Position numbers and translations under genes: made by a program. This document shows positions 1 through 64,000 of a DNA stretch of 64,000 nucleotides, in pieces. How positions within the stretch are numbered: the first letter of the stretch is position 1; each line of letters begins with the position of its first letter. Under the pieces are notes generated by a model. The model did no database searches and had not been told where the DNA came from. It worked only from the letters and a program-made list of their open reading frames with translations. Origin of the DNA: Lacunisphaera limnophila (GTDB lineage: Bacteria; Verrucomicrobiota; Verrucomicrobiia; Opitutales; Opitutaceae); the NCBI RefSeq assembly GCF_001746835.1, contig NZ_CP016094.1, forward strand, positions 806,001 through 870,000, written 5' to 3'.

Positions 1-698
1 AGACCCCGCTCGTGCACAAGGGCGTGGTGGTCGGCACCGTCATGGAGGTCGGCCTCAACCCGCGGCTGGACGGCGTCACCGTCCGCGTGCAGCTCGACGG
101 CACCGCCCGGCCGCTGGCGGTCGAGGGCTCGGAATTCTGGCTGCTGCGGCCCGAGATCGGGCTGTCCGGCGTCCACGGTTTGGAAACCCTGCTCAGCGGC
201 GCGCGCCTCAGCGTCCGCGCCGGCGTCGGCCGGCCGGCCATGCGTTTCCAAGGCCTCGACCGCGCGCCCGCCGGCGAGGGGCTGCAGCCCGGCCACAAAA
301 TCGTGCTCCGCACCGACAAGCTGAACAGCCTGCAGCCCGGCTCGCCCGTGCTCTTCCGCGAGGTCAAGGTCGGCGTGGTCGAGGACCACCGGCTGGCCGA
401 CGACGCCACCCACGTCCTCGTCACGCTGCGGATCTTCCGGCCCTACGACCGCCTCGTGCGGAGCGACACGCATTTCTGGAACTCCGGCGGCCTGTCTATG
501 AAGCTCGGCCTGCTCGGCGCCCAGGTGCACACGAATTCACTGGAATCCCTCATCACCGGCGGCGTCGCCTTCGCCACGCCGGACAACACCACCAGCGACC
601 CCGTGCCGGAGGGCACCGTCTTCCCGCTCTACGACGACGCGGAAAAGGCCTGGCTCAAGTGGGCGCCCAAGCTCCCTCTCGGCCCCGACCCGCGCTGA
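1..698 (+). CDS. MCE-domain protein, PqiB-like (N-terminus cut by window edge)
   Basis: The reading frame is open from base 3 to a TGA at 696-698, so only the last 232 codons are present; the GTG at 12 is an internal codon rather than a likely start. Two MCE/MlaD-type repeats are visible. The first contains the PqiB-like stretch GSEFWLLRPEIG followed by LETLLSG, and the second begins at GSPVLFREVKVGVVED. PqiB/MlaD family proteins are inner-membrane-anchored periplasmic tubes that move lipids between the membranes of Gram-negative cells. The usual PqiA-type partners would lie upstream, outside the window. The C-terminus is a short Pro/Lys-rich tail without a membrane helix. The family call is firm; which member of the family it is cannot be decided from the fragment. 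Confidence 0.85.
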   Translation, partial: TPLVHKGVVVGTVMEVGLNPRLDGVTVRVQLDGTARPLAVEGSEFWLLRPEIGLSGVHGLETLLSGARLSVRAGVGRPAMRFQGLDRAPAGEGLQPGHKIVLRTDKLNSLQPGSPVLFREVKVGVVEDHRLADDATHVLVTLRIFRPYDRLVRSDTHFWNSGGLSMKLGLLGAQVHTNSLESLITGGVAFATPDNTTSDPVPEGTVFPLYDDAEKAWLKWAPKLPLGPDPR

Positions 699-704
699 GT
701 CCGC

Positions 705-1526
705 TCACGGCTCGAGCACGACCGCCTCGCCGCGGGCCAGACAGACAAACAGCGCCCGGCTGGCGAGGTCGCGGGTCAGGAAGGAATTCCGACCCTCCGC
801 CTCATGGAACGATGCGACCACGTTCTCCCCGAGCGGATACCGGCGCACGAGCAAGGGCAGGTGCGCGGCCAGTCCGGGGTCCACAGCGTCCATGTCGCCC
901 GAGATCCGCACCAGCAGGCGACGGTCCAGCCAGAACACCCAAACATCGGTCGTCACGTCGGTGCGGGCGGCGATGAAAAGCTGCTGCGGTCCCTTGACGT
1001 CCCCGGCCCGGGCGAACTCGCGCCGCATCGCCGCGACCGCCAGTGCCTGGGTCGCCGGGCGCGGCGCATGGAGGTTGCCCCGCGTGGACCGGAGTTCCTC
1101 GAACAAGGCCGCCCGGTCGAATGCCACCCGCTGCCACGCCGCCGGATCGCCCGGCGGTGTCTCCTCGTGGCTGCCACGGATGACCCGGTAGCCGGCGCTC
1201 TTCACCGGCAGGTCGAGCTCCGGGATGTGATAATCCGCCTGCTTCAGGCCCAGCAGCACCTTCGCCTGCGGCAGCCATAGCTCGGCGAACCGGCTGCGGT
1301 CCTCCGGATCGCGTTGGTGCGGCTCGACGCCGCGCACCCAGACGTCGATCGTCGTGTCCGCCTGCGTCGCCCCGAAGAACGCGTCGTCCAGATACCAGTA
1401 ATAAGTGTAGCGGATCACCTCGCGCAGCCAGTCGCGGTCCGCCAACGCCGGGTCGATCTCCGCCCGGGCCACCGGGGTCAGCGGGGCGAGGACAAGCATC
1501 AGGACGGCCAGCAGCCGCGCGCTCAC
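705..1526 (-). CDS. Exported protein of unknown function (273 aa)
   Basis: A hydrophobic N-terminus ending in VARA gives a clear Sec signal peptide (cleavage near residue 22), so the product should be periplasmic. The mature part has no motif I recognise; it is rich in Trp/Tyr near the N-terminus (YTYYWYLDD) and has an alternating beta-like C-terminal half. Its ATG overlaps the stop of the upstream minus-strand gene by four bases (ATGA), so the two are very probably co-translated and may act together. It converges on the MCE gene with only six bases between the stops. No function is proposed. Confidence 0.75.
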   Translation of the reverse strand: MSARLLAVLMLVLAPLTPVARAEIDPALADRDWLREVIRYTYYWYLDDAFFGATQADTTIDVWVRGVEPHQRDPEDRSRFAELWLPQAKVLLGLKQADYHIPELDLPVKSAGYRVIRGSHEETPPGDPAAWQRVAFDRAALFEELRSTRGNLHAPRPATQALAVAAMRREFARAGDVKGPQQLFIAARTDVTTDVWVFWLDRRLLVRISGDMDAVDPGLAAHLPLLVRRYPLGENVVASFHEAEGRNSFLTRDLASRALFVCLARGEAVVLEP

Positions 1527-2200
1527 CGGAGCCTCCTCAGGGTGAAGAACCGGTTACCCCCCAGGCCGCCCCGCCACTGGTCGCCGATCCGCACGAAATT
1601 TCCGCCCGGGCGGAAAATTTCGCGGTCGGTCATCCAGCCGTAGGCCGAGCCGGTCACCGGCACGCGGTCGATCTCGCGCAACGCCGCGAAGCGATCCCCC
1701 GGGGCGTTCGCCACGAAGTCGTCGGCCAGCTCCTGCGCATGGTTCATCAGCCGCGCGAAGCGGCCGGGCACACCTCGCCCGGCGATCACCGCCAGGTGGT
1801 TGATGCGCTCCTGCACGTGGTCGCTCAGCGCCGGCCGGCCGGACGCATCGCGATAAAAGCCCTCCACCTGGCCGTGCACCCCGCCCGCCGTGAGGAGGTC
1901 CATGACATCCCACGTGGTCACCGCCGCCACCTGGCGCTGCGTGTAGCCGGGTGGAATATGGCGCAGTCGGTTGCGCAGGACCCACAGGATGGCCGCCTGC
2001 GCCGCCATGGAATCCTCCTCGCTCACCCACCCGCGCTCACCCGGGAAGGGCACCTCGTTGATCAGCAACCGGGCGACATATCCGCCCGCGGTATCCGCGG
2101 GCGCCAGCGTCACATTGTTTGCCGGCGCCGCCGCTTCCGTCGGCCGCGTGGCCAGAGCGCAGGCCAGTAAAACAAAAATGAATGTCCGGCGACGATGCAT
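1523..2200 (-). CDS. Exported protein, weakly cell-wall-hydrolase-like (225 aa)
   Basis: I start the gene at the ATG at 2200, giving MHRRRTFIFVLLACALATRP, a standard signal peptide; the frame extends to 2293 but those extra residues are not signal-like. The mature protein opens with VARLLINEVPF and then AAILWVLRNRL. This recalls the SleB-type cell-wall hydrolase pattern (a Glu in the first helix, then an AIL.V..NR helix), but the match is by eye and weak. The C-terminus is Arg- and Gly-rich. It is translationally coupled to the exported protein downstream and divergent from the lipoprotein gene at 2314 across a 113-base gap. A peptidoglycan-related role is only a guess. Confidence 0.65.
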   Translation of the reverse strand: MHRRRTFIFVLLACALATRPTEAAAPANNVTLAPADTAGGYVARLLINEVPFPGERGWVSEEDSMAAQAAILWVLRNRLRHIPPGYTQRQVAAVTTWDVMDLLTAGGVHGQVEGFYRDASGRPALSDHVQERINHLAVIAGRGVPGRFARLMNHAQELADDFVANAPGDRFAALREIDRVPVTGSAYGWMTDREIFRPGGNFVRIGDQWRGGLGGNRFFTLRRLR

Positions 2201-2313
2201 CTGGTTCCGGACAACCCATGCGCCGTCCGGGAACGCGCCGCAAGTCCGCAACGGCATATCGTAACGATTTCGCGGTTGATCGCCCCGCGCCAAAAACTAG
2301 GCTGGTCGAAACA

Positions 2314-3369
2314 ATGCAATCCCGGTCCCTGCTCCTGCGTGTGGCACTGATCATGGCCGGGGGCTTCGTTCTCACCGGCTGCATCAGCCGCGGCCCCGCC
2401 TCCATCGCGCAACAGCGCGGCCCCTACTCCGAGGTGCTCGCCCTCACCGACAAGGAGGAGCTGCTCACCAACATCGTGCGCCTCGCCTACCTCGATGCGC
2501 CGGTGTTCCTGCAGGTCGCCAGCGTGACCGCCTCGCCCTCCATCGAATACGGCACCGAGTCCGAGCTCCGCCTCGGCGACGGCTCCAGCCCCAACCCGCT
2601 CGCCCTCGGCAAGCCGAAGGTGATCATCAAGGACTCGCCCACCATCGTCTACCGCCCGCTCCTCGGGAAGGAATTCTCCAGCGAGCTGCTCATGCCCTTC
2701 GACATCCGCGCGGTGTTCCTGATGATCGACAACGGCTTCGATTTCTCCGTGCTCGCCCAGCTGCTCTTCAAGCAGTTCAACCACCTCAGCAACGCCCGCA
2801 GCGCCACCACGGCGGAGCGTGCGGAATTCCGCCGGGTCACGGACGCCATCGCACGCCTGCTCCAAAGCGGCGCGCTGCGCCTGGGCACCGGCACCGAGGG
2901 ACTCCGTTCGGCGGACGGCAAGGTCGTCGCCGAGCTCAAGGATGAGGCCGTCGACACCCCGGACGGCCGGCTGCTCATCAGCGCGCTGGGGCTCGATCCC
3001 GGGCTGCGCACCTACGAGCTGAAGACCGGGCTCCAGGGCTCGAATGCGAGCATCGCCCTCAGCACCCGCTCGCTGCAGGCCCTGTTGAGCTACATGTCCA
3101 ACTACGTCCAGCCGCCCCCGGAACACGCCGCGCTGGTCTGGCCGACCGACGCCCGCAGCGAGCCCGACCCCCTCATGCGAATCCTGTCGAGCCGCACGCG
3201 CCCCGACAACGCCGACCCCGCTGTCTTCTACAAGGGCTACTGGTTTTACGTGCGCGCCGACGACCTGCGTTCCCGCAACACCCTGTTCCTGATCCGCCTC
3301 CTCTTCAATCTCCAGGCCCAGGCCAGCAGCGGGGACAACACCGTCCAACTCACCTTGCCGGTGAAATAA
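2314..3369 (+). CDS. Lipoprotein of unknown function (351 aa)
   Basis: The ATG at 2314 gives a type II signal peptide with lipobox LTGC (Cys near residue 21), so this start is preferred over the in-frame ATG at 2182, which overlaps the divergent gene. The mature protein is mostly mixed alpha/beta, with the segments TDKEELLTNIVRLAYLDAPVF near the N-terminus and FYVRADDLRSRNTLFLIRLLF near the C-terminus; the latter is typical of a repeated verrucomicrobial/proteobacterial lipoprotein family of unknown function. It heads a plus-strand run through the PrsW-like protease and tricorn genes, with 12 bases to the next start. The lipoprotein call is strong; the function is unknown. Confidence 0.8.
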   Translation: MQSRSLLLRVALIMAGGFVLTGCISRGPASIAQQRGPYSEVLALTDKEELLTNIVRLAYLDAPVFLQVASVTASPSIEYGTESELRLGDGSSPNPLALGKPKVIIKDSPTIVYRPLLGKEFSSELLMPFDIRAVFLMIDNGFDFSVLAQLLFKQFNHLSNARSATTAERAEFRRVTDAIARLLQSGALRLGTGTEGLRSADGKVVAELKDEAVDTPDGRLLISALGLDPGLRTYELKTGLQGSNASIALSTRSLQALLSYMSNYVQPPPEHAALVWPTDARSEPDPLMRILSSRTRPDNADPAVFYKGYWFYVRADDLRSRNTLFLIRLLFNLQAQASSGDNTVQLTLPVK

Positions 3370-3381
3370 CCCGTAACGTCC

Positions 3382-3969
3382 ATGAGTTCCCAAACTCCCG
3401 CCGGGTCCCTCGCGCCCGACCGCGCGCTCCCGCGCTCCTGGCCCGGCACGCTCGTCGTGCTCGCCCTCGCCGCCTTCTACGGCTTCGGCCTGACCGCCCT
3501 GAGTAACCGCCTTCCAGGCACCAAGCCGGAGCCCGCCGGCGTGACCGTCGATCTCGGCCATGGCCTGAGCGCGGTCACCCCCGCCGGCTGGTCCGCGGAC
3601 CTCACCCGGATCGTGCCCGGCGACACGCTGGCCTTGACCCAGCCCACGAGCTCGCTGGTCGCAACCGCGTTCGCGTGGAACGGCACGGAACCCGAACTCA
3701 TTGAGCGCACCCGCCGCCTGTTCGAAGGCACCCACCGCATCCACGTGCGCGGCACGCCGGCTCCCTTCCGCACCGCGGACGGACTGGAGGGCCAGACCTA
3801 CGTGATCTACGGCGAGCAAATTGACGGCCGCGTTTGGATCGGCCGGCTGCCGGATGGCGAGTCCGGCTTTGCCGTCCGCGTGCGCAGCATCGCCGGCCAG
3901 GGCGAAGCGGCGCTGCGCGATGCCGAGGCCCTGGTCGAGAGCCTGCACTTCAAGGTGGTGTCGCCATGA
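3382..3969 (+). CDS. Membrane-anchored protein of unknown function (195 aa)
   Basis: After a short polar N-terminus there is one membrane segment at about residues 23-41 (LVVLALAAFYGFGLTALS), followed by a periplasmic domain of about 150 residues. That domain has the repeated short beta pattern VTVDLGHGLSAVTPAGW and ends LVESLHFKVVSP. The shape suggests a PsbP/lipoprotein-like alpha-beta sandwich, but I see no diagnostic motif. The stop overlaps the ATG of the PrsW-like gene by four bases (ATGA), so the two are coupled and probably functionally linked. Confidence 0.7.
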   Translation: MSSQTPAGSLAPDRALPRSWPGTLVVLALAAFYGFGLTALSNRLPGTKPEPAGVTVDLGHGLSAVTPAGWSADLTRIVPGDTLALTQPTSSLVATAFAWNGTEPELIERTRRLFEGTHRIHVRGTPAPFRTADGLEGQTYVIYGEQIDGRVWIGRLPDGESGFAVRVRSIAGQGEAALRDAEALVESLHFKVVSP

Positions 3970-4847
3970 ACGCTCCCCAACCCCACCCGGCTCCGCTGCC
4001 ACTGTTCCAACCGCGCCGCGCGGCGTTCTGGCTGTTCCTCCTGCTGGTCGTCGCCGGCCTGTCTACCGTCGGCCAGACGCTGCTCAGCGGCTTGCGCGTC
4101 ATGCCTGTCTCCGCGCTGGCGGGCGCCGCGGCCTGGGCCCTCTATACCCTGCCCCTGCTGTGGATTTTCCGTCGCCTCGGGGTGTTCCGCGGCCAGACGG
4201 CCGCGCCGTTCGTGCTGGCCTTCGCGTGGGGCGGACTGGGCGCGGTCTTCCTGGCACTGCCGGCCAACCAGGCGATGTTCGGTATTCTCTCCAAGCTCGT
4301 CAGCCCGGAATTCTGCCACACCTGGGGACCGGCCATCGCCGGCCCGACGGATGAGGAGCCGCTCAAGCTGATCGGCGTCATCCTGCTGTTGCTGATCGCG
4401 CCGGGCCGTTTTCGCACCATCTCCTCGGTCATGGCCCTCGGCTTCGTGGTCGGGCTCGGCTTCCAAGTGGTGGAGGATTATTTCTACACCGTTTCCACGG
4501 CGCTGAACCACCCCAACGCCCACCAGCTGGAGCCGGTCGTGCAGATACTCGTCCTCCGCGGCGGCTTCTGCGGACCGTGGAGCCACGCGGCCTACACCGC
4601 CATCGCCTCCTTCGGCGTGGGTTACTTCGTCGCCCGGCGCGATCTCCCGACCGGACGCCGCCTCGGCGTTGCCGCCCTCGCCCTCCTCACCGCCTGGGCC
4701 CTGCACGGGTTCTGGAACTCCCCGGCGCTCGGCTCGCTGATGGAAGGCCTGACGATCTTGCTCTATTTCCCCCTGAAGGGTCTGCCCGTGCTCCTCGCCG
4801 CCCTGCTCCTCTGGCGGGTGGCCCGGCACGAAAAGACCGCCGTCTGA
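3966..4847 (+). CDS. PrsW-family intramembrane metalloprotease
   Basis: This 293-residue protein has about eight hydrophobic segments and the three conserved motifs of the PrsW/Abi-like superfamily: a diacidic motif TDEEPLKL (E130, E131) beside a helix, an acidic pair in VVEDYFY (E170, D171), and two histidines, H207 in GPWSHAAY and H247 in ALHGFWN. In Bacillus subtilis PrsW cleaves the anti-sigma factor RsiW inside the membrane; here no sigma/anti-sigma pair is visible nearby, so the substrate is unknown. The start at 3966 overlaps the preceding stop, which supports it. Ten bases separate it from the tricorn gene. The family assignment is good; a role in stress signalling is inference from relatives. 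Confidence 0.85.
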   Translation: MNAPQPHPAPLPLFQPRRAAFWLFLLLVVAGLSTVGQTLLSGLRVMPVSALAGAAAWALYTLPLLWIFRRLGVFRGQTAAPFVLAFAWGGLGAVFLALPANQAMFGILSKLVSPEFCHTWGPAIAGPTDEEPLKLIGVILLLLIAPGRFRTISSVMALGFVVGLGFQVVEDYFYTVSTALNHPNAHQLEPVVQILVLRGGFCGPWSHAAYTAIASFGVGYFVARRDLPTGRRLGVAALALLTAWALHGFWNSPALGSLMEGLTILLYFPLKGLPVLLAALLLWRVARHEKTAV

Positions 4848-4857
4848 CGACACCACC

Positions 4858-7800
4858 ATGCGTCCACCTCTGCCAGGTACTGCCCGCCGGCTCCGACGCT
4901 TTGCCTTCACCGCCTGGTTGTCGGCCTGCACTTTGGCCATCGCCGGGGCGACAACGGAACCGCTCTGGCTGCGATACCCGGCCGTCTCCCCGGATGGGAC
5001 GACGATCGCCTTCAGCTACGCCGGCCGGCTCTGGCGCGTGGCCGCGACCGGCGGCGAGGCCAGCCCGCTCACGGACGCGGGCGACTACGCCACCCACCCG
5101 GTCTGGTCCCCCGACGGCACGCAGCTGGCCGTCGCGCTCAAGCGCCGGGGCAACACCGACGTCCACCTGCTCCCCGCCGCCGGGGGCGAAAGCCGGCGAC
5201 TGACCCACCACGCGGCGGCGGACCTGCCGGCCGCCTTCAGCCCCGACGGCGCCACGATCTACTTCGCCTCGCCCCGGCTCGGCACCCCGCACTCGGTCCT
5301 GGCGGGCACCGCCGCCCACACCGACCAGCTTTACGCCGTGCCCGCCACCGGCGGCCGCAACCGTCTCGTCCTGCCCACCCCCGCGCTCAATGTTTCGGTC
5401 GATGCAACCGGCGGACGCTTCCTCTACGAAAGCCGGCCGATCTACGAAAACGAGTGGCGCAAGGGCGCCGTGTCCGACGGCACCCACGACGTCTGGCTGT
5501 TTGACCGCGCGACCGCCACGCACCGTCGGCTGACCTCGTTCCGCGGCGAAGACCGTGAACCAGTCTGGGATCCCGCCAGCATTGGCTACTATTACCTCAG
5601 CGAGCGCAACCGCGCGACCAACCTCTGGCACGCGGGCCTCGAACCGGGGGCCACGCCCACGGAGGTCACTCACCACACCGGTGGCACGGTGCGCTTCCCG
5701 TCCGTCGCGCGCGACGGCTCGCTCGTTTACGGTCATGAAGGCGAGGTCTGGCGCCTCGCCGCCGGCGCGACCGAGCCCACGCGGGTTGCCATCACCCTGC
5801 CCGCCGGCGTCATCACCTCCCAACCCGCCCCGGTTGACGCCGGGAAATATCTCTCCGAGATCACTGCCTCCGCCGACGGGCGGCGCGTCGCCCTCGTCGC
5901 CCGCGGCGAAGTGTTTGTCCTCGCGACCGACACCGGGCGCCTGACCCGCATCACCCGCACCGCCGGACACGAGCAGCACGTCCGCTTCAGCCCGGATGGA
6001 ACCACGCTGTACTACGCCTCCGAGCGCGACGGCGACATGGACCTCTTCGCCGCCGACCTCGGCCAGAGCGACGAAATCAAACCGGTGGAGCGCAAGCTCG
6101 TCGATACGACGGGCGACCTCCTTTACCCCCGGCCCTCACCCGACGGCCGGTCCCTCGCCTACCTGGCTGACCGCTCCACCCTCCGCGTGCGCGACCTGGC
6201 CACGGGCGCCACCGTCGATGCCATGCCCGCCGGCGGCCTTTACTCCTATGTGGACGAGGATGTCACCTTCACCTGGTCGCCGGACAGCCGGTTTCTCGCC
6301 GCCAGTGGCGGCTCCATCGTCGCCAACCAGGACATCGTCCTGCTCGACGCCACCGGTCGCAGCGCTCCGCGCGACGTCACACGCAGCGGTTTTCCCGACA
6401 GTGATCCGCAGTTCAGCTCCGACGGCCAGTCCGTGTTCTGGGTGTCCGAGCGCGCGGGCCTGCGGCAGGCCGATGCCCATGGCGGCCAGGGGGACGTCTT
6501 CCGCGCGTACCTCACCCGCGAGGCCTTCGACGCCACCCGCCATGCCGCGCCCGCGGCGCCCCCGGTTGCCGGCTGGCAGCCGCAGCTCGCCGGCATCGAG
6601 CGCCGCACGCAGCGCATCACCCCGGCGTCCAGCCTGCTGGTGTTCCATGCCCCCGCCAGCGGCGACGAGGTGTTGTTCACCATCGAGACCGATATGGCCG
6701 GCCGGATCACCGGGCGCACGGTCGCCAGGGAAGGTGGTAAGCTCCGGGAGGTCTTCACCCGGCCGGCCCCGGCCGACGGCTACGCGGTGGACGCCGGCTC
6801 CCGCCACGTCTACCTGCTCGGCGACGGGCGCGTTGACCGCATCGAACTCGCCACCGGGGAGACCAAGGCCTTCGCGCTCGACCTTTCCCTGGAAGTGGAT
6901 TCCCGCGCCGAGCTCACCGCCTGGTTCGAACGCTTCTGGCGTTTGACGAAATTCAAGTTCTACGAGCCCACCCTCCACGGCCGCGACTGGGATGCCCTGC
7001 GCCGGCACTACGCGCGGTTCCTTCCGCACGTGGACGCCTGGGAGGATTTCGCCGAGATGATGTCCGAACTGGCCGGCGAGCTCAACGCCTCGCACATGGG
7101 CTGCTACTATCTGAAGGAGGACCCCGCCGCCGACAAGACCGCCTCGCTCGGCCTCTACTTTGATGACACCTACACCGGCGCGGGTGCTCGGGTGACCGCG
7201 ATCCTCCCCGGCGGCCCCGCCGACCTCGCCGCCAACCCGTGCCCGCCCGGCACGCTGCTGCTGGCGATCAACGACCAGCCCATCACGGCGGAGACCGATC
7301 TCGAGGCCCTGCTCAACGGCCTGGTCGACCAGCCCGTCCGCCTGCGCCTGCAGACGGCGGTCGGCGCCCCGGAGACCGAGGCCACGATCGTGGCCATCGC
7401 CCAGAACGCCGCGCAGGATCTGGCCTACGATCGCTGGATCGACGAGCGCCGCGCCATGGTCGATCGCCTCTCCGGTGGCCGCCTGGGCTACGTGCATATC
7501 AGCGCCATGGACCTGCCCAACTACCAGCAGGTCTACAGCGATGTCGTGGGGGACTTGGGCCGCAAGGAAGCCCTCATCGTCGACATCCGCTACAACAAGG
7601 GCGGGAATATCCATGACGAGCTCGTCGCGCTCTTCACCGGCCGGGACATTGCCTCCTTCACCACCCGGGCCGGTGAGAACATCGCCCGCATCCCGACCGC
7701 GCGCTGGACCAAACCCACCGCGCTGCTGCAGAACGCGGCCGCCTACTCCGACGGCTCCATCTTCCCCCACCTCTACCAGCGCCTCCAGCTCGGCCCCCTC

Positions 7801-8040
7801 GTGGGCGATCGGGTCCCGGGCACCGGCACCGCCGTCTGGTGGATGTATGTGATGAATGGCTCCCTCAAGTGGGGCGTGCCGCAGCTCGGGGCCAAGGACA
7901 ACCTTTCCGGCTGGTTCGAGAATGACGAAATCGTCCCCGACGTTCTCGTCACCAACGACCCCGCCGCTCTCGCCGCCGGCCGCGACCCCCAGCTGGAGGC
8001 CACCGTCGCCGCGTTGCTGCAAAAACTCCCGCAACCCTGA
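4858..8040 (+). CDS. Tricorn protease homologue (S41 peptidase), exported
   Basis: 1060 residues, close to the usual tricorn length. After a signal-like N-terminus come WD40-like beta-propeller blades (about residues 35-640, repeated SPDG and GG.. motifs), a helical domain, a PDZ-like domain (about 755-850) and an S41 core (about 865-1055). The catalytic set known from the Thermoplasma enzyme is in register: S745-H746 (NASHMG), nucleophile S964 (YSDGSIFP) and E1024 (ENDEIVPD). Tricorn cuts oligopeptides produced by larger proteases into short peptides that aminopeptidases finish. The signal peptide places this copy in the envelope, not the cytosol as in archaea. It sits 10 bases after the PrsW-like gene and may be co-transcribed. 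Confidence 0.93.
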   Translation: MRPPLPGTARRLRRFAFTAWLSACTLAIAGATTEPLWLRYPAVSPDGTTIAFSYAGRLWRVAATGGEASPLTDAGDYATHPVWSPDGTQLAVALKRRGNTDVHLLPAAGGESRRLTHHAAADLPAAFSPDGATIYFASPRLGTPHSVLAGTAAHTDQLYAVPATGGRNRLVLPTPALNVSVDATGGRFLYESRPIYENEWRKGAVSDGTHDVWLFDRATATHRRLTSFRGEDREPVWDPASIGYYYLSERNRATNLWHAGLEPGATPTEVTHHTGGTVRFPSVARDGSLVYGHEGEVWRLAAGATEPTRVAITLPAGVITSQPAPVDAGKYLSEITASADGRRVALVARGEVFVLATDTGRLTRITRTAGHEQHVRFSPDGTTLYYASERDGDMDLFAADLGQSDEIKPVERKLVDTTGDLLYPRPSPDGRSLAYLADRSTLRVRDLATGATVDAMPAGGLYSYVDEDVTFTWSPDSRFLAASGGSIVANQDIVLLDATGRSAPRDVTRSGFPDSDPQFSSDGQSVFWVSERAGLRQADAHGGQGDVFRAYLTREAFDATRHAAPAAPPVAGWQPQLAGIERRTQRITPASSLLVFHAPASGDEVLFTIETDMAGRITGRTVAREGGKLREVFTRPAPADGYAVDAGSRHVYLLGDGRVDRIELATGETKAFALDLSLEVDSRAELTAWFERFWRLTKFKFYEPTLHGRDWDALRRHYARFLPHVDAWEDFAEMMSELAGELNASHMGCYYLKEDPAADKTASLGLYFDDTYTGAGARVTAILPGGPADLAANPCPPGTLLLAINDQPITAETDLEALLNGLVDQPVRLRLQTAVGAPETEATIVAIAQNAAQDLAYDRWIDERRAMVDRLSGGRLGYVHISAMDLPNYQQVYSDVVGDLGRKEALIVDIRYNKGGNIHDELVALFTGRDIASFTTRAGENIARIPTARWTKPTALLQNAAAYSDGSIFPHLYQRLQLGPLVGDRVPGTGTAVWWMYVMNGSLKWGVPQLGAKDNLSGWFENDEIVPDVLVTNDPAALAAGRDPQLEATVAALLQKLPQP

Positions 8041-8084
8041 CCCTTCCCCCCGCTCCGGCCGCGGCCACCTCCACCCTTCTCACT

Positions 8085-8900
8085 ATGAAATCACACCTCC
8101 CTCGTTTGCTTCTCGCCCTCGGTGCGCTGGTCGCCCTGGGGCTTCCCCTGGCCCGCGCTGATGGCCTGACCGACATCTTCGAGCGCAAGACCCTGCGCGT
8201 CGGCGTCGCCGACTTCGCCCCGTGGACCTTCGTCAATCCCGAAGGCAAGCCCGAGGGCTTCGAAATCGATCTGGGCACCCAGCTCGCCCACGACCTCGGC
8301 GCCCAAGCCGAATTCAAGCTCGCGCCCCTCGCCGATCTCTTTGCCGCCCTCGACCGCGGCGAGATCGACCTGATCGCCGCCGGCCTCGCCATCACCCCGG
8401 CCCGCGCCCGCCAGGTGGAGTTCAGCATGCCCTACTTCGAGTCCGGCACCACGCTCGTGGCGCGGCGCTCCCCGGCTCCGTCCGGCCGCGCGATCGGCGC
8501 CTACAACCAGCCGGCCTCCGTCATCGTGGTGGTGGCCGACACCTACTCCGCCGGCATCGCCGCCGAGCTCCTCGACGCGGCCGAGGTCCGCATCGTCCCC
8601 GACCGCCCGGCCGCCGAGGCCGAGCTGCTCGCCGGCCGCGCCCTGGCCTGGCTCACCAACGTCCCCGATGCCCGCCTCCTCGCCCGGGCCCACCCCGAGG
8701 AGCTCATCCTCCCGCTCGACGCCCCGATCATCCGCTCCGTCTCCGGCCTCGCGGTCAAACGCGGCAACCAGGCCGTCCTCAACTACCTCAACGCCTGGAT
8801 CGTCTCCCGCTTTGCCGACAACTTCCTCCCCAACCTCACCGACCACTGGTTCGGCGACTACGACTGGACCCGCCGCCTGCCGGCCCCGGCCACCCCGTAA
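8085..8900 (+). CDS. Periplasmic solute-binding protein, family 3
   Basis: A signal peptide (cleavage after ARA, near residue 25) precedes a single family-3 binding-protein domain of normal length. The diagnostic start LRVGVADFAPWTFVNPEGKP is followed by GFEIDLGTQLA, then DLIAAGLAITPARARQVEFS and a second lobe with a shortened linker. Such proteins bind amino acids or other small polar solutes for ABC importers, or feed sensor domains. No ABC permease or ATPase gene is adjacent, so this is an orphan: it either serves a transporter encoded elsewhere or acts as a sensor. It lies 44 bases after the tricorn stop, so uptake of peptide breakdown products is possible but not shown. Confidence 0.88.
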   Translation: MKSHLPRLLLALGALVALGLPLARADGLTDIFERKTLRVGVADFAPWTFVNPEGKPEGFEIDLGTQLAHDLGAQAEFKLAPLADLFAALDRGEIDLIAAGLAITPARARQVEFSMPYFESGTTLVARRSPAPSGRAIGAYNQPASVIVVVADTYSAGIAAELLDAAEVRIVPDRPAAEAELLAGRALAWLTNVPDARLLARAHPEELILPLDAPIIRSVSGLAVKRGNQAVLNYLNAWIVSRFADNFLPNLTDHWFGDYDWTRRLPAPATP

Positions 8901-8925
8901 GCCGAAAGCCTCAACGCTCATCACC

Positions 8926-9429
8926 ATGAATGCCTCCTCGCTTCCCCGTTTTCTGGTCCTCGTGTTCGCCCTCCTGGCGTGCTTTTCGCTCCCCCTCCGC
9001 GCCGAGGAGGAAGCCTTCAAGCTCTCCCTCACCTTCACCGGCTCCGGCACCGTCGTCTCCAACCAGACCCACCTCGAAAACCGCTACAACTTCCGGACGA
9101 AGAAAAACGAGAGCGCCATCGTCACCGACAGCGGCCGCAAGTCCTTCAACGGCTCCGGCCTCATCGAGATCATCGGCAGCAACGCCCGCATCAAGCTCCC
9201 CAGCGCCCTGGTGCCGCTGCTCAACAGCGGCAACGGCGGCTGGTTCGTGGTCAACGACCTCTGGGTCAATGACGACGAGATCACCGGCATCGTCCGCATC
9301 AACGGCCTAAACCGGCCGAAGCTCCGCATCGACCGGAACTCAGGCACCATCGCGATCAGCGGCGGCTTCGGCGAGTTCAACGGCCAGTGCGACGTGGTGC
9401 GTCCCGGCGCCCCGGTCCGGAAATTCTGA
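8926..9429 (+). CDS. Small exported protein of unknown function (167 aa)
   Basis: The ATG at 8926 opens a signal peptide ending LPLRAEEE; the longer in-frame extension upstream reads through the binding-protein gene in another frame and is rejected. The mature part, about 140 residues, is beta-rich with many Asn, Gly and Ser (FTGSGTVVSNQTHLENRY, IRINGLNRPKLRIDRNSG). It has no recognisable catalytic motif. It lies 25 bases after the binding-protein gene and 11 before the papain-like pair, all on the same strand. The gene is probably real from its signal peptide and spacing; the function is unknown. Confidence 0.72.
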   Translation: MNASSLPRFLVLVFALLACFSLPLRAEEEAFKLSLTFTGSGTVVSNQTHLENRYNFRTKKNESAIVTDSGRKSFNGSGLIEIIGSNARIKLPSALVPLLNSGNGGWFVVNDLWVNDDEITGIVRINGLNRPKLRIDRNSGTIAISGGFGEFNGQCDVVRPGAPVRKF

Positions 9430-9440
9430 TCTACCGCCCC

Positions 9441-10109
9441 ATGCCGCTAAGTCCGCATCTTCGCCGGCCGATTTCTTGGCTGATGCTGGGCCTGGCCCTG
9501 CCCGTGGCCGTCAGCCTCGGCGCGGAGGACGACTTCATTCCGCCCAGCGGGGTGAAGTTCGAGACCCTCAAGTTCAAGCCGATCCCCGCCTATCGTCCGG
9601 GCCGCGGGCCCGACGGGAACTACGAAACCCTTCGCCGTGCCGAGCTGGTCGCCGAGCTGCGGCTGCTCACCGGCGTGAAGCTGAATGAGCGGGGCACCGA
9701 CCTGCTGCCCGCGCCCGTGCCCCGCATCTCCTGCCGGTTTGAGCTCTACAGCGCCGTGGACGATGCCTGGTTCGCGGAATTCAACGAGTGGTTCCACCGC
9801 GAGCTGTGGGACCTGGGCCTGACCTACCGCAAAGAAGACTGGGACTGCGACGACTTCAGCCTCGCCCTCAACGCCCTGGCCGACCTTGCCCTGCTGCAGG
9901 CGGGAGAGCACCCGGCACCCCAGCTCATCGGCCGGCTCATCGTTCGCCAGGTGAAACCGTGGGGCGGCACGCCGGCCGGCGGCGTGCACGAGATCACCCT
10001 CTACCGGTCCGGCTCCGGCTGGTACGTCGCCGAACCCCAGACCCGCGCCATCATCGCGCTCCGCGACTACCCGAACCGGCAGCACATCCAGGAAATCCTG
10101 TTCAACTGA
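9441..10109 (+). CDS. Exported papain/transglutaminase-fold-like protein (copy 1)
   Basis: A signal peptide (residues 1 to about 27, ending SLGAE) is followed by about 195 residues. The middle contains EDWDCDDFSLALNALADLA, in which an invariant-looking Cys sits before an acidic pair and a helix. Next come VHEITLYRS and WYVAEPQT. A Cys-helix, then His on a strand, then an acidic residue followed by Pro is the order of the Cys-His-Asp/Glu triad in transglutaminase- and papain-like folds. The neighbour at 10109 repeats the last two elements. Its stop overlaps the next start by one base, so the pair is coupled. Enzymatic activity is inference; substrate unknown. Confidence 0.7.
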   Translation: MPLSPHLRRPISWLMLGLALPVAVSLGAEDDFIPPSGVKFETLKFKPIPAYRPGRGPDGNYETLRRAELVAELRLLTGVKLNERGTDLLPAPVPRISCRFELYSAVDDAWFAEFNEWFHRELWDLGLTYRKEDWDCDDFSLALNALADLALLQAGEHPAPQLIGRLIVRQVKPWGGTPAGGVHEITLYRSGSGWYVAEPQTRAIIALRDYPNRQHIQEILFN

Positions 10110-10810
10110 TGCGCCCGCCGTACCTTCTCCTCTGCGCCGCCCTGCTGGCCGCCACCCCGCTGCCCCAGTCCGCCGCCACGCTGAAACTGCCGCGCATGCC
10201 CAGCCCGGAGTTCGTTCCGTCGGTCAGCGCGGGCGTCCCCCTTTCCGGCGCCGAAATCCGGATCCAGCTCCAATCGCTCCTGCCCGCCGGCACCGTGCTC
10301 GTGCGTGACGTCGAGGCCCCGACGGCCGGGACCGAAGCCGGCACCGAGACCGGTAGCGAGGCCACCCGCGGCGAACCCCACACCGTGGCCGCCACGCTGG
10401 GCCGCCACCCGGTGATCGACCTCGCCGACAGCCACTACGCGCCCCTGCGCCAGGAGTTCATCCCCGTGCTGGTCGACTGGTTCGAGGCGCTCGCCACCAG
10501 CCTCGACACCACGCCGGCACAGATGCGCGCGGCCGGTTTTCGCACCAACAAGGTCGCGCGGCTGATGCGCGTCTTCACCGCCGTGCGACTCCATCGCGAC
10601 CACGGCCAGGACCCGGGCATGGAACCCGCCATCGGCTGGTGCCGGATCCTGCTCCAGCAGGACTGGGGCCGCTGCCTTCAAGGCGAAACCCACACCTTCG
10701 TCCTCGTCGCCACCGACCGCGGCTGGTTCATCATCGACCCCTTCACCCGCCGCATGCAGCGCCTCGAAAAGGACGATCCCCGCTGGCTCGTGGAATTTGT
10801 CGTGATCTGA
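10109..10810 (+). CDS. Exported papain/transglutaminase-fold-like protein (copy 2)
   Basis: The ATG overlaps the stop of copy 1 by one base and gives a signal peptide (PYLLLCAALLAATPLPQSAA). The protein is 233 residues, with a low-complexity Thr/Glu/Gly insertion near residues 70-85 (AGTEAGTETGSEATRG). The C-terminal core has WCRILLQQDWGRC, then THTFVLVATDRGWFIIDPFT. This aligns by eye with the His-strand and acidic-Pro elements of copy 1 (GVHEITLYRSGSGWYVAEPQT is the same pattern). The two are therefore probably diverged tandem duplicates. It converges on the PilB-like gene across 28 bases. The candidate nucleophile here is the Cys of WCRIL; whether it is active is unclear. Confidence 0.65.
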   Translation: MRPPYLLLCAALLAATPLPQSAATLKLPRMPSPEFVPSVSAGVPLSGAEIRIQLQSLLPAGTVLVRDVEAPTAGTEAGTETGSEATRGEPHTVAATLGRHPVIDLADSHYAPLRQEFIPVLVDWFEALATSLDTTPAQMRAAGFRTNKVARLMRVFTAVRLHRDHGQDPGMEPAIGWCRILLQQDWGRCLQGETHTFVLVATDRGWFIIDPFTRRMQRLEKDDPRWLVEFVVI

Positions 10811-10838
10811 CGCGGCCGGAGAGCAGCTGATCCGGGGC

Positions 10839-12551
10839 TCAACCTTCGAACTCGATCGGCGTCTGGGCCTCGATCTCATCGATGGTGGTCATGCCCTGCA
10901 GCACTTTCTTCAGACCGTCATAGCGTAGCGGACGGTAGCCCAGGCGGGCAGCCTGTTCGGTCAACTCGGCCAGACCGGCCCGGGCGTTGATCTTGGAGCG
11001 GATGGTCCGGTTGACGAGGAAGAGCTCGTGGAACGCCACCCGCCCCTTGTAGCCGGTCTTGTTGCACACATGGCAACCGCGGCCGCGGTAGAAGGTGATC
11101 TCGGGAAAATCCTTGTCGTTGAAATAGCGCCGCAGGACCTCGTCGGCGGGACGATAGGGTTCTTTGCAGTGTTCGCAGATCCGCGCCGCCAACCGCTGCC
11201 CCAGCACGGCCACCACCGAGGGGGCGATCATGTAGGGATCGACACCGATCTCCGCCAGCCGGGTGATGGCCTCGGGCGCCGAGTTGGTGTGCATGGTCGC
11301 CAGGACGAGGTGGCCGGTCAGCGCCGCCTCGGTGGCGATCTTGGCCGTCTCCAGGTCACGGATCTCGCCCACCAGCATGATGTCGGGGTCCTGCCGCAAC
11401 AGGGCGCGGAGCATCTTGGCGAACGACATGTCGATCTTGTGCTGCACCTGCGTCTGGGTGATGCCCTCCAGCTTCATCTCGATGGGATCCTCGATCGTGG
11501 AGATGTTCACGCCGCTGTCATTGAGCTCGGCCAGCGCGGCATACAGTGTGGTGGTCTTGCCGGAGCCGGTCGGACCGGTGACGAAAATGATGCCCGAGGG
11601 GTTGCGCATGATCCGGCGCAGCGGGGTGAGGATCGGGCGCGAGATCTTCATCTTGTCCAGGCTGAGCAGCGCCTTGCGGCTGGTGCTGCCCAGGATGCGG
11701 GCCACGGCCTTCTCCCCGTACTGGGAGGGGATGGACGAGAACCGGAAATCAATGTTGGTGGAACCCATCGGCAGCGAGAAGCGACCGTCCTGGGGGAAAC
11801 GGGTCTCGGCGATGTCGAGCTGGCACAGGATCTTCAGGCGCGTGACCACCGAGGCGTGGAGCTTGCGGGAAAACACCAGCACCTCGCGCAGGATGCCGTC
11901 GATGCGGTAGCGCACATGGGATTCCTTCTCCCGGGGCTCGATATGGATGTCGCTGGCCTCGCGCCGGATGGCGAAATAGACCATGGCGTTGACGAACTGC
12001 ACGACCTGTTCCGTCTCGGCGATGTGGGCGATTTCCTTGCCGCCCGCGGAAAGATCGATCCCGGCCGTGAACTGGTCAAATTGCTCCGCCGACTGCCGGG
12101 CCGCATCGAGCGCCTCCTCGTTGGTGTAATGGAGCTTGAGCAGGTCGCGGATGTCGGCCGGGAAGGCGAAGACCGGGCTCACCGGCAGCTGCACGATCTT
12201 GCTGAGACTCGCGAGGTGCTTCGGGTTCGGTCGCGCCATGGCGACCGTCAGGGTGCCACCGACCCGGTAGAGCGGGAGCGCCTGGGTCTTGCCGGCGATT
12301 TCCGCCGGGAGGAGCGCGATGGCGTCCTCGGTGATGGCCAGCGTGATCGGATCCACGTAGGCCAGCCCGGTCAGGCCGCTCCAGTGGCGACCGGCCTCCT
12401 CCTTCAAAAGGTGTCCGGCCGTCACCAGGTGCTCGAGCAGTTCGAGGGGATCCTCCAGGGTGGCGGCGAGCGCATCCAGGTCACAGCCGTGGGAAAAGGT
12501 GCGGAGACGCCGGATCGCCGCGATGAAGGCGGCATCAATTTTTGGCGCCAC
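10839..12551 (-). CDS. Type II secretion / type IV pilus assembly ATPase (GspE/PilB family)
   Basis: 570 residues with an N-terminal GspE/PilB-type domain (about 10-150) and a C-terminal secretion ATPase domain. Visible motifs are Walker A GPTGSGKTTTLYA (around residues 326-338, K332), the Asp box DPIEMKLEGITQTQV, Walker B region RQDPDIMLVGEIRD, the His box ATMHTNSAPEA, and a tetracysteine zinc site CEHC...CHVC (about 459-496). Such ATPases drive pilin polymerisation or type II secretion from the cytoplasmic face. Its start lies 17 bases inside the preceding 65-residue gene, and the two-component genes lie just upstream, so expression is likely tied to them. No pilin, PilC or secretin gene is in the window. 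Confidence 0.93.
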   Translation of the reverse strand: MAPKIDAAFIAAIRRLRTFSHGCDLDALAATLEDPLELLEHLVTAGHLLKEEAGRHWSGLTGLAYVDPITLAITEDAIALLPAEIAGKTQALPLYRVGGTLTVAMARPNPKHLASLSKIVQLPVSPVFAFPADIRDLLKLHYTNEEALDAARQSAEQFDQFTAGIDLSAGGKEIAHIAETEQVVQFVNAMVYFAIRREASDIHIEPREKESHVRYRIDGILREVLVFSRKLHASVVTRLKILCQLDIAETRFPQDGRFSLPMGSTNIDFRFSSIPSQYGEKAVARILGSTSRKALLSLDKMKISRPILTPLRRIMRNPSGIIFVTGPTGSGKTTTLYAALAELNDSGVNISTIEDPIEMKLEGITQTQVQHKIDMSFAKMLRALLRQDPDIMLVGEIRDLETAKIATEAALTGHLVLATMHTNSAPEAITRLAEIGVDPYMIAPSVVAVLGQRLAARICEHCKEPYRPADEVLRRYFNDKDFPEITFYRGRGCHVCNKTGYKGRVAFHELFLVNRTIRSKINARAGLAELTEQAARLGYRPLRYDGLKKVLQGMTTIDEIEAQTPIEFEG

Positions 12552-12732
12552 GGGAACGGGTGGTTCGGGTCCGGAAAAGCTTCCGGATGTCGGGTTGGTG
12601 CAGCTTCTCGGTACCCAGGGAACCGGCCTGCGTCTCCAGGGCCACCTCGGCGAGCATGGCGCGCAGGGAATAACGCTCCTCGGTGAGTTCCGGCTGGGCG
12701 GGGCTCGCGGGCGGTTTATTTCCCGGGTTCAT
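12535..12732 (-). CDS. Small basic protein between response regulator and PilB-like ATPase (65 aa)
   Basis: The ATG overlaps the response-regulator stop by four bases (ATGA) and the frame runs 17 bases into the start of the ATPase gene, which is the arrangement of a translationally coupled real gene. The protein has a Pro-rich N-terminus, a central helix-like LTEERYSLRAMLAEVALE and a basic tail KLFRTRTTRSRGAKN. The segment from residue 41 (EKLHQPDIRKLFR) could be a short helix that docks onto the ATPase, but I recognise no family. It could be an adaptor or just a spacer that restarts ribosomes. The gene is likely; the function is unknown. Confidence 0.55.
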   Translation of the reverse strand: MNPGNKPPASPAQPELTEERYSLRAMLAEVALETQAGSLGTEKLHQPDIRKLFRTRTTRSRGAKN

Positions 12733-13136
12733 GGCTGGCGCGGCGCCTCGGCGCGATCGTTGTCAGCCTCGAGAATCTCGCGCAGCGTGTCGGCCATCTC
12801 CTCCTCACTGGCCTCCTTCAGGATGTAGCCGTTGGCGCCCCGCGCCATGGCCTCCTCGATCACCTGGCGGACGTTGACCGCGGTCAGCATGACCACCACG
12901 ACCTCCGGGTCGACCTGGCGGATCTGCGTGAGCACATCCAAGCCGGAGCTGCCGATCAGATTGATGTCCAGCAGCACCAGGTCAGGTCGCGTGGCGTGGA
13001 ACTGCGCCATCGCCGTGGCTTCGTCCCCCGCCGCCACGACGCTCACCTCCGTGAGGGTGGTCCTGACCAGCAGGGTCATGAAGACCTGCAGGTGCGGCTC
13101 ATCGTCCACGACAAGGACTTTGGTCGGATTGGCCAT
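12729..13136 (-). CDS. Single-domain response regulator (CheY-like)
   Basis: A stand-alone receiver domain of 135 residues. From the ATG at 13136 it shows the acidic pair D11-D12 in VVDDEPHLQ, phosphoacceptor D57 in LVLLDINL, T85 in VVMLTAVN and K107 in GYILKEAS; all are the canonical positions. There is no DNA-binding output domain; the last 20 residues are polar and acidic. The frame also permits a GTG start at 13169, but the ATG puts the first strand at the usual distance. It follows the histidine kinase by about 46 bases and overlaps the 65-residue gene, so its output is probably by protein contact, plausibly controlling the downstream ATPase. Confidence 0.92.
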   Translation of the reverse strand: MANPTKVLVVDDEPHLQVFMTLLVRTTLTEVSVVAAGDEATAMAQFHATRPDLVLLDINLIGSSGLDVLTQIRQVDPEVVVVMLTAVNVRQVIEEAMARGANGYILKEASEEEMADTLREILEADNDRAEAPRQP

Positions 13137-13182
13137 CTGGGTCGGGAGTGTGAATGGGCGGCCGGTCACGGCGAGCCCGATT

Positions 13183-14688
13183 TCAGGCCGTCGGCGGGAC
13201 CAGCGGGAGGCGCAGCCAGAAACGCGACCCGCGGCCCGGCGCGCTGTCGCAGCCGACCTGCCCGTGGTGCAGGCCGGCGATGGCCTTGACGATGGACAGG
13301 CCGAGGCCGGTGGATGATTCGCCGCCCGTCGGACGCGGGGTCAGTTTGCGGAATTTCTCGAAGAGCCTGGCCTGGTCCTCGGCGGACAGCCCCGGCCCTT
13401 CGTCGCGGACGGCGAATTCCCATTCCCCGGCCGCGGGCCCGGCGCTGAGGCTGATGGTGATGCTTCGTCCCGGCGGAGAATACTTGATGGCGTTGCTCAC
13501 GTAGTTGTCGAACGCCTCGCGCAACAGCTTCGCGTCCGCCGTCGCGACCAGGCCGGCCGTGATCTCCTCGTGGATCGCGAGGTTCTTCCGTTGTGCCGCC
13601 GGGGCGTTGAAGCGCAGCACGTCGCCCACCAGCTTCGCCACGTCGGTCGCGGCCGGCTGGAAGGGCACGCCGCCCTGCTCGAGGCCCTCGTTGGTCAGGA
13701 TGCCGCGGACAATTTCCGACATGTGCCGCGCGGAGCCGTGGATGGTGTCCAACACCTCGACTTCGTCCTTCACCGCCGTCTGGTCCGGCCGGGCCCGCAG
13801 CATCTTGAGGAGGAGGCCGGACATGCCGGCAATCGCCGCGAGGGGATTCTTGAGGTCGTGCGAGGCGATGCGCAGCAACTCGCCCTTGGCCGCATTCGCC
13901 TTGGCCGCGGCATCACGCTGCGCCCGCATCTCGGCTTCGGCCCGCTCCACGTGCGCCAGATGGGCGAAGGTCTGGCGCCGCATCTCCGCCATGACCTGCG
14001 TCACCAGAATGCTCGTCACCAGCGCCAGCAGCACGGTGATGAGTCCGGCCCGGCGCACCTTTCGGATCCTGCTGTCGTAGCTGTCCTTGGCGAAATCAAC
14101 CCCCACGTACCCGATCAAATTTCCCGCCTGATCCTGGAGCGGGGCCCGCGCCTCGACGTAGGCCCCCGTGCTGTCGGTGTAGAGCAGGCTGTCGAAAGTG
14201 TAGACCTTGCCCGCCCGGAGCGCGGGGATCGACTTGGCGCTGGTCGCCGTCAGATCGAAGACCGCCAGCGCCGGGAAAGACTGCTGCTTGCGACCCAATT
14301 GTTCCTGCCGCATCCGGATCGTGTCGTCCATGACGGTTTCCAGCACAAGCTGCTGCTGCCGGTCGCCGGCGAGGATGCGTGCCGTCCACAGGTACTGGAT
14401 GGAGGAATGGCGCCGGTGGAAGGCCACCAGCGGACGCAGCAACCGTTGGTAGTTCTCCGTCGCGATCTGCTCGGGTTTCTGGATCGACTCGTGGAGTTCA
14501 ACATCGACCAATCCCGCCGCCGCTTCCGCCAGGTTACGGACATGCACGCGAATGGCCGCCTCCTCCTGCTGCTCCGCCTGGCGGTATAGATAGGTCGTGG
14601 AGACGAAGGAGCCGCCCAGGATCATGACGAAGAAAACCAGCGCGAGCATCCTCGGGCTGAGTCTGGACAGGTATTTCGACAGTGTCAT
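13183..14688 (-). CDS. Membrane sensor histidine kinase
   Basis: 501 residues. Two membrane helices (about 13-33 and 214-235) flank a periplasmic sensor of roughly 180 residues that looks Cache-like: a long helix followed by GAYVEARAPLQDQAGNLIGY. The cytoplasmic part has a coiled linker, a HisKA domain with H277 in RIASHDLKNPL, and a HATPase domain with the N box YVSNAIKYSPPG, G1 DEGPGLS and G2 GLGLSIVK. It autophosphorylates in response to an extracytoplasmic signal and should pass phosphate to the receiver protein encoded immediately downstream. The ligand is unknown. The gene is the first of the minus-strand kinase-regulator-small-protein-ATPase run. Confidence 0.93.
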   Translation of the reverse strand: MTLSKYLSRLSPRMLALVFFVMILGGSFVSTTYLYRQAEQQEEAAIRVHVRNLAEAAAGLVDVELHESIQKPEQIATENYQRLLRPLVAFHRRHSSIQYLWTARILAGDRQQQLVLETVMDDTIRMRQEQLGRKQQSFPALAVFDLTATSAKSIPALRAGKVYTFDSLLYTDSTGAYVEARAPLQDQAGNLIGYVGVDFAKDSYDSRIRKVRRAGLITVLLALVTSILVTQVMAEMRRQTFAHLAHVERAEAEMRAQRDAAAKANAAKGELLRIASHDLKNPLAAIAGMSGLLLKMLRARPDQTAVKDEVEVLDTIHGSARHMSEIVRGILTNEGLEQGGVPFQPAATDVAKLVGDVLRFNAPAAQRKNLAIHEEITAGLVATADAKLLREAFDNYVSNAIKYSPPGRSITISLSAGPAAGEWEFAVRDEGPGLSAEDQARLFEKFRKLTPRPTGGESSTGLGLSIVKAIAGLHHGQVGCDSAPGRGSRFWLRLPLVPPTA

Positions 14689-14755
14689 GAGGCGGTTTGC
14701 GCGTCGGAAAAATCCATGGGCAGCGTGCTCGCCGCCCGGTGGCCTTCAAGCCGTT

Positions 14756-15604
14756 TCAGCCCGGCAAGCCTGAAAGCGCGCCTGCGCGTGTCCCGTCCGG
14801 GTGCTCAGGCCACACCCAGGCCCCCACCTCGTGTACGCGGTGAAAATCCGGCGACCACTCCGGGATCGGGGCGAGGTCCCAGCGCCAGGTGCGGTCGGGC
14901 TTCGGCAGGCCGAAGCGCTCGTGCAGCGTTTCCTTTTTCAACTGCCGCCCGTCGGGGCCGAGATCGAGGCGCGCGGCATCCGCCAGCAGCAACCGTACCC
15001 CGGGCTGCTGCGCCAGCCACGCCAGATGCCGTTTCGCCGCGGCGCGGGCGCAGCGCTCCGGCAGACCCGTGTCCTGCTCATACGCCGGGAGGGAATGGCC
15101 CGGCACCAACCCGAGCTGGGAGATGCAGTTGGCCGACACGATGAAATCCGCCAGCCCGCCCGGCGGCGGCCCCGGGTCGGCCCGGGCGAAAAAATCTGGC
15201 GCCACGGTGGCCGTCACCGTCTCGCGCACCGCGGCCAGCGCGGCGAGCGCGCCGCTGGCGTCCCAGACCTCACCCCGCACCCGGCCGGGCATTTTCCTCA
15301 CCCACCGCCGCACCTCGGCACTCAGCACGATGTCCGCGAGCACGACTTCATCGAAACGCTCCGCCAATTCCGCCACGGGCACATCAAGGCAGTCACCGGC
15401 GCCGATGACCAGCGCGCGGCGGCGTTGCGGACAACGTGCCGCCGTCTCGAGCACGACCTTCCGGCACTCCGCCAGATGCGGCGCCCACGCGGCGCGCACC
15501 CGCGTGTGACGCTCCGCGATGGCCTCGTGTTCGCGCAGCAACCCCAGCTGACGCCCGGCGGGGGGACAGCGGGTGAACAGGCGACGAAGGAATCCGGACA
15601 GCAT
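14756..15604 (-). CDS. SAM-methyltransferase-fold protein of unknown target (282 aa)
   Basis: The ATG at 15604 (MLSGFLRRLFTRCPPAGRQ) is chosen because residues encoded upstream of it in the same frame are Arg/Pro-rich shadow sequence. A Rossmann-type nucleotide-binding start, RALVIGAGDCLDVPVAELAE, is followed one strand later by EVVLADI, the acidic end of strand 2 that normally holds the SAM ribose. The next strand gives ADFIVSANCISQLGL, a motif IV-like position. The C-terminal part is Trp-rich (TWRWDLAPIPEW). It is probably a class I methyltransferase or a non-catalytic relative; no substrate can be read from the sequence. It stands between the kinase and the DUF1501 gene on the same strand. 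Confidence 0.65.
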   Translation of the reverse strand: MLSGFLRRLFTRCPPAGRQLGLLREHEAIAERHTRVRAAWAPHLAECRKVVLETAARCPQRRRALVIGAGDCLDVPVAELAERFDEVVLADIVLSAEVRRWVRKMPGRVRGEVWDASGALAALAAVRETVTATVAPDFFARADPGPPPGGLADFIVSANCISQLGLVPGHSLPAYEQDTGLPERCARAAAKRHLAWLAQQPGVRLLLADAARLDLGPDGRQLKKETLHERFGLPKPDRTWRWDLAPIPEWSPDFHRVHEVGAWVWPEHPDGTRAGALSGLPG

Positions 15605-15662
15605 CAGCCCCGAGGGAGATCCAATTCCGCTCCCACGGCAAGGCCTCGCGCGGACCGTGCCG

Positions 15663-16985
15663 TCAGCCGAGATAGCCGGGGAATTTTCCCGCCCCGGCGG
15701 CGTGCGCCGGGAACACCTGCGCGAGTTCCGCCGCGGGCACCCCCATGTGCCGCACGCAGGCCTCGGCGAAGAAGTCGCGGTAATCGGTCGTGATGGCGAG
15801 ATCACGTCCCTCGAACAACCGGTCAGGTGCCAGCCCCGGCCAGCGACCGAGCACGCGGCCGCCCTTCACGCCGCCACCCAGCGCGAAGAACGCCGTGCCA
15901 TGACCATGGTCCGTACCGCGGTTTCCATTTTGACGGGCCGTGCGGCCGAACTCGCTCATCGTGAGCACCAAAACCTCGGACATCCGCGAACCCAGGTCGC
16001 GATGCAGCGCCGTCAGTCCCGCCCCCAACTCGCCCAGACGGTTCGCCAGCGCCCCGGCGGCGGCGCCTTGGTTGGCATGCGTGTCCCAGCCGCCGATCTC
16101 GACAAACGCCACCTCGAGCCCGACGTCCGCCTTGATGAGCTGCGCAACCTGGCGCATCCCGCGGCCGAAGGTGCCATTGGGATACTGCGCCCCGTGCGCG
16201 GGTCGGTAGTCGGCCGGCACGGCTTTTCTCAAGAGGTCCATCGCCGCGAAACCCTCCTGTCCGGCGCTGTGCAGGGCGTCACCCACGGCGGATTCGTAGA
16301 GTTGTTCAAAGCCCCGGGTCGCCCCGCCCATGCCGCCCGCGGCCGTCACCCCTACGCCGCCGACCTTGAATCGCGTGAGATCCGCGATGGCCAGGGCCTC
16401 CTCCGGGCCCTGCAGGCTGCGGGGCATCTGGCCGGTGAGCGCCACCGCCGCCAGCGCCGAGCGCCGGGCCTGGTCCTCGGGACAACAGCCGATCATGCGG
16501 TTGAGCCAGCCAGTGGCGACATGACGGTCGTCACCCGTGCCCGACTCCATCAGGTCCTGCGCCTCGAAGTGCGAGCGCGAGGCCAGCGGGTTGCCGCACG
16601 CATGCAGGACCGCCAGCTCCCCCGCGCCGTAGAGTTCGTGCAGGCCACGCAGCGCCGGGTGCAGACCGAAGTGACCGTCCAAATCCAGCACGCCGGCGGC
16701 GCCCGCCGCCCGGGCGGGCGCGGCGAGCGCAATCTCGCCGCGCAGGCGGTAATAATCGCGATCACCGTAAGGCACGACCATGGAGAGGCCGTCGGCCGCG
16801 CCACGCTGAAAGACACAGACCAGGGTGCGCCGGCCCCCCGCCGACTTCCGTCCCTCGGCGCTCAGCGCGGCGGCGCGGACGAAGGCCGGGCCGAGCAACG
16901 CCCCCGCCCCAAGCGAGGCGAAGGCGAGAGCGCCTTGCTTGACGAAAAAACGACGGGAGATGGGCGGATGAAAAGAGGAGGACAT
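15663..16985 (-). CDS. DUF1501 protein with Tat signal
   Basis: From the ATG at 16985 the product has a twin-arginine signal (SRRFFVKQGALAFASLGAGA) and 440 residues. Typical DUF1501 motifs are present: LVCVFQRGAADGLSMV near the N-terminus, TMSEFGRT, GTDHGHG and GGGVKGG toward the C-terminus. The family has an alkaline-phosphatase/sulfatase-like fold and is exported folded by Tat. Its role is not established, although genes for it are commonly paired with DUF1800, as here, with eight bases between them. The longer frame up to 17330 lies inside the DUF1800 gene in another frame and is not used. Confidence 0.92.
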   Translation of the reverse strand: MSSSFHPPISRRFFVKQGALAFASLGAGALLGPAFVRAAALSAEGRKSAGGRRTLVCVFQRGAADGLSMVVPYGDRDYYRLRGEIALAAPARAAGAAGVLDLDGHFGLHPALRGLHELYGAGELAVLHACGNPLASRSHFEAQDLMESGTGDDRHVATGWLNRMIGCCPEDQARRSALAAVALTGQMPRSLQGPEEALAIADLTRFKVGGVGVTAAGGMGGATRGFEQLYESAVGDALHSAGQEGFAAMDLLRKAVPADYRPAHGAQYPNGTFGRGMRQVAQLIKADVGLEVAFVEIGGWDTHANQGAAAGALANRLGELGAGLTALHRDLGSRMSEVLVLTMSEFGRTARQNGNRGTDHGHGTAFFALGGGVKGGRVLGRWPGLAPDRLFEGRDLAITTDYRDFFAEACVRHMGVPAAELAQVFPAHAAGAGKFPGYLG

Positions 16986-16993
16986 GGAAGAAT

Positions 16994-18736
16994 TCACCGG
17001 CGCTGGAATTCGGGGGCACCCAGGAGCAGCGCGAGCGCCTTGCGGCTGTTGATGGGGGTGGCTTCGCCGCCGGCCGACTCCTCGAGCTGGGCGAGCACGA
17101 TGCGCCGGGTGTTCTCGCCCGGCTCCTTGCCGAGCACGGTGCGACCGAGCGTGGTGATGACGGAGGCTGGTTCGTCGGTGTCGGCGCCCCGCAGCAGCGG
17201 GCCCGGCTCGACCCGGCAATCGGCCACCTGCCCACCCGTGAGGGCGAGGGCGAAATTCAGCCGGGCCACCAACGCGCCGGCGTTGACCCAGTGCGAGGAA
17301 TCCTCGGGAAAACCCGTCGGCGGGCCCCACGCGTAGAGCGGCTGGCCCATCTCGACGAGGTGCATCAGGGCCGTGCGCCGCGGCAGCGCCGCGATGCGCT
17401 CGGCGCCGCGGCCGAAGACCAGCCCGGCCTCGACGGCATGGACCGGCGGGCGTCCGGCCCGCGGCGGCACCTCGACCAGGGTGGCACCGGTCGCCCGCAG
17501 CGCCGAGGCCAGGAACTCGAACGGCGACTTCGTCTTCGCGCCGCGATATTCCGGTCCCAGGAATTCCGGCGAGGCGAACAGCGCCGCGTAGGTGCGGCGC
17601 AGGTCGCCGTCACTGGCCCGGAACTCCGCGGCCACGCGCTCAACCAAGGCCGCGGGCGGTGTGTCCGCCACGAAACGCTGGCACAACTTGGTAGCGAGGT
17701 GGCGCGCGGTGGCCGGATGCGTGGCGAGCAGGTCGAGCACGCGCTCCCCCTCCGCCTGGCCGCCGCCCTTGATCTTCGTCCCCAACACGGTCTTCGGCTT
17801 GGGGTCGTGCATCCGCTCGCGAAACACAAAGCGGCCGTCGCGCGGGTCGACGGTCCAGCCGGTGAAGACCCGCGCCACTTCCTGCACGTCGCGTTGCGTG
17901 TAACCGCCGTCCACCCCGAGCGTGTGCAGCTCGAGCAGCTCGCGCCCGTAATTTTCATTCAGGCCGCCCTTCCGCGGCCGCGCGGCCGGAGCGGCGGCCT
18001 CTCCGTCCGGACCCATCGTTTTCGCCCCGGCCTGCCGCTGCCGCGCCCGCTCGCGATCGGTCAACTCCCGCTCCCGCGAGCTGCGGGCGTTGTCGAGGTA
18101 CACGAGCATGGCAGGGCTTTGCGCGGTCGCCCCCAGCAGGTCGCGGAAGCGGCCAAAGACATGCGGCCGGATCGTATCCTGCTCATACGTGACCACGGTG
18201 GCGCGGACCGCCTGCTTGCGGACATCGACGTTGAAATGGTTGAACCAGAAATCCACCAGCACCTCCTCGAGCTGGCGCTCGGAGCGCACGGCGCGGGTGA
18301 GTTTGGCGTATTGGAGTTCACCGAGGGCCTGCGCGACCACCGACCGTAAGGGATCGTCCTGGGCGGTCCGTGGGCGGGTGGCTTGCATCGGTTCGCCCTC
18401 GGTGGCCTTGGCTGCGTTGGCCTTCTGTGCCTGGTTGCGTTGCTCGTGGTAGGCCGTGACCAGGGCCGCAGGCGTAAGCTGGAGGTGGGTCAACTTCGCC
18501 ACCGCGGCCTGCGCGGCCGCATCGGGCAGGCCCTCGGGCTGCAGTTGCGCCCGAATCCAGGACGGCACGCCCTGGGCGGCGACCCGCTCGACCTCGCCGG
18601 GACGCGGGCCGTAGCCCAGGCGGTTCAGCACGTGGGCCGCCGTGGCCTGCTCCGCTTCGGTCACGGCCGCCGCCGCGATCCCGCCCGAAAGCAGTAGAAA
18701 AACGAGGGGCAGGGCCAACCAGCGGACGCGATCCAT
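16994..18736 (-). CDS. DUF1800 family exported protein
   Basis: 580 residues with a signal peptide (LALPLVFLLLSGGIAAAA) and the hallmarks of DUF1800: AAHVLNRLGYGPRPGEVERV at the start, VDFWFNHFNVD, and NENYGRELLELHTLGVDGGY with TQRDVQEVARVFTGW. It is mostly alpha-helical. The function of the family is unknown; it is almost always linked with DUF1501, and the two are presumed to form one exported system. A stretch of charged, low-complexity insertion (about residues 230-260, QRQAGAKTMGPDGEAAAPAA) interrupts the central region. It is the first gene of the pair, followed after eight bases by the DUF1501 gene. Confidence 0.92.
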   Translation of the reverse strand: MDRVRWLALPLVFLLLSGGIAAAAVTEAEQATAAHVLNRLGYGPRPGEVERVAAQGVPSWIRAQLQPEGLPDAAAQAAVAKLTHLQLTPAALVTAYHEQRNQAQKANAAKATEGEPMQATRPRTAQDDPLRSVVAQALGELQYAKLTRAVRSERQLEEVLVDFWFNHFNVDVRKQAVRATVVTYEQDTIRPHVFGRFRDLLGATAQSPAMLVYLDNARSSRERELTDRERARQRQAGAKTMGPDGEAAAPAARPRKGGLNENYGRELLELHTLGVDGGYTQRDVQEVARVFTGWTVDPRDGRFVFRERMHDPKPKTVLGTKIKGGGQAEGERVLDLLATHPATARHLATKLCQRFVADTPPAALVERVAAEFRASDGDLRRTYAALFASPEFLGPEYRGAKTKSPFEFLASALRATGATLVEVPPRAGRPPVHAVEAGLVFGRGAERIAALPRRTALMHLVEMGQPLYAWGPPTGFPEDSSHWVNAGALVARLNFALALTGGQVADCRVEPGPLLRGADTDEPASVITTLGRTVLGKEPGENTRRIVLAQLEESAGGEATPINSRKALALLLGAPEFQRR

Positions 18737-18792
18737 GCCCCGGAGACGTTGTCACCCCGGGGCCCGGTTACAACCTTTGGCGGGAAGCCGCC

Positions 18793-20865
18793 CTACTTCT
18801 GCAAATACTCCGCCAGCCAGTCGAAGACCGTCGTGTGCCAGAGCTCGCTGTTGGCGGGCTTGAGCACCCAGTGGCCCTCGTCGGGAAAATAGAGGAGCTT
18901 CGACGGCACGCCCTGGCGCTGGAGCGTGGTGAAGAGGCTCAGGCCCTGGTTGAGCGGGACGCGGAAATCGAGCTCGTTGTGGATGATCAGATTCGGCGTC
19001 CTGAATTTGGCCGCATGCCGGTGCGGCGAGAATTTCTCGAAATCCGGGTTCTGCCACGGGATGCCGTGGTCCCACTCGTCGAACCAGGTCTCCTCCGTCG
19101 TGCCGTACATCGAGGTGAATTCATAGACGCCGCAATGCGTGACGAGGGTCTTGAACTTGTCGGTGTGGCCCTGGAACCAGTTCATCATGTAGCCGCCGTA
19201 GCTGGCGCCCGCCGCCGCCATGCGGTCGGTATCGATCCACGGCTGCTTTTCCAGGTGCGCGAGCGCGGCCATCAAATCCTCGAACACCTTGCCGCCCCAG
19301 TCGTGCGAGATCTCGTCGGTGAACTGCTGGCCGAAGCCGGTCGAGCCCCGCGGATTCGGCATTGCGAGCACATAGCCCTGCGCGGCCCAGAGCTGGGGGT
19401 TCCAGCGCGTCGACCAGGAATCCAGGAAGGCGCTCTGCGGCCCGCCATGGACCCAGAACACCAGCGGATACTTTTTCGCGGCGTCAAACCCGGGTGGCTT
19501 CAGGATATACATCTGCACAGGCGTGCCACCCGCGCCCGGGACCGTGACCGTTTCGGCCGCCGGCAGCTCGAGCTCCGCCAGCAAGGTTTCGTTGGTCCGG
19601 GTCACCGGCATCGGCGCCCGGCGCGTGACCAGGTCCGCGCGCCACACCTCGGGGGGCTGGGTGTAGCTTGAGTGCAGGAAATAGATCTGCCGGCCATCGG
19701 CGGAGCGACTGACATCCCCGTTGACGCCGCCACCGTGCAGCTTGCGCGGCGTACCGCCGGCCACCGGCACCTCGAACACCGGTTCGGTCCCGGCCTCCTG
19801 GGCGGGAAACACGAGGCTCTGGCTGTCGGCCGCCCAATCAAGCGCGCCGACCGACACATCCCAATCCGCGGTCAGGCTCCAATCCTCGCCGCTATTACGC
19901 GAGTGCAAGCGCACCTGCCAGCGGTCGGCCTCAAACCCGGCCCGGGCCTGCGCGCGATACGCGAGGTATTTGCCATCGGGCGAGTACCGCGGGTGCGTGT
20001 CGGCCGCGGGACTCGTGGTGACCTTGCGACGCTCGCCGGTGGAGAGGTCCACCGTCCAGATATCATGGTTCGTGGACCAGGCCTGCTCGCGCGTCACGTG
20101 GTGCGGGGCGGCAAAGGCCAGCTCCCGGCCGTCGGGCGAAAAATCAAATTCATCGCCTTCCTCAAAGGTGGCGGAGGTCGGCACGGCGTCGTTCTCGCCG
20201 GGCGTGACGTTGCGCGGCTCACCGGTGGCGGCGCCGGCCTTCATCGGCAGCACGAAGAGATGCTTGCGCTTGCCGTCCACCCACGAATCCCAATGCCGGT
20301 AGAGGAGCTGCGTGATGACCCGGGCCTTCACCGGGGACGCTGCCCGGGCGGCCAGCTTTTCCTTGTTCAAGCGGTCGGCCTCGGCAAAGGGCCGGTCAGA
20401 AAATTCCGGGAACACCTCCGAGACGAAGGCGAGTTGATCCCCCGTGGGCGCCCACACGGCCTGACCGGCCTCCGTGGAGAGGTCCGTGAGCTGGCGCGCC
20501 TCCCCGCCGGAAGCTGGCACGATCCAGAGCTGCGTGCTGCCGCCGCGGTTCGACTCAAAGGCGATCCACTGCCCGTCCGGCGACCAGCGGGGGTGGCGGT
20601 CATGCTTGGGTGAACCCGCCAGCAAGCGGGCCTCGCCGCCCTCGGCCGGGATCACCCAGATGTCGCTCTGGGTGCGGTTCTCGGCCTTCAGCACCTCGGT
20701 GACCACGTAGGCGACCGTGCGACCGTCGGGCGAAAGCTGGGGATCGGACACCCGCTTGAGCCGGAAGAGGTCCTCCAGTTCGAGGGGCCGGGCGACCGCG
20801 GACGCGAGGCCCGCGAACAAAAGGAGGGAGCAACCGAAGGCCTGACGGAGTGAAGCAGGTGACAT
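18793..20865 (-). CDS. S9 family peptidase (acyl-aminoacyl / dipeptidyl peptidase type), exported
   Basis: 690 residues: signal peptide (to about residue 25, ASAVA), a WD40/TolB-like beta-propeller with repeated LSPDGR and WSPDG blades, then an alpha/beta hydrolase domain from about residue 440. The catalytic triad is visible as S555 in GASYGGYMMN, D633 in ELDFRVPL and H665 in DEGHWVLKP. Such enzymes release dipeptides or N-terminal residues from short peptides. The signal peptide makes it periplasmic or secreted. It is divergent from the M16 gene across a 156-base region and forms part of a cluster of four exported peptidases. Confidence 0.93.
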   Translation of the reverse strand: MSPASLRQAFGCSLLLFAGLASAVARPLELEDLFRLKRVSDPQLSPDGRTVAYVVTEVLKAENRTQSDIWVIPAEGGEARLLAGSPKHDRHPRWSPDGQWIAFESNRGGSTQLWIVPASGGEARQLTDLSTEAGQAVWAPTGDQLAFVSEVFPEFSDRPFAEADRLNKEKLAARAASPVKARVITQLLYRHWDSWVDGKRKHLFVLPMKAGAATGEPRNVTPGENDAVPTSATFEEGDEFDFSPDGRELAFAAPHHVTREQAWSTNHDIWTVDLSTGERRKVTTSPAADTHPRYSPDGKYLAYRAQARAGFEADRWQVRLHSRNSGEDWSLTADWDVSVGALDWAADSQSLVFPAQEAGTEPVFEVPVAGGTPRKLHGGGVNGDVSRSADGRQIYFLHSSYTQPPEVWRADLVTRRAPMPVTRTNETLLAELELPAAETVTVPGAGGTPVQMYILKPPGFDAAKKYPLVFWVHGGPQSAFLDSWSTRWNPQLWAAQGYVLAMPNPRGSTGFGQQFTDEISHDWGGKVFEDLMAALAHLEKQPWIDTDRMAAAGASYGGYMMNWFQGHTDKFKTLVTHCGVYEFTSMYGTTEETWFDEWDHGIPWQNPDFEKFSPHRHAAKFRTPNLIIHNELDFRVPLNQGLSLFTTLQRQGVPSKLLYFPDEGHWVLKPANSELWHTTVFDWLAEYLQK

Positions 20866-20965
20866 GGGATGATTTTTGCCCAGTTAGGCTGATTTCCGCC
20901 CGCATGCAAAGCCCGGCTTCGTCCGGCCCGCCCCGTCCATCCCGCGAAATGGGCCTTTTGTCCTA

Positions 20966-20995
20966 TTGGCATCCGCAAACGAGCCGTGCTAGTCT
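20966..20995 (+). promoter_or_regulatory. Candidate sigma-70 type promoter for the M16 peptidase gene
   Basis: A TTGGCA box at 20966-20971 and a TAGTCT box at 20990-20995 are separated by 18 bases, in the divergent region between the S9 and M16 genes. Transcription would start about 20 bases before the ATG at 21022, which supports that start over the upstream GTG at 20986 that overlaps the -10 box. The match is by eye only. Confidence 0.35.
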
Positions 20996-21021
20996 CGGCT
21001 CAAATCCAACCGCTCCTTCCC

Positions 21022-23874
21022 ATGCTGCCACGATTCCCCTCCCTGGGCCGTTCTCCCCGGCTCGCGCTTGTTCCCCTGCTGGTCCTGGCCCTCGCGCCCC
21101 TGGTGCGCGCCGCCCTGCCCGCCGACATCCCGCCCCGCCCGCAGGCCCCCAACGATGAGGCGGAATACCGCCGCTTCACCCTGGACAACGGCCTCAAGGT
21201 CATCCTGCTCTCCGACCCGAAGCTCAACAAGTCCTCCGCGTCGCTCGCTGTCGCCGCCGGTTCCTACAGCGACCCGGCCAACCGCCAGGGCCTGGCCCAC
21301 TTCCTCGAGCACATGCTCTTCCTCGGCACGGAAAAATACCCCGACGAGGCCGACTACGGCAATTACCTCAAGATCAACGGCGGCTACAACAACGCCTACA
21401 CCGCCGGCGACCACACCAATTACCTCCTCGAAATCCGCCATGAGGCCTTCGAGGGCGCGCTCGACCGCCTGTCCCAGTTCTTCATCGCCCCGCTCTTCAC
21501 GCCGGAGTTCACCGAGCGCGAGATGAACGCCGTCAATTCCGAGAACCAGAAGAACCTCGAGAACGACCTCTGGCGCCAGTACCAGCTCACCAACACCCTC
21601 TACCGGCCCGGCCACCCGGCCAACCATTTCAGCACGGGCAACCGCGACACCCTCGGCGGCACCACCCGCGAGGAGCTCCTCGCCTTCTACCACGCCCACT
21701 ACAGCGCCAACACCATGACCCTCGCCCTCGTGGGCAAGGCCAGCCTCGACGAACTCGAGCAGTGGGCGCGCACGTACTTCACCCCGATCAAGAACCAGCA
21801 GCTCAAGCCCATCGACTACCCGGCCGACTACCTGCCGCCCAAGGCCGCCCTGCGCATCGCCCGCATGGAGCCGATCAAGGATGTCCGCCAGCTCACCCTC
21901 GAGTTCCCCCTCGGCGCCACCCGCCCGTTCTGGCCGAGCAAACCCGACCGCCTCCTCGGCTTCATCCTCGGCCACGAGGGCGAGGGCAGCCTGCTCTCCG
22001 CGCTGAAGGCCGAGGGCCTCGCCACCGGCATGGGCGCCAGCGCCGACGCCAACACCAAGGATTTCGGCTCCTTCAACGCCACTATCTCCCTCACCCCCGC
22101 CGGTCTGGAAAAATACCCGCGCGTGCTCGAGCTGTTCTTCGCCGCCATCTCGCGCCTCCGCAGCGCCGGCTACCCCGCCTACCTCTTCCAGGAACGCGCC
22201 GCCATGGCCCGCCTCGACGAGACCTTCCAGGACAAGGGCGAGGGCGCCGACCGTGCGGTCGCGCTCGCCAACCAGATCCGCGACTTCCCGCTCGAGATCG
22301 CCGAGCGCGAGCCCTACCTCTGGCTCCAGGAGGACCCGGCCGCCTACGCCACGGTCCTGAACCAGATCCGGCCCGACAACATGCTCGTGGTCCTCACCGC
22401 CAAGGGCGTCCCGACCGACAAGTCCGAGCCCGTCTACGGCACGAAGTACAGCTACACCGAGGAGACCGGCCCGGCCTACACCGCCCTGCTCACCCCGCCC
22501 GAAGTCGCCGCCATCCAGCTGCCCAAGGCCAACCCCTTCATCCCCGCCAGCGCCACTGTCCTGCCCACCCAGCCCATCCAGCTCCTCGACGAGCCCGCGC
22601 TGAGCCTGCTCTATGCCCAGGACACCGAGTTCCAGCGCCCGATGGTCGCCGAGGTCTACCGCTTCCGCCTGCCCCGCGCGCTGGCCTCCCTCGAGACCTC
22701 CGTCCTGCTGCGCTTCTACGAGGCCTGCATCCGCGAGTCGCTCAACGAGGTCGCCTACACCGCCGGTCAGGCCGGCCTGAACTTCTCGTTCAACGCCGCC
22801 CTCGAGGGCGTCGAGATCGCGGTTGAGGGCTACGACGCCTCCGCCCCGCGCCTGCTCGACACCATCGCCGCCAACCTCGTGGACTTCTCCCTCCCCGACG
22901 AGCGCTTCGCCGCCATCAAGGACCGCCTCCTGCGCGAACTCGGCAACTTCCCGCGCGCCGACGCCTACCAGATCCTGCTGGAAACGCGCCGCGCCACCGT
23001 CCGCGAGTTTCACTTCCGCCCCGACGAGCAGCTCCCCGTCGCCCAGGGCGTGACCCTCGCCGCCGTCCGCGACTTCGCCCGGAAACTCTACACCCGCGGC
23101 AAGCTCGAGGCCCTCGTGCACGGCAACGTCACCGCCGCCGACGCCATCGCGCACGCCCGCCGCTTCGGCGCCGCGCTCGCCAGCCAGCCCGTGGCCGACG
23201 CCGACCTCCTGCGCCGCCGCCTGCTGGCCCAACCGGCCGGCGAGGCCCTGCGCACCAACGAGCAGCTCGTGGTGAACAACTCCGCCTTCCGCCGCGAGTA
23301 CGTGCTCGGCGACGACTCGCCCGAGATCCGCGCCGCCACGCTCGTGCTCGGCAACTTCATCAGCGAGCCGTTCTTCTCGGAGCTCCGCACCCGCCAGCAG
23401 CTCGGCTACATCGTCGGCGCCAACGCCGGCGGCGAGGAGAACACGAACTTCGCCTACTTCATCATCCAGTCGGGCGAATATCCGGCCGACGAGGTCGAGA
23501 AGCGCGCCGACGACTTCATCGTCAAGCTGCCCCTGATGCTCAGCGGCCTGCCCGACGATGCCTGGGCCTCCATCATCGGCGGCGTCCGGGCCCAGCTCGA
23601 GGAGAAGGACAAGGCCATCGCCGACCGCGCCAAGCGCCTCTTCGCCCTCGGCTACGACCGCGCCGGCGACTGGAACCGCCGTGAGGAAACCCTGGCCGCT
23701 CTCGACCGCCTGACCAAGGCCCGCACCGGCGAGATCCTCGACCACGCCCTCGGCCTCTCCACCCGCCAGATGCGCACCTACCTCGGCTTCGCCCGCCAGC
23801 ACGAGGCCAAGGCCCCGCAGACCCCCACCTACACCGACCGCCCCGCCTGGAAACAGACGCGGCAGTTCAAATAA
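21022..23874 (+). CDS. M16 family metallopeptidase (pitrilysin/insulinase type), exported
   Basis: 950 residues, the length of full-size pitrilysin/protease III enzymes (two fused M16 halves of active and inactive type). A signal peptide ends near VRAALPA. The inverted zinc motif HFLEH (H93, E96, H97) is followed by the third ligand E174 in NSENQ, the same 77-residue spacing after the second His as in E. coli pitrilysin. The C-terminal half has RTRQQLGYIVGA, the usual substrate-binding region. The enzyme degrades small peptides enclosed in its chamber, here in the periplasm. It is followed by a strong terminator and is a single-gene unit. Confidence 0.94.
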   Translation: MLPRFPSLGRSPRLALVPLLVLALAPLVRAALPADIPPRPQAPNDEAEYRRFTLDNGLKVILLSDPKLNKSSASLAVAAGSYSDPANRQGLAHFLEHMLFLGTEKYPDEADYGNYLKINGGYNNAYTAGDHTNYLLEIRHEAFEGALDRLSQFFIAPLFTPEFTEREMNAVNSENQKNLENDLWRQYQLTNTLYRPGHPANHFSTGNRDTLGGTTREELLAFYHAHYSANTMTLALVGKASLDELEQWARTYFTPIKNQQLKPIDYPADYLPPKAALRIARMEPIKDVRQLTLEFPLGATRPFWPSKPDRLLGFILGHEGEGSLLSALKAEGLATGMGASADANTKDFGSFNATISLTPAGLEKYPRVLELFFAAISRLRSAGYPAYLFQERAAMARLDETFQDKGEGADRAVALANQIRDFPLEIAEREPYLWLQEDPAAYATVLNQIRPDNMLVVLTAKGVPTDKSEPVYGTKYSYTEETGPAYTALLTPPEVAAIQLPKANPFIPASATVLPTQPIQLLDEPALSLLYAQDTEFQRPMVAEVYRFRLPRALASLETSVLLRFYEACIRESLNEVAYTAGQAGLNFSFNAALEGVEIAVEGYDASAPRLLDTIAANLVDFSLPDERFAAIKDRLLRELGNFPRADAYQILLETRRATVREFHFRPDEQLPVAQGVTLAAVRDFARKLYTRGKLEALVHGNVTAADAIAHARRFGAALASQPVADADLLRRRLLAQPAGEALRTNEQLVVNNSAFRREYVLGDDSPEIRAATLVLGNFISEPFFSELRTRQQLGYIVGANAGGEENTNFAYFIIQSGEYPADEVEKRADDFIVKLPLMLSGLPDDAWASIIGGVRAQLEEKDKAIADRAKRLFALGYDRAGDWNRREETLAALDRLTKARTGEILDHALGLSTRQMRTYLGFARQHEAKAPQTPTYTDRPAWKQTRQFK

Positions 23875-23904
23875 GTCCGGGGCCGTTGGGCCAAGGCACT
23901 CTCC

Positions 23905-23935
23905 ACGCCCGCCACCCGGCGGGCGTTTGTTTTTT
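23905..23935 (+). terminator. Rho-independent terminator after the M16 gene
   Basis: A perfect 9-bp stem (ACGCCCGCC at 23905-23913 against GGCGGGCGT at 23918-23926) with a 4-base loop is followed by TTGTTTTTTG. It lies 31 bases after the M16 stop and separates that gene from the M1 peptidase gene. Confidence 0.8.
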
Positions 23936-23939
23936 GTAG

Positions 23940-23961
23940 GGCGGGGTCGCCGAACCCCGCC
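23940..23961. repeat. Intergenic palindromic element, GGCGGGGTC family (single arm)
   Basis: A 22-base hairpin (GGCGGGGTCGCCGAACCCCGCC) preceded by TGTAG and followed by CTCGCC. Apart from one base it equals the arm found twice inside the fourth TIR gene at 38883-38904 and 38929-38950. It lies between the terminator and the M1 gene. It looks like one copy, or half a copy, of a dispersed palindromic repeat. Confidence 0.7.
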
Positions 23962-24016
23962 TCGCCCGCCGCCACTTGTGCCTTGTCTCCGCGCCGCGCC
24001 CTTGTGTCATAACCGG

Positions 24017-26656
24017 ATGCCCAAATCCCTCCGTCGGCTTGCCACCCTCCTGAGTCTGTTCGTTGCCGGTGGCGCCCTCGCCGCCAGCCAGCCCGTCGAT
24101 CCGCTGCGCCTCACCCGGGAGGTCGAGCCCGTCGCCCAGAGCGTCGAGCTCACCCTCGACCCGGCCAAGGACGACTTCTCCGGCCGCGTCATCATCGACC
24201 TGCTGGCCAACCAGCCCTTCACGTCGTTCCGCCTGAACGCCGAGGGCCCGACCTTTTCGACCGCCACGCTCACCAGCGCCGACGGCGAGGTCACCACGCT
24301 GCAGGCCGAGGTCACCAACGCCAAGTTCGCCATCGTCACCCTGACCGCGCCCAAGTCCCTGGGCATCGGCAACTACAAGCTCGTGATCGATTTCACCGCC
24401 AAATACCCGCGTGACGGCCTCGGTCTCTACAAGACCGTCAGCCGCGACGAGCCGTATCTTTTCACCCAGTTCGAGGACAAGCACGCCCGCAAGGCCTTCC
24501 CCTGCTGGGACGAACCCGAGTTCAAGATCAACTGGCAGCTCACCCTGAAGATCCCCGCCACGCTGGAGGCCGTGACCAACGCCGCCGTGGCCTACGAATC
24601 CCGCGACGGCGACTGGAAGACCATCGTCTTCGGCCGCACGCCGCCCATGCCCAGCTACATCGTGGCCCTCGCCGTCGGCCCGTTCGAATACGTGCCCGTC
24701 CCCGGCTGGACCGTGCCCGGCCGCATCATCACCCCCAAGGGCCAGTCCGCGCTCGCGGCCGAGGCCGTGCGGCTCACCCCGCGCATCATGGCCCGCCTCG
24801 AGGAGTATTTCGGCATCCCCTACCCCTACGCCAAGTACGACCAGATCGCCGTGCCCGAGTATGTCTACGGCGCGATGGAAAACGCCGGCCTCGTCACCTT
24901 CACCGACCGGCTCCTGCTGATGGACCCGGAGAAACCCTCCTTCTCCCAGCGCCGCAGCCTCGCCAGCGTGATCGCCCACGAGGGCGCCCACATGTGGTTC
25001 GGCGACCTCGTGACCATGAAATGGTGGGACGACCTCTGGCTCAACGAGTCCTTCGCCGACTGGATGGCCGGCCGCATCATCGGGCACGAATTCCCGGAGT
25101 TCCGCATCCAGGTGGCGGAAAGCCGCGGCATCAAGGGCGCCATGCGCAGCGACGCCCTCCCCTCCATCACCGCCATCCGCCGCCCGGTCACGGCCGAGTC
25201 CGACCTCGCGCAGCTCGTGGACGAACTCACCTACAACAAGGGCAAGGGCGTGCTCAACATGGTCGAGAACTGGATCGGGCCGGCGCAGTTCCGCGCCGCC
25301 ATGCGCACCTACTTCCTGAAGCACCGCTGGGGCAACACCGTCAGCGACGACCTCTGGGCCGCCTTCAGCGCCACCTCCGGCGATGACATCACCGGCCTGC
25401 TCGCGGCCTTCATCAACAAGCCCGGCGTGCCGCTCGTCACCCTCGCCCTTGATCCGGATGGGAAGCTCCGCCTCTCGCAGCGCCGTTTCCACAACCTCGG
25501 CGATCCCCAGCTGGAAGGCCAGTGGCAGATCCCCGTCGTGCTCGCCTGGGGCAAGGGCGGCGAAGTCCACCGCGAGCGCATCCTCCTGAAGGACCTCGAG
25601 CAGGTCGTCGCGATCCCCGGCCTGGCGGACGCCGACTGGATCTACCCCAACGCCGGCGAATCCGGTTATTTCCGCTGGAACCTCTCGCCCGAGCTCAACG
25701 CCCGGCTCGCCCGCCGGTCGGCGGCGCTCGCCCCCATTGAACGCGTGGGCCTGCTGGACAACACCTCCGCCCTCTTCAACGCCGGTCTGATCAACGGCAC
25801 CGACTACCTCGCCTACGTCACCGCGTTCGGCGGCGACCTCGACCCCGACGTCAACACCAGCGTCATCGCCAGCGTGGGCGGTCTGCGCAACACCTTCATC
25901 ACGCCCCCCTCGCGCCCGGCCTACAATTCCTACCGCACCGCGATCCTGCGGCCGATCCTCGATCGCATCGGCCTCCAGCCCGTCGCCGGCGAACCGGTCT
26001 ACCACGGGCCGCTGCGCAACGCCCTCTACGGGGCACTGGGCTACGAAGCCGCCGATCCCGTCGTGATCGCGGAGTGCCGCCGCCTCGCCGCGCTCTTCCT
26101 CGAGAACCCCCGGCAGGTGGACGCCGCCCTGCGGACCACCGCCCTGTCCGTCGCCGCCTACCATGGCGATGCGGCGTTCTTCGCGACGATCCAGGCGGCG
26201 TTTGAAAAGGCCCCGTCCCCCATCGTGCGCTCGGCCACCCTCGATGCGCTCGGCAGTTTCCATGACCCGGTCCTGGCCGGGCAGGCCCTCGCCTTCTCCC
26301 TCACCCCCGCGGTCAACTCCACCGAGTTCCTCGGCGTGCTCTTCGACATCAGCGGCGACCCGGATCTGCGCGAGCTGGCCGTGGACTGGACGATCGCGCA
26401 CTACGACGCCATCGCCGCCAAGGCCCCCGCCGAGTACGTCGCCGGGCTCATCGGCGTGGCCGGCGGCGCCGAGCCCGAGCTGTTCAACCGGCTGCGGGAT
26501 TTCCTCCTGGCCCCGGAGCGCAAGACCGAGTTCGCCCAGATCAACATCACCAAGTCCGCCGAACGCCTCGCCGTCCGCCAGCGCCTCCGCGAGAAGGAAC
26601 AGGCCAACGTCGTGAAGTTCCTGGAGACCTACCAGGGCAAGACGCCCCGGGACTGA
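24017..26656 (+). CDS. M1 family aminopeptidase, exported
   Basis: 879 residues from the ATG at 24017 (MPKSLRRLATLLSLFVAGGA, a signal peptide). The exopeptidase motif GAMEN is at 285-289. The zinc site is HEGAH (H321, E322, H325) with E344 after 18 residues in NESFADW, and the catalytic Tyr is Y406 in LTYNKGKG. The usual motif is HELAH; the Gly at the third place is a tolerated variant. A long ERAP1-like C-terminal helical domain fills residues about 550-879. It trims N-terminal residues from peptides in the envelope, which would complement the tricorn, S9 and M16 enzymes encoded nearby. Confidence 0.94.
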   Translation: MPKSLRRLATLLSLFVAGGALAASQPVDPLRLTREVEPVAQSVELTLDPAKDDFSGRVIIDLLANQPFTSFRLNAEGPTFSTATLTSADGEVTTLQAEVTNAKFAIVTLTAPKSLGIGNYKLVIDFTAKYPRDGLGLYKTVSRDEPYLFTQFEDKHARKAFPCWDEPEFKINWQLTLKIPATLEAVTNAAVAYESRDGDWKTIVFGRTPPMPSYIVALAVGPFEYVPVPGWTVPGRIITPKGQSALAAEAVRLTPRIMARLEEYFGIPYPYAKYDQIAVPEYVYGAMENAGLVTFTDRLLLMDPEKPSFSQRRSLASVIAHEGAHMWFGDLVTMKWWDDLWLNESFADWMAGRIIGHEFPEFRIQVAESRGIKGAMRSDALPSITAIRRPVTAESDLAQLVDELTYNKGKGVLNMVENWIGPAQFRAAMRTYFLKHRWGNTVSDDLWAAFSATSGDDITGLLAAFINKPGVPLVTLALDPDGKLRLSQRRFHNLGDPQLEGQWQIPVVLAWGKGGEVHRERILLKDLEQVVAIPGLADADWIYPNAGESGYFRWNLSPELNARLARRSAALAPIERVGLLDNTSALFNAGLINGTDYLAYVTAFGGDLDPDVNTSVIASVGGLRNTFITPPSRPAYNSYRTAILRPILDRIGLQPVAGEPVYHGPLRNALYGALGYEAADPVVIAECRRLAALFLENPRQVDAALRTTALSVAAYHGDAAFFATIQAAFEKAPSPIVRSATLDALGSFHDPVLAGQALAFSLTPAVNSTEFLGVLFDISGDPDLRELAVDWTIAHYDAIAAKAPAEYVAGLIGVAGGAEPELFNRLRDFLLAPERKTEFAQINITKSAERLAVRQRLREKEQANVVKFLETYQGKTPRD

Positions 26657-26683
26657 CCGGACCGAGGGAACTAGGGACTAAGC

Positions 26684-26751
26684 TGGAACCCGGCCTCCGG
26701 ACGGGTTGATCCGACATGCGTGGTCAAAACCGGTCCGGAGGCCCGGTTCCA
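26684..26751. repeat. Intergenic inverted repeat (19-base arms)
   Basis: TGGAACCCGGCCTCCGGAC at 26684-26702 is the reverse complement of 26733-26751 with one mismatch (18/19), with a 30-base spacer. It stands in the 268-base gap between the convergent M1 and S9A genes. Two further short palindromes, 26763-26776 (GCCTG/CAGGC) and 26799-26812 (GCTCGC/GCGAGC), follow before the TGTAGGGGCG element. Confidence 0.7.
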
Positions 26752-26831
26752 CCTGCCGGAGAGCCTGTTTGCAGGCGATGTCTGTCCCCCTGTGGGCAGC
26801 TCGCTCGCGAGCGCGGATTGAAAGGACCCGT

Positions 26832-26903
26832 TGTAGGGGCGTGGCTCGTCCACGCCCGGGTTCGCCGCGCAAAAGGCGGACGCGGACAAGCCGCGCCCCT
26901 ACA
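26832..26903. repeat. Intergenic palindromic element, TGTAGGGGCG family
   Basis: A 72-base element beginning TGTAGGGGCG and ending CGCGCCCCTACA, with internal hairpins (GTGG..CCAC; GGCGGAC region). The same ends occur in the 54-base element inside the third TIR gene (36541-36594) and, degenerate, inside the first (30740-30801). It is therefore an intergenic copy of a family that also sits in coding sequence. There is no gene between the flanking stops. Confidence 0.75.
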
Positions 26904-26924
26904 TCATTCGAAGGCCCCCGCCCC

Positions 26925-29078
26925 TTACGGCCGCGGCGCAACCTCCGCGGAGATCCCCCACTGGTCGAACAGGAAGGCGTAGCTCTCGGCCACTTCGCGG
27001 AACCGCTGGAAGCGACCCGAAGCGCCGCCGTGCCCGGCCGACATGTTCATGTTCAGCAGGAGCGGATTGTTGTCCGTCTTGCGCGCGCGCAGGCGCGCCA
27101 CCCACTTGGCGGGCTCGAAATACTGCACCTGGCTGTCCCACAGGCCGGCCGTCACGAGCGTGGCGGGATAAGCCTTCGCCGCGACCTGGTCGTACGGCGA
27201 ATACGCCAGCATGTAATCATAGTAAGCCTTGTCCGCCGGGTTGCCCCACTCGTCATACTCGTTCGTCGTGAGCGGGATCGTCTCGTCGAGCATCGTGGTC
27301 ACCACGTCGACAAACGGCACGTGCGCGACCACGGCGCGGTATTTCTCGCCGGCCAGGTTCATGATCGCGCCCATCAGCAGGCCGCCGGCGCTGCCGCCCT
27401 CGGCCGCCACCCGGTCCTTGGCCGCGTAGCCCTGTTTCACCAGGTAGTCCGTGACATCGATGAAATCCGTGAAGGTATTCTGCTTCCGCAGCAGCTTGCC
27501 CGACTCATACCAGTCGCGACCCATCTCCTGTCCGCCGCGAATATGGGCGATGGCCACCACCGCGCCGCGGTCCAGCAACGAGAGTCTCGCGCTGGAAAAA
27601 GTCGGATCCGAGGAGATGCCGTAGGACCCGTAGGCGTATTGCAGCAGGGCGGCGGTGCCGTCGCGGCGGAAACCCTTCCGGTAGACGATCGAAACCGGGA
27701 TCAGGGTGCCATCCCGCGCCGGAGCCCGCAGGAATTCGCTCTGGTAGTTGGCCGGATCAAAGGTCCCCAACACGGGCGTGCGCTTGAGCAGGGTCTGCGT
27801 GCGCGTCCCCATGTCGTAGTCATAGGTCGTGGACGGGGTCACCAGCGAGGTGTAGGTGTAACGCACCACCGGGGTGTCGGTCTCGGCGTTCTGCGCGAGC
27901 GCCATGGTGTAGGCCGGTTCCGTCGCGCCGATCACATGCTCGGCGCCGTCCGCCCAGGCCTTGATGCGGATCTGGCGCAGGCCGCCGGCCCGCTCACCCA
28001 CCGCGAGGAAATCCTTGAAGACGGCGAAATTCTGCACGAAGCCGTCCGTCCGGTGCGGGATCACATCCTGCCAGGCCGTGCGGTCGGCCACCCGGGCCAT
28101 CGGTACACGGATCACGCGGAAATTCTTGGCCTGCCAGTTCGTGCGGATGATCCAGTCGTCGCCGGCATCCTCGACGGTGTAGTCATGGCCGCGCTCGCGC
28201 GGCAGCACGGGCCGGAATACCAGCGCGGGGTCCGACGCATCGGCCACGAGCGTCTCGGTGGTCAGCGTCTGGTCGAGCACGATCTCGATGAAGCGGTCGC
28301 TGCGGCTCTTGCCGACGGACAGGTAGAAGGTGTTGTCCTTCTCCTCGTAGACGACGGCGTCCGTCGCCGGCGCGGTGCCGAGCACGTGCTTGCGGACGCG
28401 GACGCCGAGCAGCGTCACGGGATCCTTCTCCACGTAGAGGACCGTCCGATTGTCGTTGGCCCACGCAATTTCACCCGTGGTATTTTCGAGACGATCGGGC
28501 AGCACCTCGCCGGTGGTAAGGTCCTTGAAATGCAGCGTCCACTGGCGCCGGCCCACGTTGTCCTGGGACCAGGCGAGGATTCGTGCGTCGGGGGAGACGA
28601 CACTTTGCTGGATCTGGAAAAACTTCTGCCCCGCCGCGAGCGTATTGCCGTCGAGCAGCACCTCTTCGGCGGCCGTGAGGGTCTCCCGCTTGCGCGCGTG
28701 GATCGGGTATTCCTTCCCCGCGTCGAAGCGCGTGTAGTACCACCAACCGGCCTTGCGGTAGGGCACGCTGGCGTCGTCCTGCTTGATGCGCGCCACGATC
28801 TCCGTGTACAGCGCCTCCTCGGTGGCCTGCGTGTGGGCCGTCATCGCCTCACGGTAGGCGTTCTCCGCCTCCAGGTAGGCGAGCACGGCCGGGTCCTTGC
28901 GGGTGTCGTCGCGCAGCCAGTAATACTCGTCGGTGCGTCCGCCGTGCGGCGACGGCACGACGTAGGGTCGCTTCTCGGCCACAGGCGGAACCGGCGCGGC
29001 ACGCGAAACCAGGGGAAGCGAGGTCATGAGCAGGAGAGCAGGAAGCAGACGTTGCAGGGAGGAAACGGCGAAGGACAT
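26925..29078 (-). CDS. Prolyl oligopeptidase family S9A (oligopeptidase B type), exported
   Basis: 717 residues from the ATG at 29078, with a signal peptide (LLPALLLMTSLPLVSRAAP). A beta-propeller (about 75-440) is followed by an alpha/beta hydrolase domain. The triad is S563 in EGGSAGGLLMG, D648 in LWDSQVQYFEP and H683 in AGHGGASG; the flanking DSQV..EPAKW motif is typical of oligopeptidase B. That enzyme cleaves peptides under about 30 residues after basic residues; specificity is inferred from the family, not shown. The longer frame to 29162 lacks a signal-like N-terminus. It converges on the M1 gene and completes the peptidase cluster. Confidence 0.93.
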   Translation of the reverse strand: MSFAVSSLQRLLPALLLMTSLPLVSRAAPVPPVAEKRPYVVPSPHGGRTDEYYWLRDDTRKDPAVLAYLEAENAYREAMTAHTQATEEALYTEIVARIKQDDASVPYRKAGWWYYTRFDAGKEYPIHARKRETLTAAEEVLLDGNTLAAGQKFFQIQQSVVSPDARILAWSQDNVGRRQWTLHFKDLTTGEVLPDRLENTTGEIAWANDNRTVLYVEKDPVTLLGVRVRKHVLGTAPATDAVVYEEKDNTFYLSVGKSRSDRFIEIVLDQTLTTETLVADASDPALVFRPVLPRERGHDYTVEDAGDDWIIRTNWQAKNFRVIRVPMARVADRTAWQDVIPHRTDGFVQNFAVFKDFLAVGERAGGLRQIRIKAWADGAEHVIGATEPAYTMALAQNAETDTPVVRYTYTSLVTPSTTYDYDMGTRTQTLLKRTPVLGTFDPANYQSEFLRAPARDGTLIPVSIVYRKGFRRDGTAALLQYAYGSYGISSDPTFSSARLSLLDRGAVVAIAHIRGGQEMGRDWYESGKLLRKQNTFTDFIDVTDYLVKQGYAAKDRVAAEGGSAGGLLMGAIMNLAGEKYRAVVAHVPFVDVVTTMLDETIPLTTNEYDEWGNPADKAYYDYMLAYSPYDQVAAKAYPATLVTAGLWDSQVQYFEPAKWVARLRARKTDNNPLLLNMNMSAGHGGASGRFQRFREVAESYAFLFDQWGISAEVAPRP

Positions 29079-29164
29079 GGCCGGACCGTAGCACGCTTGT
29101 CCGCCGAGACAAGCCCCCGCCGGCCGAAACGGCCGCACACGAAGATAAACGGTCGGTTGCAACC

Positions 29165-29187
29165 TGTAGCCGGGGTCGCTGACCCGG
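29165..29187. repeat. Intergenic half-element, TGTAGCCGGGGTCG family
   Basis: The 23 bases TGTAGCCGGGG-TCGCTGACCCGG form a small hairpin. They match one half of the palindromic element carried in frame inside the second TIR gene (34093-34144). The copy lies in the 200-base gap between the S9A start and the last TIR gene. The rest of that gap shows nothing else recognisable. Confidence 0.6.
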
Positions 29188-29278
29188 TCCGACTCGACGC
29201 GCGTCGCCCAAAGCGGAAGGGACGTCCTTCAGTCCTGGATTTTCAGGTCTCAGGTCTCGGCGCTGAACGCTACGCGGG

Positions 29279-31267
29279 CTATTCGCCCGTCCTCGGCTCC
29301 GCCAGGATCGCCCGGATCTCCGGGTCGTCGCGCCACGGAGCCATGCGCGGGTCGAGCTGCATCCGCACCCGGATCGCCGTCCGCCCTTCGGGCCAAGTGA
29401 CGACACCCTCACGCAGAAACTCCAGCGCCGTGTCCCGCTCCCCGATCAGCAGCGCCCCCGGGATCAGCGTGAACCACCAGCCGGTGACCAGGCTCTGCGC
29501 ATAGGGCCGCCGCTGGGCCTCCACCAAGCGGCCAAAGGCCACCTTCGCCTCGGTTTTTCGACCCAGTCCCAGCAGGGTCCAGAATTCGGCGTAATTCAGC
29601 CAGATGCGGGCCGGTTCGGTCGTGCGCATCCGCTGGATTTCCAGCCAGGCCGCCTCGTATTGCTGGCGGGCCAGCTCGGCTTTGCCCTGGCGCACCAGCA
29701 GGTCGGCGTTCAGCAGGGCGGTTGGCCCGGCATACTCAAAATCCGTGAACCACTTCTGGGTGAAGGCGCGCAGCGCATCCAGGCCCGCCTCCACGTCGCC
29801 CCCGAACGCCGCATAAAGGAAGTAGCCGAACACCGCCCGCTCGGTTCCACGCACCCGTTCCGGGACCTGATCCAACCAACGCTTCATCCCCGGGAAGTCG
29901 TTGTGCAGGCCGAACTGGAGGCGCGCCTTCCACGCAATGGCGTTGGGCAGCGGGGTCAACGCCAGCGTGGCATCCAACTCCCGGTCGAATTCCTCGTAGC
30001 GGCCCTGGTCCTTGTAATGGCGGGCCAGGTCGTAGCGTGAGAGCGCGTCCCGCGGGAAGCGCCGCACGTTCTCCTGCGACTGCGCGAGGGCCTCCGCCTG
30101 CCGCCCGGGCTGGACGTTCAACAGGTCAGCCAGCATCCGGCCGTGGCGGGGATTGCCGGGATCTCGCTCCATGGCCTGGCGCAACAGGCGTTCGGCGCGG
30201 GTCACGTTCGTCGCCCGGGCAAACAGGTAGGTCGCGACGGCCAGCATCGCCTCGGGCTCGTTGGGATCGAGCTGCAGGGCGCGTTCCCCATAGAGCCGTG
30301 CCTGGGCCGAGCGCTCGTCACTTCGGTCGAAACCCCGCCGCATGAATTGTGACTGGACGCGCGCCATGACCGTCACGGCCTCCAGGTCGGCGGGGGACCG
30401 CTCGAGGATCGGTTTCACGAGCTGCTCGGCGAGGGCGAGATCATCGGGGATCGATTCCAAGCCCTCAATCAGGTCGATCGCCTTCTTCAAGTCCGGGTGC
30501 TTCGGCCAGTCCCGGGCGACCACCGGCGCGGCCGGCTCTTCACCCAATTTCCCGGCCAGCAGGTCACCGCCGCGCGCCGCGACCGGAGCGGACTTCAGCG
30601 GGGCGGCCGGCGGCGGGGGACCGGAATTAAGCGCGATGGGCGACGGCCGCAGCAGCCACCAGGTCGCGCCGCCCGCCAGCGCGAAGATCGCGACGCCCAG
30701 CCCGGCATAGACTTTCCAGCCCGGCGCCGGCGAGGAACCTGGCAGGGGCGCGCCGCGGGCGCGCCCGTCGGCGTTCCCGCCTTCGCGGGACGACGCTCCG
30801 ACATCGGCCTGATGTTTCAGCACCCCCGCCCGGTGCGACCAGAGCTTCACGAACTTGGCCTTGGCCTCGGGCGTCATCTCGCCGCCGCGGACACGCGTCC
30901 ATTGCACGGTGCGGAACCGGTCGGGCACGAGCGCGTCCGGCTCACGCGTGTCATCGATCACGATGGGCAGGATGAAGGCCACGCCACTCGCAATCCCGAG
31001 CGCCCGCTGGGCCGCCAGCTCCCACTCGATGCGAAAATACCCCTCCTCGCGCGCCTGCGTGTTGGCCGAGATGATCGGGAGGAAGAGCACGCACTCCTTG
31101 ATCTGCCGCCGGATCTTCGCATCCCACTCGTCGCCGGTCTCCAAACCGCCCTCGACATCGAACCACACCTCGACGCCACTCGCGCGCAGGGATTCGGCAA
31201 TACGGCGTGCGGCCTCCGCGTCCTGGGAGGCGTAGGATAAAAAGACGGCTTTACCGGGATCGCTCAT
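29279..31267 (-). CDS. TIR-TM-TPR protein A (no TolB-like domain)
   Basis: 662 residues. The TIR domain (about 6-145) starts KAVFLSYASQDAEAA and has the box VEVWFD. In GYFRIEWELAA, E81 sits four residues after Y77, the place of the catalytic Glu in NADase TIRs. A linker (156-177: VGASSREGG... GRARGAPLPG) is encoded by a palindromic element. One membrane helix (about 185-206) follows. The rest is about 430 residues of TPR helices (LYGERALQLDPNEPEAMLAV and similar), predicted outside the cytoplasm. TIR domains cleave NAD or make cyclic ADP-ribose-type signals. Last gene of a four-gene array, two bases after protein B; sensing by TPR is inference. Confidence 0.88.
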   Translation of the reverse strand: MSDPGKAVFLSYASQDAEAARRIAESLRASGVEVWFDVEGGLETGDEWDAKIRRQIKECVLFLPIISANTQAREEGYFRIEWELAAQRALGIASGVAFILPIVIDDTREPDALVPDRFRTVQWTRVRGGEMTPEAKAKFVKLWSHRAGVLKHQADVGASSREGGNADGRARGAPLPGSSPAPGWKVYAGLGVAIFALAGGATWWLLRPSPIALNSGPPPPAAPLKSAPVAARGGDLLAGKLGEEPAAPVVARDWPKHPDLKKAIDLIEGLESIPDDLALAEQLVKPILERSPADLEAVTVMARVQSQFMRRGFDRSDERSAQARLYGERALQLDPNEPEAMLAVATYLFARATNVTRAERLLRQAMERDPGNPRHGRMLADLLNVQPGRQAEALAQSQENVRRFPRDALSRYDLARHYKDQGRYEEFDRELDATLALTPLPNAIAWKARLQFGLHNDFPGMKRWLDQVPERVRGTERAVFGYFLYAAFGGDVEAGLDALRAFTQKWFTDFEYAGPTALLNADLLVRQGKAELARQQYEAAWLEIQRMRTTEPARIWLNYAEFWTLLGLGRKTEAKVAFGRLVEAQRRPYAQSLVTGWWFTLIPGALLIGERDTALEFLREGVVTWPEGRTAIRVRMQLDPRMAPWRDDPEIRAILAEPRTGE
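30740..30801. repeat. In-frame palindromic element inside TIR protein A (degenerate TGTAGGGGCG family)
   Basis: Read on the minus strand it begins TGTCGGAGCGTCG and ends GGCGCGCCCCTGCCA, with the palindrome GGGCGCGCC..GGCGCGCCC inside. Translation gives VGAS...GRARGAPLPG. This matches, in the same reading frame, the VGAS..GRAQGAPLQ encoded by the sharper element in protein C. Ends have drifted compared with the intergenic copy at 26832. Confidence 0.6.
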
Positions 31268-31269
31268 TT

Positions 31270-34200
31270 CTACTGGCCGTCAGCTAGGCCGACTTTGCGC
31301 ATCAACTCCTGCCAGCGTGGATCGGAGAAAAGGGGCGTCAATTCCGTGTTTTCGCGCAGCCACGCGATGCTAGGGTCGCGGCTGATCCGGGCTTTCTCCA
31401 GCGCGGCGAACGCGCGGTCCTTGTCCCCGAGTCCGGCATACAGCCACGCGGTGCAGGTCTGCAGGTCGGCGCGGTCGGGTTCGGTGCGGGCCAGCTGCTC
31501 CAAGCGGGCGAGCATCTCGCGGACCATCGCCAGGTCGCCGCGCGCCAGGCCCAGCAACCCCCGGGTGCCGCTCTGCTGGACCACATCCAGATCGAGCGCG
31601 AGCGACGCCTCGGCCTCGGCATAGCGCCCCTGGTTGATCAGGGGCCAGGCCAGCACGCTATGGTAACTCGTGCCCCCGGGGGCCAATTGCAGCGCCCGGC
31701 GCGCCGCCCGCTCCGATTCGACCCAGTTCTTGCTTTCGAAAAACATGATGCTCAGGTCAATCTGGGTGCTGGGGTTGAGCGGGTCGAGTTGGACCGCCAG
31801 CCGGGCCAGCCGGAAGGCCTCTTCGGTCTGGCCGATGTTGAAGAGCAGCACCGCCGTGCCGGCGAGGATCTCGGGATTGTTGGGCTGCAGGGCCAGCGCC
31901 CGCCGGAACGACCGCTCGGCGCCCCGCCAGTCCCATTCGGCGGTGCGCAAGATCCAGCCCTGCGCCAGCAGCACGTCGGGTGATTCCGGTTCCAGCGCCA
32001 GCGCCTGATCAATGGCCGCGCGGGCCGCCGCCCAAGAGGCCAGCGTCGGCGCCCCACCCCAGCGGCCGAGCCGGGTGTGGATGCTCGCCAGTTGCACCCA
32101 GGCCGCCGTGTACTTCGGCTCCAGCGCCACCGCCCGCTCGAAATGACCGACCGCTTCGCGCAGCTCCACCACGCTCGCCTTGGCCGCTGCGGACCGGCCG
32201 AGGAGGAAGGCCTGATAGGCGTCGGGCCGCACCGCCTGCCGCGGGACCGACTCGCCCATGCTCATCTTGAGCTCGAGGTTCTTCGCGATCAGCCCCGCGA
32301 TTTCATCCTGGACGGCGAAGATGTCCTTCAGGTCGCGGGTGAAGGTGTCGCTCCAGACGCGGAAGCCATCCGCCGCCTTGATCAGCTGCGCGGTGATGCG
32401 AACCTTGTCGCCCTGCTTGCGCACACTGCCCTCCAGCACGTAGGCCACGCCGAGTTGGCGCGCAATTTCCGGTATCGGCACCTCCTTGCCCTTGAAATAG
32501 AATGCCGAGGTCCGCGCCGCGACCTTCAGCCCGGGCACCTTGGCCAGCACGTTGAGCAGCTCCTCACTGATGCCGTCGGAGAAATACTCGTTGGCCTTGT
32601 CGTCGGAGAGGTTGGCGAACGCCAGCACGGCGACGGATTTGGCGTCCGCAGCGGAGGACGCGGTCGTCGGTTCCTTGGCGGGCGCGGAGCGGGTTTGTTG
32701 CTCCTTGAGAACATGCAGCTCCGCCTCGTCCTCCTTGAGGATACGCTGCAAGCGCGGATCCCCCCGGATCACCGCATAGGCGGGATGGTAGCGGATGACG
32801 GGCAGGGCCCGGACCCGGCCCATGGGTTTGCGCCGGGACCATTCGCGCTCGATGGCGGCCAGCGCGGCCTCCGGTTCATTGAGGGCCACGAGGACTTGGG
32901 TCTCCGCCTCCAAGCCGACCGGATTCTGCTCCCCGCCCAGCTCGACCCGGAGCTGCCACGCTTCCCGCGCGGCTTCGCGCTGGCCCGTCAAGGCCAGCAA
33001 GAGGGCGCGTTGATTCAACAGGGACGGGTTTCGGGCATCGGTCTTCAGCCGCTCATCAACCAGGGTGAGCGCAGCGCGCCACTCGGCCTGCGCGGCCGCC
33101 GGCCGCTTGGCGATGGCATGCGCCCAACCCGTGAGGTATCCCTTGGGTTCGCGGGCGGCGTATTCCTCGAAATAATCCTGCGGCACCTGGGCGAGGGCTT
33201 GCAGGGCTTTCTCCGGCTCCGCACGCCAGAGCCAGTAATACGCGATCGCGGAGCCGAAGGCCGGCTCCTGCCGGAAGCGGGCCGGAATTTTTTCGATGAA
33301 CGGAGCGGCCGCCGCCAGGTCGTGCCAGCTCCGCATGAGCAGGTTGAGTTTCTCGTAATAGGCCCCGCGCAGCACCCCGGGATCCGCGAGCATTTCGTCC
33401 AGCATGGCCTCCGCCTCGGCATAGCGGCCCAGCGTGCGCAACCGCAGCTCCTCAAACCACAACGCGAGCGGAAACAGGCCTGTGCGCGGCAGGGCGCGGA
33501 ATTTCCGGATGAGGTCCTGCACGGCGGTTTCATTTCCCATCCCCCCCTCGGCCCGCACGAGGCTGAAGAGCACCTGCTGGTCGGCGGGGGCCCGGCGATG
33601 CAGCTCCTGCAGTATCCGCAGCAATTCCCCGTCATTGCCGGTGCCTTCCAAACAACGGGCGACCGCGAGCGCCGCCCGCACCGACTGCGGGTCAACCTGG
33701 CTGGCACGCGCCGCCTGCGAGCGCGCCTTCTCGCGCCGGCCCGCGCTGGTATCGTAGGTGTTGGAAAAGAGATTGTGGGACGCGAACGCCGCCACCGCCC
33801 AGACCTCCGCATCGCCCGCGTCCAGCGCCAAAGCCCGCTGGCAGAGTTCATCGGCGAGCCACGAGGTCTCCCGCGTGAAGTTCGGATCCTCGAGCAGCTG
33901 CATCGCCTGGTTCGCCAGCTTGCGGGCCTCGGAAACGGGCTGGGTCATCGTGGGCGCCGGCCCATTCGATGAGCTCGGGGCCGGCTCCTTGCGTGCCTCT
34001 TTCATGACGAGCACCATCGCCATCGTCACGCCGAAGATCGGCAGCACCCACCACCATTTGGACGCCCCGCGGCGGGGTGGCACCGGTCTTGATGTAGCCG
34101 GGCTCGTTGAGCCCGGAAGGCCGGGATCAACGACCCCGGCTGCAGTTCCATCCAATAACTTCCTCACCCGCACACAAAAGGCCGGCGTGGCCTCGCCCGC

Positions 34201-34578
34201 CGGCAACTTGGTCCACTGCACGGCGCGGAATTCCGCCGGCACCCTGGCCTCGGCGTCGCGCGTGCCGTCGATCAGCACGGGCAACAGGAAGGTCATCTCG
34301 TCGGCCATGGTGTGCGTGCGCTGCGCGGCGAGTTTCCACTCCAGCCGGAAATACCCCTCCAGCCGCGCCTGCGTGTTCGCCGAGATGAGCGGCACGAACA
34401 GCGCGCACGACGAAATCTGCCCGCGGATCTTCCCATCCCACTGGTCCCCGCCCACCAGCTCGTTCTGGTCGAACCACACCTCGACGCCGGCGGCGCGGAG
34501 CGCGTCACAAATGCGCTTCGCCGCCTCGGCATCCTGCGAAGCGTAACTGAGGAAAACGGCTTTGCCGGGATCACTCAT
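31270..34578 (-). CDS. TIR-TM-TPR-TolB-TPR protein B (long, apparently composite)
   Basis: 1102 residues from the ATG at 34578; the extra frame to 34986 is shadow of the next gene. TIR domain about 6-140 (VEVWFDQNE; candidate catalytic E80 in GYFRLEW), an element-encoded linker (about 145-162), a membrane helix (about 175-193), then a first TPR region ending RGDPRLQRILKEDE near residue 620. A TolB-like domain (SVAVLAFANLSDDKANEYF, about 647-790) and a second TPR array that ends FSDPRWQELMRKVG follow. The first half matches protein A and the second half matches C and D, as if two genes had fused. The TolB-like domain is the COG5616-type domain seen with TPRs in bacterial signalling proteins; its ligand is unknown. 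Confidence 0.88.
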   Translation of the reverse strand: MSDPGKAVFLSYASQDAEAAKRICDALRAAGVEVWFDQNELVGGDQWDGKIRGQISSCALFVPLISANTQARLEGYFRLEWKLAAQRTHTMADEMTFLLPVLIDGTRDAEARVPAEFRAVQWTKLPAGEATPAFCVRVRKLLDGTAAGVVDPGLPGSTSPATSRPVPPRRGASKWWWVLPIFGVTMAMVLVMKEARKEPAPSSSNGPAPTMTQPVSEARKLANQAMQLLEDPNFTRETSWLADELCQRALALDAGDAEVWAVAAFASHNLFSNTYDTSAGRREKARSQAARASQVDPQSVRAALAVARCLEGTGNDGELLRILQELHRRAPADQQVLFSLVRAEGGMGNETAVQDLIRKFRALPRTGLFPLALWFEELRLRTLGRYAEAEAMLDEMLADPGVLRGAYYEKLNLLMRSWHDLAAAAPFIEKIPARFRQEPAFGSAIAYYWLWRAEPEKALQALAQVPQDYFEEYAAREPKGYLTGWAHAIAKRPAAAQAEWRAALTLVDERLKTDARNPSLLNQRALLLALTGQREAAREAWQLRVELGGEQNPVGLEAETQVLVALNEPEAALAAIEREWSRRKPMGRVRALPVIRYHPAYAVIRGDPRLQRILKEDEAELHVLKEQQTRSAPAKEPTTASSAADAKSVAVLAFANLSDDKANEYFSDGISEELLNVLAKVPGLKVAARTSAFYFKGKEVPIPEIARQLGVAYVLEGSVRKQGDKVRITAQLIKAADGFRVWSDTFTRDLKDIFAVQDEIAGLIAKNLELKMSMGESVPRQAVRPDAYQAFLLGRSAAAKASVVELREAVGHFERAVALEPKYTAAWVQLASIHTRLGRWGGAPTLASWAAARAAIDQALALEPESPDVLLAQGWILRTAEWDWRGAERSFRRALALQPNNPEILAGTAVLLFNIGQTEEAFRLARLAVQLDPLNPSTQIDLSIMFFESKNWVESERAARRALQLAPGGTSYHSVLAWPLINQGRYAEAEASLALDLDVVQQSGTRGLLGLARGDLAMVREMLARLEQLARTEPDRADLQTCTAWLYAGLGDKDRAFAALEKARISRDPSIAWLRENTELTPLFSDPRWQELMRKVGLADGQ
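34093..34144. repeat. In-frame palindromic element inside TIR protein B (TGTAGCCGGG family)
   Basis: 52 bases, bounded by TGTAGCC...GGCTGCA, with two hairpin arms (CCGGGCTCGTTGAGCCCGG and CCGGGATCAACGACCCCGG). It encodes TAAGVVDPGLPGSTSPAT in the linker before the membrane helix. The single arm at 29165-29187 is an intergenic relative. Confidence 0.7.
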
Positions 34579-34712
34579 GCCTGGATGAAAATCCACCCGC
34601 GTGCCCAGGCGCGATGGCCCGACCCCGGGGTCACGACCCTTCCCTGCGTTGCTTCGTGCCTCTGTGGTGAAATTCCGGACATTGAACGGGGGGCGTTGGG
34701 CCTTGCTCCGCC

Positions 34713-37061
34713 TCAGAGCGTTTTCGCGGACCGCAGGATTTCCTCGAAGCGCGGGTCGTCCTTCAGCTGGGCGTAGCAGGGATCGGCGCGCAGTTCCCGC
34801 GGGGTATCGCTGGCCCCGCCCGCCACGGCGCGACGCAGGCAAACCAGCGCCTCCTCGGGATGTCCCGTGAGGGCGAGGACCCGCGCGCTCTCTGTCCAGA
34901 CCAGGGCCGCCATCAGGCTGTCGTAGCGGGCCAGTTGCTCGGCCTGGCCCATGATCTCCGCCGGCTGCCCGTCGCCGAGATAGCACTTCGCCAGGGCAAT
35001 ATAGTGGTTAACCAGTCGTTGCTGGCGGGGGGACCAGGGGCCGGCCTCGAAGTGGGCCAGGGCTTCGCGGGCGGCGGCCTGCGAACCCGCCGTATCTCCC
35101 CGTAGCCAGGTGACCATCGCGCGCGGGAAAGAGGCCGGCATCGCCAGGACCCCGCTCGCGGAACTCACGAAGGTCACCATCCGGGGATCCGAAAGGGCTT
35201 TTTCCGCTGCGGCCAGATCCCCGGCGCGGAAGGCCTGCACGTAGGCCGCCTGCAAGGCGTGCTTGTCGGCCGGCAGCGGCGGCGTGTCCGCCAGCTTGCG
35301 CAGATAGGCGGCGCGGTTGCCGTCGAGCTCATACTGGCCCCGGATGAAATAGGACTGCAGCCAGCCATCCCCCGGAAAGAGCGCGAGGAACCGTTCGGCG
35401 AGCGGCGGGATGGCCGAGTAACGCCGCATCGTGAACAGGGTCTCGATCTGGGTCGTGACATAGCTCCGGTCCCGCGGATTCAGGACCACGGACCGCTCGA
35501 TGTGTTCAAGCGCCTCCGGCCAGCGGCCCAGGCGCCGCAGGGAGATGCCGATCCGGTATTGGAGCTCGGCATCGTTGGGCAGGCCGGCTTCCGCCGCCTG
35601 GAAGGCCGCGAGCGCCTTGCCCCAGTCGTTCTCGCACGTGTAGGCGAAGGCGGCCTGGGCAATCCGCGTCTCCGGGGCATCGGGCGCAATCTTCTGCGCT
35701 GCTTCCATGGCGGCTTGGGCGAGGGCCCGGCGCGCGGGCGAAGGATCCACCCCGCCAAACCAATACATGGTGCCATGCAGGAGGGCCAGCTGGACGTAGG
35801 CGTCGACAAAGGCCGGGTCCCGGTCGATGGCGCGCTGGTAGAGGGCGATGATCGGCGCGTAGGCTTCCGGCGGGGCGGTCGCACTGAGTTCCTGTTTCAA
35901 CACGCGGCCCTGCATGTACAAGTCGTAAGCCACGGAATCCTGCGTCGGCCGGCGTTCGATTAAGGCCCGCTCGCCCGCCGTGAGGTTGGCCTTGAGTGCG
36001 CCGGCAATTTCCCGCGCCAGCTCGCCCTGCAGGGCAAACACGTCGGTGAGGTCGCGGTCGTAGGTCTCCGCCCAGAGGTGCTCGTCGCTGCGGGCGTCGA
36101 TCAGCTGGGCGGTGACGCGCACCTTCTGGCCCGCGCGGCGCACGCTGCCCTCGAGCACAAACGCGACGCCGAGGTCCGCGGCGATCTTCCGCAGGTTGCG
36201 CGAGGCGGCTTCGCGGTAGGCCAGCACCGAGGTGCGCGAGATGACCTTGAGGTCGCGGATCTTGGCGAGGCCCGTGATCACATCCTCGTGGATGCCGTCG
36301 GCGAAGAAGGCGTTCTCCGCCTCCGGGCTCATGTTGGCAAAGGGCAGGACGGCGATCGACTTGGCGCCCGCGGCGGGCGCCACCGGCGCCGCCACGGCAA
36401 CCGCGGGGGCGGGGGCCGGCGCCTGTGGGCCGGGGACGTTCTCCGGCGCCGGCGCGGGCTTCCGCGCGACGCCAAATGCGATCGCGACGCCAACCACCAC
36501 GGCGGTCAGCGCGCCCCAGGTCCAGCGGGGGAGACCTTTTTGTAGGGGCGCGCCTTGTGCGCGCCCGCGGGCGTCGTCGAGCGACGCCCCTACACCGGTG
36601 GGACGAGGGCGTCCGCCCTCCAGCGGCTTCCCCTCCAGCAACCGCTTCACCTGCTCGACAAAGGACGGCGTGGGCAGCGCGCCGGGCAGGCGCGACCACT
36701 GCACCCGCATGAACTCCGGCGGGACGACGGCGGCCGACTCCTTCGTGTCATCGATCACCACGGGGGCGATGAAGGGCACCCCCTCGGCGAGCAGGTGCGT
36801 CTGGTCCACCGCCAGTTTCCATTCGAGCCGGAAATAACCCTTGGTCCGCGTCTGGGTGTGAGTGGAGATGACCGGCACGAAGAGCGTGCAGGCATCGATC
36901 TGTTTCCGGATCTTCGCGTCCCACTGGTCGCCGCCGCGCAGCTCATTCTCGTCGAACCAGACCTCCAGGCCCGCGCTGCGCAGCGCCTCGGCGATGCGCC
37001 GCGCCGCCGCCGCGTCATCGCGGGCATAGCTGAGAAAAACGGCTTTGTTCGGCTCGGCCAT
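34713..37061 (-). CDS. TIR-TM-TolB-TPR protein C
   Basis: 782 residues. TIR domain about 6-140 with LSYARDDAAAARRIAEAL, LEVWFDENE and candidate catalytic E80 in GYFRLEW; an element-encoded linker (156-174); a membrane helix (181-198, TWGALTAVVVGVAIAFGV); a Pro/Ala-rich stretch; a TolB-like domain (about 234-375, SIAVLPFANMSPEAENAFF ... VFVLEGSVRRAGQ-type core); and TPR repeats to the end (LKDDPRFEEIL). The TIR would be cytoplasmic and the TolB/TPR part periplasmic, a receptor-like topology by inference. Its ATG directly abuts the stop of protein D. 134 bases separate it from B. Confidence 0.9.
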   Translation of the reverse strand: MAEPNKAVFLSYARDDAAAARRIAEALRSAGLEVWFDENELRGGDQWDAKIRKQIDACTLFVPVISTHTQTRTKGYFRLEWKLAVDQTHLLAEGVPFIAPVVIDDTKESAAVVPPEFMRVQWSRLPGALPTPSFVEQVKRLLEGKPLEGGRPRPTGVGASLDDARGRAQGAPLQKGLPRWTWGALTAVVVGVAIAFGVARKPAPAPENVPGPQAPAPAPAVAVAAPVAPAAGAKSIAVLPFANMSPEAENAFFADGIHEDVITGLAKIRDLKVISRTSVLAYREAASRNLRKIAADLGVAFVLEGSVRRAGQKVRVTAQLIDARSDEHLWAETYDRDLTDVFALQGELAREIAGALKANLTAGERALIERRPTQDSVAYDLYMQGRVLKQELSATAPPEAYAPIIALYQRAIDRDPAFVDAYVQLALLHGTMYWFGGVDPSPARRALAQAAMEAAQKIAPDAPETRIAQAAFAYTCENDWGKALAAFQAAEAGLPNDAELQYRIGISLRRLGRWPEALEHIERSVVLNPRDRSYVTTQIETLFTMRRYSAIPPLAERFLALFPGDGWLQSYFIRGQYELDGNRAAYLRKLADTPPLPADKHALQAAYVQAFRAGDLAAAEKALSDPRMVTFVSSASGVLAMPASFPRAMVTWLRGDTAGSQAAAREALAHFEAGPWSPRQQRLVNHYIALAKCYLGDGQPAEIMGQAEQLARYDSLMAALVWTESARVLALTGHPEEALVCLRRAVAGGASDTPRELRADPCYAQLKDDPRFEEILRSAKTL
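36541..36594. repeat. In-frame palindromic element inside TIR protein C (TGTAGGGGCG family)
   Basis: Exactly 54 bases (18 codons), running TGTAGGGGCGCGCC ... GACGCCCCTACA, with inverted ends and an inner GCGCGCCCGCGGGCG palindrome. It encodes VGASLDDARGRAQGAPLQ on the minus strand. The 72-base intergenic element at 26832-26903 has the same ends. Confidence 0.78.
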
Positions 37062-39404
37062 TTAGAACAGCGGGGCGTAGTTCTTGGGGTCGGCAAGAAA
37101 GGCCTGGAAACGCGGGTCCTGCCGCAGCGCGGGACTGACGTACGTCTGCTCCAGCTTGAGACGCTCGAGGCTCATGGTGCCGGGGAGCCGCGCCAACCGG
37201 GTTAACTCGGCCAGGGCCACTTCCTGGTCGCCGGTCAGGCCGTAGAGGAAAGCGCGCTGCAGGGCCCAACGGGGACCATCGGAGGCATCCCGGGATTCCG
37301 GCATCAGCGCGACGCACTGGTCGGCCAGGCGCCGGGTCTCCTCCGGGCGCCCCAAAATCAATTCCGCCGCCGCCAGCGTTATCAGCAACCGGCCGTTCCG
37401 GGGCTCGGCTTCCAGCAGCCGGCGCAGCTCCGCGGGGTGTTCGGCCAACCGGGCCAGCGCCCCGGCCCGATCCCCGGCCTGAAAATAGTACAAGGCCGCG
37501 TAGACCGCCTGTTCGACGTGGGGACTGCCGTTGGCATCATAAAACGGTTGGAGGCGGTCCAGGCGGAAGATTTCCGCCGTGTTGCTGGTTAGCTTGGCCC
37601 AATTCGAGCGCAGCTCGATGCCCTCGGGCGAATTGAGCTGGTCCGGGGTCAACGCGGCGAAAAAGGCCTCCGTCTCGCGGCGCGAGCCTGTCGCCCAGAA
37701 ATGAGACTGCGCCAGCATGTAGCCTTCCGTGAGGTTATCCGGCAACAGGGCCACGATCCGCCGCTGGGTCGCGATGACGTCGGGCCAGCGCCGGCCGGAC
37801 TGGTAGGTGGCCAGGAGATTACGCAGGTAGCCGATGTTGGCCGGGTCGAGTTCGCAGGCCCGGCGCGTGTTGGCCAGGGACTCGGCCCAGCGGCCCTGCC
37901 GGCGCTGGATCAGGCCGAGGGAGTTGAACACGGTCGGGGCGTTGGGCTGCAGCCGCGCCAGCTTCAGGTATTGCTCCGTCGCGCGGTCATAGTCGCGGTA
38001 GCCGTAATAGTGATAGGTCCCGAGGCTGCTGATGACCTCGGGGTCCTCGGGGGCGAGCTGCACGGCGCGCTCGATCGCGGCCTTGGCCCGCGCCAGGTAC
38101 TCCTCGCTGCCCACGAGGTTGCCGAAATAGGCGAAGGCGCAGGCGCTCGCGAGCTCGCCCCAGCCCTGCGCAAAGGCCGGATCCAGGTCCACGGCACTCT
38201 GCAGCAGGGCGATGCGCTTTTTGCGGGCGGCCGCCGTGGCGCCCTCGCGGTTGCTGATGTCACGGGAGCGCAGGAAGAAGTCGTAGGCGGCGGGATTCTC
38301 GGTCGGCTTGCGGGCGAGGAGCGCCTTCTCCTCCGGCGAGAGCGCGGCCTTGAGCGCACCGGCGATTTGCGACGAGAGCTCGGCTTGGATCGCGAACACG
38401 TCGGTGATGTCGCGGTCGAAGGACTGGGCCCACACGTGCTCGTCGGTCGCGGCGTGGATGAGCTGGCCGGTGACGCGCACCTTGTTGCCCGAGCGTCGCA
38501 CGCTGCCCTCGAGAATGTAGGTGACGCCGAGCTCCTGCGCGATCTGCCGCATGGGTTTCGTCGTGGCGCGGTAAGCCATCACCGAGGTGCGGGACACGAC
38601 CCGCAGTTCGCGGATCAGGGCGAGATTGGTGAGGATATCCTCGTGCATGCCGTCGGTGAAGAAGGCGCTGTCCTTCTCCTCGCTCATGTTGGTGAACGGG
38701 AGCACGGCCACGGACTTGTCGGCGACCGACGGCGGACGAACCGGTTCCGGCGTCTGGGGTTTGGGCTCCGGGAGGGCGGCGGGCTCGGGTTTGCGCCCGA
38801 CGCCGAGCGCCACCGCGACGCCGACCACGACCGCGGTCAGCGCGCCCCAGGTCCAGCCGGGGATGGCTTTCTTCTTCTGGGGGGCGGGGTCTCCGAACCC
38901 CGCCGGATTGCCCGTCTGCGTCGGGGCAGGCGGGGTTCGGAGACCCCGCCCTCCATCCTTCTCTCCGCTCAAGAGCCGTTTCACCTGCTCGACAAACTGG
39001 GGCGTGGGTGCACCCGCGGGCAGCCGGGTCCATTGCGCCCGGCCAAAGGATTCGGGCACCGCCGCCCCGGCTTCCGGCGTGTCGTCAATCACCACCGGCA
39101 CGATGAAGGCCTTGCCCGAGGCCATGAGGTGGGAGCGATCATCGGCGAGTTTCCATTCCAACCGGAAGTAGGCCTCGTCGCGCGCCTGCGTGGTCGCGGA
39201 AATCACCGGGATGAACAAGCCGCAGGCCTTGATCTGCCCGCGGATCTTCTGGTCCCACTGGTCGCCCCCGCGCAGCTCGCTCATGTCGAACCACACCTCC
39301 ACCCCGAAACCCCGCAATGCCTCGGCAATGCGTTTGGCGGGTTCGGCATCTTCCCGAGCATAGCTCAAAAAGACAGCCCGAGCCGAAGGTGTGTGGTCCG
39401 GCAT
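37062..39404 (-). CDS. TIR-TM-TolB-TPR protein D (first gene of the array)
   Basis: 780 residues with the same plan as protein C: TIR about 9-145 (VFLSYAREDAEPAKRIAEAL, VEVWFDMSE, candidate catalytic E83 in AYFRLEW), an element-encoded linker (151-174), membrane helix 184-203 (TWGALTAVVVGVAVALGVG, nearly identical to C), TolB-like domain about 229-370 (KSVAVLPFTNMSEEKDSAFF), and TPR repeats ending RQDPRFQAFLADP. It is the promoter-proximal gene, divergent from the SLOG protein gene across 86 bases that contain no other gene. Promoter elements there are not clear to me. The TIR NADase activity is inferred from fold and the Glu. Confidence 0.9.
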   Translation of the reverse strand: MPDHTPSARAVFLSYAREDAEPAKRIAEALRGFGVEVWFDMSELRGGDQWDQKIRGQIKACGLFIPVISATTQARDEAYFRLEWKLADDRSHLMASGKAFIVPVVIDDTPEAGAAVPESFGRAQWTRLPAGAPTPQFVEQVKRLLSGEKDGGRGLRTPPAPTQTGNPAGFGDPAPQKKKAIPGWTWGALTAVVVGVAVALGVGRKPEPAALPEPKPQTPEPVRPPSVADKSVAVLPFTNMSEEKDSAFFTDGMHEDILTNLALIRELRVVSRTSVMAYRATTKPMRQIAQELGVTYILEGSVRRSGNKVRVTGQLIHAATDEHVWAQSFDRDITDVFAIQAELSSQIAGALKAALSPEEKALLARKPTENPAAYDFFLRSRDISNREGATAAARKKRIALLQSAVDLDPAFAQGWGELASACAFAYFGNLVGSEEYLARAKAAIERAVQLAPEDPEVISSLGTYHYYGYRDYDRATEQYLKLARLQPNAPTVFNSLGLIQRRQGRWAESLANTRRACELDPANIGYLRNLLATYQSGRRWPDVIATQRRIVALLPDNLTEGYMLAQSHFWATGSRRETEAFFAALTPDQLNSPEGIELRSNWAKLTSNTAEIFRLDRLQPFYDANGSPHVEQAVYAALYYFQAGDRAGALARLAEHPAELRRLLEAEPRNGRLLITLAAAELILGRPEETRRLADQCVALMPESRDASDGPRWALQRAFLYGLTGDQEVALAELTRLARLPGTMSLERLKLEQTYVSPALRQDPRFQAFLADPKNYAPLF
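38883..38950. repeat. In-frame palindromic element inside TIR protein D (perfect 22-base inverted repeat)
   Basis: Arms 38883-38904 and 38929-38950 are exact reverse complements (22/22), each itself a hairpin with a GGCGGGG/CCCCGCC stem; the spacer is 24 bases. It encodes most of GGRGLRTPPAPTQTGNPAGFGDPAPQ in the linker. The intergenic arm at 23940-23961 differs by one base. Confidence 0.8.
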
Positions 39405-39490
39405 AAGTTTCGGCGTTGATGCCGGTTAAGCTTAGGCCTTGCCAGCCCAAACACACACTGGCACCCGTTGCCAACCTCGACTCCGGCCGC

Positions 39491-40975
39491 ATGTCCTCCC
39501 CTGCTCTCACTGCCAGCCAACTGCCGCTGTTCCACGTCGTGGGCTTTTCCGGCCACCGGCAGCTCGACGACCCGGCGGGGGTGGGCCGCGCGATCGGCAC
39601 CGTCCTCGGCGAACTGCAGCGCGAGGCCCCCGGCGAATGGATCGCCCTGTCCTCGGCCGCCGCCGGCGCCGACCTGCTCTTCGTCCGCACCGCCCTGGAC
39701 CTGAAGCTGGGCTGGGAAGCCTTCCTGCCCCTGCCCCTGGTGGATTTCGAGCGGGATTTTCCCCCCGAGGAATGGACGGAGGTCAAAACCCTGCTCACCC
39801 GGGCCGAGCACACCGAGATCGCCGCCGAGCCGGGCTCGCGCGAGGAGGCCTACCTCACGGGCGGTTTCGAGATCGTGAACCGCTGCGACGTGCTCCTCGT
39901 CGTCTGGGATGGCCAACCCGCCCGCGGCAAGGGCGGCACGGCCGACGTCGTCGCCTACGCCCGCGCCATGGGCCGGCCGATCCTGATCATCAATCCCGAC
40001 ACCAAGGCCGTCCGCCGGGAGAACTTCGAGAAGGTGCGGTTGCACGACGAAAACCTGCGCTTCCTGAACGCCGTCCCTGGCGCGGCGGGCCCGGCGCCCG
40101 CCCACTCGCGGGCCCTGGTCGCCGCCTTCCAAAAAAAGGTGGATGACGCGGCCACGCACAGCTCGCCCCATTTCCGCAAGCTGATCGCGATCACGGTCTG
40201 GCTGCACGTCTCCGCCACCGGCCTGGCGACCGCCGCCCTCGCCTTCGACCTGCACTGGGGCGGCCTGCCCTGGGGCAAACTCCTGCTGCTGCTCGGCGCG
40301 CTCGGCGTGGCCATGGTCGTGCGCACGCAACGCACCCACCACCACTGGACCCGCTGCCGGCTCGCGGCGGAAATCACCCGCTCCGCCCTGGCCATCTGGG
40401 GCCTGCCCCGCGCGACGCGCCTTTTCGCGGATTTCGACTGGTCGGGCCTCGAGCCACTGCGCCGCTCGCTCGACGTACTGCACCGCCGCGCCGCGCGCGA
40501 GGCCGGGGCGGATTTCGACACCTTCCGCCAGCAATACATCACCGGGCGCATCGACGACCAGCTCGCCTACTTCGCCCGCCAGGAATCCCGGGCGATCCCG
40601 CTGCTGGCCCGGCTGCGCATGGGCTTCGCCGTCACCTCGGTGGCCGCCATCGTCTTCACCGCCCTCTACGCGCTGCACGGTACGTTCGGCTGGCCGGTTC
40701 TCCCCCACGTCCTGGAACAGGCGCTCTATTATTTCGCCCCGATCATGCTGCCCGTGCTCGCCGCCGCCTTCATCTCGCTCATCTCGATCAACGACCTGCA
40801 CCGCCGCGTGGCCCGCTACCGCGAGATGTGCATCCGCCTCGAGACCGTGCGCAAGGAGATCGCCCACAGCCAGACCTGGGCCGGCCTCGAGCGCGCCATC
40901 GCCAAGGCCGAGCGCGTCCTCCTACAGGAGGTCTTCGAGTGGCACTCGATCACGAGCTTCACCGAATCGCACTGA
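39491..40975 (+). CDS. SLOG-like protein with four membrane helices (SLATT-like effector candidate)
   Basis: 494 residues from the ATG at 39491. The N-terminal domain (about 14-170) looks like the SLOG/LOG Rossmann-type nucleotide-ligand fold: FSGHRQL (19-25), ALSSAAAGADLLF (52-64), CDVLLVVWDGQPARGKGGTAD (132-152) and VVAYARAMGRP. Four membrane helices follow in two pairs (about 231-253, 261-278, 376-396, 411-432), and the C-terminus LLQEVFEWHSITSF recalls SLATT/DUF4231 proteins. SLOG domains bind NAD-derived or cyclic nucleotide signals (ThsA of Thoeris, predicted SLOG-SLATT conflict systems), and SLATT is a predicted pore former. Divergent with four TIR genes, which would make such signals. 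The fold call is by eye. Confidence 0.78.
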   Translation: MSSPALTASQLPLFHVVGFSGHRQLDDPAGVGRAIGTVLGELQREAPGEWIALSSAAAGADLLFVRTALDLKLGWEAFLPLPLVDFERDFPPEEWTEVKTLLTRAEHTEIAAEPGSREEAYLTGGFEIVNRCDVLLVVWDGQPARGKGGTADVVAYARAMGRPILIINPDTKAVRRENFEKVRLHDENLRFLNAVPGAAGPAPAHSRALVAAFQKKVDDAATHSSPHFRKLIAITVWLHVSATGLATAALAFDLHWGGLPWGKLLLLLGALGVAMVVRTQRTHHHWTRCRLAAEITRSALAIWGLPRATRLFADFDWSGLEPLRRSLDVLHRRAAREAGADFDTFRQQYITGRIDDQLAYFARQESRAIPLLARLRMGFAVTSVAAIVFTALYALHGTFGWPVLPHVLEQALYYFAPIMLPVLAAAFISLISINDLHRRVARYREMCIRLETVRKEIAHSQTWAGLERAIAKAERVLLQEVFEWHSITSFTESH

Positions 40976-41119
40976 GGCGCGCGGGGATCCGATCCAGGAT
41001 TCACCACGAAGGGGGTTTCGCCCACCGCGAAAACCCTGAGCGGTCCGAATCCAGCGTTAACTGATTCCAAACCCGCCTTCGCTCTTGGCTCTCTGCGCCT
41101 TGCACCTAGCTTCAGGCGC

Positions 41120-41452
41120 ATGCCAGCGATCCTCTACACCGTCCGGGCCACGTGCAAAGATATCCAGCAACGCGGTCGTTTCCTCTCCTGGCTTTCACCC
41201 AACCACGTCGCGGCCGTTTTGCGGGGCGGGGCCACGGCGGTGCGCATCGTGCTGCCCTTGCCGGACGACCGGTCCGGACCAACCCCGGCCGTGGTCGAGA
41301 CCCAGTACACCTTCCCCTCCCGCAAGGCCTTCGACACCTACCTCCGCGACCACGCCCCCGCCCTGCGGGCCGACGCGCTGCAGCATTTTCCGCCCGAAAG
41401 CGGCGTCACCTTCGCGCGCCAGGTGGCGGAGATCGCCACGGAACTGCCCTGA
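41120..41452 (+). CDS. DUF4286 family protein (110 aa)
   Basis: A compact protein starting ILYTVRATCKD, with FLSWLSPNHVAAVLRGGA, then VVETQYTFPSRKAFDTYL and HAPALRADALQHFP. This order of a strand, a WL..H...VL helix, a YTFPS strand and a final YL..HAP.LR helix is the DUF4286 pattern, a ferredoxin-like family of unknown function. The stop at 41452 abuts the stop of the convergent endonuclease gene. The 144-base region upstream, after the SLOG gene, holds no recognisable element. Confidence 0.8.
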   Translation: MPAILYTVRATCKDIQQRGRFLSWLSPNHVAAVLRGGATAVRIVLPLPDDRSGPTPAVVETQYTFPSRKAFDTYLRDHAPALRADALQHFPPESGVTFARQVAEIATELP

Positions 41453-42409
41453 TCACCAGACTCGTTCGAGCGGCCGCGCCTCCAGCGCCGTCTCGGCCGG
41501 ATCGGACAGCTCGCTGAGAAAATCCAACCCGGTGCGCCGCTCGAGGTCGTCGATGGTGGTGAGATAGTCATCCAGCGGCGCCTCCGCCGGCGTGTCTTGC
41601 GGGAACACGAACGCCGCCGCCCGCACCCGGCCGTCGCTTTCGTCCACGATGATCATGTAGCAGGCCTCCGGAACGGCCACCCGGCCGCGCAGCTTGTCCG
41701 GCCGGTCGCCGAACACCGGGCCGGCGATCACCCACACCTCGCCAAAGCGCCCCGGGTAATTCGTGGCGATGCGCTGCTCCAGCTGCTTCCAGGGGCCCGC
41801 GTTGAGGGCATGTTTTTGCGGGATGATGTTGGACATCAGGAAAGTCTCGGCCTGCGCCGCCGCGCCGTAGCGCGTGGCGATCGCATGATTCGGCGCCAGG
41901 TGCCCGCGGTCGTAGCCGCTGCGGGTGTAGAAACCGGGCTCGATGCGCGCGACCGTGCGCGGATCGACGGCGAAATTGTCCGGCCGCTCCGGCGCCGCCC
42001 CGGGCGCGGTGTCGCGCACCCGGTAGGCGGCCCAGCGCGGGTTGCCCAGCTCATCGCTGTAGCCGACGACGTAACCCGCATTGGCAAGCAGGCGCAGCGG
42101 CTTGGCCCCCAGCCGCGTCTGCGGCGCCCCGCCGTAGACGTGCGTCGTGTCGCCCGGGGCCACCGCGGCGACAAAATCCTCGCTGTAATAAAGCTGCCAG
42201 AGATCCCAGGCCACGTCGAAGGCCGTGATCTGCTTCCGCCCCTCGACCAGATTGCCCACCAGGCGCGCGACCTCCTCCTGGCGCGCCGGCGGTTGCAGCA
42301 GGTACCAGCCCCCGATTCCGCCCCACAGCATCAGGTTGGCCACGACGAAGGCCTTGGTCCGGCGGAAGGACCGGGATTTCGAACGGGCGACGGGTTTCGC
42401 GCGGGCCAT
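41453..42409 (-). CDS. Membrane-anchored DNA/RNA non-specific endonuclease
   Basis: 318 residues. A basic N-terminus and one membrane helix (about 21-38) tether a Serratia-type nuclease domain outside the cytoplasm. The signature YDRGHLAPNHA gives the general base H170, and SNIIPQ...LNAGPWKQLE gives metal ligand N203 and E211, with the same 8-residue N-to-E distance as in Serratia nuclease. Family members cut DNA and RNA without sequence preference, serving in nutrition or defence. The gene converges on DUF4286 with abutting stops. It stands near the TIR/SLOG locus but on the other strand, so membership in that system is not implied. Confidence 0.9.
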   Translation of the reverse strand: MARAKPVARSKSRSFRRTKAFVVANLMLWGGIGGWYLLQPPARQEEVARLVGNLVEGRKQITAFDVAWDLWQLYYSEDFVAAVAPGDTTHVYGGAPQTRLGAKPLRLLANAGYVVGYSDELGNPRWAAYRVRDTAPGAAPERPDNFAVDPRTVARIEPGFYTRSGYDRGHLAPNHAIATRYGAAAQAETFLMSNIIPQKHALNAGPWKQLEQRIATNYPGRFGEVWVIAGPVFGDRPDKLRGRVAVPEACYMIIVDESDGRVRAAAFVFPQDTPAEAPLDDYLTTIDDLERRTGLDFLSELSDPAETALEARPLERVW

Positions 42410-42472
42410 GCCTTGCTATCAGGCCAAGCGCCGGGCGGTGGCGAACAGATTCCGCCCGGGACCGGACCGCAG

Positions 42473-43303
42473 CTATTTTTTCTTCTTCGCCTTGCCCTCG
42501 GCCGGGTCCGCCTCCTTCGCGGATTTCTCCTTCGGCGCCTCGAAATCGAACTGGATGTCCATGCTCACGTAGATCTTCCGGCCGTCGGCCATCACCTGCG
42601 GCGCAAAGCGCAGCTGCGTCGCCGTCGCCATGGCCGGCATGCCGAATTCGGGATAGGTGGCCTTCACCAGCCGCGGGTTGATCACCTTACCCTCCTTGTC
42701 GATCGTGACATTCACCACGGCCTTGCCGTATTTGCCCGTGCCGGCGAGCGAGGCCGGGTAGCGGGGCACGAAGAAGTCAACCGGCCGCGGCCACTGCGGC
42801 AACTGCTGCGCCGGGATGATGGTCTCGGTCACCTCCATGAAGACCGGGCGGCCGGCGACACTTGCGAGCATCTGGTCGCGCGAGAGCCGGAATTCAAACG
42901 GGATCACGATGCGCTGCGCCTTGGGGTGGCCGTCCAGCGTGGCGGGCTTGAATTCCCACTGCAGGAGCGCCTCCTCGGCGGCGGCGGCAAAACCGGGGTG
43001 CGTCTCCGAGACGACCTTGATGTCCCGCACCTCGCCATCGACGTCCACCAGACACTCCAGTACGGCATCACCGTTGGTCAGCGTCTTCAGCAACTCCGGG
43101 GGATGCTCCGGACTGACGGTGCGGACGGCCACCGGGGCCGTGGCCTTCGCCCGGGCGGCCGGCGCGGCATCCGCCACCGGCTGCGCCCGGGCGGCGGTGG
43201 ACAACAACAGCAGCAACGCAAGGCCGGGCAGGAGCACGGCCCGGCGGCGCGCCGGGGTCGGAGTGGCAGGGAGCAGGGCGGGCCGAGGGGGGCGTGGTGA
43301 CAT
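42473..43303 (-). CDS. Exported protein with two TonB C-terminal-like domains
   Basis: 276 residues. After a signal peptide (PGLALLLLLSTAARAQP) come two TonB_C-like domains. One runs about 65-135 (AVLECLVDVDGEVRDIKVV...AALLQWEFKPA-type core). The second runs about 165-245 (GKAVVNVTIDKEGKVINPRLVKATYPEF). Each shows the V.V..DG.V....V motif and the closing FKP/RFAP helix. There is no N-terminal TonB membrane anchor motif and no Pro-rich span, and no ExbB/ExbD pair is adjacent, so it is not a standard TonB. The tail is Lys-rich. It lies 12 bases downstream of the M48 gene and is probably co-transcribed. The function is unknown. Confidence 0.8.
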   Translation of the reverse strand: MSPRPPRPALLPATPTPARRRAVLLPGLALLLLLSTAARAQPVADAAPAARAKATAPVAVRTVSPEHPPELLKTLTNGDAVLECLVDVDGEVRDIKVVSETHPGFAAAAEEALLQWEFKPATLDGHPKAQRIVIPFEFRLSRDQMLASVAGRPVFMEVTETIIPAQQLPQWPRPVDFFVPRYPASLAGTGKYGKAVVNVTIDKEGKVINPRLVKATYPEFGMPAMATATQLRFAPQVMADGRKIYVSMDIQFDFEAPKEKSAKEADPAEGKAKKKK

Positions 43304-43315
43304 GGGAAGGAGGGG

Positions 43316-44155
43316 TTACTTCACCAGCTGCGGGGCGCGGGTCTGGCCGCTCCGTTGATAAATCTCAAGCGCCTGGGGCATGAGATCCAGCAGCTGCAGG
43401 ATGCGTTCGGGGTAGCTGGGGTGGGTGGACAGGAAAGCGGGAGGCGTGACCCGACCTGCGGAGGCCTGCTCGAGGTTCTCAATCACCTTGGGCGCCTCCT
43501 CCGGGTTGTAGCCGGCGCGGGCCATGTAAATGAGTCCGATGTGGTCGGCCTCCTTTTCCTTGCCGCGGTCGAAACCGGTAGCCGTGATCGAGCTGGAAAG
43601 ACCGTAGGCATTGAGCACGGCGTTGGCCGGGATGGCGCCGGCCCCCGTCGTAGACATGACCCCGCCGACCAGCAGGCCGCCGCCCTGGATCGCCATGTCC
43701 TGCGAGAGCCGCTCGTTCACATGCTTGGCCGCGACGTGGGCGATCTCATGAGCGAGCACAGAGGCGAGTTGGTCGTCGTTGTGGCAGATCTGAAAGAGCC
43801 CGGAGTAGACCCCCACCTTGCCGCCGGCCATGGCGAAGGCGTTGATCTGCTGGGGTGAATCGAAGACGACAAACTCCCAGTCGGCGGCGGGTACGTCCCA
43901 AAACGCGACCTTCGCCAGGCGCTCGCCAATCTGCCGCACGCGGGCCTGGTCGGCCTGGTTGCGACTGAGCGGCGTCCGCTTCTTGAGGTCGGCGAAGGCC
44001 GTCTGGCTCATCTTCACCACCGCCTCGTCGGAAACCATGTTGACCGCCGCGCGGCCAGTCACCGGCACCTGGTAACAGCCGGACGAGACCAGCAGCACCC
44101 CGCAGAGGGCCAGGCCGGCGAGTCGGAGGGCGGGGCTCAGGCGGGGCGCGTGCAT
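43316..44155 (-). CDS. M48 family metalloprotease, lipoprotein
   Basis: 279 residues from the ATG at 44155, which places the lipobox SSGC correctly at residues 24-27; the earlier in-frame start at 44248 would put extra residues before the signal. Zinc motif LAHEIAHVAAKH (H136, E137, H140) and a third ligand Glu in KEKEADHIGLIYMARAGYNP give the M48/BepA-LoiP type. The family performs quality control of outer-membrane proteins and LPS assembly factors. The genes on this strand continue with the double TonB_C protein. Envelope proteostasis is an inference from the family. Confidence 0.92.
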   Translation of the reverse strand: MHAPRLSPALRLAGLALCGVLLVSSGCYQVPVTGRAAVNMVSDEAVVKMSQTAFADLKKRTPLSRNQADQARVRQIGERLAKVAFWDVPAADWEFVVFDSPQQINAFAMAGGKVGVYSGLFQICHNDDQLASVLAHEIAHVAAKHVNERLSQDMAIQGGGLLVGGVMSTTGAGAIPANAVLNAYGLSSSITATGFDRGKEKEADHIGLIYMARAGYNPEEAPKVIENLEQASAGRVTPPAFLSTHPSYPERILQLLDLMPQALEIYQRSGQTRAPQLVK

Positions 44156-44252
44156 GGCTTTGCTGCGGCACTGACATAGGCAGCCGGCCACCGTTTGCAA
44201 GCGCCGCACCGGGCCGGCCGCGACGAAATGTGGGGTCAACCCCGACACTCGT

Positions 44253-44280
44253 TTGACATTTGCCCCATGAAATTTACCGT
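44253..44280 (+). promoter_or_regulatory. Candidate sigma-70 type promoter for the TPR/PEGA-like gene
   Basis: A consensus TTGACA (44253-44258), a 16-base spacer and TACCGT (44275-44280). The predicted start near 44287 lies downstream of the in-frame ATGs at 44228 and 44267 and upstream of 44348. This favours 44348 as the translation start. The -10 match is only partial. Confidence 0.4.
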
Positions 44281-44347
44281 CCCGCCAGTCCCCTCGTCCC
44301 CAACCCAGCAGTCCACGCTAAACGCCACTGCCAACGTTCTTCCGCGT

Positions 44348-46048
44348 ATGAGCGACTCATCGGATTCCACGCCCAACAAGAAACGCCGGGTGATCCATTG
44401 GGATCCGGAACATGGTCGTGACAACGGCGCCAAACGCTGGACCGTCCTCCGCCTCGCCGCCTGGATTCTCGGCGGCGGCCTGGCCCTGCTGATCGTGGCC
44501 GGTCTCGCGATCCGGGGCATCCGCCTCGTGGTCGGTCCGCAATTTCTCCGCCCGGATGCTGTCGCGACGAGCACCACCACGGACGACCCGAGTCTCGCCT
44601 TCGTCACCGAATCCAAGGCCACCCTCGCGCGCGAGAATGTCGCCAACGCGCTGAATGAAATGCGCCGCCTGCCGCAGGATCACCCGAGCCAGCTCCAGCA
44701 GCTCATTCTCATCGAGAAGGCGTTTCTCGGCGGCGAAATCCTGCTCGCCAACCGCAACTACGCCGCCGCCTACGCCCACTTCACCGCCCTCGGCCGCGAG
44801 ATCGACGCCTTCAGCGAAAACGTGAAGCTCAAGCAGGTCACCCAAAAGGCGTACGACGAGGTCCTCGTTCGCATGCGCGATCTGGACCGCGCCCGCGACC
44901 TCGCGCCGGCGGAATTCGAGACCGCCTTCGCCGACGCCGGCACCGGCCGCCAGTTCTTTGTCGACGGGCGCTTCGCCACCGCGAAGAAGCAGTTCGACGC
45001 GGCCTTCGCCGCCCTCGACCGCGCCGAGGCCGCGCTTAAGGACTTTGTGGATGATAATCTCCGCCAGGCCCTGGAGGCGGTCGCCGCCGGCGACAAGCCC
45101 CGCGCCCTCGCCGCCTTCCAGGCCGCCCTGGAAAAGGATCCCGGCAACGAGATCGGCCTGCAAGGGCTCAAGCGGGCCGAGGTCGCGGACCGGGTCCGCG
45201 CGCTCATCATCCAAGGCGAAGGCCTGGAACAGAAGCAGGAGCACGCCGCTGCCGCCGAATCCTATGGCAAGGCCTTCGAACTCGACGCCTTCTCCGCCGT
45301 GGCCCAGCAGGGCAAATCCCGCAACGAGCGCCTGAAGAAGGAGACCGCGCTCAACGCCGCGCTCGCCGACGCCACCGCCCACCGCGAGGCCGCCGCGTGG
45401 GACCAGGCCATCGCCGCCTACGAGCGCGCGCTCAAGGTCGATCCCACGAACGAGAACGTGTCGAAGGCCCTCGCCGAAACCCGCGAGACCGCCCAGCGCG
45501 AGGCCGTGAAGAGCGCCCTCGCCAAGGCCCTCGCCTACGAGAACAAATACGAGTGGGAACAGGCCCGGGGCAGCTACCATGAGACCATGGAACTCGACCC
45601 GGCCAACACCGAGGCCAAGGAGGGCTACTTCCGTACGGGCAAAATGATCCGCACGCTCATGCAGTACAACAAGCTGGTGGACGTCGCCGAGTCCCACGCG
45701 CAGCGCGCCGAGTTCCAGTCCTCCATCCGCTCCTTCAACGAGGCCATGGCCATCAAGCCCGCCTACCTCGCCCTCACCGATCGCGTCAGCCAGCTGCGCG
45801 CCGTCCTCAATCTCCAGAGCAAGCCCGTCGACGTCACCTTCCGCTCCGACGGCAACTGCTGGGTCTCGATCAGCAATTTCCGCATGCTGGGAAAAATCTC
45901 CTCCCAGACCGTCAAGATGCTCCCCGGTGACTACGAGATCGTGAGCCGCCGCAAGGGTTACCAGGATGTCCTCCTGCTGCTGCAGGTGCGCAACGGCAGC
46001 ACCCCGCCGATCGTCAGCGTCGCCTGCACCCTCCGCGCCAGCGGTTGA
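44348..46048 (+). CDS. TPR protein with N-terminal membrane helix and PEGA-like C-terminus
   Basis: 566 residues from the ATG at 44348. A charged head (NKKRRVIHWDPEHGRDNGAKRW) precedes a membrane helix (about 37-57), then a long TPR-type solenoid (examples GDKPRALAAFQAALEKDPGN, WDQAIAAYERALKVDPTN, WEQARGSYHETMELDPAN). The end has a small beta domain reading VDVTFRSDGNCWVSISNF ... LLPGDYEIVSRRKGY-type residues, which recalls PEGA domains. The protein should be a cytoplasmic-head, periplasmic-solenoid scaffold. It opens a plus-strand trio with the small exported protein and the calcium-repeat protein. The trio converges on the stator-like operon and may belong to the same system. Confidence 0.82.
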   Translation: MSDSSDSTPNKKRRVIHWDPEHGRDNGAKRWTVLRLAAWILGGGLALLIVAGLAIRGIRLVVGPQFLRPDAVATSTTTDDPSLAFVTESKATLARENVANALNEMRRLPQDHPSQLQQLILIEKAFLGGEILLANRNYAAAYAHFTALGREIDAFSENVKLKQVTQKAYDEVLVRMRDLDRARDLAPAEFETAFADAGTGRQFFVDGRFATAKKQFDAAFAALDRAEAALKDFVDDNLRQALEAVAAGDKPRALAAFQAALEKDPGNEIGLQGLKRAEVADRVRALIIQGEGLEQKQEHAAAAESYGKAFELDAFSAVAQQGKSRNERLKKETALNAALADATAHREAAAWDQAIAAYERALKVDPTNENVSKALAETRETAQREAVKSALAKALAYENKYEWEQARGSYHETMELDPANTEAKEGYFRTGKMIRTLMQYNKLVDVAESHAQRAEFQSSIRSFNEAMAIKPAYLALTDRVSQLRAVLNLQSKPVDVTFRSDGNCWVSISNFRMLGKISSQTVKMLPGDYEIVSRRKGYQDVLLLLQVRNGSTPPIVSVACTLRASG

Positions 46049-46052
46049 TCCC

Positions 46053-46718
46053 ATGAAATACCCCGTCCCCCTCCTGGCCGCCGTGTTGCTCCTCAACGCC
46101 GGCGCGCAGACGGCCGCTCCTGTGCCCGTCCCCGGCGCCCCCTCCGCCAACCGCCCCCGCCCGGCCACACCCGCCAAGGCTACCGCGGCCAAAGCCGCTT
46201 CCGGGGTGAAAGCCGTGCTCCCCGACCCCGACCTCCTCGACGGCTCCAAATACGAGCCGGAGAAGCGCCCGCTCTACGGCATGCTCTCCGAGATCGAGAT
46301 GGGCGAGGAGGAGGGCGGCGAACAAGATCGCGTCAGCCCCAATTCCGGCCCTGCCGGCCAGCCCCCTCCGCCGGGCCAGGAAAACAAACCGGGCGGCGCC
46401 GGCCCGGAACAGGAAAAGCAAGGTTCCGCCGAAAAAATCGAGGAAGGCCCCGCCGCCAAGCCCGAGGGCGCGCAGGCGCAAAAGATCAATGCCCCCGAAG
46501 GCGCCCAGCAGCAGGCCGGCGGCCCCCAAGGCAGCGCCCGCGAGATGCAGATCGGCGACGCCACCCTCCAGATCCAGACGGAAGCCAAATCCCCCGACGT
46601 GGTCGGCCAGGAGGCCAGCAAGGCCCAGCAATACGAAAAGCCCACCCCGGCCGGCCAGCAGTCCAACACCCGCAACCAGGGCGTGGAGAAGGGCAAGGTC
46701 ATCCCCAAGGGCCTCTGA
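46053..46718 (+). CDS. Exported Pro/Ala/Gln-rich protein of unknown function (221 aa)
   Basis: A signal peptide (MKYPVPLLAAVLLLNAGAQT) is followed by a low-complexity mature part, with Pro/Ala at the start, a short conserved-looking segment KYEPEKRPLYGMLSEIEMG (around residues 66-84), and then a Gly/Glu/Gln/Pro-rich region. It is likely intrinsically disordered. It begins four bases after the TPR gene and ends ten bases before the calcium-repeat gene. The three genes are thus one operon. The conserved-looking segment is the only part that might bind a partner. No family is recognised. Confidence 0.7.
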   Translation: MKYPVPLLAAVLLLNAGAQTAAPVPVPGAPSANRPRPATPAKATAAKAASGVKAVLPDPDLLDGSKYEPEKRPLYGMLSEIEMGEEEGGEQDRVSPNSGPAGQPPPPGQENKPGGAGPEQEKQGSAEKIEEGPAAKPEGAQAQKINAPEGAQQQAGGPQGSAREMQIGDATLQIQTEAKSPDVVGQEASKAQQYEKPTPAGQQSNTRNQGVEKGKVIPKGL

Positions 46719-46728
46719 CCCCCGCGCC

Positions 46729-47991
46729 ATGAAACGCCTTCTTCCCCTCCTGCTCCTGCTCGCCCTGGTGGCCCCCCGCACCTCGGCCAAGACCGTCATC
46801 TTCCCCGTCGAAGGCATTGCCGACCTCTGGCAGCTGGCCGAGGTCGAGTTCGCCCAAAAATACGCCGGCATCAACGTCACGGGCCTCGGCCCGAGCGATG
46901 AGGGCTGGTATGTGCGCTACCGCCACGAAAACCTCACCTACCTCTTTGGGCCGCTGACCGACGATGACGCCGCCCTCCGCGCCCGCTGGGAACTGGAGGC
47001 CGTGCGTGACGCCGCCATCCGCACCCGGCCCACCCTCGACACCAGCCAGATCGATGTCGTGAAATTCACCTTCAGTGGCGAGATGGGTCGGCGCGGCGAC
47101 GGCTCCGGCGGCCCGGGCGGCCCCCGCCCCACCCACGACATCGACGGCAAACCGCTCGGGGGCGACGGGGACATCGATGGCGACGGCATTCCCGACCACA
47201 AGGATCCGGACATGGACGGCGACGGCATCCCCAACAAGGACGACGCCGATGTGGATGGCGATGGCGTGTCCAATACCCAGGACGGCGACATGGATGGCGA
47301 CGGCATCCCCAACGAATCCGACGGCGACCTGGACGGCGATGGCATCGCGAACACCGCGGACAGCGACCTCGATGGCGACGGCCAGAGCAACGCGATCGAC
47401 GGCGACGTGGACGGCGACGGCACACCCAACGAGCAGGACGGCGACATGGACGGCGACGGCACCGAGAACGGCCGGGATTCCCAACCCGGCCAGTACACCG
47501 CCGAGGGCCAGTCGGCCGCCGACGGTCAGGGGCAGCAGGGGCAGCAAGGTCGCCAAGGCCAGCGGCAGAGCCAGAGCCAAGGCCAGCAGCAAGGCCAACA
47601 GGGCCAGCAAGGGCAGCAAGGCCAGCAAGGGCAACAGGGCCAGCAGAGCCAGCAATCACGGCAGCAGCAAAGCCGCATGCAACGGCCCGGCTCCCAGTCC
47701 TCGCAGAGCAGCAGCCAGCAGCAATCGCAGCAGGAGCAGCAGGGCCTCCAGGTCATGAATCCCTCGTCCGGCCAGCCCGGGCAACCGTCCCAGTCGCAAA
47801 GCCAATCCCAACAGAATTCGCAGGGCCAGCAGGGGCAGCCTTCCTCGCAACAATCTCAGCAGCAAAGCTCCTCCTCGTCGTCCAGTTCTAGTTCCAGCGG
47901 CGGCCAGGGCCAGCCCTCCCAGCAGCAGCAACAGCAGCAGCAGAGCAGCCTGAACATCGTCCAGATGCTGCGGTGGATCCTGGGGATCTGA
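46729..47991 (+). CDS. Exported calcium-repeat protein with Gln/Ser-rich tail
   Basis: 420 residues. Signal peptide (residues 1-20), then an unannotated domain (about 20-125), a Gly-rich hinge, eight DxDGDG units (148-251) and a tail of about 150 residues made largely of Gln, Gly and Ser. The last 15 residues are SLNIVQMLRWILGI, a short hydrophobic helix. DxDGDG-x-x-N/D repeats are thrombospondin type 3-like calcium-binding motifs found in secreted or surface proteins. The tail should be disordered or self-associating. It is the last gene of the trio and faces the vWA operon across a palindromic gap. Function unknown; a calcium-dependent envelope scaffold is a guess. Confidence 0.85.
   Translation: MKRLLPLLLLLALVAPRTSAKTVIFPVEGIADLWQLAEVEFAQKYAGINVTGLGPSDEGWYVRYRHENLTYLFGPLTDDDAALRARWELEAVRDAAIRTRPTLDTSQIDVVKFTFSGEMGRRGDGSGGPGGPRPTHDIDGKPLGGDGDIDGDGIPDHKDPDMDGDGIPNKDDADVDGDGVSNTQDGDMDGDGIPNESDGDLDGDGIANTADSDLDGDGQSNAIDGDVDGDGTPNEQDGDMDGDGTENGRDSQPGQYTAEGQSAADGQGQQGQQGRQGQRQSQSQGQQQGQQGQQGQQGQQGQQGQQSQQSRQQQSRMQRPGSQSSQSSSQQQSQQEQQGLQVMNPSSGQPGQPSQSQSQSQQNSQGQQGQPSSQQSQQQSSSSSSSSSSSGGQGQPSQQQQQQQQSSLNIVQMLRWILGI
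47170..47481 (+). repeat. Eight tandem 39-base units encoding DxDGDG calcium motifs
   Basis: The motif D-x-D-G-D-G-x-x-N/D-x-x-D recurs eight times with an exact 13-residue (39-base) period: DIDGDGIPD, DMDGDGIPN, DVDGDGVSN, DMDGDGIPN, DLDGDGIAN, DLDGDGQSN, DVDGDGTPN, DMDGDGTEN. The even spacing and variation between units fit expansion by recombination followed by drift. Confidence 0.9.
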
Positions 47992-48034
47992 GTCGGATCA
48001 CTCCCTACCGCTGGATTCAAACCCTCCTGCTGCA

Positions 48035-48097
48035 GCGGCGGCCTATGACCGCCGAACGCACAGGATATAACTCAGGACGGCGGCCATAGACCGCCGC
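48035..48097. repeat. Inverted repeat in the convergent gap (GCGGCGGTCTATGG family)
   Basis: Arm 48035-48054 (GCGGCGGCCTATGACCGCCG) and arm 48078-48097 are reverse complements at 18 of 20 positions, with a 23-base spacer; each arm is itself a GGCGG/CCGCC hairpin. The second arm abuts the TAG stop of the vWA gene. There is no T-run, so it is a palindromic repeat rather than a classic terminator, though it may still act on transcript ends. Confidence 0.65.
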
Positions 48098-49141
48098 CTA
48101 ACGCTCGGGTCGCTCGCGGTCGCGCGGACGCTCCTCGCGTTCCTCGATCTCCTGCAGGGCGATGAAGGCCCCCCCGTGCTGAAAGGTCACCTCGCGCATC
48201 AGGTTCGCGTATTTGACGCCGGTGTTGCCCATGGAGAAACCCATCTTCACGGCGGTCGGGAACCCGATGGCATTGATCACCACCCGCCGCTTGCCCTGCT
48301 CGTTCCGTGGGTTCAGCTCATCCAGGCGGCGCAACACCGCGTCGGCCGTGCCGGTGAACTCGTCCCCGAGGATGAAGATCGTCATGCGCATCTCGGGGTC
48401 GTTCTCGTCCAGCAGCGTGCGCAACGCCCGGACAATGCCGGGCACGGGATTGCTGTTGCTGAAGATGTCGTAGTCAAAGAGCGCGGACTTGATCGCATTG
48501 CGCGTGGCGGCGTTGTCCGGGAGCCAGGTCTGCTCGGCCTGCCGGCCGCTGATGATGAAACGGCCGTCGGCGTCGAGAAACTGGATGCCCTTCACGTCGG
48601 GATAGGCGTTGAGCACCTCGTCAAACTTCTTGAGCACGATCGGCCAGATCCGCTCGCTGCTCGGATCGCGCATGCTGCCGGAGCTGTCGATGATGAAGGC
48701 GACATGGTTGCTCTCCGCCGGCAGGCCGATCGGGGCAGGGTCGACCGACAGGGCGATCTCCTTCGGCTTCTGTCGGGCCGCCAGGTCCGTTTTGACCTCC
48801 TCCACATCCACCAGCAGGCGGTCGCGCGCAGCCTTTTGGTCGGCGACCTGCTGCTCCAGGCGCGCCAGCAGCTGCTTCAGGCTTTCCTTCTCCTGCAACG
48901 CGATGGTCGAGACACTCGCGCGTGCCTGGGTGATCAAGATCTCATCCTGGCTGCGCCGCAGCTCGGCCAGCGTCACCAGCTGCTGCTCGACGATCCGCTG
49001 CAGGCGCTCGCGCAACTCCTGCACCACCTTGGTCTCCGAACCCATCGTCAGCACAAACAGCAGGATGATCGCCCCGAAACCGCAGCAGATGCAGTCGAGG
49101 AACGAGAGGCTGAAGATCGGAACGCTGGAGCGGCGGATCAT
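48098..49141 (-). CDS. Membrane-anchored vWA protein with ExbD-like helix (intact MIDAS)
   Basis: 347 residues from the ATG at 49141, which overlaps the preceding stop by four bases. The N-terminal helix FSLSFLDCICCGFGAIILLF carries D16 exactly where ExbD/TolR/MotB-type proteins have the proton-binding Asp (compare their P-F-I-D helix start). A long coiled coil (about 36-115) follows, then a vWA domain with a complete MIDAS start D152-x-S-x-S (IIDSSGSM) and FILGDEFTG. The domain should be periplasmic. Proposed role: the moving rod of a stator driven by the ExbB/MotA-like channel encoded upstream, ending in a vWA instead of a peptidoglycan-binding domain. The assignment is inference from motifs. 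Confidence 0.82.
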   Translation of the reverse strand: MIRRSSVPIFSLSFLDCICCGFGAIILLFVLTMGSETKVVQELRERLQRIVEQQLVTLAELRRSQDEILITQARASVSTIALQEKESLKQLLARLEQQVADQKAARDRLLVDVEEVKTDLAARQKPKEIALSVDPAPIGLPAESNHVAFIIDSSGSMRDPSSERIWPIVLKKFDEVLNAYPDVKGIQFLDADGRFIISGRQAEQTWLPDNAATRNAIKSALFDYDIFSNSNPVPGIVRALRTLLDENDPEMRMTIFILGDEFTGTADAVLRRLDELNPRNEQGKRRVVINAIGFPTAVKMGFSMGNTGVKYANLMREVTFQHGGAFIALQEIEEREERPRDRERPER

Positions 49142-50202
49142 GTGTCGGGCCAGTCGGCGGAGGGACTGACCAGGGCGCCGTTGGTGTAGCCGGCGAGTTC
49201 CCAATACAAGGCGGGCGCACCGGGATCGCCGCTGGTGGGAAACAAAATCGTGCTGACCGGAATGCGCGGCGGCAGCTGCCGGATGGCCTGGCGGAGGTAA
49301 GCCATGCGCGTGTCATCGTCGCTGCCTTCGGAAGACGGCGCGCTGTCGCTGGCGGTGGGCAGGCCGTCGGTCAGGAGCACGATGGAGTCCGGCAGGATGG
49401 GCAGGTAGCGCACGGTGTTGAAGGCCCGCTCCAGGTTGGCCGAGCCCTCGGGCACGACCTGCCGGAGCTTGGTCAGCGTCTGCTGCACGCCCGCTCGGTC
49501 GCCGCGCGAAACCCAGCCGTCCGACCGGTCCGGCAGCAGCGGCACGGTCTCGTCGTTGAAGAGCAGGATCTGGAAATTCGCATCGGTGCCGAGGCTCGCC
49601 ACCAGCCACTCCAGCGCCTTGACCACCCGCTGCCACTTCGGCGCCGCCCGCTTTTTGAAGTCGGGCTCGTCGAGCCGGGCGATGGCGTCCTCCAGGGTGT
49701 CACCCAGCATGCTGCCGGAGGCCCGCACGATGAACAGCACGTGGCTGCCCTCCAGCTTCACGCCGGTCAGGTACTGCCGCCGGTCGATCTCGGGGATCGG
49801 CACCGGCTGCTGCTCCTCCTCGGGCATGTTTTTCAGGTCGGCCAGCAGCTTCGCCTCTTCGTCCCGCAGCGCCGCGATCTGGCGGAGCAGGCGCTTCAGC
49901 TCCTCCTCCTCCGCGTCGGCCTTGCTCTTCGTCTGGACGTTCTCCTCCTGCATGCTGGCCAGCTCGGCCTCGGTCAGGGTGGCCGGTCGGGCCAGCTTGC
50001 TCAGCGCGAGCTGTTCCTGCGTGATATCGCGGTCCAGCTGCGTCACCTGCTTCTTCAGCTGCTCCACCGTGTCCTTGCCGTAATCCGATTTCTGTCCGGT
50101 GGTGAGGATGAAGAGCAGCAGCACCGCGCCAAAGCCGCAGCAGATGCAGTCCATGAAGGACATGCTGAATATCTCCGTTTCGCGGCGCTTGCCTTTGAGC
50201 AT
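49138..50202 (-). CDS. Membrane-anchored vWA-like protein with ExbD-like helix (degenerate MIDAS)
   Basis: 354 residues with the same plan as the next gene: helix IFSMSFMDCICCGFGAVLLL with D18, coiled coil about 38-125, then a vWA fold. The MIDAS start is RASGS (R160-x-S162-x-S164), so the metal-binding first Asp is replaced by Arg. LLTDGLPTASD later in the fold keeps the MIDAS-type TDG. This copy is therefore unlikely to bind metal in the standard way and may be the structural partner of the intact copy. The stop overlaps the start of the downstream vWA gene (ATGA). A heteromeric two-rod complex, as in ExbD/MotB dimers, is the simplest reading. Confidence 0.82.
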   Translation of the reverse strand: MLKGKRRETEIFSMSFMDCICCGFGAVLLLFILTTGQKSDYGKDTVEQLKKQVTQLDRDITQEQLALSKLARPATLTEAELASMQEENVQTKSKADAEEEELKRLLRQIAALRDEEAKLLADLKNMPEEEQQPVPIPEIDRRQYLTGVKLEGSHVLFIVRASGSMLGDTLEDAIARLDEPDFKKRAAPKWQRVVKALEWLVASLGTDANFQILLFNDETVPLLPDRSDGWVSRGDRAGVQQTLTKLRQVVPEGSANLERAFNTVRYLPILPDSIVLLTDGLPTASDSAPSSEGSDDDTRMAYLRQAIRQLPPRIPVSTILFPTSGDPGAPALYWELAGYTNGALVSPSADWPDT

Positions 50203-50216
50203 GGCGGGCGGGCCGG

Positions 50217-51701
50217 CTAACCGTGATGGCGGATCAGCGCGGTGTCGGGACAGTAGGCGAACAGCACCTCGGTCTGGTGGACCCCGTGCTGGATGGTCAG
50301 GCGGTCACCGGCCTCGATCAGGGCGCGTTCGTTCGCCTGGCTTGCCAGCGAGCCCGGCAGCCACCACTGGCCGTCGGCCTGCTCCAGCAAGACCTGGCCG
50401 CCCGGACCGGAGGCATCAAATTCCTCGGGCAAAGTCAGGTCCGGGCTCAGGGCGGCCGGACCGATGGTGAAGACCCGCTGCCCGTCGAGCGCGTGGCCGA
50501 GCCCCTCGCACAACGCGTGGGAGGGCCGGCGGGCGGGTGACGGCCGGCGGGCTTTGACCAGGCGGACGATGCAGCGGTCGGCCGATTGCTGCGGCAGCAG
50601 GCTGGCCGGCGCCGAGAGTTCCACCGGCACATCGGCAATCTCATCGCGGGTTTCGCGCTGCGCCCCGAGGCGGGCGGCCCCGGCCGCCGCGGCGCCCGGG
50701 GGCAGGTGGAGCACCCGGGACAGGCCGGCAGCCTGCAGCACGCCCGCGAGCCCGGGCAGCAGGTCCGCGCGCGCGGTGAGCGCCACGGTGCAGCGGGGCG
50801 AACGACCGCCGCTCTTCTTGAAGATCGCCTGCGCGCCCTGCAGCACCGCCTGGTTGAAGCCGCTCAGGTCGGCGGCCAGCTGGTCGCGCGTGGCGATCAG
50901 CTCGTAGGTCCGCGTACCGGTGTTGATCTGGTAATGGAAACCCATCACGCCCGAGATCAGAAATTCCTTCGTCTGGTTGTAGAAGGCCTGGCCGGTCTTG
51001 CCGTCCTCCTGGATGTCAAACGTCGTGTGCCGCAGGAACCGGTTGGCCATGGTGCCGGTGATGTGGCGCAGCAGCTCGCCAAAGCCGATGTGCGCCACCT
51101 TCGCAAAATCGCGTCGCGTCAGGCGCCCGTCCGCCTCCGGCTGGAAGAGCGTGAGCTCCGCGCCGCGCAGGTGGATGTCGATCATCAGCAGCGGCAGACT
51201 GGAGTCGAAATAGTCGATGCGCGGGTCGCACAGGGAGGCGGCCGCCATGTCGACGATGCCGGCCAGGGGCAGCTTCAGCTCCGCCGCCATGCCCAGCAGC
51301 AGGCCGATGCGTTCCTCCTCCGTCGCGGCGTCGAGCAGGTAGTCCCCCGGCACCGCCAGCACCGCCTTCTGCGGCGTGCCCGTGACCGCGGTCACCCGCG
51401 CGCAGTATTCCTTCAGGAAAAAATAGGCCAGTTGCGAGTAAGGCAGCGGCCGGCCGGCCGGGCCGAGCGGCGAGGTCTCGTGCGAGAGGCGGCTCCACGC
51501 CTCGTGGGTCACCTGCTTGGGCCGGGCATACCAGAATTTCTCCGCCTCGGGCCCGTAGCAGCCCGTCTTGCCATCGTGGAAAGCCAGGCCGAGGCAGCCC
51601 AGCGGGCCGCCGCCCTCGATCAGCGGGTAGGTGCTGGCACCTTCCCGCGACAGGGCCGCTTCAAAGCCCGCATCACATAATTCCAGGCCAAGGACAGGCA
51701 T
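50217..51701 (-). CDS. Actin/Hsp70-fold-like protein with possible C-terminal FHA-like domain
   Basis: 494 residues, no signal or membrane helix. The start VLGLELCDAGFEAALSREG resembles the first phosphate loop of the actin/Hsp70 fold, VLAVPGDYLLDAATEEERI the following AVPA.F.d..R. motif of Hsp70, and LLMIDIHLRGAELTLFQ the second phosphate loop (usual form D.GGGT..). The loops are divergent, so ATP binding is not certain. Residues about 395-494 include ALIEAGDRLTIQHGVHQTEV, an FHA-like strand order, but this is weak. It lies 3 bases after the channel gene and 14 before the vWA gene, so it is part of the stator-like operon, perhaps as a cytoplasmic regulator. Confidence 0.6.
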   Translation of the reverse strand: MPVLGLELCDAGFEAALSREGASTYPLIEGGGPLGCLGLAFHDGKTGCYGPEAEKFWYARPKQVTHEAWSRLSHETSPLGPAGRPLPYSQLAYFFLKEYCARVTAVTGTPQKAVLAVPGDYLLDAATEEERIGLLLGMAAELKLPLAGIVDMAAASLCDPRIDYFDSSLPLLMIDIHLRGAELTLFQPEADGRLTRRDFAKVAHIGFGELLRHITGTMANRFLRHTTFDIQEDGKTGQAFYNQTKEFLISGVMGFHYQINTGTRTYELIATRDQLAADLSGFNQAVLQGAQAIFKKSGGRSPRCTVALTARADLLPGLAGVLQAAGLSRVLHLPPGAAAAGAARLGAQRETRDEIADVPVELSAPASLLPQQSADRCIVRLVKARRPSPARRPSHALCEGLGHALDGQRVFTIGPAALSPDLTLPEEFDASGPGGQVLLEQADGQWWLPGSLASQANERALIEAGDRLTIQHGVHQTEVLFAYCPDTALIRHHG

Positions 51702-51704
51702 CGT

Positions 51705-52565
51705 TTAATCCTCCCGGCGCTGCGCCTCACGCTGGGGCACGCGCATGATATGAACCAGTTTTTCGCGGCAGTAGTTCTGCAGCTCGAGGATCAGAGCCTC
51801 CTGGCGGGACTGCAACATGTGGAGCATGTACATCAGGATCATGCTGAGGATGAGCGCCACGAGCGTGGAATTGAAGGCCAGGCCGAGGGCGGAAACCACG
51901 CCGCTCAGGTCGCCCTTGATCGCCTCGTCGGCATGCGAGAGGGCGTCGCCGATGCCGCGCACCGTGCCGATGAAACCCACCGCCGGGATGGCCCAGGCGA
52001 TGTAACGGATCAGGGAAAGCTCCGAATCCAGGTTGTCGGCCACAAGCTCCGCCCGTTCCTTCACCGCGCTCGCGGCGTCCTGCACGGAATTGGTGGCCTG
52101 AAAGCGGTGCAGGGCGGCCAGCAGGAAATCCGGCAGCAGCCGCTCCCGCCAGCGCGGGGTCGCCTCGACCGAGGTCTTCAGCTCCTTGTAGCGGTCCAGC
52201 GCGTCCTCGGGGATGATGCGTTCGCCCTGGCGCACCCCGATGAAGTCGTGCCGCAGCAGTCCGCGCTCCCGGCCGACCTCCACGAGTTTGTAGGTCAGGA
52301 TGATGGTCGCCCAGAGCCAGAGCATCAGTTCGACCTCCTGCTCCGGATCCTTGATGATGATGTAGATCGAGCGGGGCGCGACCTTCGCCTCATCGTCCGA
52401 CTGTTGCGCCGCGCTCAGCCGTTGGGTGATTTCCAGCTCGGCCACATGCGGCCTCACCACGAGGGAAAAATAGGCCTCCACGATGAGGATCGAGACCAGG
52501 AGACCCACGTTCGGAACCAGAAAATCCAGTGAAAAGATGCCCTTATTGCGGGAGAGGATGGCCAT
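51705..52565 (-). CDS. MotA/TolQ/ExbB-like proton channel protein
   Basis: 286 residues with four membrane segments (about 17-37, 80-98, 190-212, 217-242). The family signature is in the third helix, AIPAVGFIGTVRGIGDAL, and the fourth starts VVSALGLAFNSTLVALILSM, the ordinary ExbB/TolQ/MotA pattern (A.P..GLLGTV.G....F ... ALxTTxxGL). It is the first gene of the minus-strand operon with the actin/Hsp70-like and vWA genes and divergent from the lipoprotein at 52705 across 139 bases, which hold no clear signal other than an AT-rich run. It should form a pentameric proton channel whose partners are the ExbD-like helices of the two vWA proteins. Confidence 0.88.
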   Translation of the reverse strand: MAILSRNKGIFSLDFLVPNVGLLVSILIVEAYFSLVVRPHVAELEITQRLSAAQQSDDEAKVAPRSIYIIIKDPEQEVELMLWLWATIILTYKLVEVGRERGLLRHDFIGVRQGERIIPEDALDRYKELKTSVEATPRWRERLLPDFLLAALHRFQATNSVQDAASAVKERAELVADNLDSELSLIRYIAWAIPAVGFIGTVRGIGDALSHADEAIKGDLSGVVSALGLAFNSTLVALILSMILMYMLHMLQSRQEALILELQNYCREKLVHIMRVPQREAQRRED

Positions 52566-52704
52566 GGTGCAGTGCGGACGGATTGAGCCGGATCAAGGCA
52601 AGGCGGCGGGGAAACGGGTAATTCGCGGGACACTAAAAGGGGATTTGATAAAATAGCCAACACAACTACGCTGCAGCCCAGTCGGACCAACCGAATCCCC
52701 ATCC

Positions 52705-53349
52705 ATGAAATTCCAAGGTGCCCGCAACCGCCCCGCGTTACATCGGAGCCTGGTGTCTCTCGGCAGCGCCGCCGTCATCATTTCCCTGGTCGGTTGCCAA
52801 GTGGCCCCTTCCAAGACCGTCACGGGCGCCGGCACCGGCGCGGCGGCCGGCGCCGTGGTCGGCGGCCTCGCCGCCGGCGCGACGGGCGGCAACTCCAGCC
52901 AGGGCCTCCTGGCCGGCGCCGGCGCCGGCGCCATCATCGGCGGCATCGTCGGCCTCACGCAGGAAATGAAGGAGCGCAAGGAGCAGGACCGCCTCGCCCA
53001 GGAACGCGCCTACCAGCAGGAACTCGCCCGCAAACGCGCCGAGGAGGCGAAAAACCGCGCCCTGCTGGATGAGGAACTCGCCGTCGCGCAGGGTTTCCAG
53101 ATTTCCGACCTCGAGCTCACCGAGGCCCAGAAGAAGGTCGACAGCGCCGCCGGCCGCCTGGCCAAGCTGCGCGAGGAACGCACCGCCGCCCTCTCCAAGA
53201 AAAAGGCCCTCGACGAGGCCAACGAAAAGCTCCTCTCCACCGAGGCCGAGATTGTCCGCCTCGAGGAAGAGCTGGCGCGGCTCAAAAACGCCCCGGTGGA
53301 AACCGTCACCGCCACCACGGATCCCACCGCCGCCCCCAGCCCGAATTGA
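52705..53349 (+). CDS. Glycine-zipper lipoprotein with coiled coil
   Basis: 214 residues; type II signal peptide with lipobox LVGC (about residue 31). Residues 38-85 form a glycine-zipper type segment (GAGTGAAAGAVVGGLAAGAT and GAGAGAIIGGIVG), which in other lipoproteins packs as a membrane hairpin. The rest is a continuous charged coiled coil (KKVDSAAGRLAKLREER and so on, about 95-195) with a Thr/Pro tail. It probably sits in the outer or inner membrane leaflet with a helical arm in the periplasm. It is divergent from the stator-like operon and could be part of that envelope machine, but only position supports this. Confidence 0.78.
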   Translation: MKFQGARNRPALHRSLVSLGSAAVIISLVGCQVAPSKTVTGAGTGAAAGAVVGGLAAGATGGNSSQGLLAGAGAGAIIGGIVGLTQEMKERKEQDRLAQERAYQQELARKRAEEAKNRALLDEELAVAQGFQISDLELTEAQKKVDSAAGRLAKLREERTAALSKKKALDEANEKLLSTEAEIVRLEEELARLKNAPVETVTATTDPTAAPSPN

Positions 53350-53406
53350 CCGGACGCCGTCTTCTCCTCTCCCTCCCGCCCCTGGCCCTTCCACCCACCG
53401 GTTGGC

Positions 53407-54162
53407 ATGAACTCGAATAACCGCTCCCTCCTGACCGTGGCGGCCCTGCTCGGCGCCACCGCGGTGGTTTTCACCGGCTGCAACACCACCGAGACCTACA
53501 CCGTGCAGGTCGATGCCATCGCCACCCCCACCGAGGTCGGCAAACCCGCCCCCGCGGCGGAATCCTACCACATCCGCACCCGCAATCCCCAGCTCGACGA
53601 GGGCAGCCTTCGCTACAAGGAGGTCACAGATTACGTCCGCACCGCCCTCTCCGGCAAAGGCATGTATGAGGCCCCGAACGCCGAGCAGGCTGACGTGGTG
53701 ATCGATGTCGACTACGGCATGGATGCCCCGCGCATCAAGTACCAGACCATCAGCACGCCGATCATCCACCAGCAGCCCAGCCGCATGGTCAGCCAGACCC
53801 GGACGATCACCCGCGTGACCTCCACCGGCGAAACGATCACCTACTTGGTGACGGAACAGGTCCTCGTGCCCGGCTCCACCGAGTTTCTCGGTATCCAGGA
53901 GAGCATCCAGCCCGTGATCGTCTACGAGAAATTCCTCAAGCTCTCCGCCCGCACCAACCAGGAGGCCGACGAGGGTCGCCCCGCCCCCGAGGTCTGGAGC
54001 GTCAACGTCTCGGCCGAGGACGACAGCCAGGAGCTGCGCAAGTACATGCCCATTCTCGCCTCCGCCACTGCCGACTACATCGGCACCAACACCAAGGAAT
54101 CGAAGCCCGTCAAGATCAAGGAGGGCGACGAGGTGGTGACGTTCATCAAGAAGGGCATGTAG
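53407..54162 (+). CDS. Lipoprotein of a tandem pair, copy 1 (251 aa)
   Basis: Type II signal peptide with lipobox FTGC (about residue 25). The mature part opens TYTVQVDAI and contains YHIRTRNPQ, YVRTALSGKGMYEAPNAEQADVVI and DVDYGMD, then a beta-rich middle and LRKYMPILASATADYIGTNTKE near the end. The start resembles DUF4136-type lipoproteins. The same sequence of elements recurs in the downstream gene, so the two are tandem duplicates. The gene starts 57 bases after the glycine-zipper lipoprotein. Function unknown. Confidence 0.75.
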   Translation: MNSNNRSLLTVAALLGATAVVFTGCNTTETYTVQVDAIATPTEVGKPAPAAESYHIRTRNPQLDEGSLRYKEVTDYVRTALSGKGMYEAPNAEQADVVIDVDYGMDAPRIKYQTISTPIIHQQPSRMVSQTRTITRVTSTGETITYLVTEQVLVPGSTEFLGIQESIQPVIVYEKFLKLSARTNQEADEGRPAPEVWSVNVSAEDDSQELRKYMPILASATADYIGTNTKESKPVKIKEGDEVVTFIKKGM

Positions 54163-54222
54163 GTGCCGCCCCCACCCGGGTTTCGCGTTGTGCCCGGGGG
54201 CGACCCCGCCATTTTCCCCTCC

Positions 54223-54903
54223 ATGGCCCTCCGGCAACTTCTCCCTTGGTGCAGTCTGCTCGCGATGCTCGGTCTGGCCGGCTGCATGACCGTGCACAAC
54301 GTCACGATCGATGCGATCAGCGATCGGACCAAGCCGCTCGGCGCCACCTATCACCTGGAGGTCAACGACCCCAGCGGTGGCGTGGATCCAACCGTCCACG
54401 GCGCGGCGGTCGAGACCATCATGGACGCCCTCGCCGCCCGCGGGCTGTATGAGGTCCCCGCCAGTGTGCGCCCCGACATGATGATCGAGGCCAGCTACGG
54501 CACCGGCCACGGCTACATCAAGATCATCAATGAAGCGAACACGCCGATCCTGCTCGGCTCGAGCCTGCCCACCAACAACTCCAAGGCCGTGGTGGTCTAC
54601 GACAAGACCCTCGAGATCACCGCCCGGGCCCCCGCTCCACCGGGCGCGGCCAGCCGTCCCGGCCATCCCGCGAAACCGCTGGACGAACTCTGGAGCGTGA
54701 AGGCGAAGATCATGGACAACAAACAGGAGCTGATTCCCTACCTGCCCGCCCTCGCCTCCGCCTGCATCGACTACATCGGCGAGAATCCCGGCCGGGAGCT
54801 GACCCTCCCGGTGGAGGCCGGCCAGGCCAAGGTTCTCCTGCAGCAGCGCCCCGCGGCGCCCGCGCCCGCGGCGGCGCCAGCCCCGGTCGCGACCGCCCCG
54901 TAG
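54223..54903 (+). CDS. Lipoprotein of a tandem pair, copy 2 (226 aa)
   Basis: The ATG at 54223 gives a signal peptide with lipobox LAGC; the in-frame start at 54163 would add Pro/Gly-rich residues and is rejected. Copy-1 motifs recur in order: VTIDAISDRTKPLGATYHLE, ETIMDALAARGLYEVP, DMMIEASYGTGHG, LWSVKAKIMDNKQELIPYLPALASACIDYIGEN. The C-terminus is Pro/Ala-rich. About 60 bases separate it from copy 1. It converges on the thiamine-riboswitch TonB receptor with 12 bases between the stops. Function unknown. Confidence 0.75.
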   Translation: MALRQLLPWCSLLAMLGLAGCMTVHNVTIDAISDRTKPLGATYHLEVNDPSGGVDPTVHGAAVETIMDALAARGLYEVPASVRPDMMIEASYGTGHGYIKIINEANTPILLGSSLPTNNSKAVVVYDKTLEITARAPAPPGAASRPGHPAKPLDELWSVKAKIMDNKQELIPYLPALASACIDYIGENPGRELTLPVEAGQAKVLLQQRPAAPAPAAAPAPVATAP

Positions 54904-54915
54904 CTTCCGCCGGCC

Positions 54916-57045
54916 TCAAAACCGCCACGCCGCGGTCACGCCCAACTGACGCGGATCCGCGCGATTCTCATAACGCGTTTCGAGGTAGTCGGGATCCTCG
55001 TTGCCGAAGAAATAAACCCGCCGGTCATAGACCTCATCGAGCAGGTTCTTCGCCCACAGCGTGACCGTCCAACGCTCCCACGCATAACCCAGCGTGGCGT
55101 TGACCACGCGGAAGGCGCGCCGCGCCTCGTTCTGGTTGTTGGAATCGAACTGCTCCGCGCGTCCCGCCAGCTCCGCCCCGCCGAAAAGCCCGCGCCCCGC
55201 GTCGTAACGCACCCCCCAAGTGTAGCCATAACGCGGCGTATTCGCGAGGACCCGGCCGCCACCCGCGTTGCCGTTGCCGAGGGTGAAAGGATCCAGCCGC
55301 GAGCGCATCAGCGCCAGCGAGCCCCGCACCGACCAGGCGCGCGTCAGCGCGTACGCGGCCGAGGCCTCCAGCCCGGTGACGCGCGCCCCGTCACCGTTGT
55401 CGGTGAAAAAGCGATAGCTGCCGCCAAAGCCCGCCGAGTCCCGCACCTGCGTGTCCCGTCGCCACAGCGCGAAGGCGGTGACCTCGCCGGTGAGCCGCTC
55501 GTCCAGCCAGTGGCCGCGCAGGCCGGCCTCCGCGTTCCACAGGGTCTCGGTGGCGTACGTCAGCGGATCGGTCGCCGGATCGATTCGCGCGTCCACGTTG
55601 ACGCCGCCCGCCTTGTAGCCGCGCGTCAACGAGACGAAGAGCAGCTCGTGGCCGCTGAGGTCATGCTCCAACGCGACCTTGCCGCCGACCAGGGTGTCCT
55701 CGAACGTCGGCCGGATGACGACCACCGGGTCAAAGCTTCCGCTCGCGCCGCGGTAGCGGGTCTTGGTGCCCTCGCCCTCCAGGTCGATGCGCTCCGCGCG
55801 GAGGCCGGCCACCAGGCGCGTGCGCGGCGTGAAATCGTGACCCACCTGGCCGAACAGCGCGAGGTTGCTCGCCCGATAAATGGTCCGGAGCCCCCGGATG
55901 TCCCAGGGATCGGTGTTGGTGTAACGGGAAAACTCCTCCGTGTCGGACAGAAACGCGCCGAGCGTCCACCGGCTGATCCAACCGGCCGCCGGGCCCGGCA
56001 CGGAGTCGAGGCGCAATTCCTGATTCACCACCCAACGCGTGCGCGTCAGGTCGCTGAAGCCCATGTAGGATGCGGCCGTCCAATCGTCATCATAACTGTA
56101 CACCGACCGCGTGCGGGCGCCGCTGGTGACGGTGCTGAGGCGCACGCCGTCCCACCCCGCATACGTTCCCCGCAGGCTGGCGGCGAAGGACTCCTGCGCA
56201 TCGCGGCCGGGTTGGTCGCTGAAGGTGTTCGTGCCGTTGTTATCGAGCGCAAATTCGTCGTAGCCGCTGTCGAGGTCGGCCGCGAGTACGGCCGCTTCCC
56301 AGCGCCAGGCCGCGTTGGGGTTCCACGTGAGGCGCAGGCGCGCGGTGAGCTCGTCCCGGGCGTTGGTGTCCCGGCCCAGCGTGACGTTCCGTCGGAAGCC
56401 GTCGCTCTCGCTCTGTTGCACGGCGAGGCGCATCATCAGCCGGTCGGGTTGACCTTCCCCCAAGGGCCCGCCAACCGCGAAGCCGCCGCTGCGCAGCGCG
56501 TCCTCGCCCGCCGTGAACTCGGCCTGCCCGGTCCAGTAGGGCGTCGGCGCGTTCGTCACGAGTCGCACCACGCCACCCGCGGCGTTGGCCCCAAAGGCCC
56601 CCGCCTGCGGGCCGCGCAACACCTCCGCCTGGCTCACGTCAAACGTGCTGCCCAGCCCCCCGAGTCCGGTGAAGTCGAGGTCATCCACCACAAAACGCAC
56701 GGCGGAGTCCGGCGTCTCGCCCTCAAATTGCGAGTTCTCCCCGATGCCGCGGATCTGCAGGTGACGCGGGCGCGAGGTGCCGCCCGTCCAGGTGAGGTTG
56801 GGCAACCGGTCCACGAGGTCGCCGAAATGGCGGACCGCGCCGGCCCGCAGGGATGCTTCATCCTGGACGGTGACACTCGCGGGGATGCGTGCCAGCGGCG
56901 ACTCCCAGAGGTCCGCGGTGACGCGGAGCGGGGCCAGGATCAGCGGGGCGGCGCCGGCAGGGGCCGGCCCCGGGGTTTGGGCGGGCGCGGAGAGCCACAA
57001 CAGGCCGGTGAAGGCGGGGAGGAGGAGTCGGTTCGGGATTTGCAT
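54916..57045 (-). CDS. TonB-dependent outer-membrane receptor, TPP-riboswitch controlled (probable thiamine uptake)
   Basis: 709 residues from the ATG at 57045. Signal peptide, then a plug domain with IPASVTVQDEASLRAGAVRH, LPNLTWTGGTSRPRHLQIRG and AEVLRGPQAGAFGANAAGG, followed by a 22-strand type beta-barrel that closes with ADPRQLGVTAAWRF. It is an ordinary TonB receptor for energised import across the outer membrane. A TPP riboswitch sits in its leader, so the likely substrate is thiamine, a thiamine phosphate or a precursor; this is inference from regulation. No other thiamine gene is in the window. The gene runs against the RND operon. Confidence 0.93.
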   Translation of the reverse strand: MQIPNRLLLPAFTGLLWLSAPAQTPGPAPAGAAPLILAPLRVTADLWESPLARIPASVTVQDEASLRAGAVRHFGDLVDRLPNLTWTGGTSRPRHLQIRGIGENSQFEGETPDSAVRFVVDDLDFTGLGGLGSTFDVSQAEVLRGPQAGAFGANAAGGVVRLVTNAPTPYWTGQAEFTAGEDALRSGGFAVGGPLGEGQPDRLMMRLAVQQSESDGFRRNVTLGRDTNARDELTARLRLTWNPNAAWRWEAAVLAADLDSGYDEFALDNNGTNTFSDQPGRDAQESFAASLRGTYAGWDGVRLSTVTSGARTRSVYSYDDDWTAASYMGFSDLTRTRWVVNQELRLDSVPGPAAGWISRWTLGAFLSDTEEFSRYTNTDPWDIRGLRTIYRASNLALFGQVGHDFTPRTRLVAGLRAERIDLEGEGTKTRYRGASGSFDPVVVIRPTFEDTLVGGKVALEHDLSGHELLFVSLTRGYKAGGVNVDARIDPATDPLTYATETLWNAEAGLRGHWLDERLTGEVTAFALWRRDTQVRDSAGFGGSYRFFTDNGDGARVTGLEASAAYALTRAWSVRGSLALMRSRLDPFTLGNGNAGGGRVLANTPRYGYTWGVRYDAGRGLFGGAELAGRAEQFDSNNQNEARRAFRVVNATLGYAWERWTVTLWAKNLLDEVYDRRVYFFGNEDPDYLETRYENRADPRQLGVTAAWRF

Positions 57046-57123
57046 TGGGTTTGGATTGCCCGACCCGACCAGACTCCCGACAGAAGGGGCGCCGTGCGCC
57101 CGATGGCGCTTCCGCGGCGCCTG

Positions 57124-57218
57124 CTGTTTCCTTCGTCGGCATGATCCGTTCAGGTTCGAAGGGTCGAGCGGTCGAGCGCACCGCAATCTCAGTCCTCCGC
57201 GGAGGACACCCCTACAGG
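57124..57218 (-). promoter_or_regulatory. TPP (thiamine pyrophosphate) riboswitch
   Basis: Read on the minus strand, the conserved TPP-box parts are present in order: AGGGGTGTCC, the P3 hairpin with palindrome TCCTCCGCGGAGGA, GGACTGAGA, then CGACCC, GAACCTGAACGG and ATGCCGACGAAGGAA. The 3' half of the pattern is usually GAACCTGATC.GG..AATGCC, so the match is close. It lies 79 bases before the receptor ATG. Between them GGGCGC-ACG-GCGCCC (57087-57101) forms a 6-bp hairpin that could be part of the expression platform; no strong T-run follows it, so control of translation or a weak attenuator is possible. Confidence 0.9.
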
Positions 57219-57317
57219 CAAGCCGGACCAAAGTCCGCCGCCGCCTTTACACAAGCCAAAGTTTTCCCGCCCCCTGCTTGCCGCCGGATGCTTTCGCCGC
57301 AATATGTTCGGATTCCG

Positions 57318-58433
57318 ATGAATAAACGCATCCTGCTCACGGCTGTCATAGCGCTCGGTGTCCTCGGCGCGATTTTCGGCTTCAAGTATCTTCAGATTCG
57401 GCAGGCCAAGGCGGCCATGGCCGCCCGCAAGCCCGCCCCGGCCGCGGTGACCACGACGCCGGCGGTGCAGGAAACCTGGCGATCCACGCTCCACGCCGTC
57501 GGTTCGCTCGAGAGCTTCCGCGGCGTCACCTTGCGCGCCGAGATCGAGGGCCGCATCGTGCACGTGGGCTTCGAGTCCGGCGCCCGCGTGCAGGCCGGGG
57601 ACGTGCTGGTCGAACTCGACTCCCAGGCGGAGACCGCCCAGCTGCGCAGCAACGAGGCCACCGCCCGCCTGGCCGCCCTCAACCTGGTCCGGGCCCGCGA
57701 TCTGCGCGAAAACAGCACCAACACCCAAGCCGACCTCGATACCGCCGAGGCCACCGCCGCCCAGACTGCCGCCGCTACCGAGGCCACCAAGGCCACCCTC
57801 GCCAAGAAGCGCATCGTCGCCCCCTTCGCCGGCCGGCTCGGCCTCCGGCAGGTCAACCCGGGCCAGTTCCTCAACAAGGCGGACCTGATCGTCACCCTCG
57901 AGGCCAGCGATCCGATCTACGCCGATTTCTCCCTGCCCCAGCAGGATGTCACCCAGCTGCGCCCCGGCCTGCCGGTGAAGGTGAGCATCGACGCCTTTGC
58001 CGATCGCGAATTTGACGGCGTGGTCGAGGCCATCGACCCGCGCATCAACGAAACCACCCGCAACCTCCGCGTCCGGGCCCGACTGCCGAACCCTGATGAA
58101 GCCCTGCGTCCGGGCATGTTCGTGCGCGTGGATGTCGTACTCCCGGATGAGCGGCCGGTCGTCGTCCTCCCCGCCACCGCCATCGTCTACAGCCCCTACG
58201 GCGACTCCGTCTATGTCGTGGCCAAGAACGAACAGGGCGTGCTGGCCGCCCAGCAACGCTTCGTCCAGGTCGGCCCCAAGCGGGGCGACCAGATCTCGCT
58301 GCTCGGCGGCGTGAAGCCCGGCGAGGAGATCGTCACCGCCGGTCAGGGCAAGCTGCGCCCCGGCACGCCGGTCACGGTCAACAACTCCGTCGTCCCGACG
58401 AACAACCCCGCCCCGAAACCCGCGGAGAGCTGA
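57318..58433 (+). CDS. RND efflux periplasmic adaptor (membrane fusion protein)
   Basis: 371 residues. One N-terminal helix (about 5-25), no lipobox, then the adaptor modules: lipoyl-like first half VGSLESFRGVTLRAEIEGRI, alpha hairpin about 110-165, lipoyl second half KKRIVAPFAGRLGLRQVNPG, and beta-barrel/membrane-proximal domain (ASDPIYADFSLPQQD, RVRARLPNP). It links an inner-membrane RND pump with an outer-membrane channel. The pump gene follows four bases after the stop. It starts 99 bases from the divergent riboswitch. The longer frame upstream of 57318 crosses the riboswitch and is not translated. Confidence 0.94.
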   Translation: MNKRILLTAVIALGVLGAIFGFKYLQIRQAKAAMAARKPAPAAVTTTPAVQETWRSTLHAVGSLESFRGVTLRAEIEGRIVHVGFESGARVQAGDVLVELDSQAETAQLRSNEATARLAALNLVRARDLRENSTNTQADLDTAEATAAQTAAATEATKATLAKKRIVAPFAGRLGLRQVNPGQFLNKADLIVTLEASDPIYADFSLPQQDVTQLRPGLPVKVSIDAFADREFDGVVEAIDPRINETTRNLRVRARLPNPDEALRPGMFVRVDVVLPDERPVVVLPATAIVYSPYGDSVYVVAKNEQGVLAAQQRFVQVGPKRGDQISLLGGVKPGEEIVTAGQGKLRPGTPVTVNNSVVPTNNPAPKPAES

Positions 58434-58437
58434 GCCG

Positions 58438-61400
58438 ATGAACTTCACCGAGATCTTCATCCGGCGGCCGATTCTCGCGACCGTCCTCAACCTCTTCCTG
58501 CTCATCGCGGGCTGGCAGGCGATTTCGGCCCTGGTCGTCCGCCAGTACCCCTACACCAGCAACGCCGTCGTCACGGTCAGCGTCGCCTACCCCGGGGCCA
58601 ACGCCGACCTCGTGCGCGGCTTCGTCACCACGCCGCTCGAGCGCGAAATCTCCTCCGCCGACGGCATCGACTACGTCGAGTCCATCAGCCGCCAGAACAG
58701 CGCCACGATTTCCGCCCGCCTGCGCCTCAACTACGACCCCAACGACGCGCTCACGCAGATCACCGCCAAGGTCAACCGCGTGAAGGGCGAGCTCCCCGCC
58801 GGCGCCGAGGACCCCGTCTTCGATGTCGCCGTCGGCGAGACCACGCCCTCCGCCTTCCTCGGCTTCAGCAGCGAGACGATGCAGAGCAACCAGATCACCG
58901 ACTACCTCACGCGGGTCGTCCAGCCCAAGCTCTCCACCGTGCCCGGCGTGCAGAAGGCCGACATCCTCGGCGGCCGCGTCTTCGCCATGCGCATCTGGCT
59001 CAAGCCCGAGCGCATGGCCGCCCTCGGCCTCGGCGCCGCCCAGGTCCGCGCCGCCCTCGCCGCCCAGAACTACCTCTCCGCCGTCGGCCAGACCAAGGGC
59101 TCCATGCTCACGGTCAACCTCACCGCCCAGACCGACCTGCGCTCGGTCGAGGGTTTCCGCGACATCATCATCCGCGAGAACGACGGCGAGATCGTGCGCC
59201 TGCGCGACATCGCCGACGTGGTGCTCGGCGCCGAGAACTACGACTCGCAGGTCAGCTTCTCGGGCGTGAACGGCGTCTTCATCGGCATCTCCGCCCTGCC
59301 GACCGCCAACGCCATCGACGTCATCAAGGGCATCCGCGCCGCCCTGCCCGAGATCCAGGCGCAGCTCCCCCCCGGCCTCGAGGGCAAGATCGTCGCCGAC
59401 TTCACCGAGTTCATCAACGACTCCATCTCCGAGGTGATGAAGACCCTCATCGAGGCCATGGTGATCGTCATCATCGTCATCTACCTCTTCCTCGGTTCGT
59501 TCCGCTCGGTCTTCATCCCGATCGTCGCCATCCCGCTCTCCCTGGTCGGCGCCTGCGCGCTGATGCTCGCCCTCGGCTTTTCCATCAACCTGCTGACGCT
59601 CCTCGCCATGGTGCTCGCCATCGGCCTGGTCGTCGACGACGCCATCGTGGTGGTGGAAAACATCCACCGCCACATCGAGGAGGGCCTGACACCGGTCGCC
59701 GCCGCCCTCCGGGGCGCGCACGAGCTGGTCGGGCCCATCATCGCGATGACCATCACCCTCGCAGCCGTCTATGCGCCCGTGGGTTTTCAGACCGGCCTGA
59801 CCGGCGCGCTCTTCCGGGAGTTCGCCTTCACCCTCGCCGGTTCCGTCATCATCTCCGGCTTCGTGGCGCTCACGCTCTCGCCCATGATGTGTTCGCGCAT
59901 CCTGCGCCACAACCCGAACCCCCGTGGCTTCGAGGCTTTCCTCAACCGCACCTTCGACCGCCTGCAGTCTGCCTACGAGCGGTTCCTCCATGGCGCGCTC
60001 AACACCCGCGCGGCCATCTTCCTCGTCGCCGCGCTCGTCTTCGCCTCGATCATTCCCTTCTTTCTCCTGACCAAGAGCGAGCTGGCACCGTCGGAGGACA
60101 GCGGCGTCGTGCTCATGAGCCTGGAGGCCGCGCCCACCGCCACGGTCGAGCAGACCCTCCTGTACAGCCGGGAGGTGGTGAAGCTGATCCGGGAAGAGTA
60201 TCCCGCGGAAACCGCCGAGACCTTTGTCATCGTCGGCCGCGGCGGCGGGCCCAACGGCGCCTTCATCGGCTGGCGCCTCAAGCCGTGGAGCCAGCGCACC
60301 CGCAGCGCCCAGGTCCTCCAGCAGGAAATCCAGGGCAAGCTCGGCCGCATCGCCGGCGCCCGCATCTCGACGTTCCTGCGCCCGTCCCTGCCGGGCTCGG
60401 CCGGCGGCCTCCCGGTGCAGCTCGTCATCGGCTCGACGGAAACCCACCCGCGCGTCGCCGAGATCTCGGGCGAGCTGCTCCAGCGCGCCATGCGCAGCGG
60501 CCTGTTTGTCTTCGGTGACACGAACCTGAAGTTCGACCAGCCGCAGGTGAACCTGACGATCGACCGCGAGAAGGCGGCCGCCCTCGGCATCACCATGCAG
60601 CAGCTCGGCGCCGACCTCGGCTCCATGCTCGGCGGCGGCTACGTGAACCGTTTCGCCATCGAGGGCCGCGCCTACCGGGTCGTGCCGCAGGTGACCCGCC
60701 TGGCCCGCCTCAACCCCGACCAGCTCGGCGACTTCTATATTTCCACGAGCAAGGGCGAACTGGTGCCGCTCGCCAGCATCGCCACGCCCGAAAGCGTCGT
60801 GCAGCCGCGCGAGCTGCGCCGCTTCCAGCAGCTCAACAGCGCCACGCTCTCCTTTGCCCCCGCCCCCGGCGTCGCCCAGGGCGAGGCGCTCGACTGGCTG
60901 CGCGCCGAGGCCGCCACGTTCTTCCCGCAGGGTTTCACCATCGACTACAACGGCGATTCCCGCGTCTTCATGCAGGAGGGCAGCTCGCTGCTGGCGACCT
61001 TCGTCCTCGCCGTCATCGTGATCTTCCTCGTGCTCGCCGCGCAGTACGAGAGCTGGCGCGATCCCTTCATCATCATGATGTCGGTGCCGCTCTCGATCGC
61101 CGGCGCCATGGTGTTCCTGTTCTTCGGCCTCGCCACGCTGAACATCTACACGCAGGTCGGCCTCATCACCCTCGTCGGCCTCATCACCAAGCACGGCATC
61201 CTGATCGTCGAGTTCGCCAACAAGCTCCAGGCGGAACAGGGCCTCACGATCCGCCAGGCCGCCGAGCACGCCGCCGCCGTGCGCCTGCGTCCGATTCTCA
61301 TGACCACCGCCGCGATGGTCCTGGGCGTGCTGCCCCTGCTCCGCGCCACCGGCGCCGGCGCTGAGAGCCGCTTCAGCATCGGCCTGGTCATCGCCACCGG

Positions 61401-61530
61401 CATGAGCATCGGCACGCTCTTCACCCTCTTCGTGGTCCCGGCTTTTTACACCTTGCTGGCCCAGGACCGGCGCCAGGCGGCGGCGGCCGGGTTGCAGCCG
61501 GCCCCAACCCCTGTGCCCCATCACGCCTGA
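58438..61530 (+). CDS. RND efflux pump, HAE1 (AcrB/MexB) type
   Basis: 1030 residues with the RND plan: MNFTEIFIRRPILATVLNLF at the N-terminus, two large periplasmic loops, and 12 helices. The proton-relay acidic pair is in GLVVDDAIVVVENIHRH (helix 4), and the Lys of helix 10 is in LITKHGILIVEF. The A-P-Y-A.V signature and helix-12 GTLFTLFVVPAFYTLL are present. It exports hydrophobic and amphiphilic drugs or toxins from the periplasm with proton counterflow. No outer-membrane factor gene follows, so it must use one encoded elsewhere. The substrate cannot be read from the sequence. Confidence 0.95.
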   Translation: MNFTEIFIRRPILATVLNLFLLIAGWQAISALVVRQYPYTSNAVVTVSVAYPGANADLVRGFVTTPLEREISSADGIDYVESISRQNSATISARLRLNYDPNDALTQITAKVNRVKGELPAGAEDPVFDVAVGETTPSAFLGFSSETMQSNQITDYLTRVVQPKLSTVPGVQKADILGGRVFAMRIWLKPERMAALGLGAAQVRAALAAQNYLSAVGQTKGSMLTVNLTAQTDLRSVEGFRDIIIRENDGEIVRLRDIADVVLGAENYDSQVSFSGVNGVFIGISALPTANAIDVIKGIRAALPEIQAQLPPGLEGKIVADFTEFINDSISEVMKTLIEAMVIVIIVIYLFLGSFRSVFIPIVAIPLSLVGACALMLALGFSINLLTLLAMVLAIGLVVDDAIVVVENIHRHIEEGLTPVAAALRGAHELVGPIIAMTITLAAVYAPVGFQTGLTGALFREFAFTLAGSVIISGFVALTLSPMMCSRILRHNPNPRGFEAFLNRTFDRLQSAYERFLHGALNTRAAIFLVAALVFASIIPFFLLTKSELAPSEDSGVVLMSLEAAPTATVEQTLLYSREVVKLIREEYPAETAETFVIVGRGGGPNGAFIGWRLKPWSQRTRSAQVLQQEIQGKLGRIAGARISTFLRPSLPGSAGGLPVQLVIGSTETHPRVAEISGELLQRAMRSGLFVFGDTNLKFDQPQVNLTIDREKAAALGITMQQLGADLGSMLGGGYVNRFAIEGRAYRVVPQVTRLARLNPDQLGDFYISTSKGELVPLASIATPESVVQPRELRRFQQLNSATLSFAPAPGVAQGEALDWLRAEAATFFPQGFTIDYNGDSRVFMQEGSSLLATFVLAVIVIFLVLAAQYESWRDPFIIMMSVPLSIAGAMVFLFFGLATLNIYTQVGLITLVGLITKHGILIVEFANKLQAEQGLTIRQAAEHAAAVRLRPILMTTAAMVLGVLPLLRATGAGAESRFSIGLVIATGMSIGTLFTLFVVPAFYTLLAQDRRQAAAAGLQPAPTPVPHHA

Positions 61531-61628
61531 GTGGGTCCTCTGATGGAAACCAAGCCGGCCCGCCGGTCTGGTTTATATCATACACTCCGTCCAGTTGTGC
61601 ATGGACAAGCCCCGGGGTGCGTGGCGAG

Positions 61629-64000
61629 ATGCGCCTTTTCCTGATGAGGACCTCCGCTTCCACGCTCCTGACCGGCGCCCTGCTGCTGGCGGCCCCCGCC
61701 GCCGCGCAGACGAACCCGCCCGCGGGCGGCGAGGTCACCGTGTTGGAGAAATTCATCATCACCGAGAGCGCCGCGTATCGCGCCGGCGAAGTGCTGCCCA
61801 CGTCGCGCCCGGTGGACTCGGTGTTCGGCCCCGGGCTCTCCGTGCTCGACCTGCCGCGCTCGGTGACCGTGCTCACGCCCGAGCTGATGCGCCGCTTCGA
61901 CCTGCAGGGCCTCGGTGATCTCGGCCGCATCGGGGCGGGCACGCAGACGGCGAATTATTTCGGCATCGCCGGCACGCCGTACCTGCGTGGCGTCAAGGCC
62001 AGCGTGTTCTTCAACGGCATGGCGCGCGCCTACCAGCGCAACGAGATGCCGGTATCCTTCGGTTCGCTCGAGGCGCTGGACCTGGTGAAGGGCCCCGCGC
62101 CATCACACCTCGGCCCGGTGCCCGAGGGCGGCTACGCCAACTTCATCCCGAAGACGCCCTACTTTGACCGCGCCCGCGGCACGCTGGCCCTGACGCTGGG
62201 CTCGCACGCGCACCGGCGCGCCCAGCTCGACTACGGCAGCCCGGTGCTGCTGGGCACCCGGCCGGCCGCCTACCGGGTCTCCCTCACGGCCCAGGATTCG
62301 GGCAGCTATTGGCGGAATGTCGGCAACGACTACGTCTCCGCCTATGGCGCGCTGAAGGTTCAGCTTACCCCGCACCTCCGCCTCTTCACCGGCGCGGAAT
62401 ACTACGATTTCCACAGCAACGAAAACCCGGGCTGGAACCGCGTGACGCAGGACCTCATCGACCGCGGCGAGTACCTCATCGGCGAGCCGCAGAACATTGT
62501 CAGCTCCGCCTGGGGCGGCCTCGCCGACCAGTCGCTCATCACCTTCCCCGGCGCCTTCACCGGCCAGCCCGCAAATTTCCGCGCCCTCATCCTGCCCGCG
62601 GCCACCGCCGAGGCGAGGATCGCCCCCGGCCTGCTCGCGCTCATGGAGGACCGCCGCGGCCAAGACGGCGGCTATCGCTACACCAGCGCCTACTTCGCCG
62701 CCGGCGGCGAGGCCCTGACCGAGTCGATCGACGGCGCCACTGTGCTGGCCGATCCGGATGACTACGCCGACGCCCGCGATTTCCTCTGGTTCCTCGATCT
62801 CGTCTCCACGGCGAGCGCCGACCGCACCGTGACGTGGAAATCCCTCGTGGAGAAAATCGCGACCGACAAGCACTCCAGCTACGGGTACGCGGTCGCCACC
62901 GAGCAACTGGTCATCGAGAACAAATTGCTCGTGGAGCAGCGGGAGGTCCAACCCGCCGACACCACCCTGACCTATGGCGCTTCAGTGCGCTACAGCTATG
63001 GCCGCACCCTGCAGGACTTCGCCGCCGAGCCGTTCAACCGCCGGGACATCACCCGGCCGGTGATCTCCGCCAACAGCCAGGTGCCCGCCGGCACCGACCT
63101 CGATCCCAACGGCCGCAACCTGTGGTCCACCAGCATCGGCGGCAGCACCGAATCCGACCTCTGGCAGGGCGCGCTCTTCGGTCTGGCCCGGACCAAGTGG
63201 ACGGAGCAATTCGACAGCATCCTCTCCGTGCGCGCGGAATCCGTGAACTACCGCGCCGACCTGCCCAAGGCCGTCGGCCGCGCGACCCTGGCCCAGCGGC
63301 TGGCCGCCGAGCGCGAGGGGGAGAAGCACCATGGCTCCGGCTCGCTCAGCATGCTGTGGCGCGTGCGTTCCGACTCCTCGCTGTACGCCACCTACCAGCG
63401 CGGCACGGCCCTCCAGCCCGGCCAGGGTGGCACCGTGAACAGCCGGAGTAACTTCGCCTCGGCCGAGCTCAAGGAACTCGGCGCCAAGTTCGCCCGGCCC
63501 AACGGCCGTCTCTTTGCCGGTCTCGCCGCCTATGAGTGGGAGAACGCCCGCTTCAACGACCGCGAAAACCGCGCGGAGCGCCTGCGGGGCCGCGGGGTCG
63601 AATTCGAGCTCACCTGGGCACCCACCGACCGGCTCAACGTGATCGCTTCCGCCGGCTCGCAGCGCGTCTTCCGTCTTGACCCGCTCGGCTTCCGCGCCCG
63701 CTACGCCACCGCGGAACGCATCGCCCTCGAGTCCGGCTCGTTTGACGCCGGCGTCACCCCGACCCCGGCGCGCAATCCGTCGCTCGTCTACCCCGGCACC
63801 CCCGAGACCCAGGCCAAGTTGGATGTCGCCTGGCAGGTCGCGCCGGCCTGGGGGCTCTCGGTCGGCGCGGTCTGGAGCCACGCCTTCTACCACAATTTCG
63901 AGCGCACCCTGGTCCTGCCAGCCTCCGTGGTCTGGCGTGGCAGTGTGCACTGGGCGCACGGCCCCCTGGCCCTGCGCCTGGGTGTGGAGAACCTGTTCGG
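61629..64000 (+). CDS. TonB-dependent outer-membrane receptor (C-terminus cut by window edge)
   Basis: 790 complete codons from the ATG at 61629 (a second ATG at 61644 would also give a good signal peptide, ending APAAAQT) with no stop before the edge. The plug has the siderophore-receptor look VLDLPRSVTVLTPELMRRFD, followed by TPYLRGVKASVFFNGM and LEALDLVKGPAPSHLGPV. The N-terminal segment VTVLEKFIITES is the type that precedes the plug in many verrucomicrobial receptors. The barrel then runs to the edge, ending LRLGVENLFG, near the usual C-terminal signature. The substrate is unknown. The 98 bases before it include an AT-rich patch around 61571-61585 that may hold its promoter. Confidence 0.9.
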   Translation, partial: MRLFLMRTSASTLLTGALLLAAPAAAQTNPPAGGEVTVLEKFIITESAAYRAGEVLPTSRPVDSVFGPGLSVLDLPRSVTVLTPELMRRFDLQGLGDLGRIGAGTQTANYFGIAGTPYLRGVKASVFFNGMARAYQRNEMPVSFGSLEALDLVKGPAPSHLGPVPEGGYANFIPKTPYFDRARGTLALTLGSHAHRRAQLDYGSPVLLGTRPAAYRVSLTAQDSGSYWRNVGNDYVSAYGALKVQLTPHLRLFTGAEYYDFHSNENPGWNRVTQDLIDRGEYLIGEPQNIVSSAWGGLADQSLITFPGAFTGQPANFRALILPAATAEARIAPGLLALMEDRRGQDGGYRYTSAYFAAGGEALTESIDGATVLADPDDYADARDFLWFLDLVSTASADRTVTWKSLVEKIATDKHSSYGYAVATEQLVIENKLLVEQREVQPADTTLTYGASVRYSYGRTLQDFAAEPFNRRDITRPVISANSQVPAGTDLDPNGRNLWSTSIGGSTESDLWQGALFGLARTKWTEQFDSILSVRAESVNYRADLPKAVGRATLAQRLAAEREGEKHHGSGSLSMLWRVRSDSSLYATYQRGTALQPGQGGTVNSRSNFASAELKELGAKFARPNGRLFAGLAAYEWENARFNDRENRAERLRGRGVEFELTWAPTDRLNVIASAGSQRVFRLDPLGFRARYATAERIALESGSFDAGVTPTPARNPSLVYPGTPETQAKLDVAWQVAPAWGLSVGAVWSHAFYHNFERTLVLPASVVWRGSVHWAHGPLALRLGVENLF

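Follow-up and report, generated by a model that had tools for sequence, protein, structure and literature searches.

In a cluster of four TIR genes of Lacunisphaera limnophila, the linker between the TIR domain and the membrane helix carries in each gene a GTAG-type REP doublet (REPIN), of which one is intact and three have drifted. We propose, with a probability of about 0.8, that this permissive, length-tolerant linker repeatedly captures the REPINs of its own host. REPs are short mobile palindromic repeats that normally lie between genes. To our knowledge, it has been debatable ever since their discovery whether intragenic copies are neutral or of use to the host. The existence of intragenic REPs is known, but we are not aware of a description of a single domain junction, within a group of paralogues, that REPs from different families have filled repeatedly. 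The linker offers a natural replicate experiment, with one site, about ten REP families and dozens of largely independent captures, and with built-in controls in the form of REP-free sister genes and REP-poor genomes. Such captures also represent a route from a non-coding mobile element to protein sequence.

The TIR gene cluster and its linker elements

The window, i.e. the whole stretch of 64,000 nucleotides that was analyzed, covers positions 806001-870000 of a genome that consists of one contig of 4.2 Mb. Its four TIR genes, g1 to g4, are all located on the minus strand and share the order TIR domain, linker, membrane helix (TM) and C-terminal part. The protein encoded by g1 (29279..31267) has a TIR domain (Pfam TIR_2, 8-131) and a C-terminal TPR part (TPR_19). 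In g2 (31270..34578), for which the start was set at 34578 and the Pfam TIR domain begins at residue 8 from there, the membrane helix is followed by TPR, TolB-like and again TPR parts (Pfam). TolB/FlgO-like and TPR parts are found in g3 (34713..37061; Pfam and AlphaFold2 model), whose membrane helix, residues 180-198 in the model, is encoded at 36468..36524. In g4 (37062..39404; Pfam) they are TolB-like and TPR, the TolB-like region being recognized by alignment with g3. All four proteins belong to PF13676 (TIR_2), with 68.8-72.3 bits versus a cut-off of 28. The preliminary description had called the genes paralogues from different families; they are indeed paralogous in the TIR domain, and it is in the parts after this domain that they differ. 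A fifth TIR gene of the genome (L072, 612209-612556) has a linker without palindrome, so that what is described here is valid for the four-gene cluster and does not extend to all TIR genes of this organism.

An in-frame palindromic segment between TIR domain and membrane helix, as reported initially, is present in each of g1, g2, g3 and g4. The extents first given for g2 and g3 stand, while the element of g1 is corrected to 64 nt and that of g4, of which the inner 68 nt only had been recognized, to 78 nt. All elements are read on the minus strand. The GTAGGGGCG-type REPIN of g3 (36541..36594, 54 nt) is read VGASLDDARGRAQGAPL and has both TGTAG/CTACA ends intact; a single palindrome, TGGAGGGCGGACGCCCTCGTCC (36596..36623), read EGGRPRPT, adjoins it. 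The GTAGCCGG-type REPIN of g2 (34093..34144, 52 nt), read AAGVVDPGLPGSTSPAT, has one end mutated to GCAG. In g4, the GTAGGGCGGGG-type REPIN (38878..38955, 78 nt), read GGRGLRTPP...AGFGDPAP, has a 24-base inverted-repeat score and ends mutated to TGGAG/CCCCA. A degenerate hybrid palindromic element is found in g1 (30740..30803, 64 nt) and is read VGASSREGGNADGRARGAPLP. The GTAG-type ends (TGTAG...CTACA) are intact on both sides in g3, on one side in g2, and mutated on both sides in g4 and g1; intact ends are also present in many genomic copies and in linkers of relatives. Two arms in inverted orientation with a short spacer are common to all four elements. Compared with dinucleotide shuffles, the linker DNA gave MFE z-scores of -5.1 (g4), -2.9 (g2), -2.4 (g3) and -1.6 (g1). 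The g1 element is unconvincing on its own, its folding being within chance. Its 3' half resembles the GTAGGGGCG (g3) type, as judged by eye.

REP copies and RAYT genes in the host genome

Following a proposal of the preliminary description, the genome was searched for each element, and other copies were found for the types of g4, g2 and g3. The g4 REP (GGCGGGGTCTCCGAACCCCGCC) has 161-193 matches (161 at no more than 3 mismatches) versus 0 for the reversed-pattern control, and it often occurs in inverted pairs, about 49 bases from start to start. The g2-type REP has 17 matches (reversed control 0), and the low-copy g3 type forms four clear inverted pairs (REPINs). The 5' half of the g1 element has no other copy in the genome and thus does not behave as a high-copy repeat. 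As a family probe, the bare 10-mer TGTAGGGGCG (g3 type) had to be discarded because it showed no enrichment (22 matches versus 20 for the reversed control) and is unusable alone. The single palindrome TGGAGGGCGGACGCCCTCGTCC of g3 has just 2 weak further matches in its own genome (3 mismatches), and its type recurs in TIR linkers of relatives. Element identity and copy number are directly supported by these data for the g2, g3 and g4 types.

Within the window, a GTAGGGGCG-type REPIN as in g3 (26832..26903), which is one of the four inverted pairs of this type, a GTAGGGCGGGG-type REP as in g4 (23935..23961) and a GTAGCCGGGGTC-type REP as in g2 (29165..29190) lie between genes. Another intergenic palindrome, TGGAACCCGGCCTCCGG... 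(26684-26751), is similar to an element in a TIR linker of the relative G010 (L145, gene at 5350). In a sample made of genome stretches around REP matches, 98 of 116 REP elements were intergenic. The genome encodes two RAYT-like Y1 transposases. One of them, a Y1_Tnp RAYT-like gene (L070; G000:C1:2125223-2125519), has g4-type REPs on both sides. The second (L071:1405-1911) is flanked by GGAGGCGGGGTGCCCTCACCCCGC, a REP type other than that around the first.

Confinement of the palindromes to the TIR-membrane linker

With a TIR-TM query, matches were obtained in 27 of 115 related genomes, with up to 19 genes per genome. These relatives, retrieved by sequence, are MAGs of Opitutaceae, among them Lacunisphaera sp., and their genes were predicted with our own codon-usage gene caller. 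About 60 stretches yielded 150 distinct TIR genes, of which the 125 with a definable linker constitute the analyzed set. Strong inverted repeats were counted separately in the TIR-TM linker (link1, 12.5 kb over the 125 genes), in the post-TM linker (link2, 15 kb) and in the remaining coding sequence. Twenty were found in link1 and 3 in link2, versus 0 in the 250 kb encoding TIR domain, membrane helix and C-terminus; codon shuffling left 1, compared to 23 in the real sequences. Another 25 genes, obtained in a separate scan, contained 6 in link1 and 0 elsewhere (51 kb), which brings the comparison of link1 with link2 to 26 versus 3 for both sets (P 1e-6). Likewise, an MFE z-score below -4 was reached by 22 of the 125 link1 linkers, versus 3 of the post-TM segments of equal length and 0 of those within the TIR domain. 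Confinement to the linker is a direct observation. Perfect REPINs are numerous among the linkers of the relatives, e.g. in L135, L162, L164 and L125.

Some REP-free linkers (L083, L129, L139, L082) contain simple tandem-repeat peptides such as AEDRGQKTED, EQGAGSKEQG and RPEVRGQGPEV. In the window, a 39-nt tandem repeat with a DGDG-type calcium-binding-like motif (47133-47461) is followed by a 9-nt QQG-type repeat (47524-47658).

Many REP families and largely independent captures

A recognizable REP is present in 49 of the 125 linkers. These REPs fall into about ten families, the classes being approximate since they were set by peptide and DNA motif. That several families share a single site is directly observed, and so is the dependence of the family on the genome. 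On the TIR tree, which was built by a quick method from 140 aa and includes genes from some MAG assemblies predicted by our own caller, the REP family changes 46 times compared to a mean of 48 after shuffling, i.e. nearly at random with respect to gene lineage. Among REP-bearing genes, the same family is shared by 51 of 101 pairs within a genome versus 128 of 1075 pairs between genomes. The G062-type REP (GTGGCACGGGTCTCC) reaches 234 matches in G062, compared to no more than 6 in each of the other genomes searched. The REP types of the linkers are those that are abundant in the respective host genome. Since the REP family tracks the host genome and not the TIR tree, the captures must be largely independent, and a single REP inherited from one ancient gene fusion is ruled out.

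Close relatives illustrate this at the sequence level. The g1 gene and a gene of G011, with TIR domains 91% identical, have different REPs whose left edge is at the same place, and g2 and two G011 genes have different REPs before the same membrane-helix start. Alignment with REP-free relatives, which had been suggested as a check, revealed that the linker differs there, with no palindrome-free linker in common, and that a clean empty site is lacking among the closest pairs with and without REP (g4 and G016, 81%; G009 and G018, 80%), in which the linkers are unrelated. The proposed comparison of insertion edges did not recover exact edges with an empty site, the non-REP flanks being different even between close relatives.

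A permissive linker as proposed capture site

The idea of a tolerated landing site, put forward in the preliminary description, is well supported. Many REP families are found at one place and none in the TIR, membrane or C-terminal coding sequence, and linkers without REP are similar in length and charge. The median length is 32 aa with REP and 29.5 aa without (P 0.03, a small difference), and the mean net charge is +2.4 in both groups. This near-equal length and equal charge are direct observations. Proline, alanine, arginine, glycine and serine are abundant in REP-bearing and REP-free linkers. In the AlphaFold2 model of g3, the TIR and TolB-like parts are confident and residues 180-198 form a helix, whereas residues 154-178 have a pLDDT below 50. 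The REP-encoded residues (about 157-174) fall inside this segment, and the REP peptide is accordingly predicted to be a disordered stretch. The linker spacer seems to take almost any insert of the right length.

Supply of REPs may also matter. When three REP types, partly picked for occurring in linkers, are counted, genomes richer in REPs have a larger share of folded linkers (rho 0.68, P 0.001); when RAYT genes are counted in their place, the trend becomes weaker and no more than suggestive (rho 0.39, P 0.09). In the genome G045, where the g4-type REP has 1 match and the remaining two types have 0, there are ten such TIR genes, none with a strongly folded linker. The reading frame relative to GTAG is nearly uniform across the linker REPs. 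This uniformity carries little weight because stop codons close many of the frames and the copies are non-independent.

The following scenario probably accounts for these data. REPINs, presumably moved around the genome by the host RAYT (TnpA-REP) transposases, would insert genome-wide and mostly be lost from genes. The spacer between TIR domain and membrane would be disordered, with constraint on length and charge and not on sequence, so that REPINs landing there in an open frame would be kept and translated as a peptide of 18-26 residues rich in P, A, G and R. Captured REPINs would then decay or be trimmed while fresh ones enter. We infer the RAYT-driven movement, the neutrality of the inserts and their turnover by insertion, decay and replacement. 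Two observations fit less well. If REPs were plainly inserted into a ready-made linker of 29 aa, a length of 47-55 aa would be expected, yet linkers with REP exceed the others only slightly. As they are not 20 aa longer, either trimming follows insertion or the REP replaces sequence; no intermediate between insertion and trimmed linker was seen among the linkers. Moreover, the excess of palindromes in link1 over the equally loose link2 is not predicted by plain tolerance.

Alternative explanations

The linker points to a boundary where a large TIR protein family appears to change partners. The linker REPINs could correspond to a recombination seam of a modular system, at which genes that differ in their C-terminal sensor modules trade TIR output modules and where the REPs either supply homology or mark the joints. 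We consider this unlikely, though it is the alternative that survives best. DNA similarity between related TIR genes ends at link1 in 344 of 482 pairs, but this break of homology at the junction is seen in REP-free genes as well. TIR domains that are 88-96% identical are found on C-termini with 29-45% identity, for which faster C-terminal evolution is also a possible cause. The nearest neighbour by TIR domain is the nearest by C-terminus in 9 of 101 genes, compared to 23 of 101 for agreement between TIR halves and 48 of 101 between C-terminal halves, in nearest-neighbour tests that are noisy on 140 aa. Agreement is lower in REP-bearing genes (4 of 43) than in REP-free ones (14 of 58), although the difference is small. 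A point in favour is that some linker REPINs have arms from two different REP families (L145, L090). On the other side, the membrane-helix start that follows the REP is common to g2 and its G011 relatives, so that seam and REP do not always coincide. The sequence comparisons suggest, as a lead, that modules may be exchanged at the linker or close to it, whether or not a REP is present. It is a little more doubtful still that Opitutaceae REPINs act as working joints in a modular repertoire of TIR proteins for immunity or signalling, where they would both supply the linker and help to re-pair TIR output with divergent sensor modules.

The preliminary description had also raised the possibility of a function of the elements in the linker, which the data neither show nor require. 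The REP hairpin in the mRNA, or the peptide, might for instance cause ribosome pausing before the membrane helix or tune TIR signalling, and the strong hairpins at a single position, far more frequent in link1 than in link2, and the one reading frame relative to GTAG in nearly all cases would agree with this. This is nevertheless very improbable: 76 of the 125 linkers have no recognizable REP at about the same length and the same charge, the REP-poor G045 retains its genes of this type, REPs from unrelated families, and simple repeats too, serve just as well, and stop codons in the other frames explain much of the frame use. In particular, there was no support for an mRNA hairpin that would pause translation to assist membrane insertion. 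Finally, a chance origin of the palindromes from G+C-rich, proline/alanine-rich linker codons, compatible with a G+C content of 68% and with the g1 element taken alone, can practically be dismissed given the single inverted repeat left by codon shuffling versus 23 and the repeated genome copies elsewhere (reversed controls 0), and was already refuted for g2, g3 and g4.

Relation to known repeat systems

In-frame GTAG REPs have been published and are most numerous in Opitutus terrae, a relative, and the main text of that report suggests that intragenic REPs may be neutral when located in the flexible linker of a modular protein (Di Nocera et al. 2013, PMC3733652). As here, the published elements are described as GTAG-tagged palindromes, single or dimeric, that are read in frame as 20-30 residues. 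In contrast to the one junction of TIR paralogues reported here, the main text of PMC3733652 deals with scattered target genes and stresses DNA repair. In the passages compared, it makes no mention of TIR-domain proteins or paralogues, while the supplementary gene list, which lies outside this comparison, might include TIR genes; nor does the main text describe one site refilled by different REP families. The biochemistry of TnpA-REP explains the requirement for the GTAG tag and the hairpin (PMC8266576). With REPIN/RAYT systems, the elements of L. limnophila share inverted REP doublets, high copy number, a mostly intergenic location and a RAYT gene flanked by its own REP; they differ in that part of the REP population is in frame in coding sequence, at one domain junction. 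Rickettsia RPE, initially cited as precedent, are likewise palindromic repeats translated in frame within functional proteins, and to this extent the parallel holds. However, RPE-type repeats are presented in the main text of PMC3733652 as CGTC-tagged and without known transposase, whereas the elements here are of GTAG type and RAYT genes are present. The nearest precedent thus includes, besides RPE, the in-frame GTAG REPs described there, which are most numerous in O. terrae.

In-frame REPs in other genes

In-frame REPs elsewhere in the genome are tolerated but rare, whereas the TIR cluster has one per gene in 4 of 4 genes. After exclusion of chance 10-mer matches, one each was found in a RecD2-like helicase, an Nnr-like two-domain enzyme, where the REP is at the domain junction, PurL, a SNF2-type helicase, a sulfite/nitrite reductase and a nitrate-reductase-like protein (L054, L055, L063, L168, L211, L212), all these names, like the J-domain assignment below, being assigned from reading the sequences. 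In addition, a J-domain-like membrane protein (L036:1236-2423) contains an intact 81-nt g4-type REPIN in frame directly before its membrane helix, a juxtamembrane placement like that in the TIR linkers but in an unrelated gene.

Follow-up and report, generated by a model that had tools for sequence, protein, structure and literature searches.

Few kinds of ion-driven membrane motors of the MotA, TolQ and ExbB type are understood, and a small operon of Lacunisphaera limnophila raises the question of whether a channel of this type can drive an axle built from two different vWA proteins. The source of the window (the whole 64,000-nucleotide stretch that was analysed) is a complete 4.2 Mb genome, and window positions 48098–52565 carry four minus-strand genes, arranged head to tail in the order motA-like, Hsp70-like, vwaA and vwaB (Table 1). 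The motA-like and Hsp70-like genes are separated by 3 bases and the Hsp70-like gene and vwaA by 14 bases, and the likely vwaB start, an ATG at 49141, overlaps the vwaA stop codon as ATGA, in agreement with the preliminary description of four adjacent genes on one strand with overlapping or near-abutting ends. A search with NCBIfam gave no match above the cut-offs. The reading that we favor, with a probability of roughly 0.6, is that the operon encodes a MotA/TolQ/ExbB-type ion-driven motor whose axle is the pair of vwaA and vwaB products, replacing two copies of ExbD, TolR or MotB.

Table 1. The operon and its neighbors, in window positions.
Feature	Position	Strand	Basis
membrane TPR protein, PEGA-like C-terminus, exact start uncertain	44270..46048	+	
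proline-rich protein without annotation, conserved neighbor	46047..46718	+	
secreted protein, thrombospondin type 3-like DGDG repeats and long Gln/Ser-rich tail, conserved neighbor	46729..47991	+	
vwaB: layout as vwaA; helix Asp16; intact MIDAS motif DSSGSM	48098..49141	-	alignments; model
vwaA: N-terminal pore-type helix with Asp18, coiled coil, vWA without MIDAS Asp	49138..50202	-	Pfam VWA_3; alignments
Hsp70 nucleotide-binding-domain-like protein (residues 1-351) with degenerate C-terminal FHA-derived domain	50217..51701	-	AlphaFold2 model, profile matches, Pfam FHA in orthologs, hhalign
motA/tolQ/exbB-like channel subunit, 286 aa	51705..52565	-	Pfam MotA_ExbB E 1.3e-14; TolQ profile match in PDB
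glycine-zipper protein, probable lipoprotein; divergent neighbor kept in Opitutales loci	52705..53349	+	
putative lipoprotein, conserved neighbor	53407..54162	+	weak DUF4136 match
paralog of 53407..54162 protein; kept mainly within genus	54163..54903	+	

The channel protein matches Pfam MotA_ExbB at 54.4 bits against a cut-off of 22.9, and in a search of the PDB its family profile hits TolQ at E 0.002. Both pore threonines align in this match; the threonines of its GTVRGI and AFNSTL motifs fall on those of TolQ GTVWGI and ALIATAIGL (Thr145 and Thr178), two residues that PMC12905483 lists, together with Asp23, as essential to the TolQ-TolR motor. Neither threonine varies among the MotA-like channel proteins (43/43). 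There are eight MotA/ExbB genes in the genome and seven of them adjoin an ExbD or MotB gene; that of the operon is the only one without such a neighbor, and the vWA pair is therefore its only evident partner. Elsewhere in the same genome an ExbB-like gene is followed by two different ExbD-like genes (G000:C1:4041180-4042496), an arrangement resembling the other vWA-transducer arrangement of PMC12204202.

Both vWA proteins begin with a short positively charged tail followed by a single hydrophobic helix that carries an Asp close to its beginning (vwaB Asp16 is column D17 of the vwaB alignment). The mean net charge directly before the helix is about +2.6, and this would fit an orientation with the N-terminus inside and the vWA domain outside. 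The preliminary description had noted the F(L/M)DCICCGFGA start with an Asp at the ExbD/MotB proton-binding place, and had named lack of conservation of this Asp among relatives as an observation that would speak against a motor. We examined this in a conservation set of 48 loci from Verrucomicrobiota and Gammaproteobacteria, and the FxxxF(L/M)DCICCGFGA stretch recurs far beyond chance in 46 vwaA and 45 vwaB relatives, with the Asp present in every one (46/46 and 45/45, or 91/91 across the loci). A model of vwaB has one helix spanning residues 23–124 (about 100 residues) and then a vWA fold, with a moderate pLDDT of 72, and bears out the earlier layout of helix, coiled coil and vWA. The vwaB profile gave only coiled-coil-type noise against the PDB (E above 0.02), and the helix profiles of the vWA proteins have no significant match to ExbD and MotB, a comparison in which the ExbD versus MotB control is likewise not significant. 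Pfam identifies VWA_3 in vwaA (E 3e-7) and only a weak VWA_2 in vwaB; Pfam and fold searches give vWA alone for these proteins, and neither an ExbD periplasmic fold nor an OmpA-type peptidoglycan-binding domain was detected.

The two heads differ at the metal site, where vwaA of the window has VRASGSM, without the MIDAS Asp, and vwaB has an intact DSSGSM. This Asp is kept in all 45 vwaB relatives; it is replaced in 23 of the 46 vwaA relatives (Arg in 11, Glu in 11, Ala in 1), mainly in the order to which the window belongs, and kept in the other 23. The earlier proposal of adhesive or metal-dependent vWA ends thus holds, in the window's lineage, for vwaB at most.

A tree of 90 sequences separates the vwaA and vwaB clades at 100/100, and each clade contains both Verrucomicrobiota and Gammaproteobacteria, which indicates that the duplication predates the spread between those groups and that both copies have been kept since. 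Both paralogs are present in 44 of the 48 loci, and some of the exceptions are contig ends. From these sequence comparisons vwaA and vwaB look like two fixed subunits, and the ancient duplication with retention of both copies leads us to infer a two-protein axle. Pairwise distances of the four proteins correlate at 0.82–0.94, as shared descent alone would also give.

As in TolQ-TolR, ExbB-ExbD and MotA-MotB, a channel family with both pore threonines is combined with a partner that has an N-terminal single helix with an Asp; unlike those systems, the partner consists of two paralogs, each with a long coiled coil and a vWA head. The invariance of the helix Asp and of the pore threonines, and the lack of an accompanying ExbD or MotB gene, support the motor inference. 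The core of such a system has been reported: a 2025 study in Mol Biol Evol (PMC12204202) used sequences and AF3 models to describe TPH-vWA/TolQ putative force transducers in Proteobacteria and Verrucomicrobia, in which tolQ genes are accompanied by pairs of vWA proteins whose pore helix resembles that of ExbD and bears an Asp, and gave their function as unknown. The operon shares with these a tolQ-like gene, two different vWA genes, the pore-helix Asp and the absence of tolR/exbD, a likeness drawn from the published description. It differs in the Hsp70-fold/FHA subunit and in the MIDAS loss, neither of which is mentioned in the text of that paper, and in that the TPR gene there is tied to another vWA family. 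A text search of the paper for Hsp70, chaperone, heat shock or FHA-domain partners gave none. Also not found in it are the kinase, FGE/PEGA and TPR/PEGA genes around the Hsp70-fold/FHA protein in Gammaproteobacteria, and the MIDAS loss in one head in the window's lineage. The wider gene set is not described in the open-licence literature that we searched, and no experimental characterisation was found there; the earlier statement that no characterised system with these parts was known is amended, for the vWA/TolQ core, by the in silico report. The motor core was thus predicted from sequence in 2025, and the Hsp70/FHA companion, its possible phospho-control and the conserved genes beyond the core appear not to have been reported.

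The product of the second gene has no match in a Pfam search. An AlphaFold2 model (pLDDT 86) superimposes on Hsp70 nucleotide-binding domains with Z 31–33 over 333–348 residues and the family profile matches BiP/DnaK at E about 1e-6, so that the actin/Hsp70-like assignment made previously is confirmed as an Hsp70 fold (Z about 32). In the window's protein the nucleotide loops are altered and DIHLRG stands in place of the glycine-rich phosphate loop typical of Hsp70, so that ATP hydrolysis may be absent. An FHA domain scores above the Pfam cut-off in five of seven orthologs, and hhalign aligns the window's family with the FHA-bearing orthologs at 98% probability; by these profile comparisons the C-terminus is FHA-derived and degenerate in the window. 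With regard to a substrate-binding domain such as Hsp70 chaperones have, the relationship seen for the C-terminus is this one to FHA. The SRxH and NG residues of FHA are present in three orthologs (L143-L145) and absent from the window's protein. The Foldseek and VIA match lists are dominated by the Hsp70 domain, and cover that domain, not the C-terminal one. The gene is found in 39 of the 48 loci. Seven loci that seem complete in other respects lack it, three of them from a single Verrucomicrobiota family and four gammaproteobacterial, which makes it dispensable for the core. One locus (L031:1-7256) has motA and the Hsp70-like gene without vWA genes, in whose stead DNA methyltransferase-like and Vsr-like genes follow.

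The Opitutales operons have divergent lipoprotein-like genes and a convergent trio, led by the TPR/PEGA gene, on their flanks. Homologs of this TPR/PEGA protein precede motA in the gammaproteobacterial loci, where a TPR/PEGA gene and a PEGA/FGE gene are upstream of motA; in one locus (L144) the TPR gene is fused to a kinase (Pfam), and some of the PEGA/FGE proteins have an FHA-like start, by eye. Near the operon, L034:13808-15928 and L095:1405-3498 encode membrane proteins that combine several PEGA domains with an FGE-sulfatase domain at the C-terminus. The threonine-phosphorylation pathway of type VI secretion (PpkA, TagR, Fha, PppA) uses kinase, vWA, FGE-like and FHA domains; the domain set of the gammaproteobacterial loci is similar and is here attached to a motor, a likeness of parts only. 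The motor is possibly under phospho-signalling control. The same FHA, kinase and FGE-type domains would suit a sensor, in which the MotA-like ring and the vWA pair report the state of the envelope to the Hsp70-fold/FHA protein and do little or no work on the outer membrane. We regard this as unlikely, as the ion-path residues (the Asp and both Thr) are strictly kept, for which a pure sensor has no obvious need, and as the window's lineage has lost the FHA site yet retains the ion path.

For the favored motor, a plausible mechanism is that five MotA-like subunits enclose one helix from each vWA protein (5:1:1), and that relative rotation would be driven by protons (or sodium) leaving the Asp residues of the helices and moving past the threonine ring. 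The helices of about 100 residues would transmit this motion over about 12 nm into the periplasm, where the two vWA heads could act on cell-wall or outer-membrane partners, perhaps the neighboring lipoproteins and the TPR/PEGA protein. By analogy with Tol, force on the outer membrane or wall is a first guess at the cellular task. The Hsp70-fold/FHA protein would be cytoplasmic and probably controls assembly or activity; the earlier proposal of a motor with an actin/Hsp70-fold regulator is supported in its motor part and confirmed in its fold, and its regulatory part is kept as a probable role. In relatives with an intact FHA, control would likely proceed by reading of phosphothreonine, the reading site having decayed in the window's lineage. 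More tentatively, and with less than even odds, the vWA pair would form an asymmetric axle switched by the Hsp70-fold/FHA subunit within a kinase circuit, which Opitutaceae rewired after losing the phosphothreonine site and the metal site of one head. If the motor reading is true, a two-protein axle with adhesion-type heads has its own Hsp70-fold/FHA companion, and motor output may be tied to protein phosphorylation. The residues to test are sharply defined (helix Asp, pore Thr, MIDAS Asp and FHA site), and the gene set also occurs in Gammaproteobacteria, which are easier to handle genetically.

One particular form of the motor reading is that the operon powers the movement of a surface adhesin or secretion, comparable to Agl-Glt in Myxococcus and GldLM in Flavobacterium. 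Myxococcus gliding involves a vWA adhesin, CglB (cited in PMC12204202), and the neighboring secreted protein carries thrombospondin-type repeats; however, this repeat protein has no match in the gammaproteobacterial loci by the search run, and we give the proposal a low likelihood. Conservation of the secreted protein is mainly in its N-terminal part. On the other side of the operon, an ORF at 54916–57231 on the minus strand resembles a TonB-dependent receptor.

Strong matches are present in 22 of 387 Verrucomicrobiota genomes (about 6% of those sampled), each with both vWA paralogs, and within the genus 8 of 21 genomes are positive. Among 321 genomes from the class that includes Allochromatium, 29 give a match, in some cases a weak one. 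Verrucomicrobiota and Gammaproteobacteria share the order motA-hsp-vwaA-vwaB, with motA after vwaB in two loci, and a plasmid search with vwaB gave no match. The patchiness of this distribution, together with weak hits of the channel to ZorA in PADLOC (E 3e-5), would fit a Zorya-like anti-phage system in which the channel resembles ZorA and the vWA proteins take the part of ZorB. We consider this very improbable: the MotA-like channel is shared with ZorAB, but PADLOC finds no match to ZorB, ZorC, ZorD or ZorE among the four proteins, and the operon's neighbors, which are lipoprotein-like and TPR/PEGA genes, are kept over long distances. The matches in Allochromatium and Thiocystis (L040, L041) were rejected as members of the same set, since they represent another channel cluster, one that is PP2C/FHA-linked and includes an ExbD-like helix protein. 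In Allochromatium this cluster (L041:1049-6102) consists of PP2C-like, FHA, vWA-FHA and MotA-like genes together with the ExbD-like helix protein (FNLSMLDVIAGAMAAFLI).
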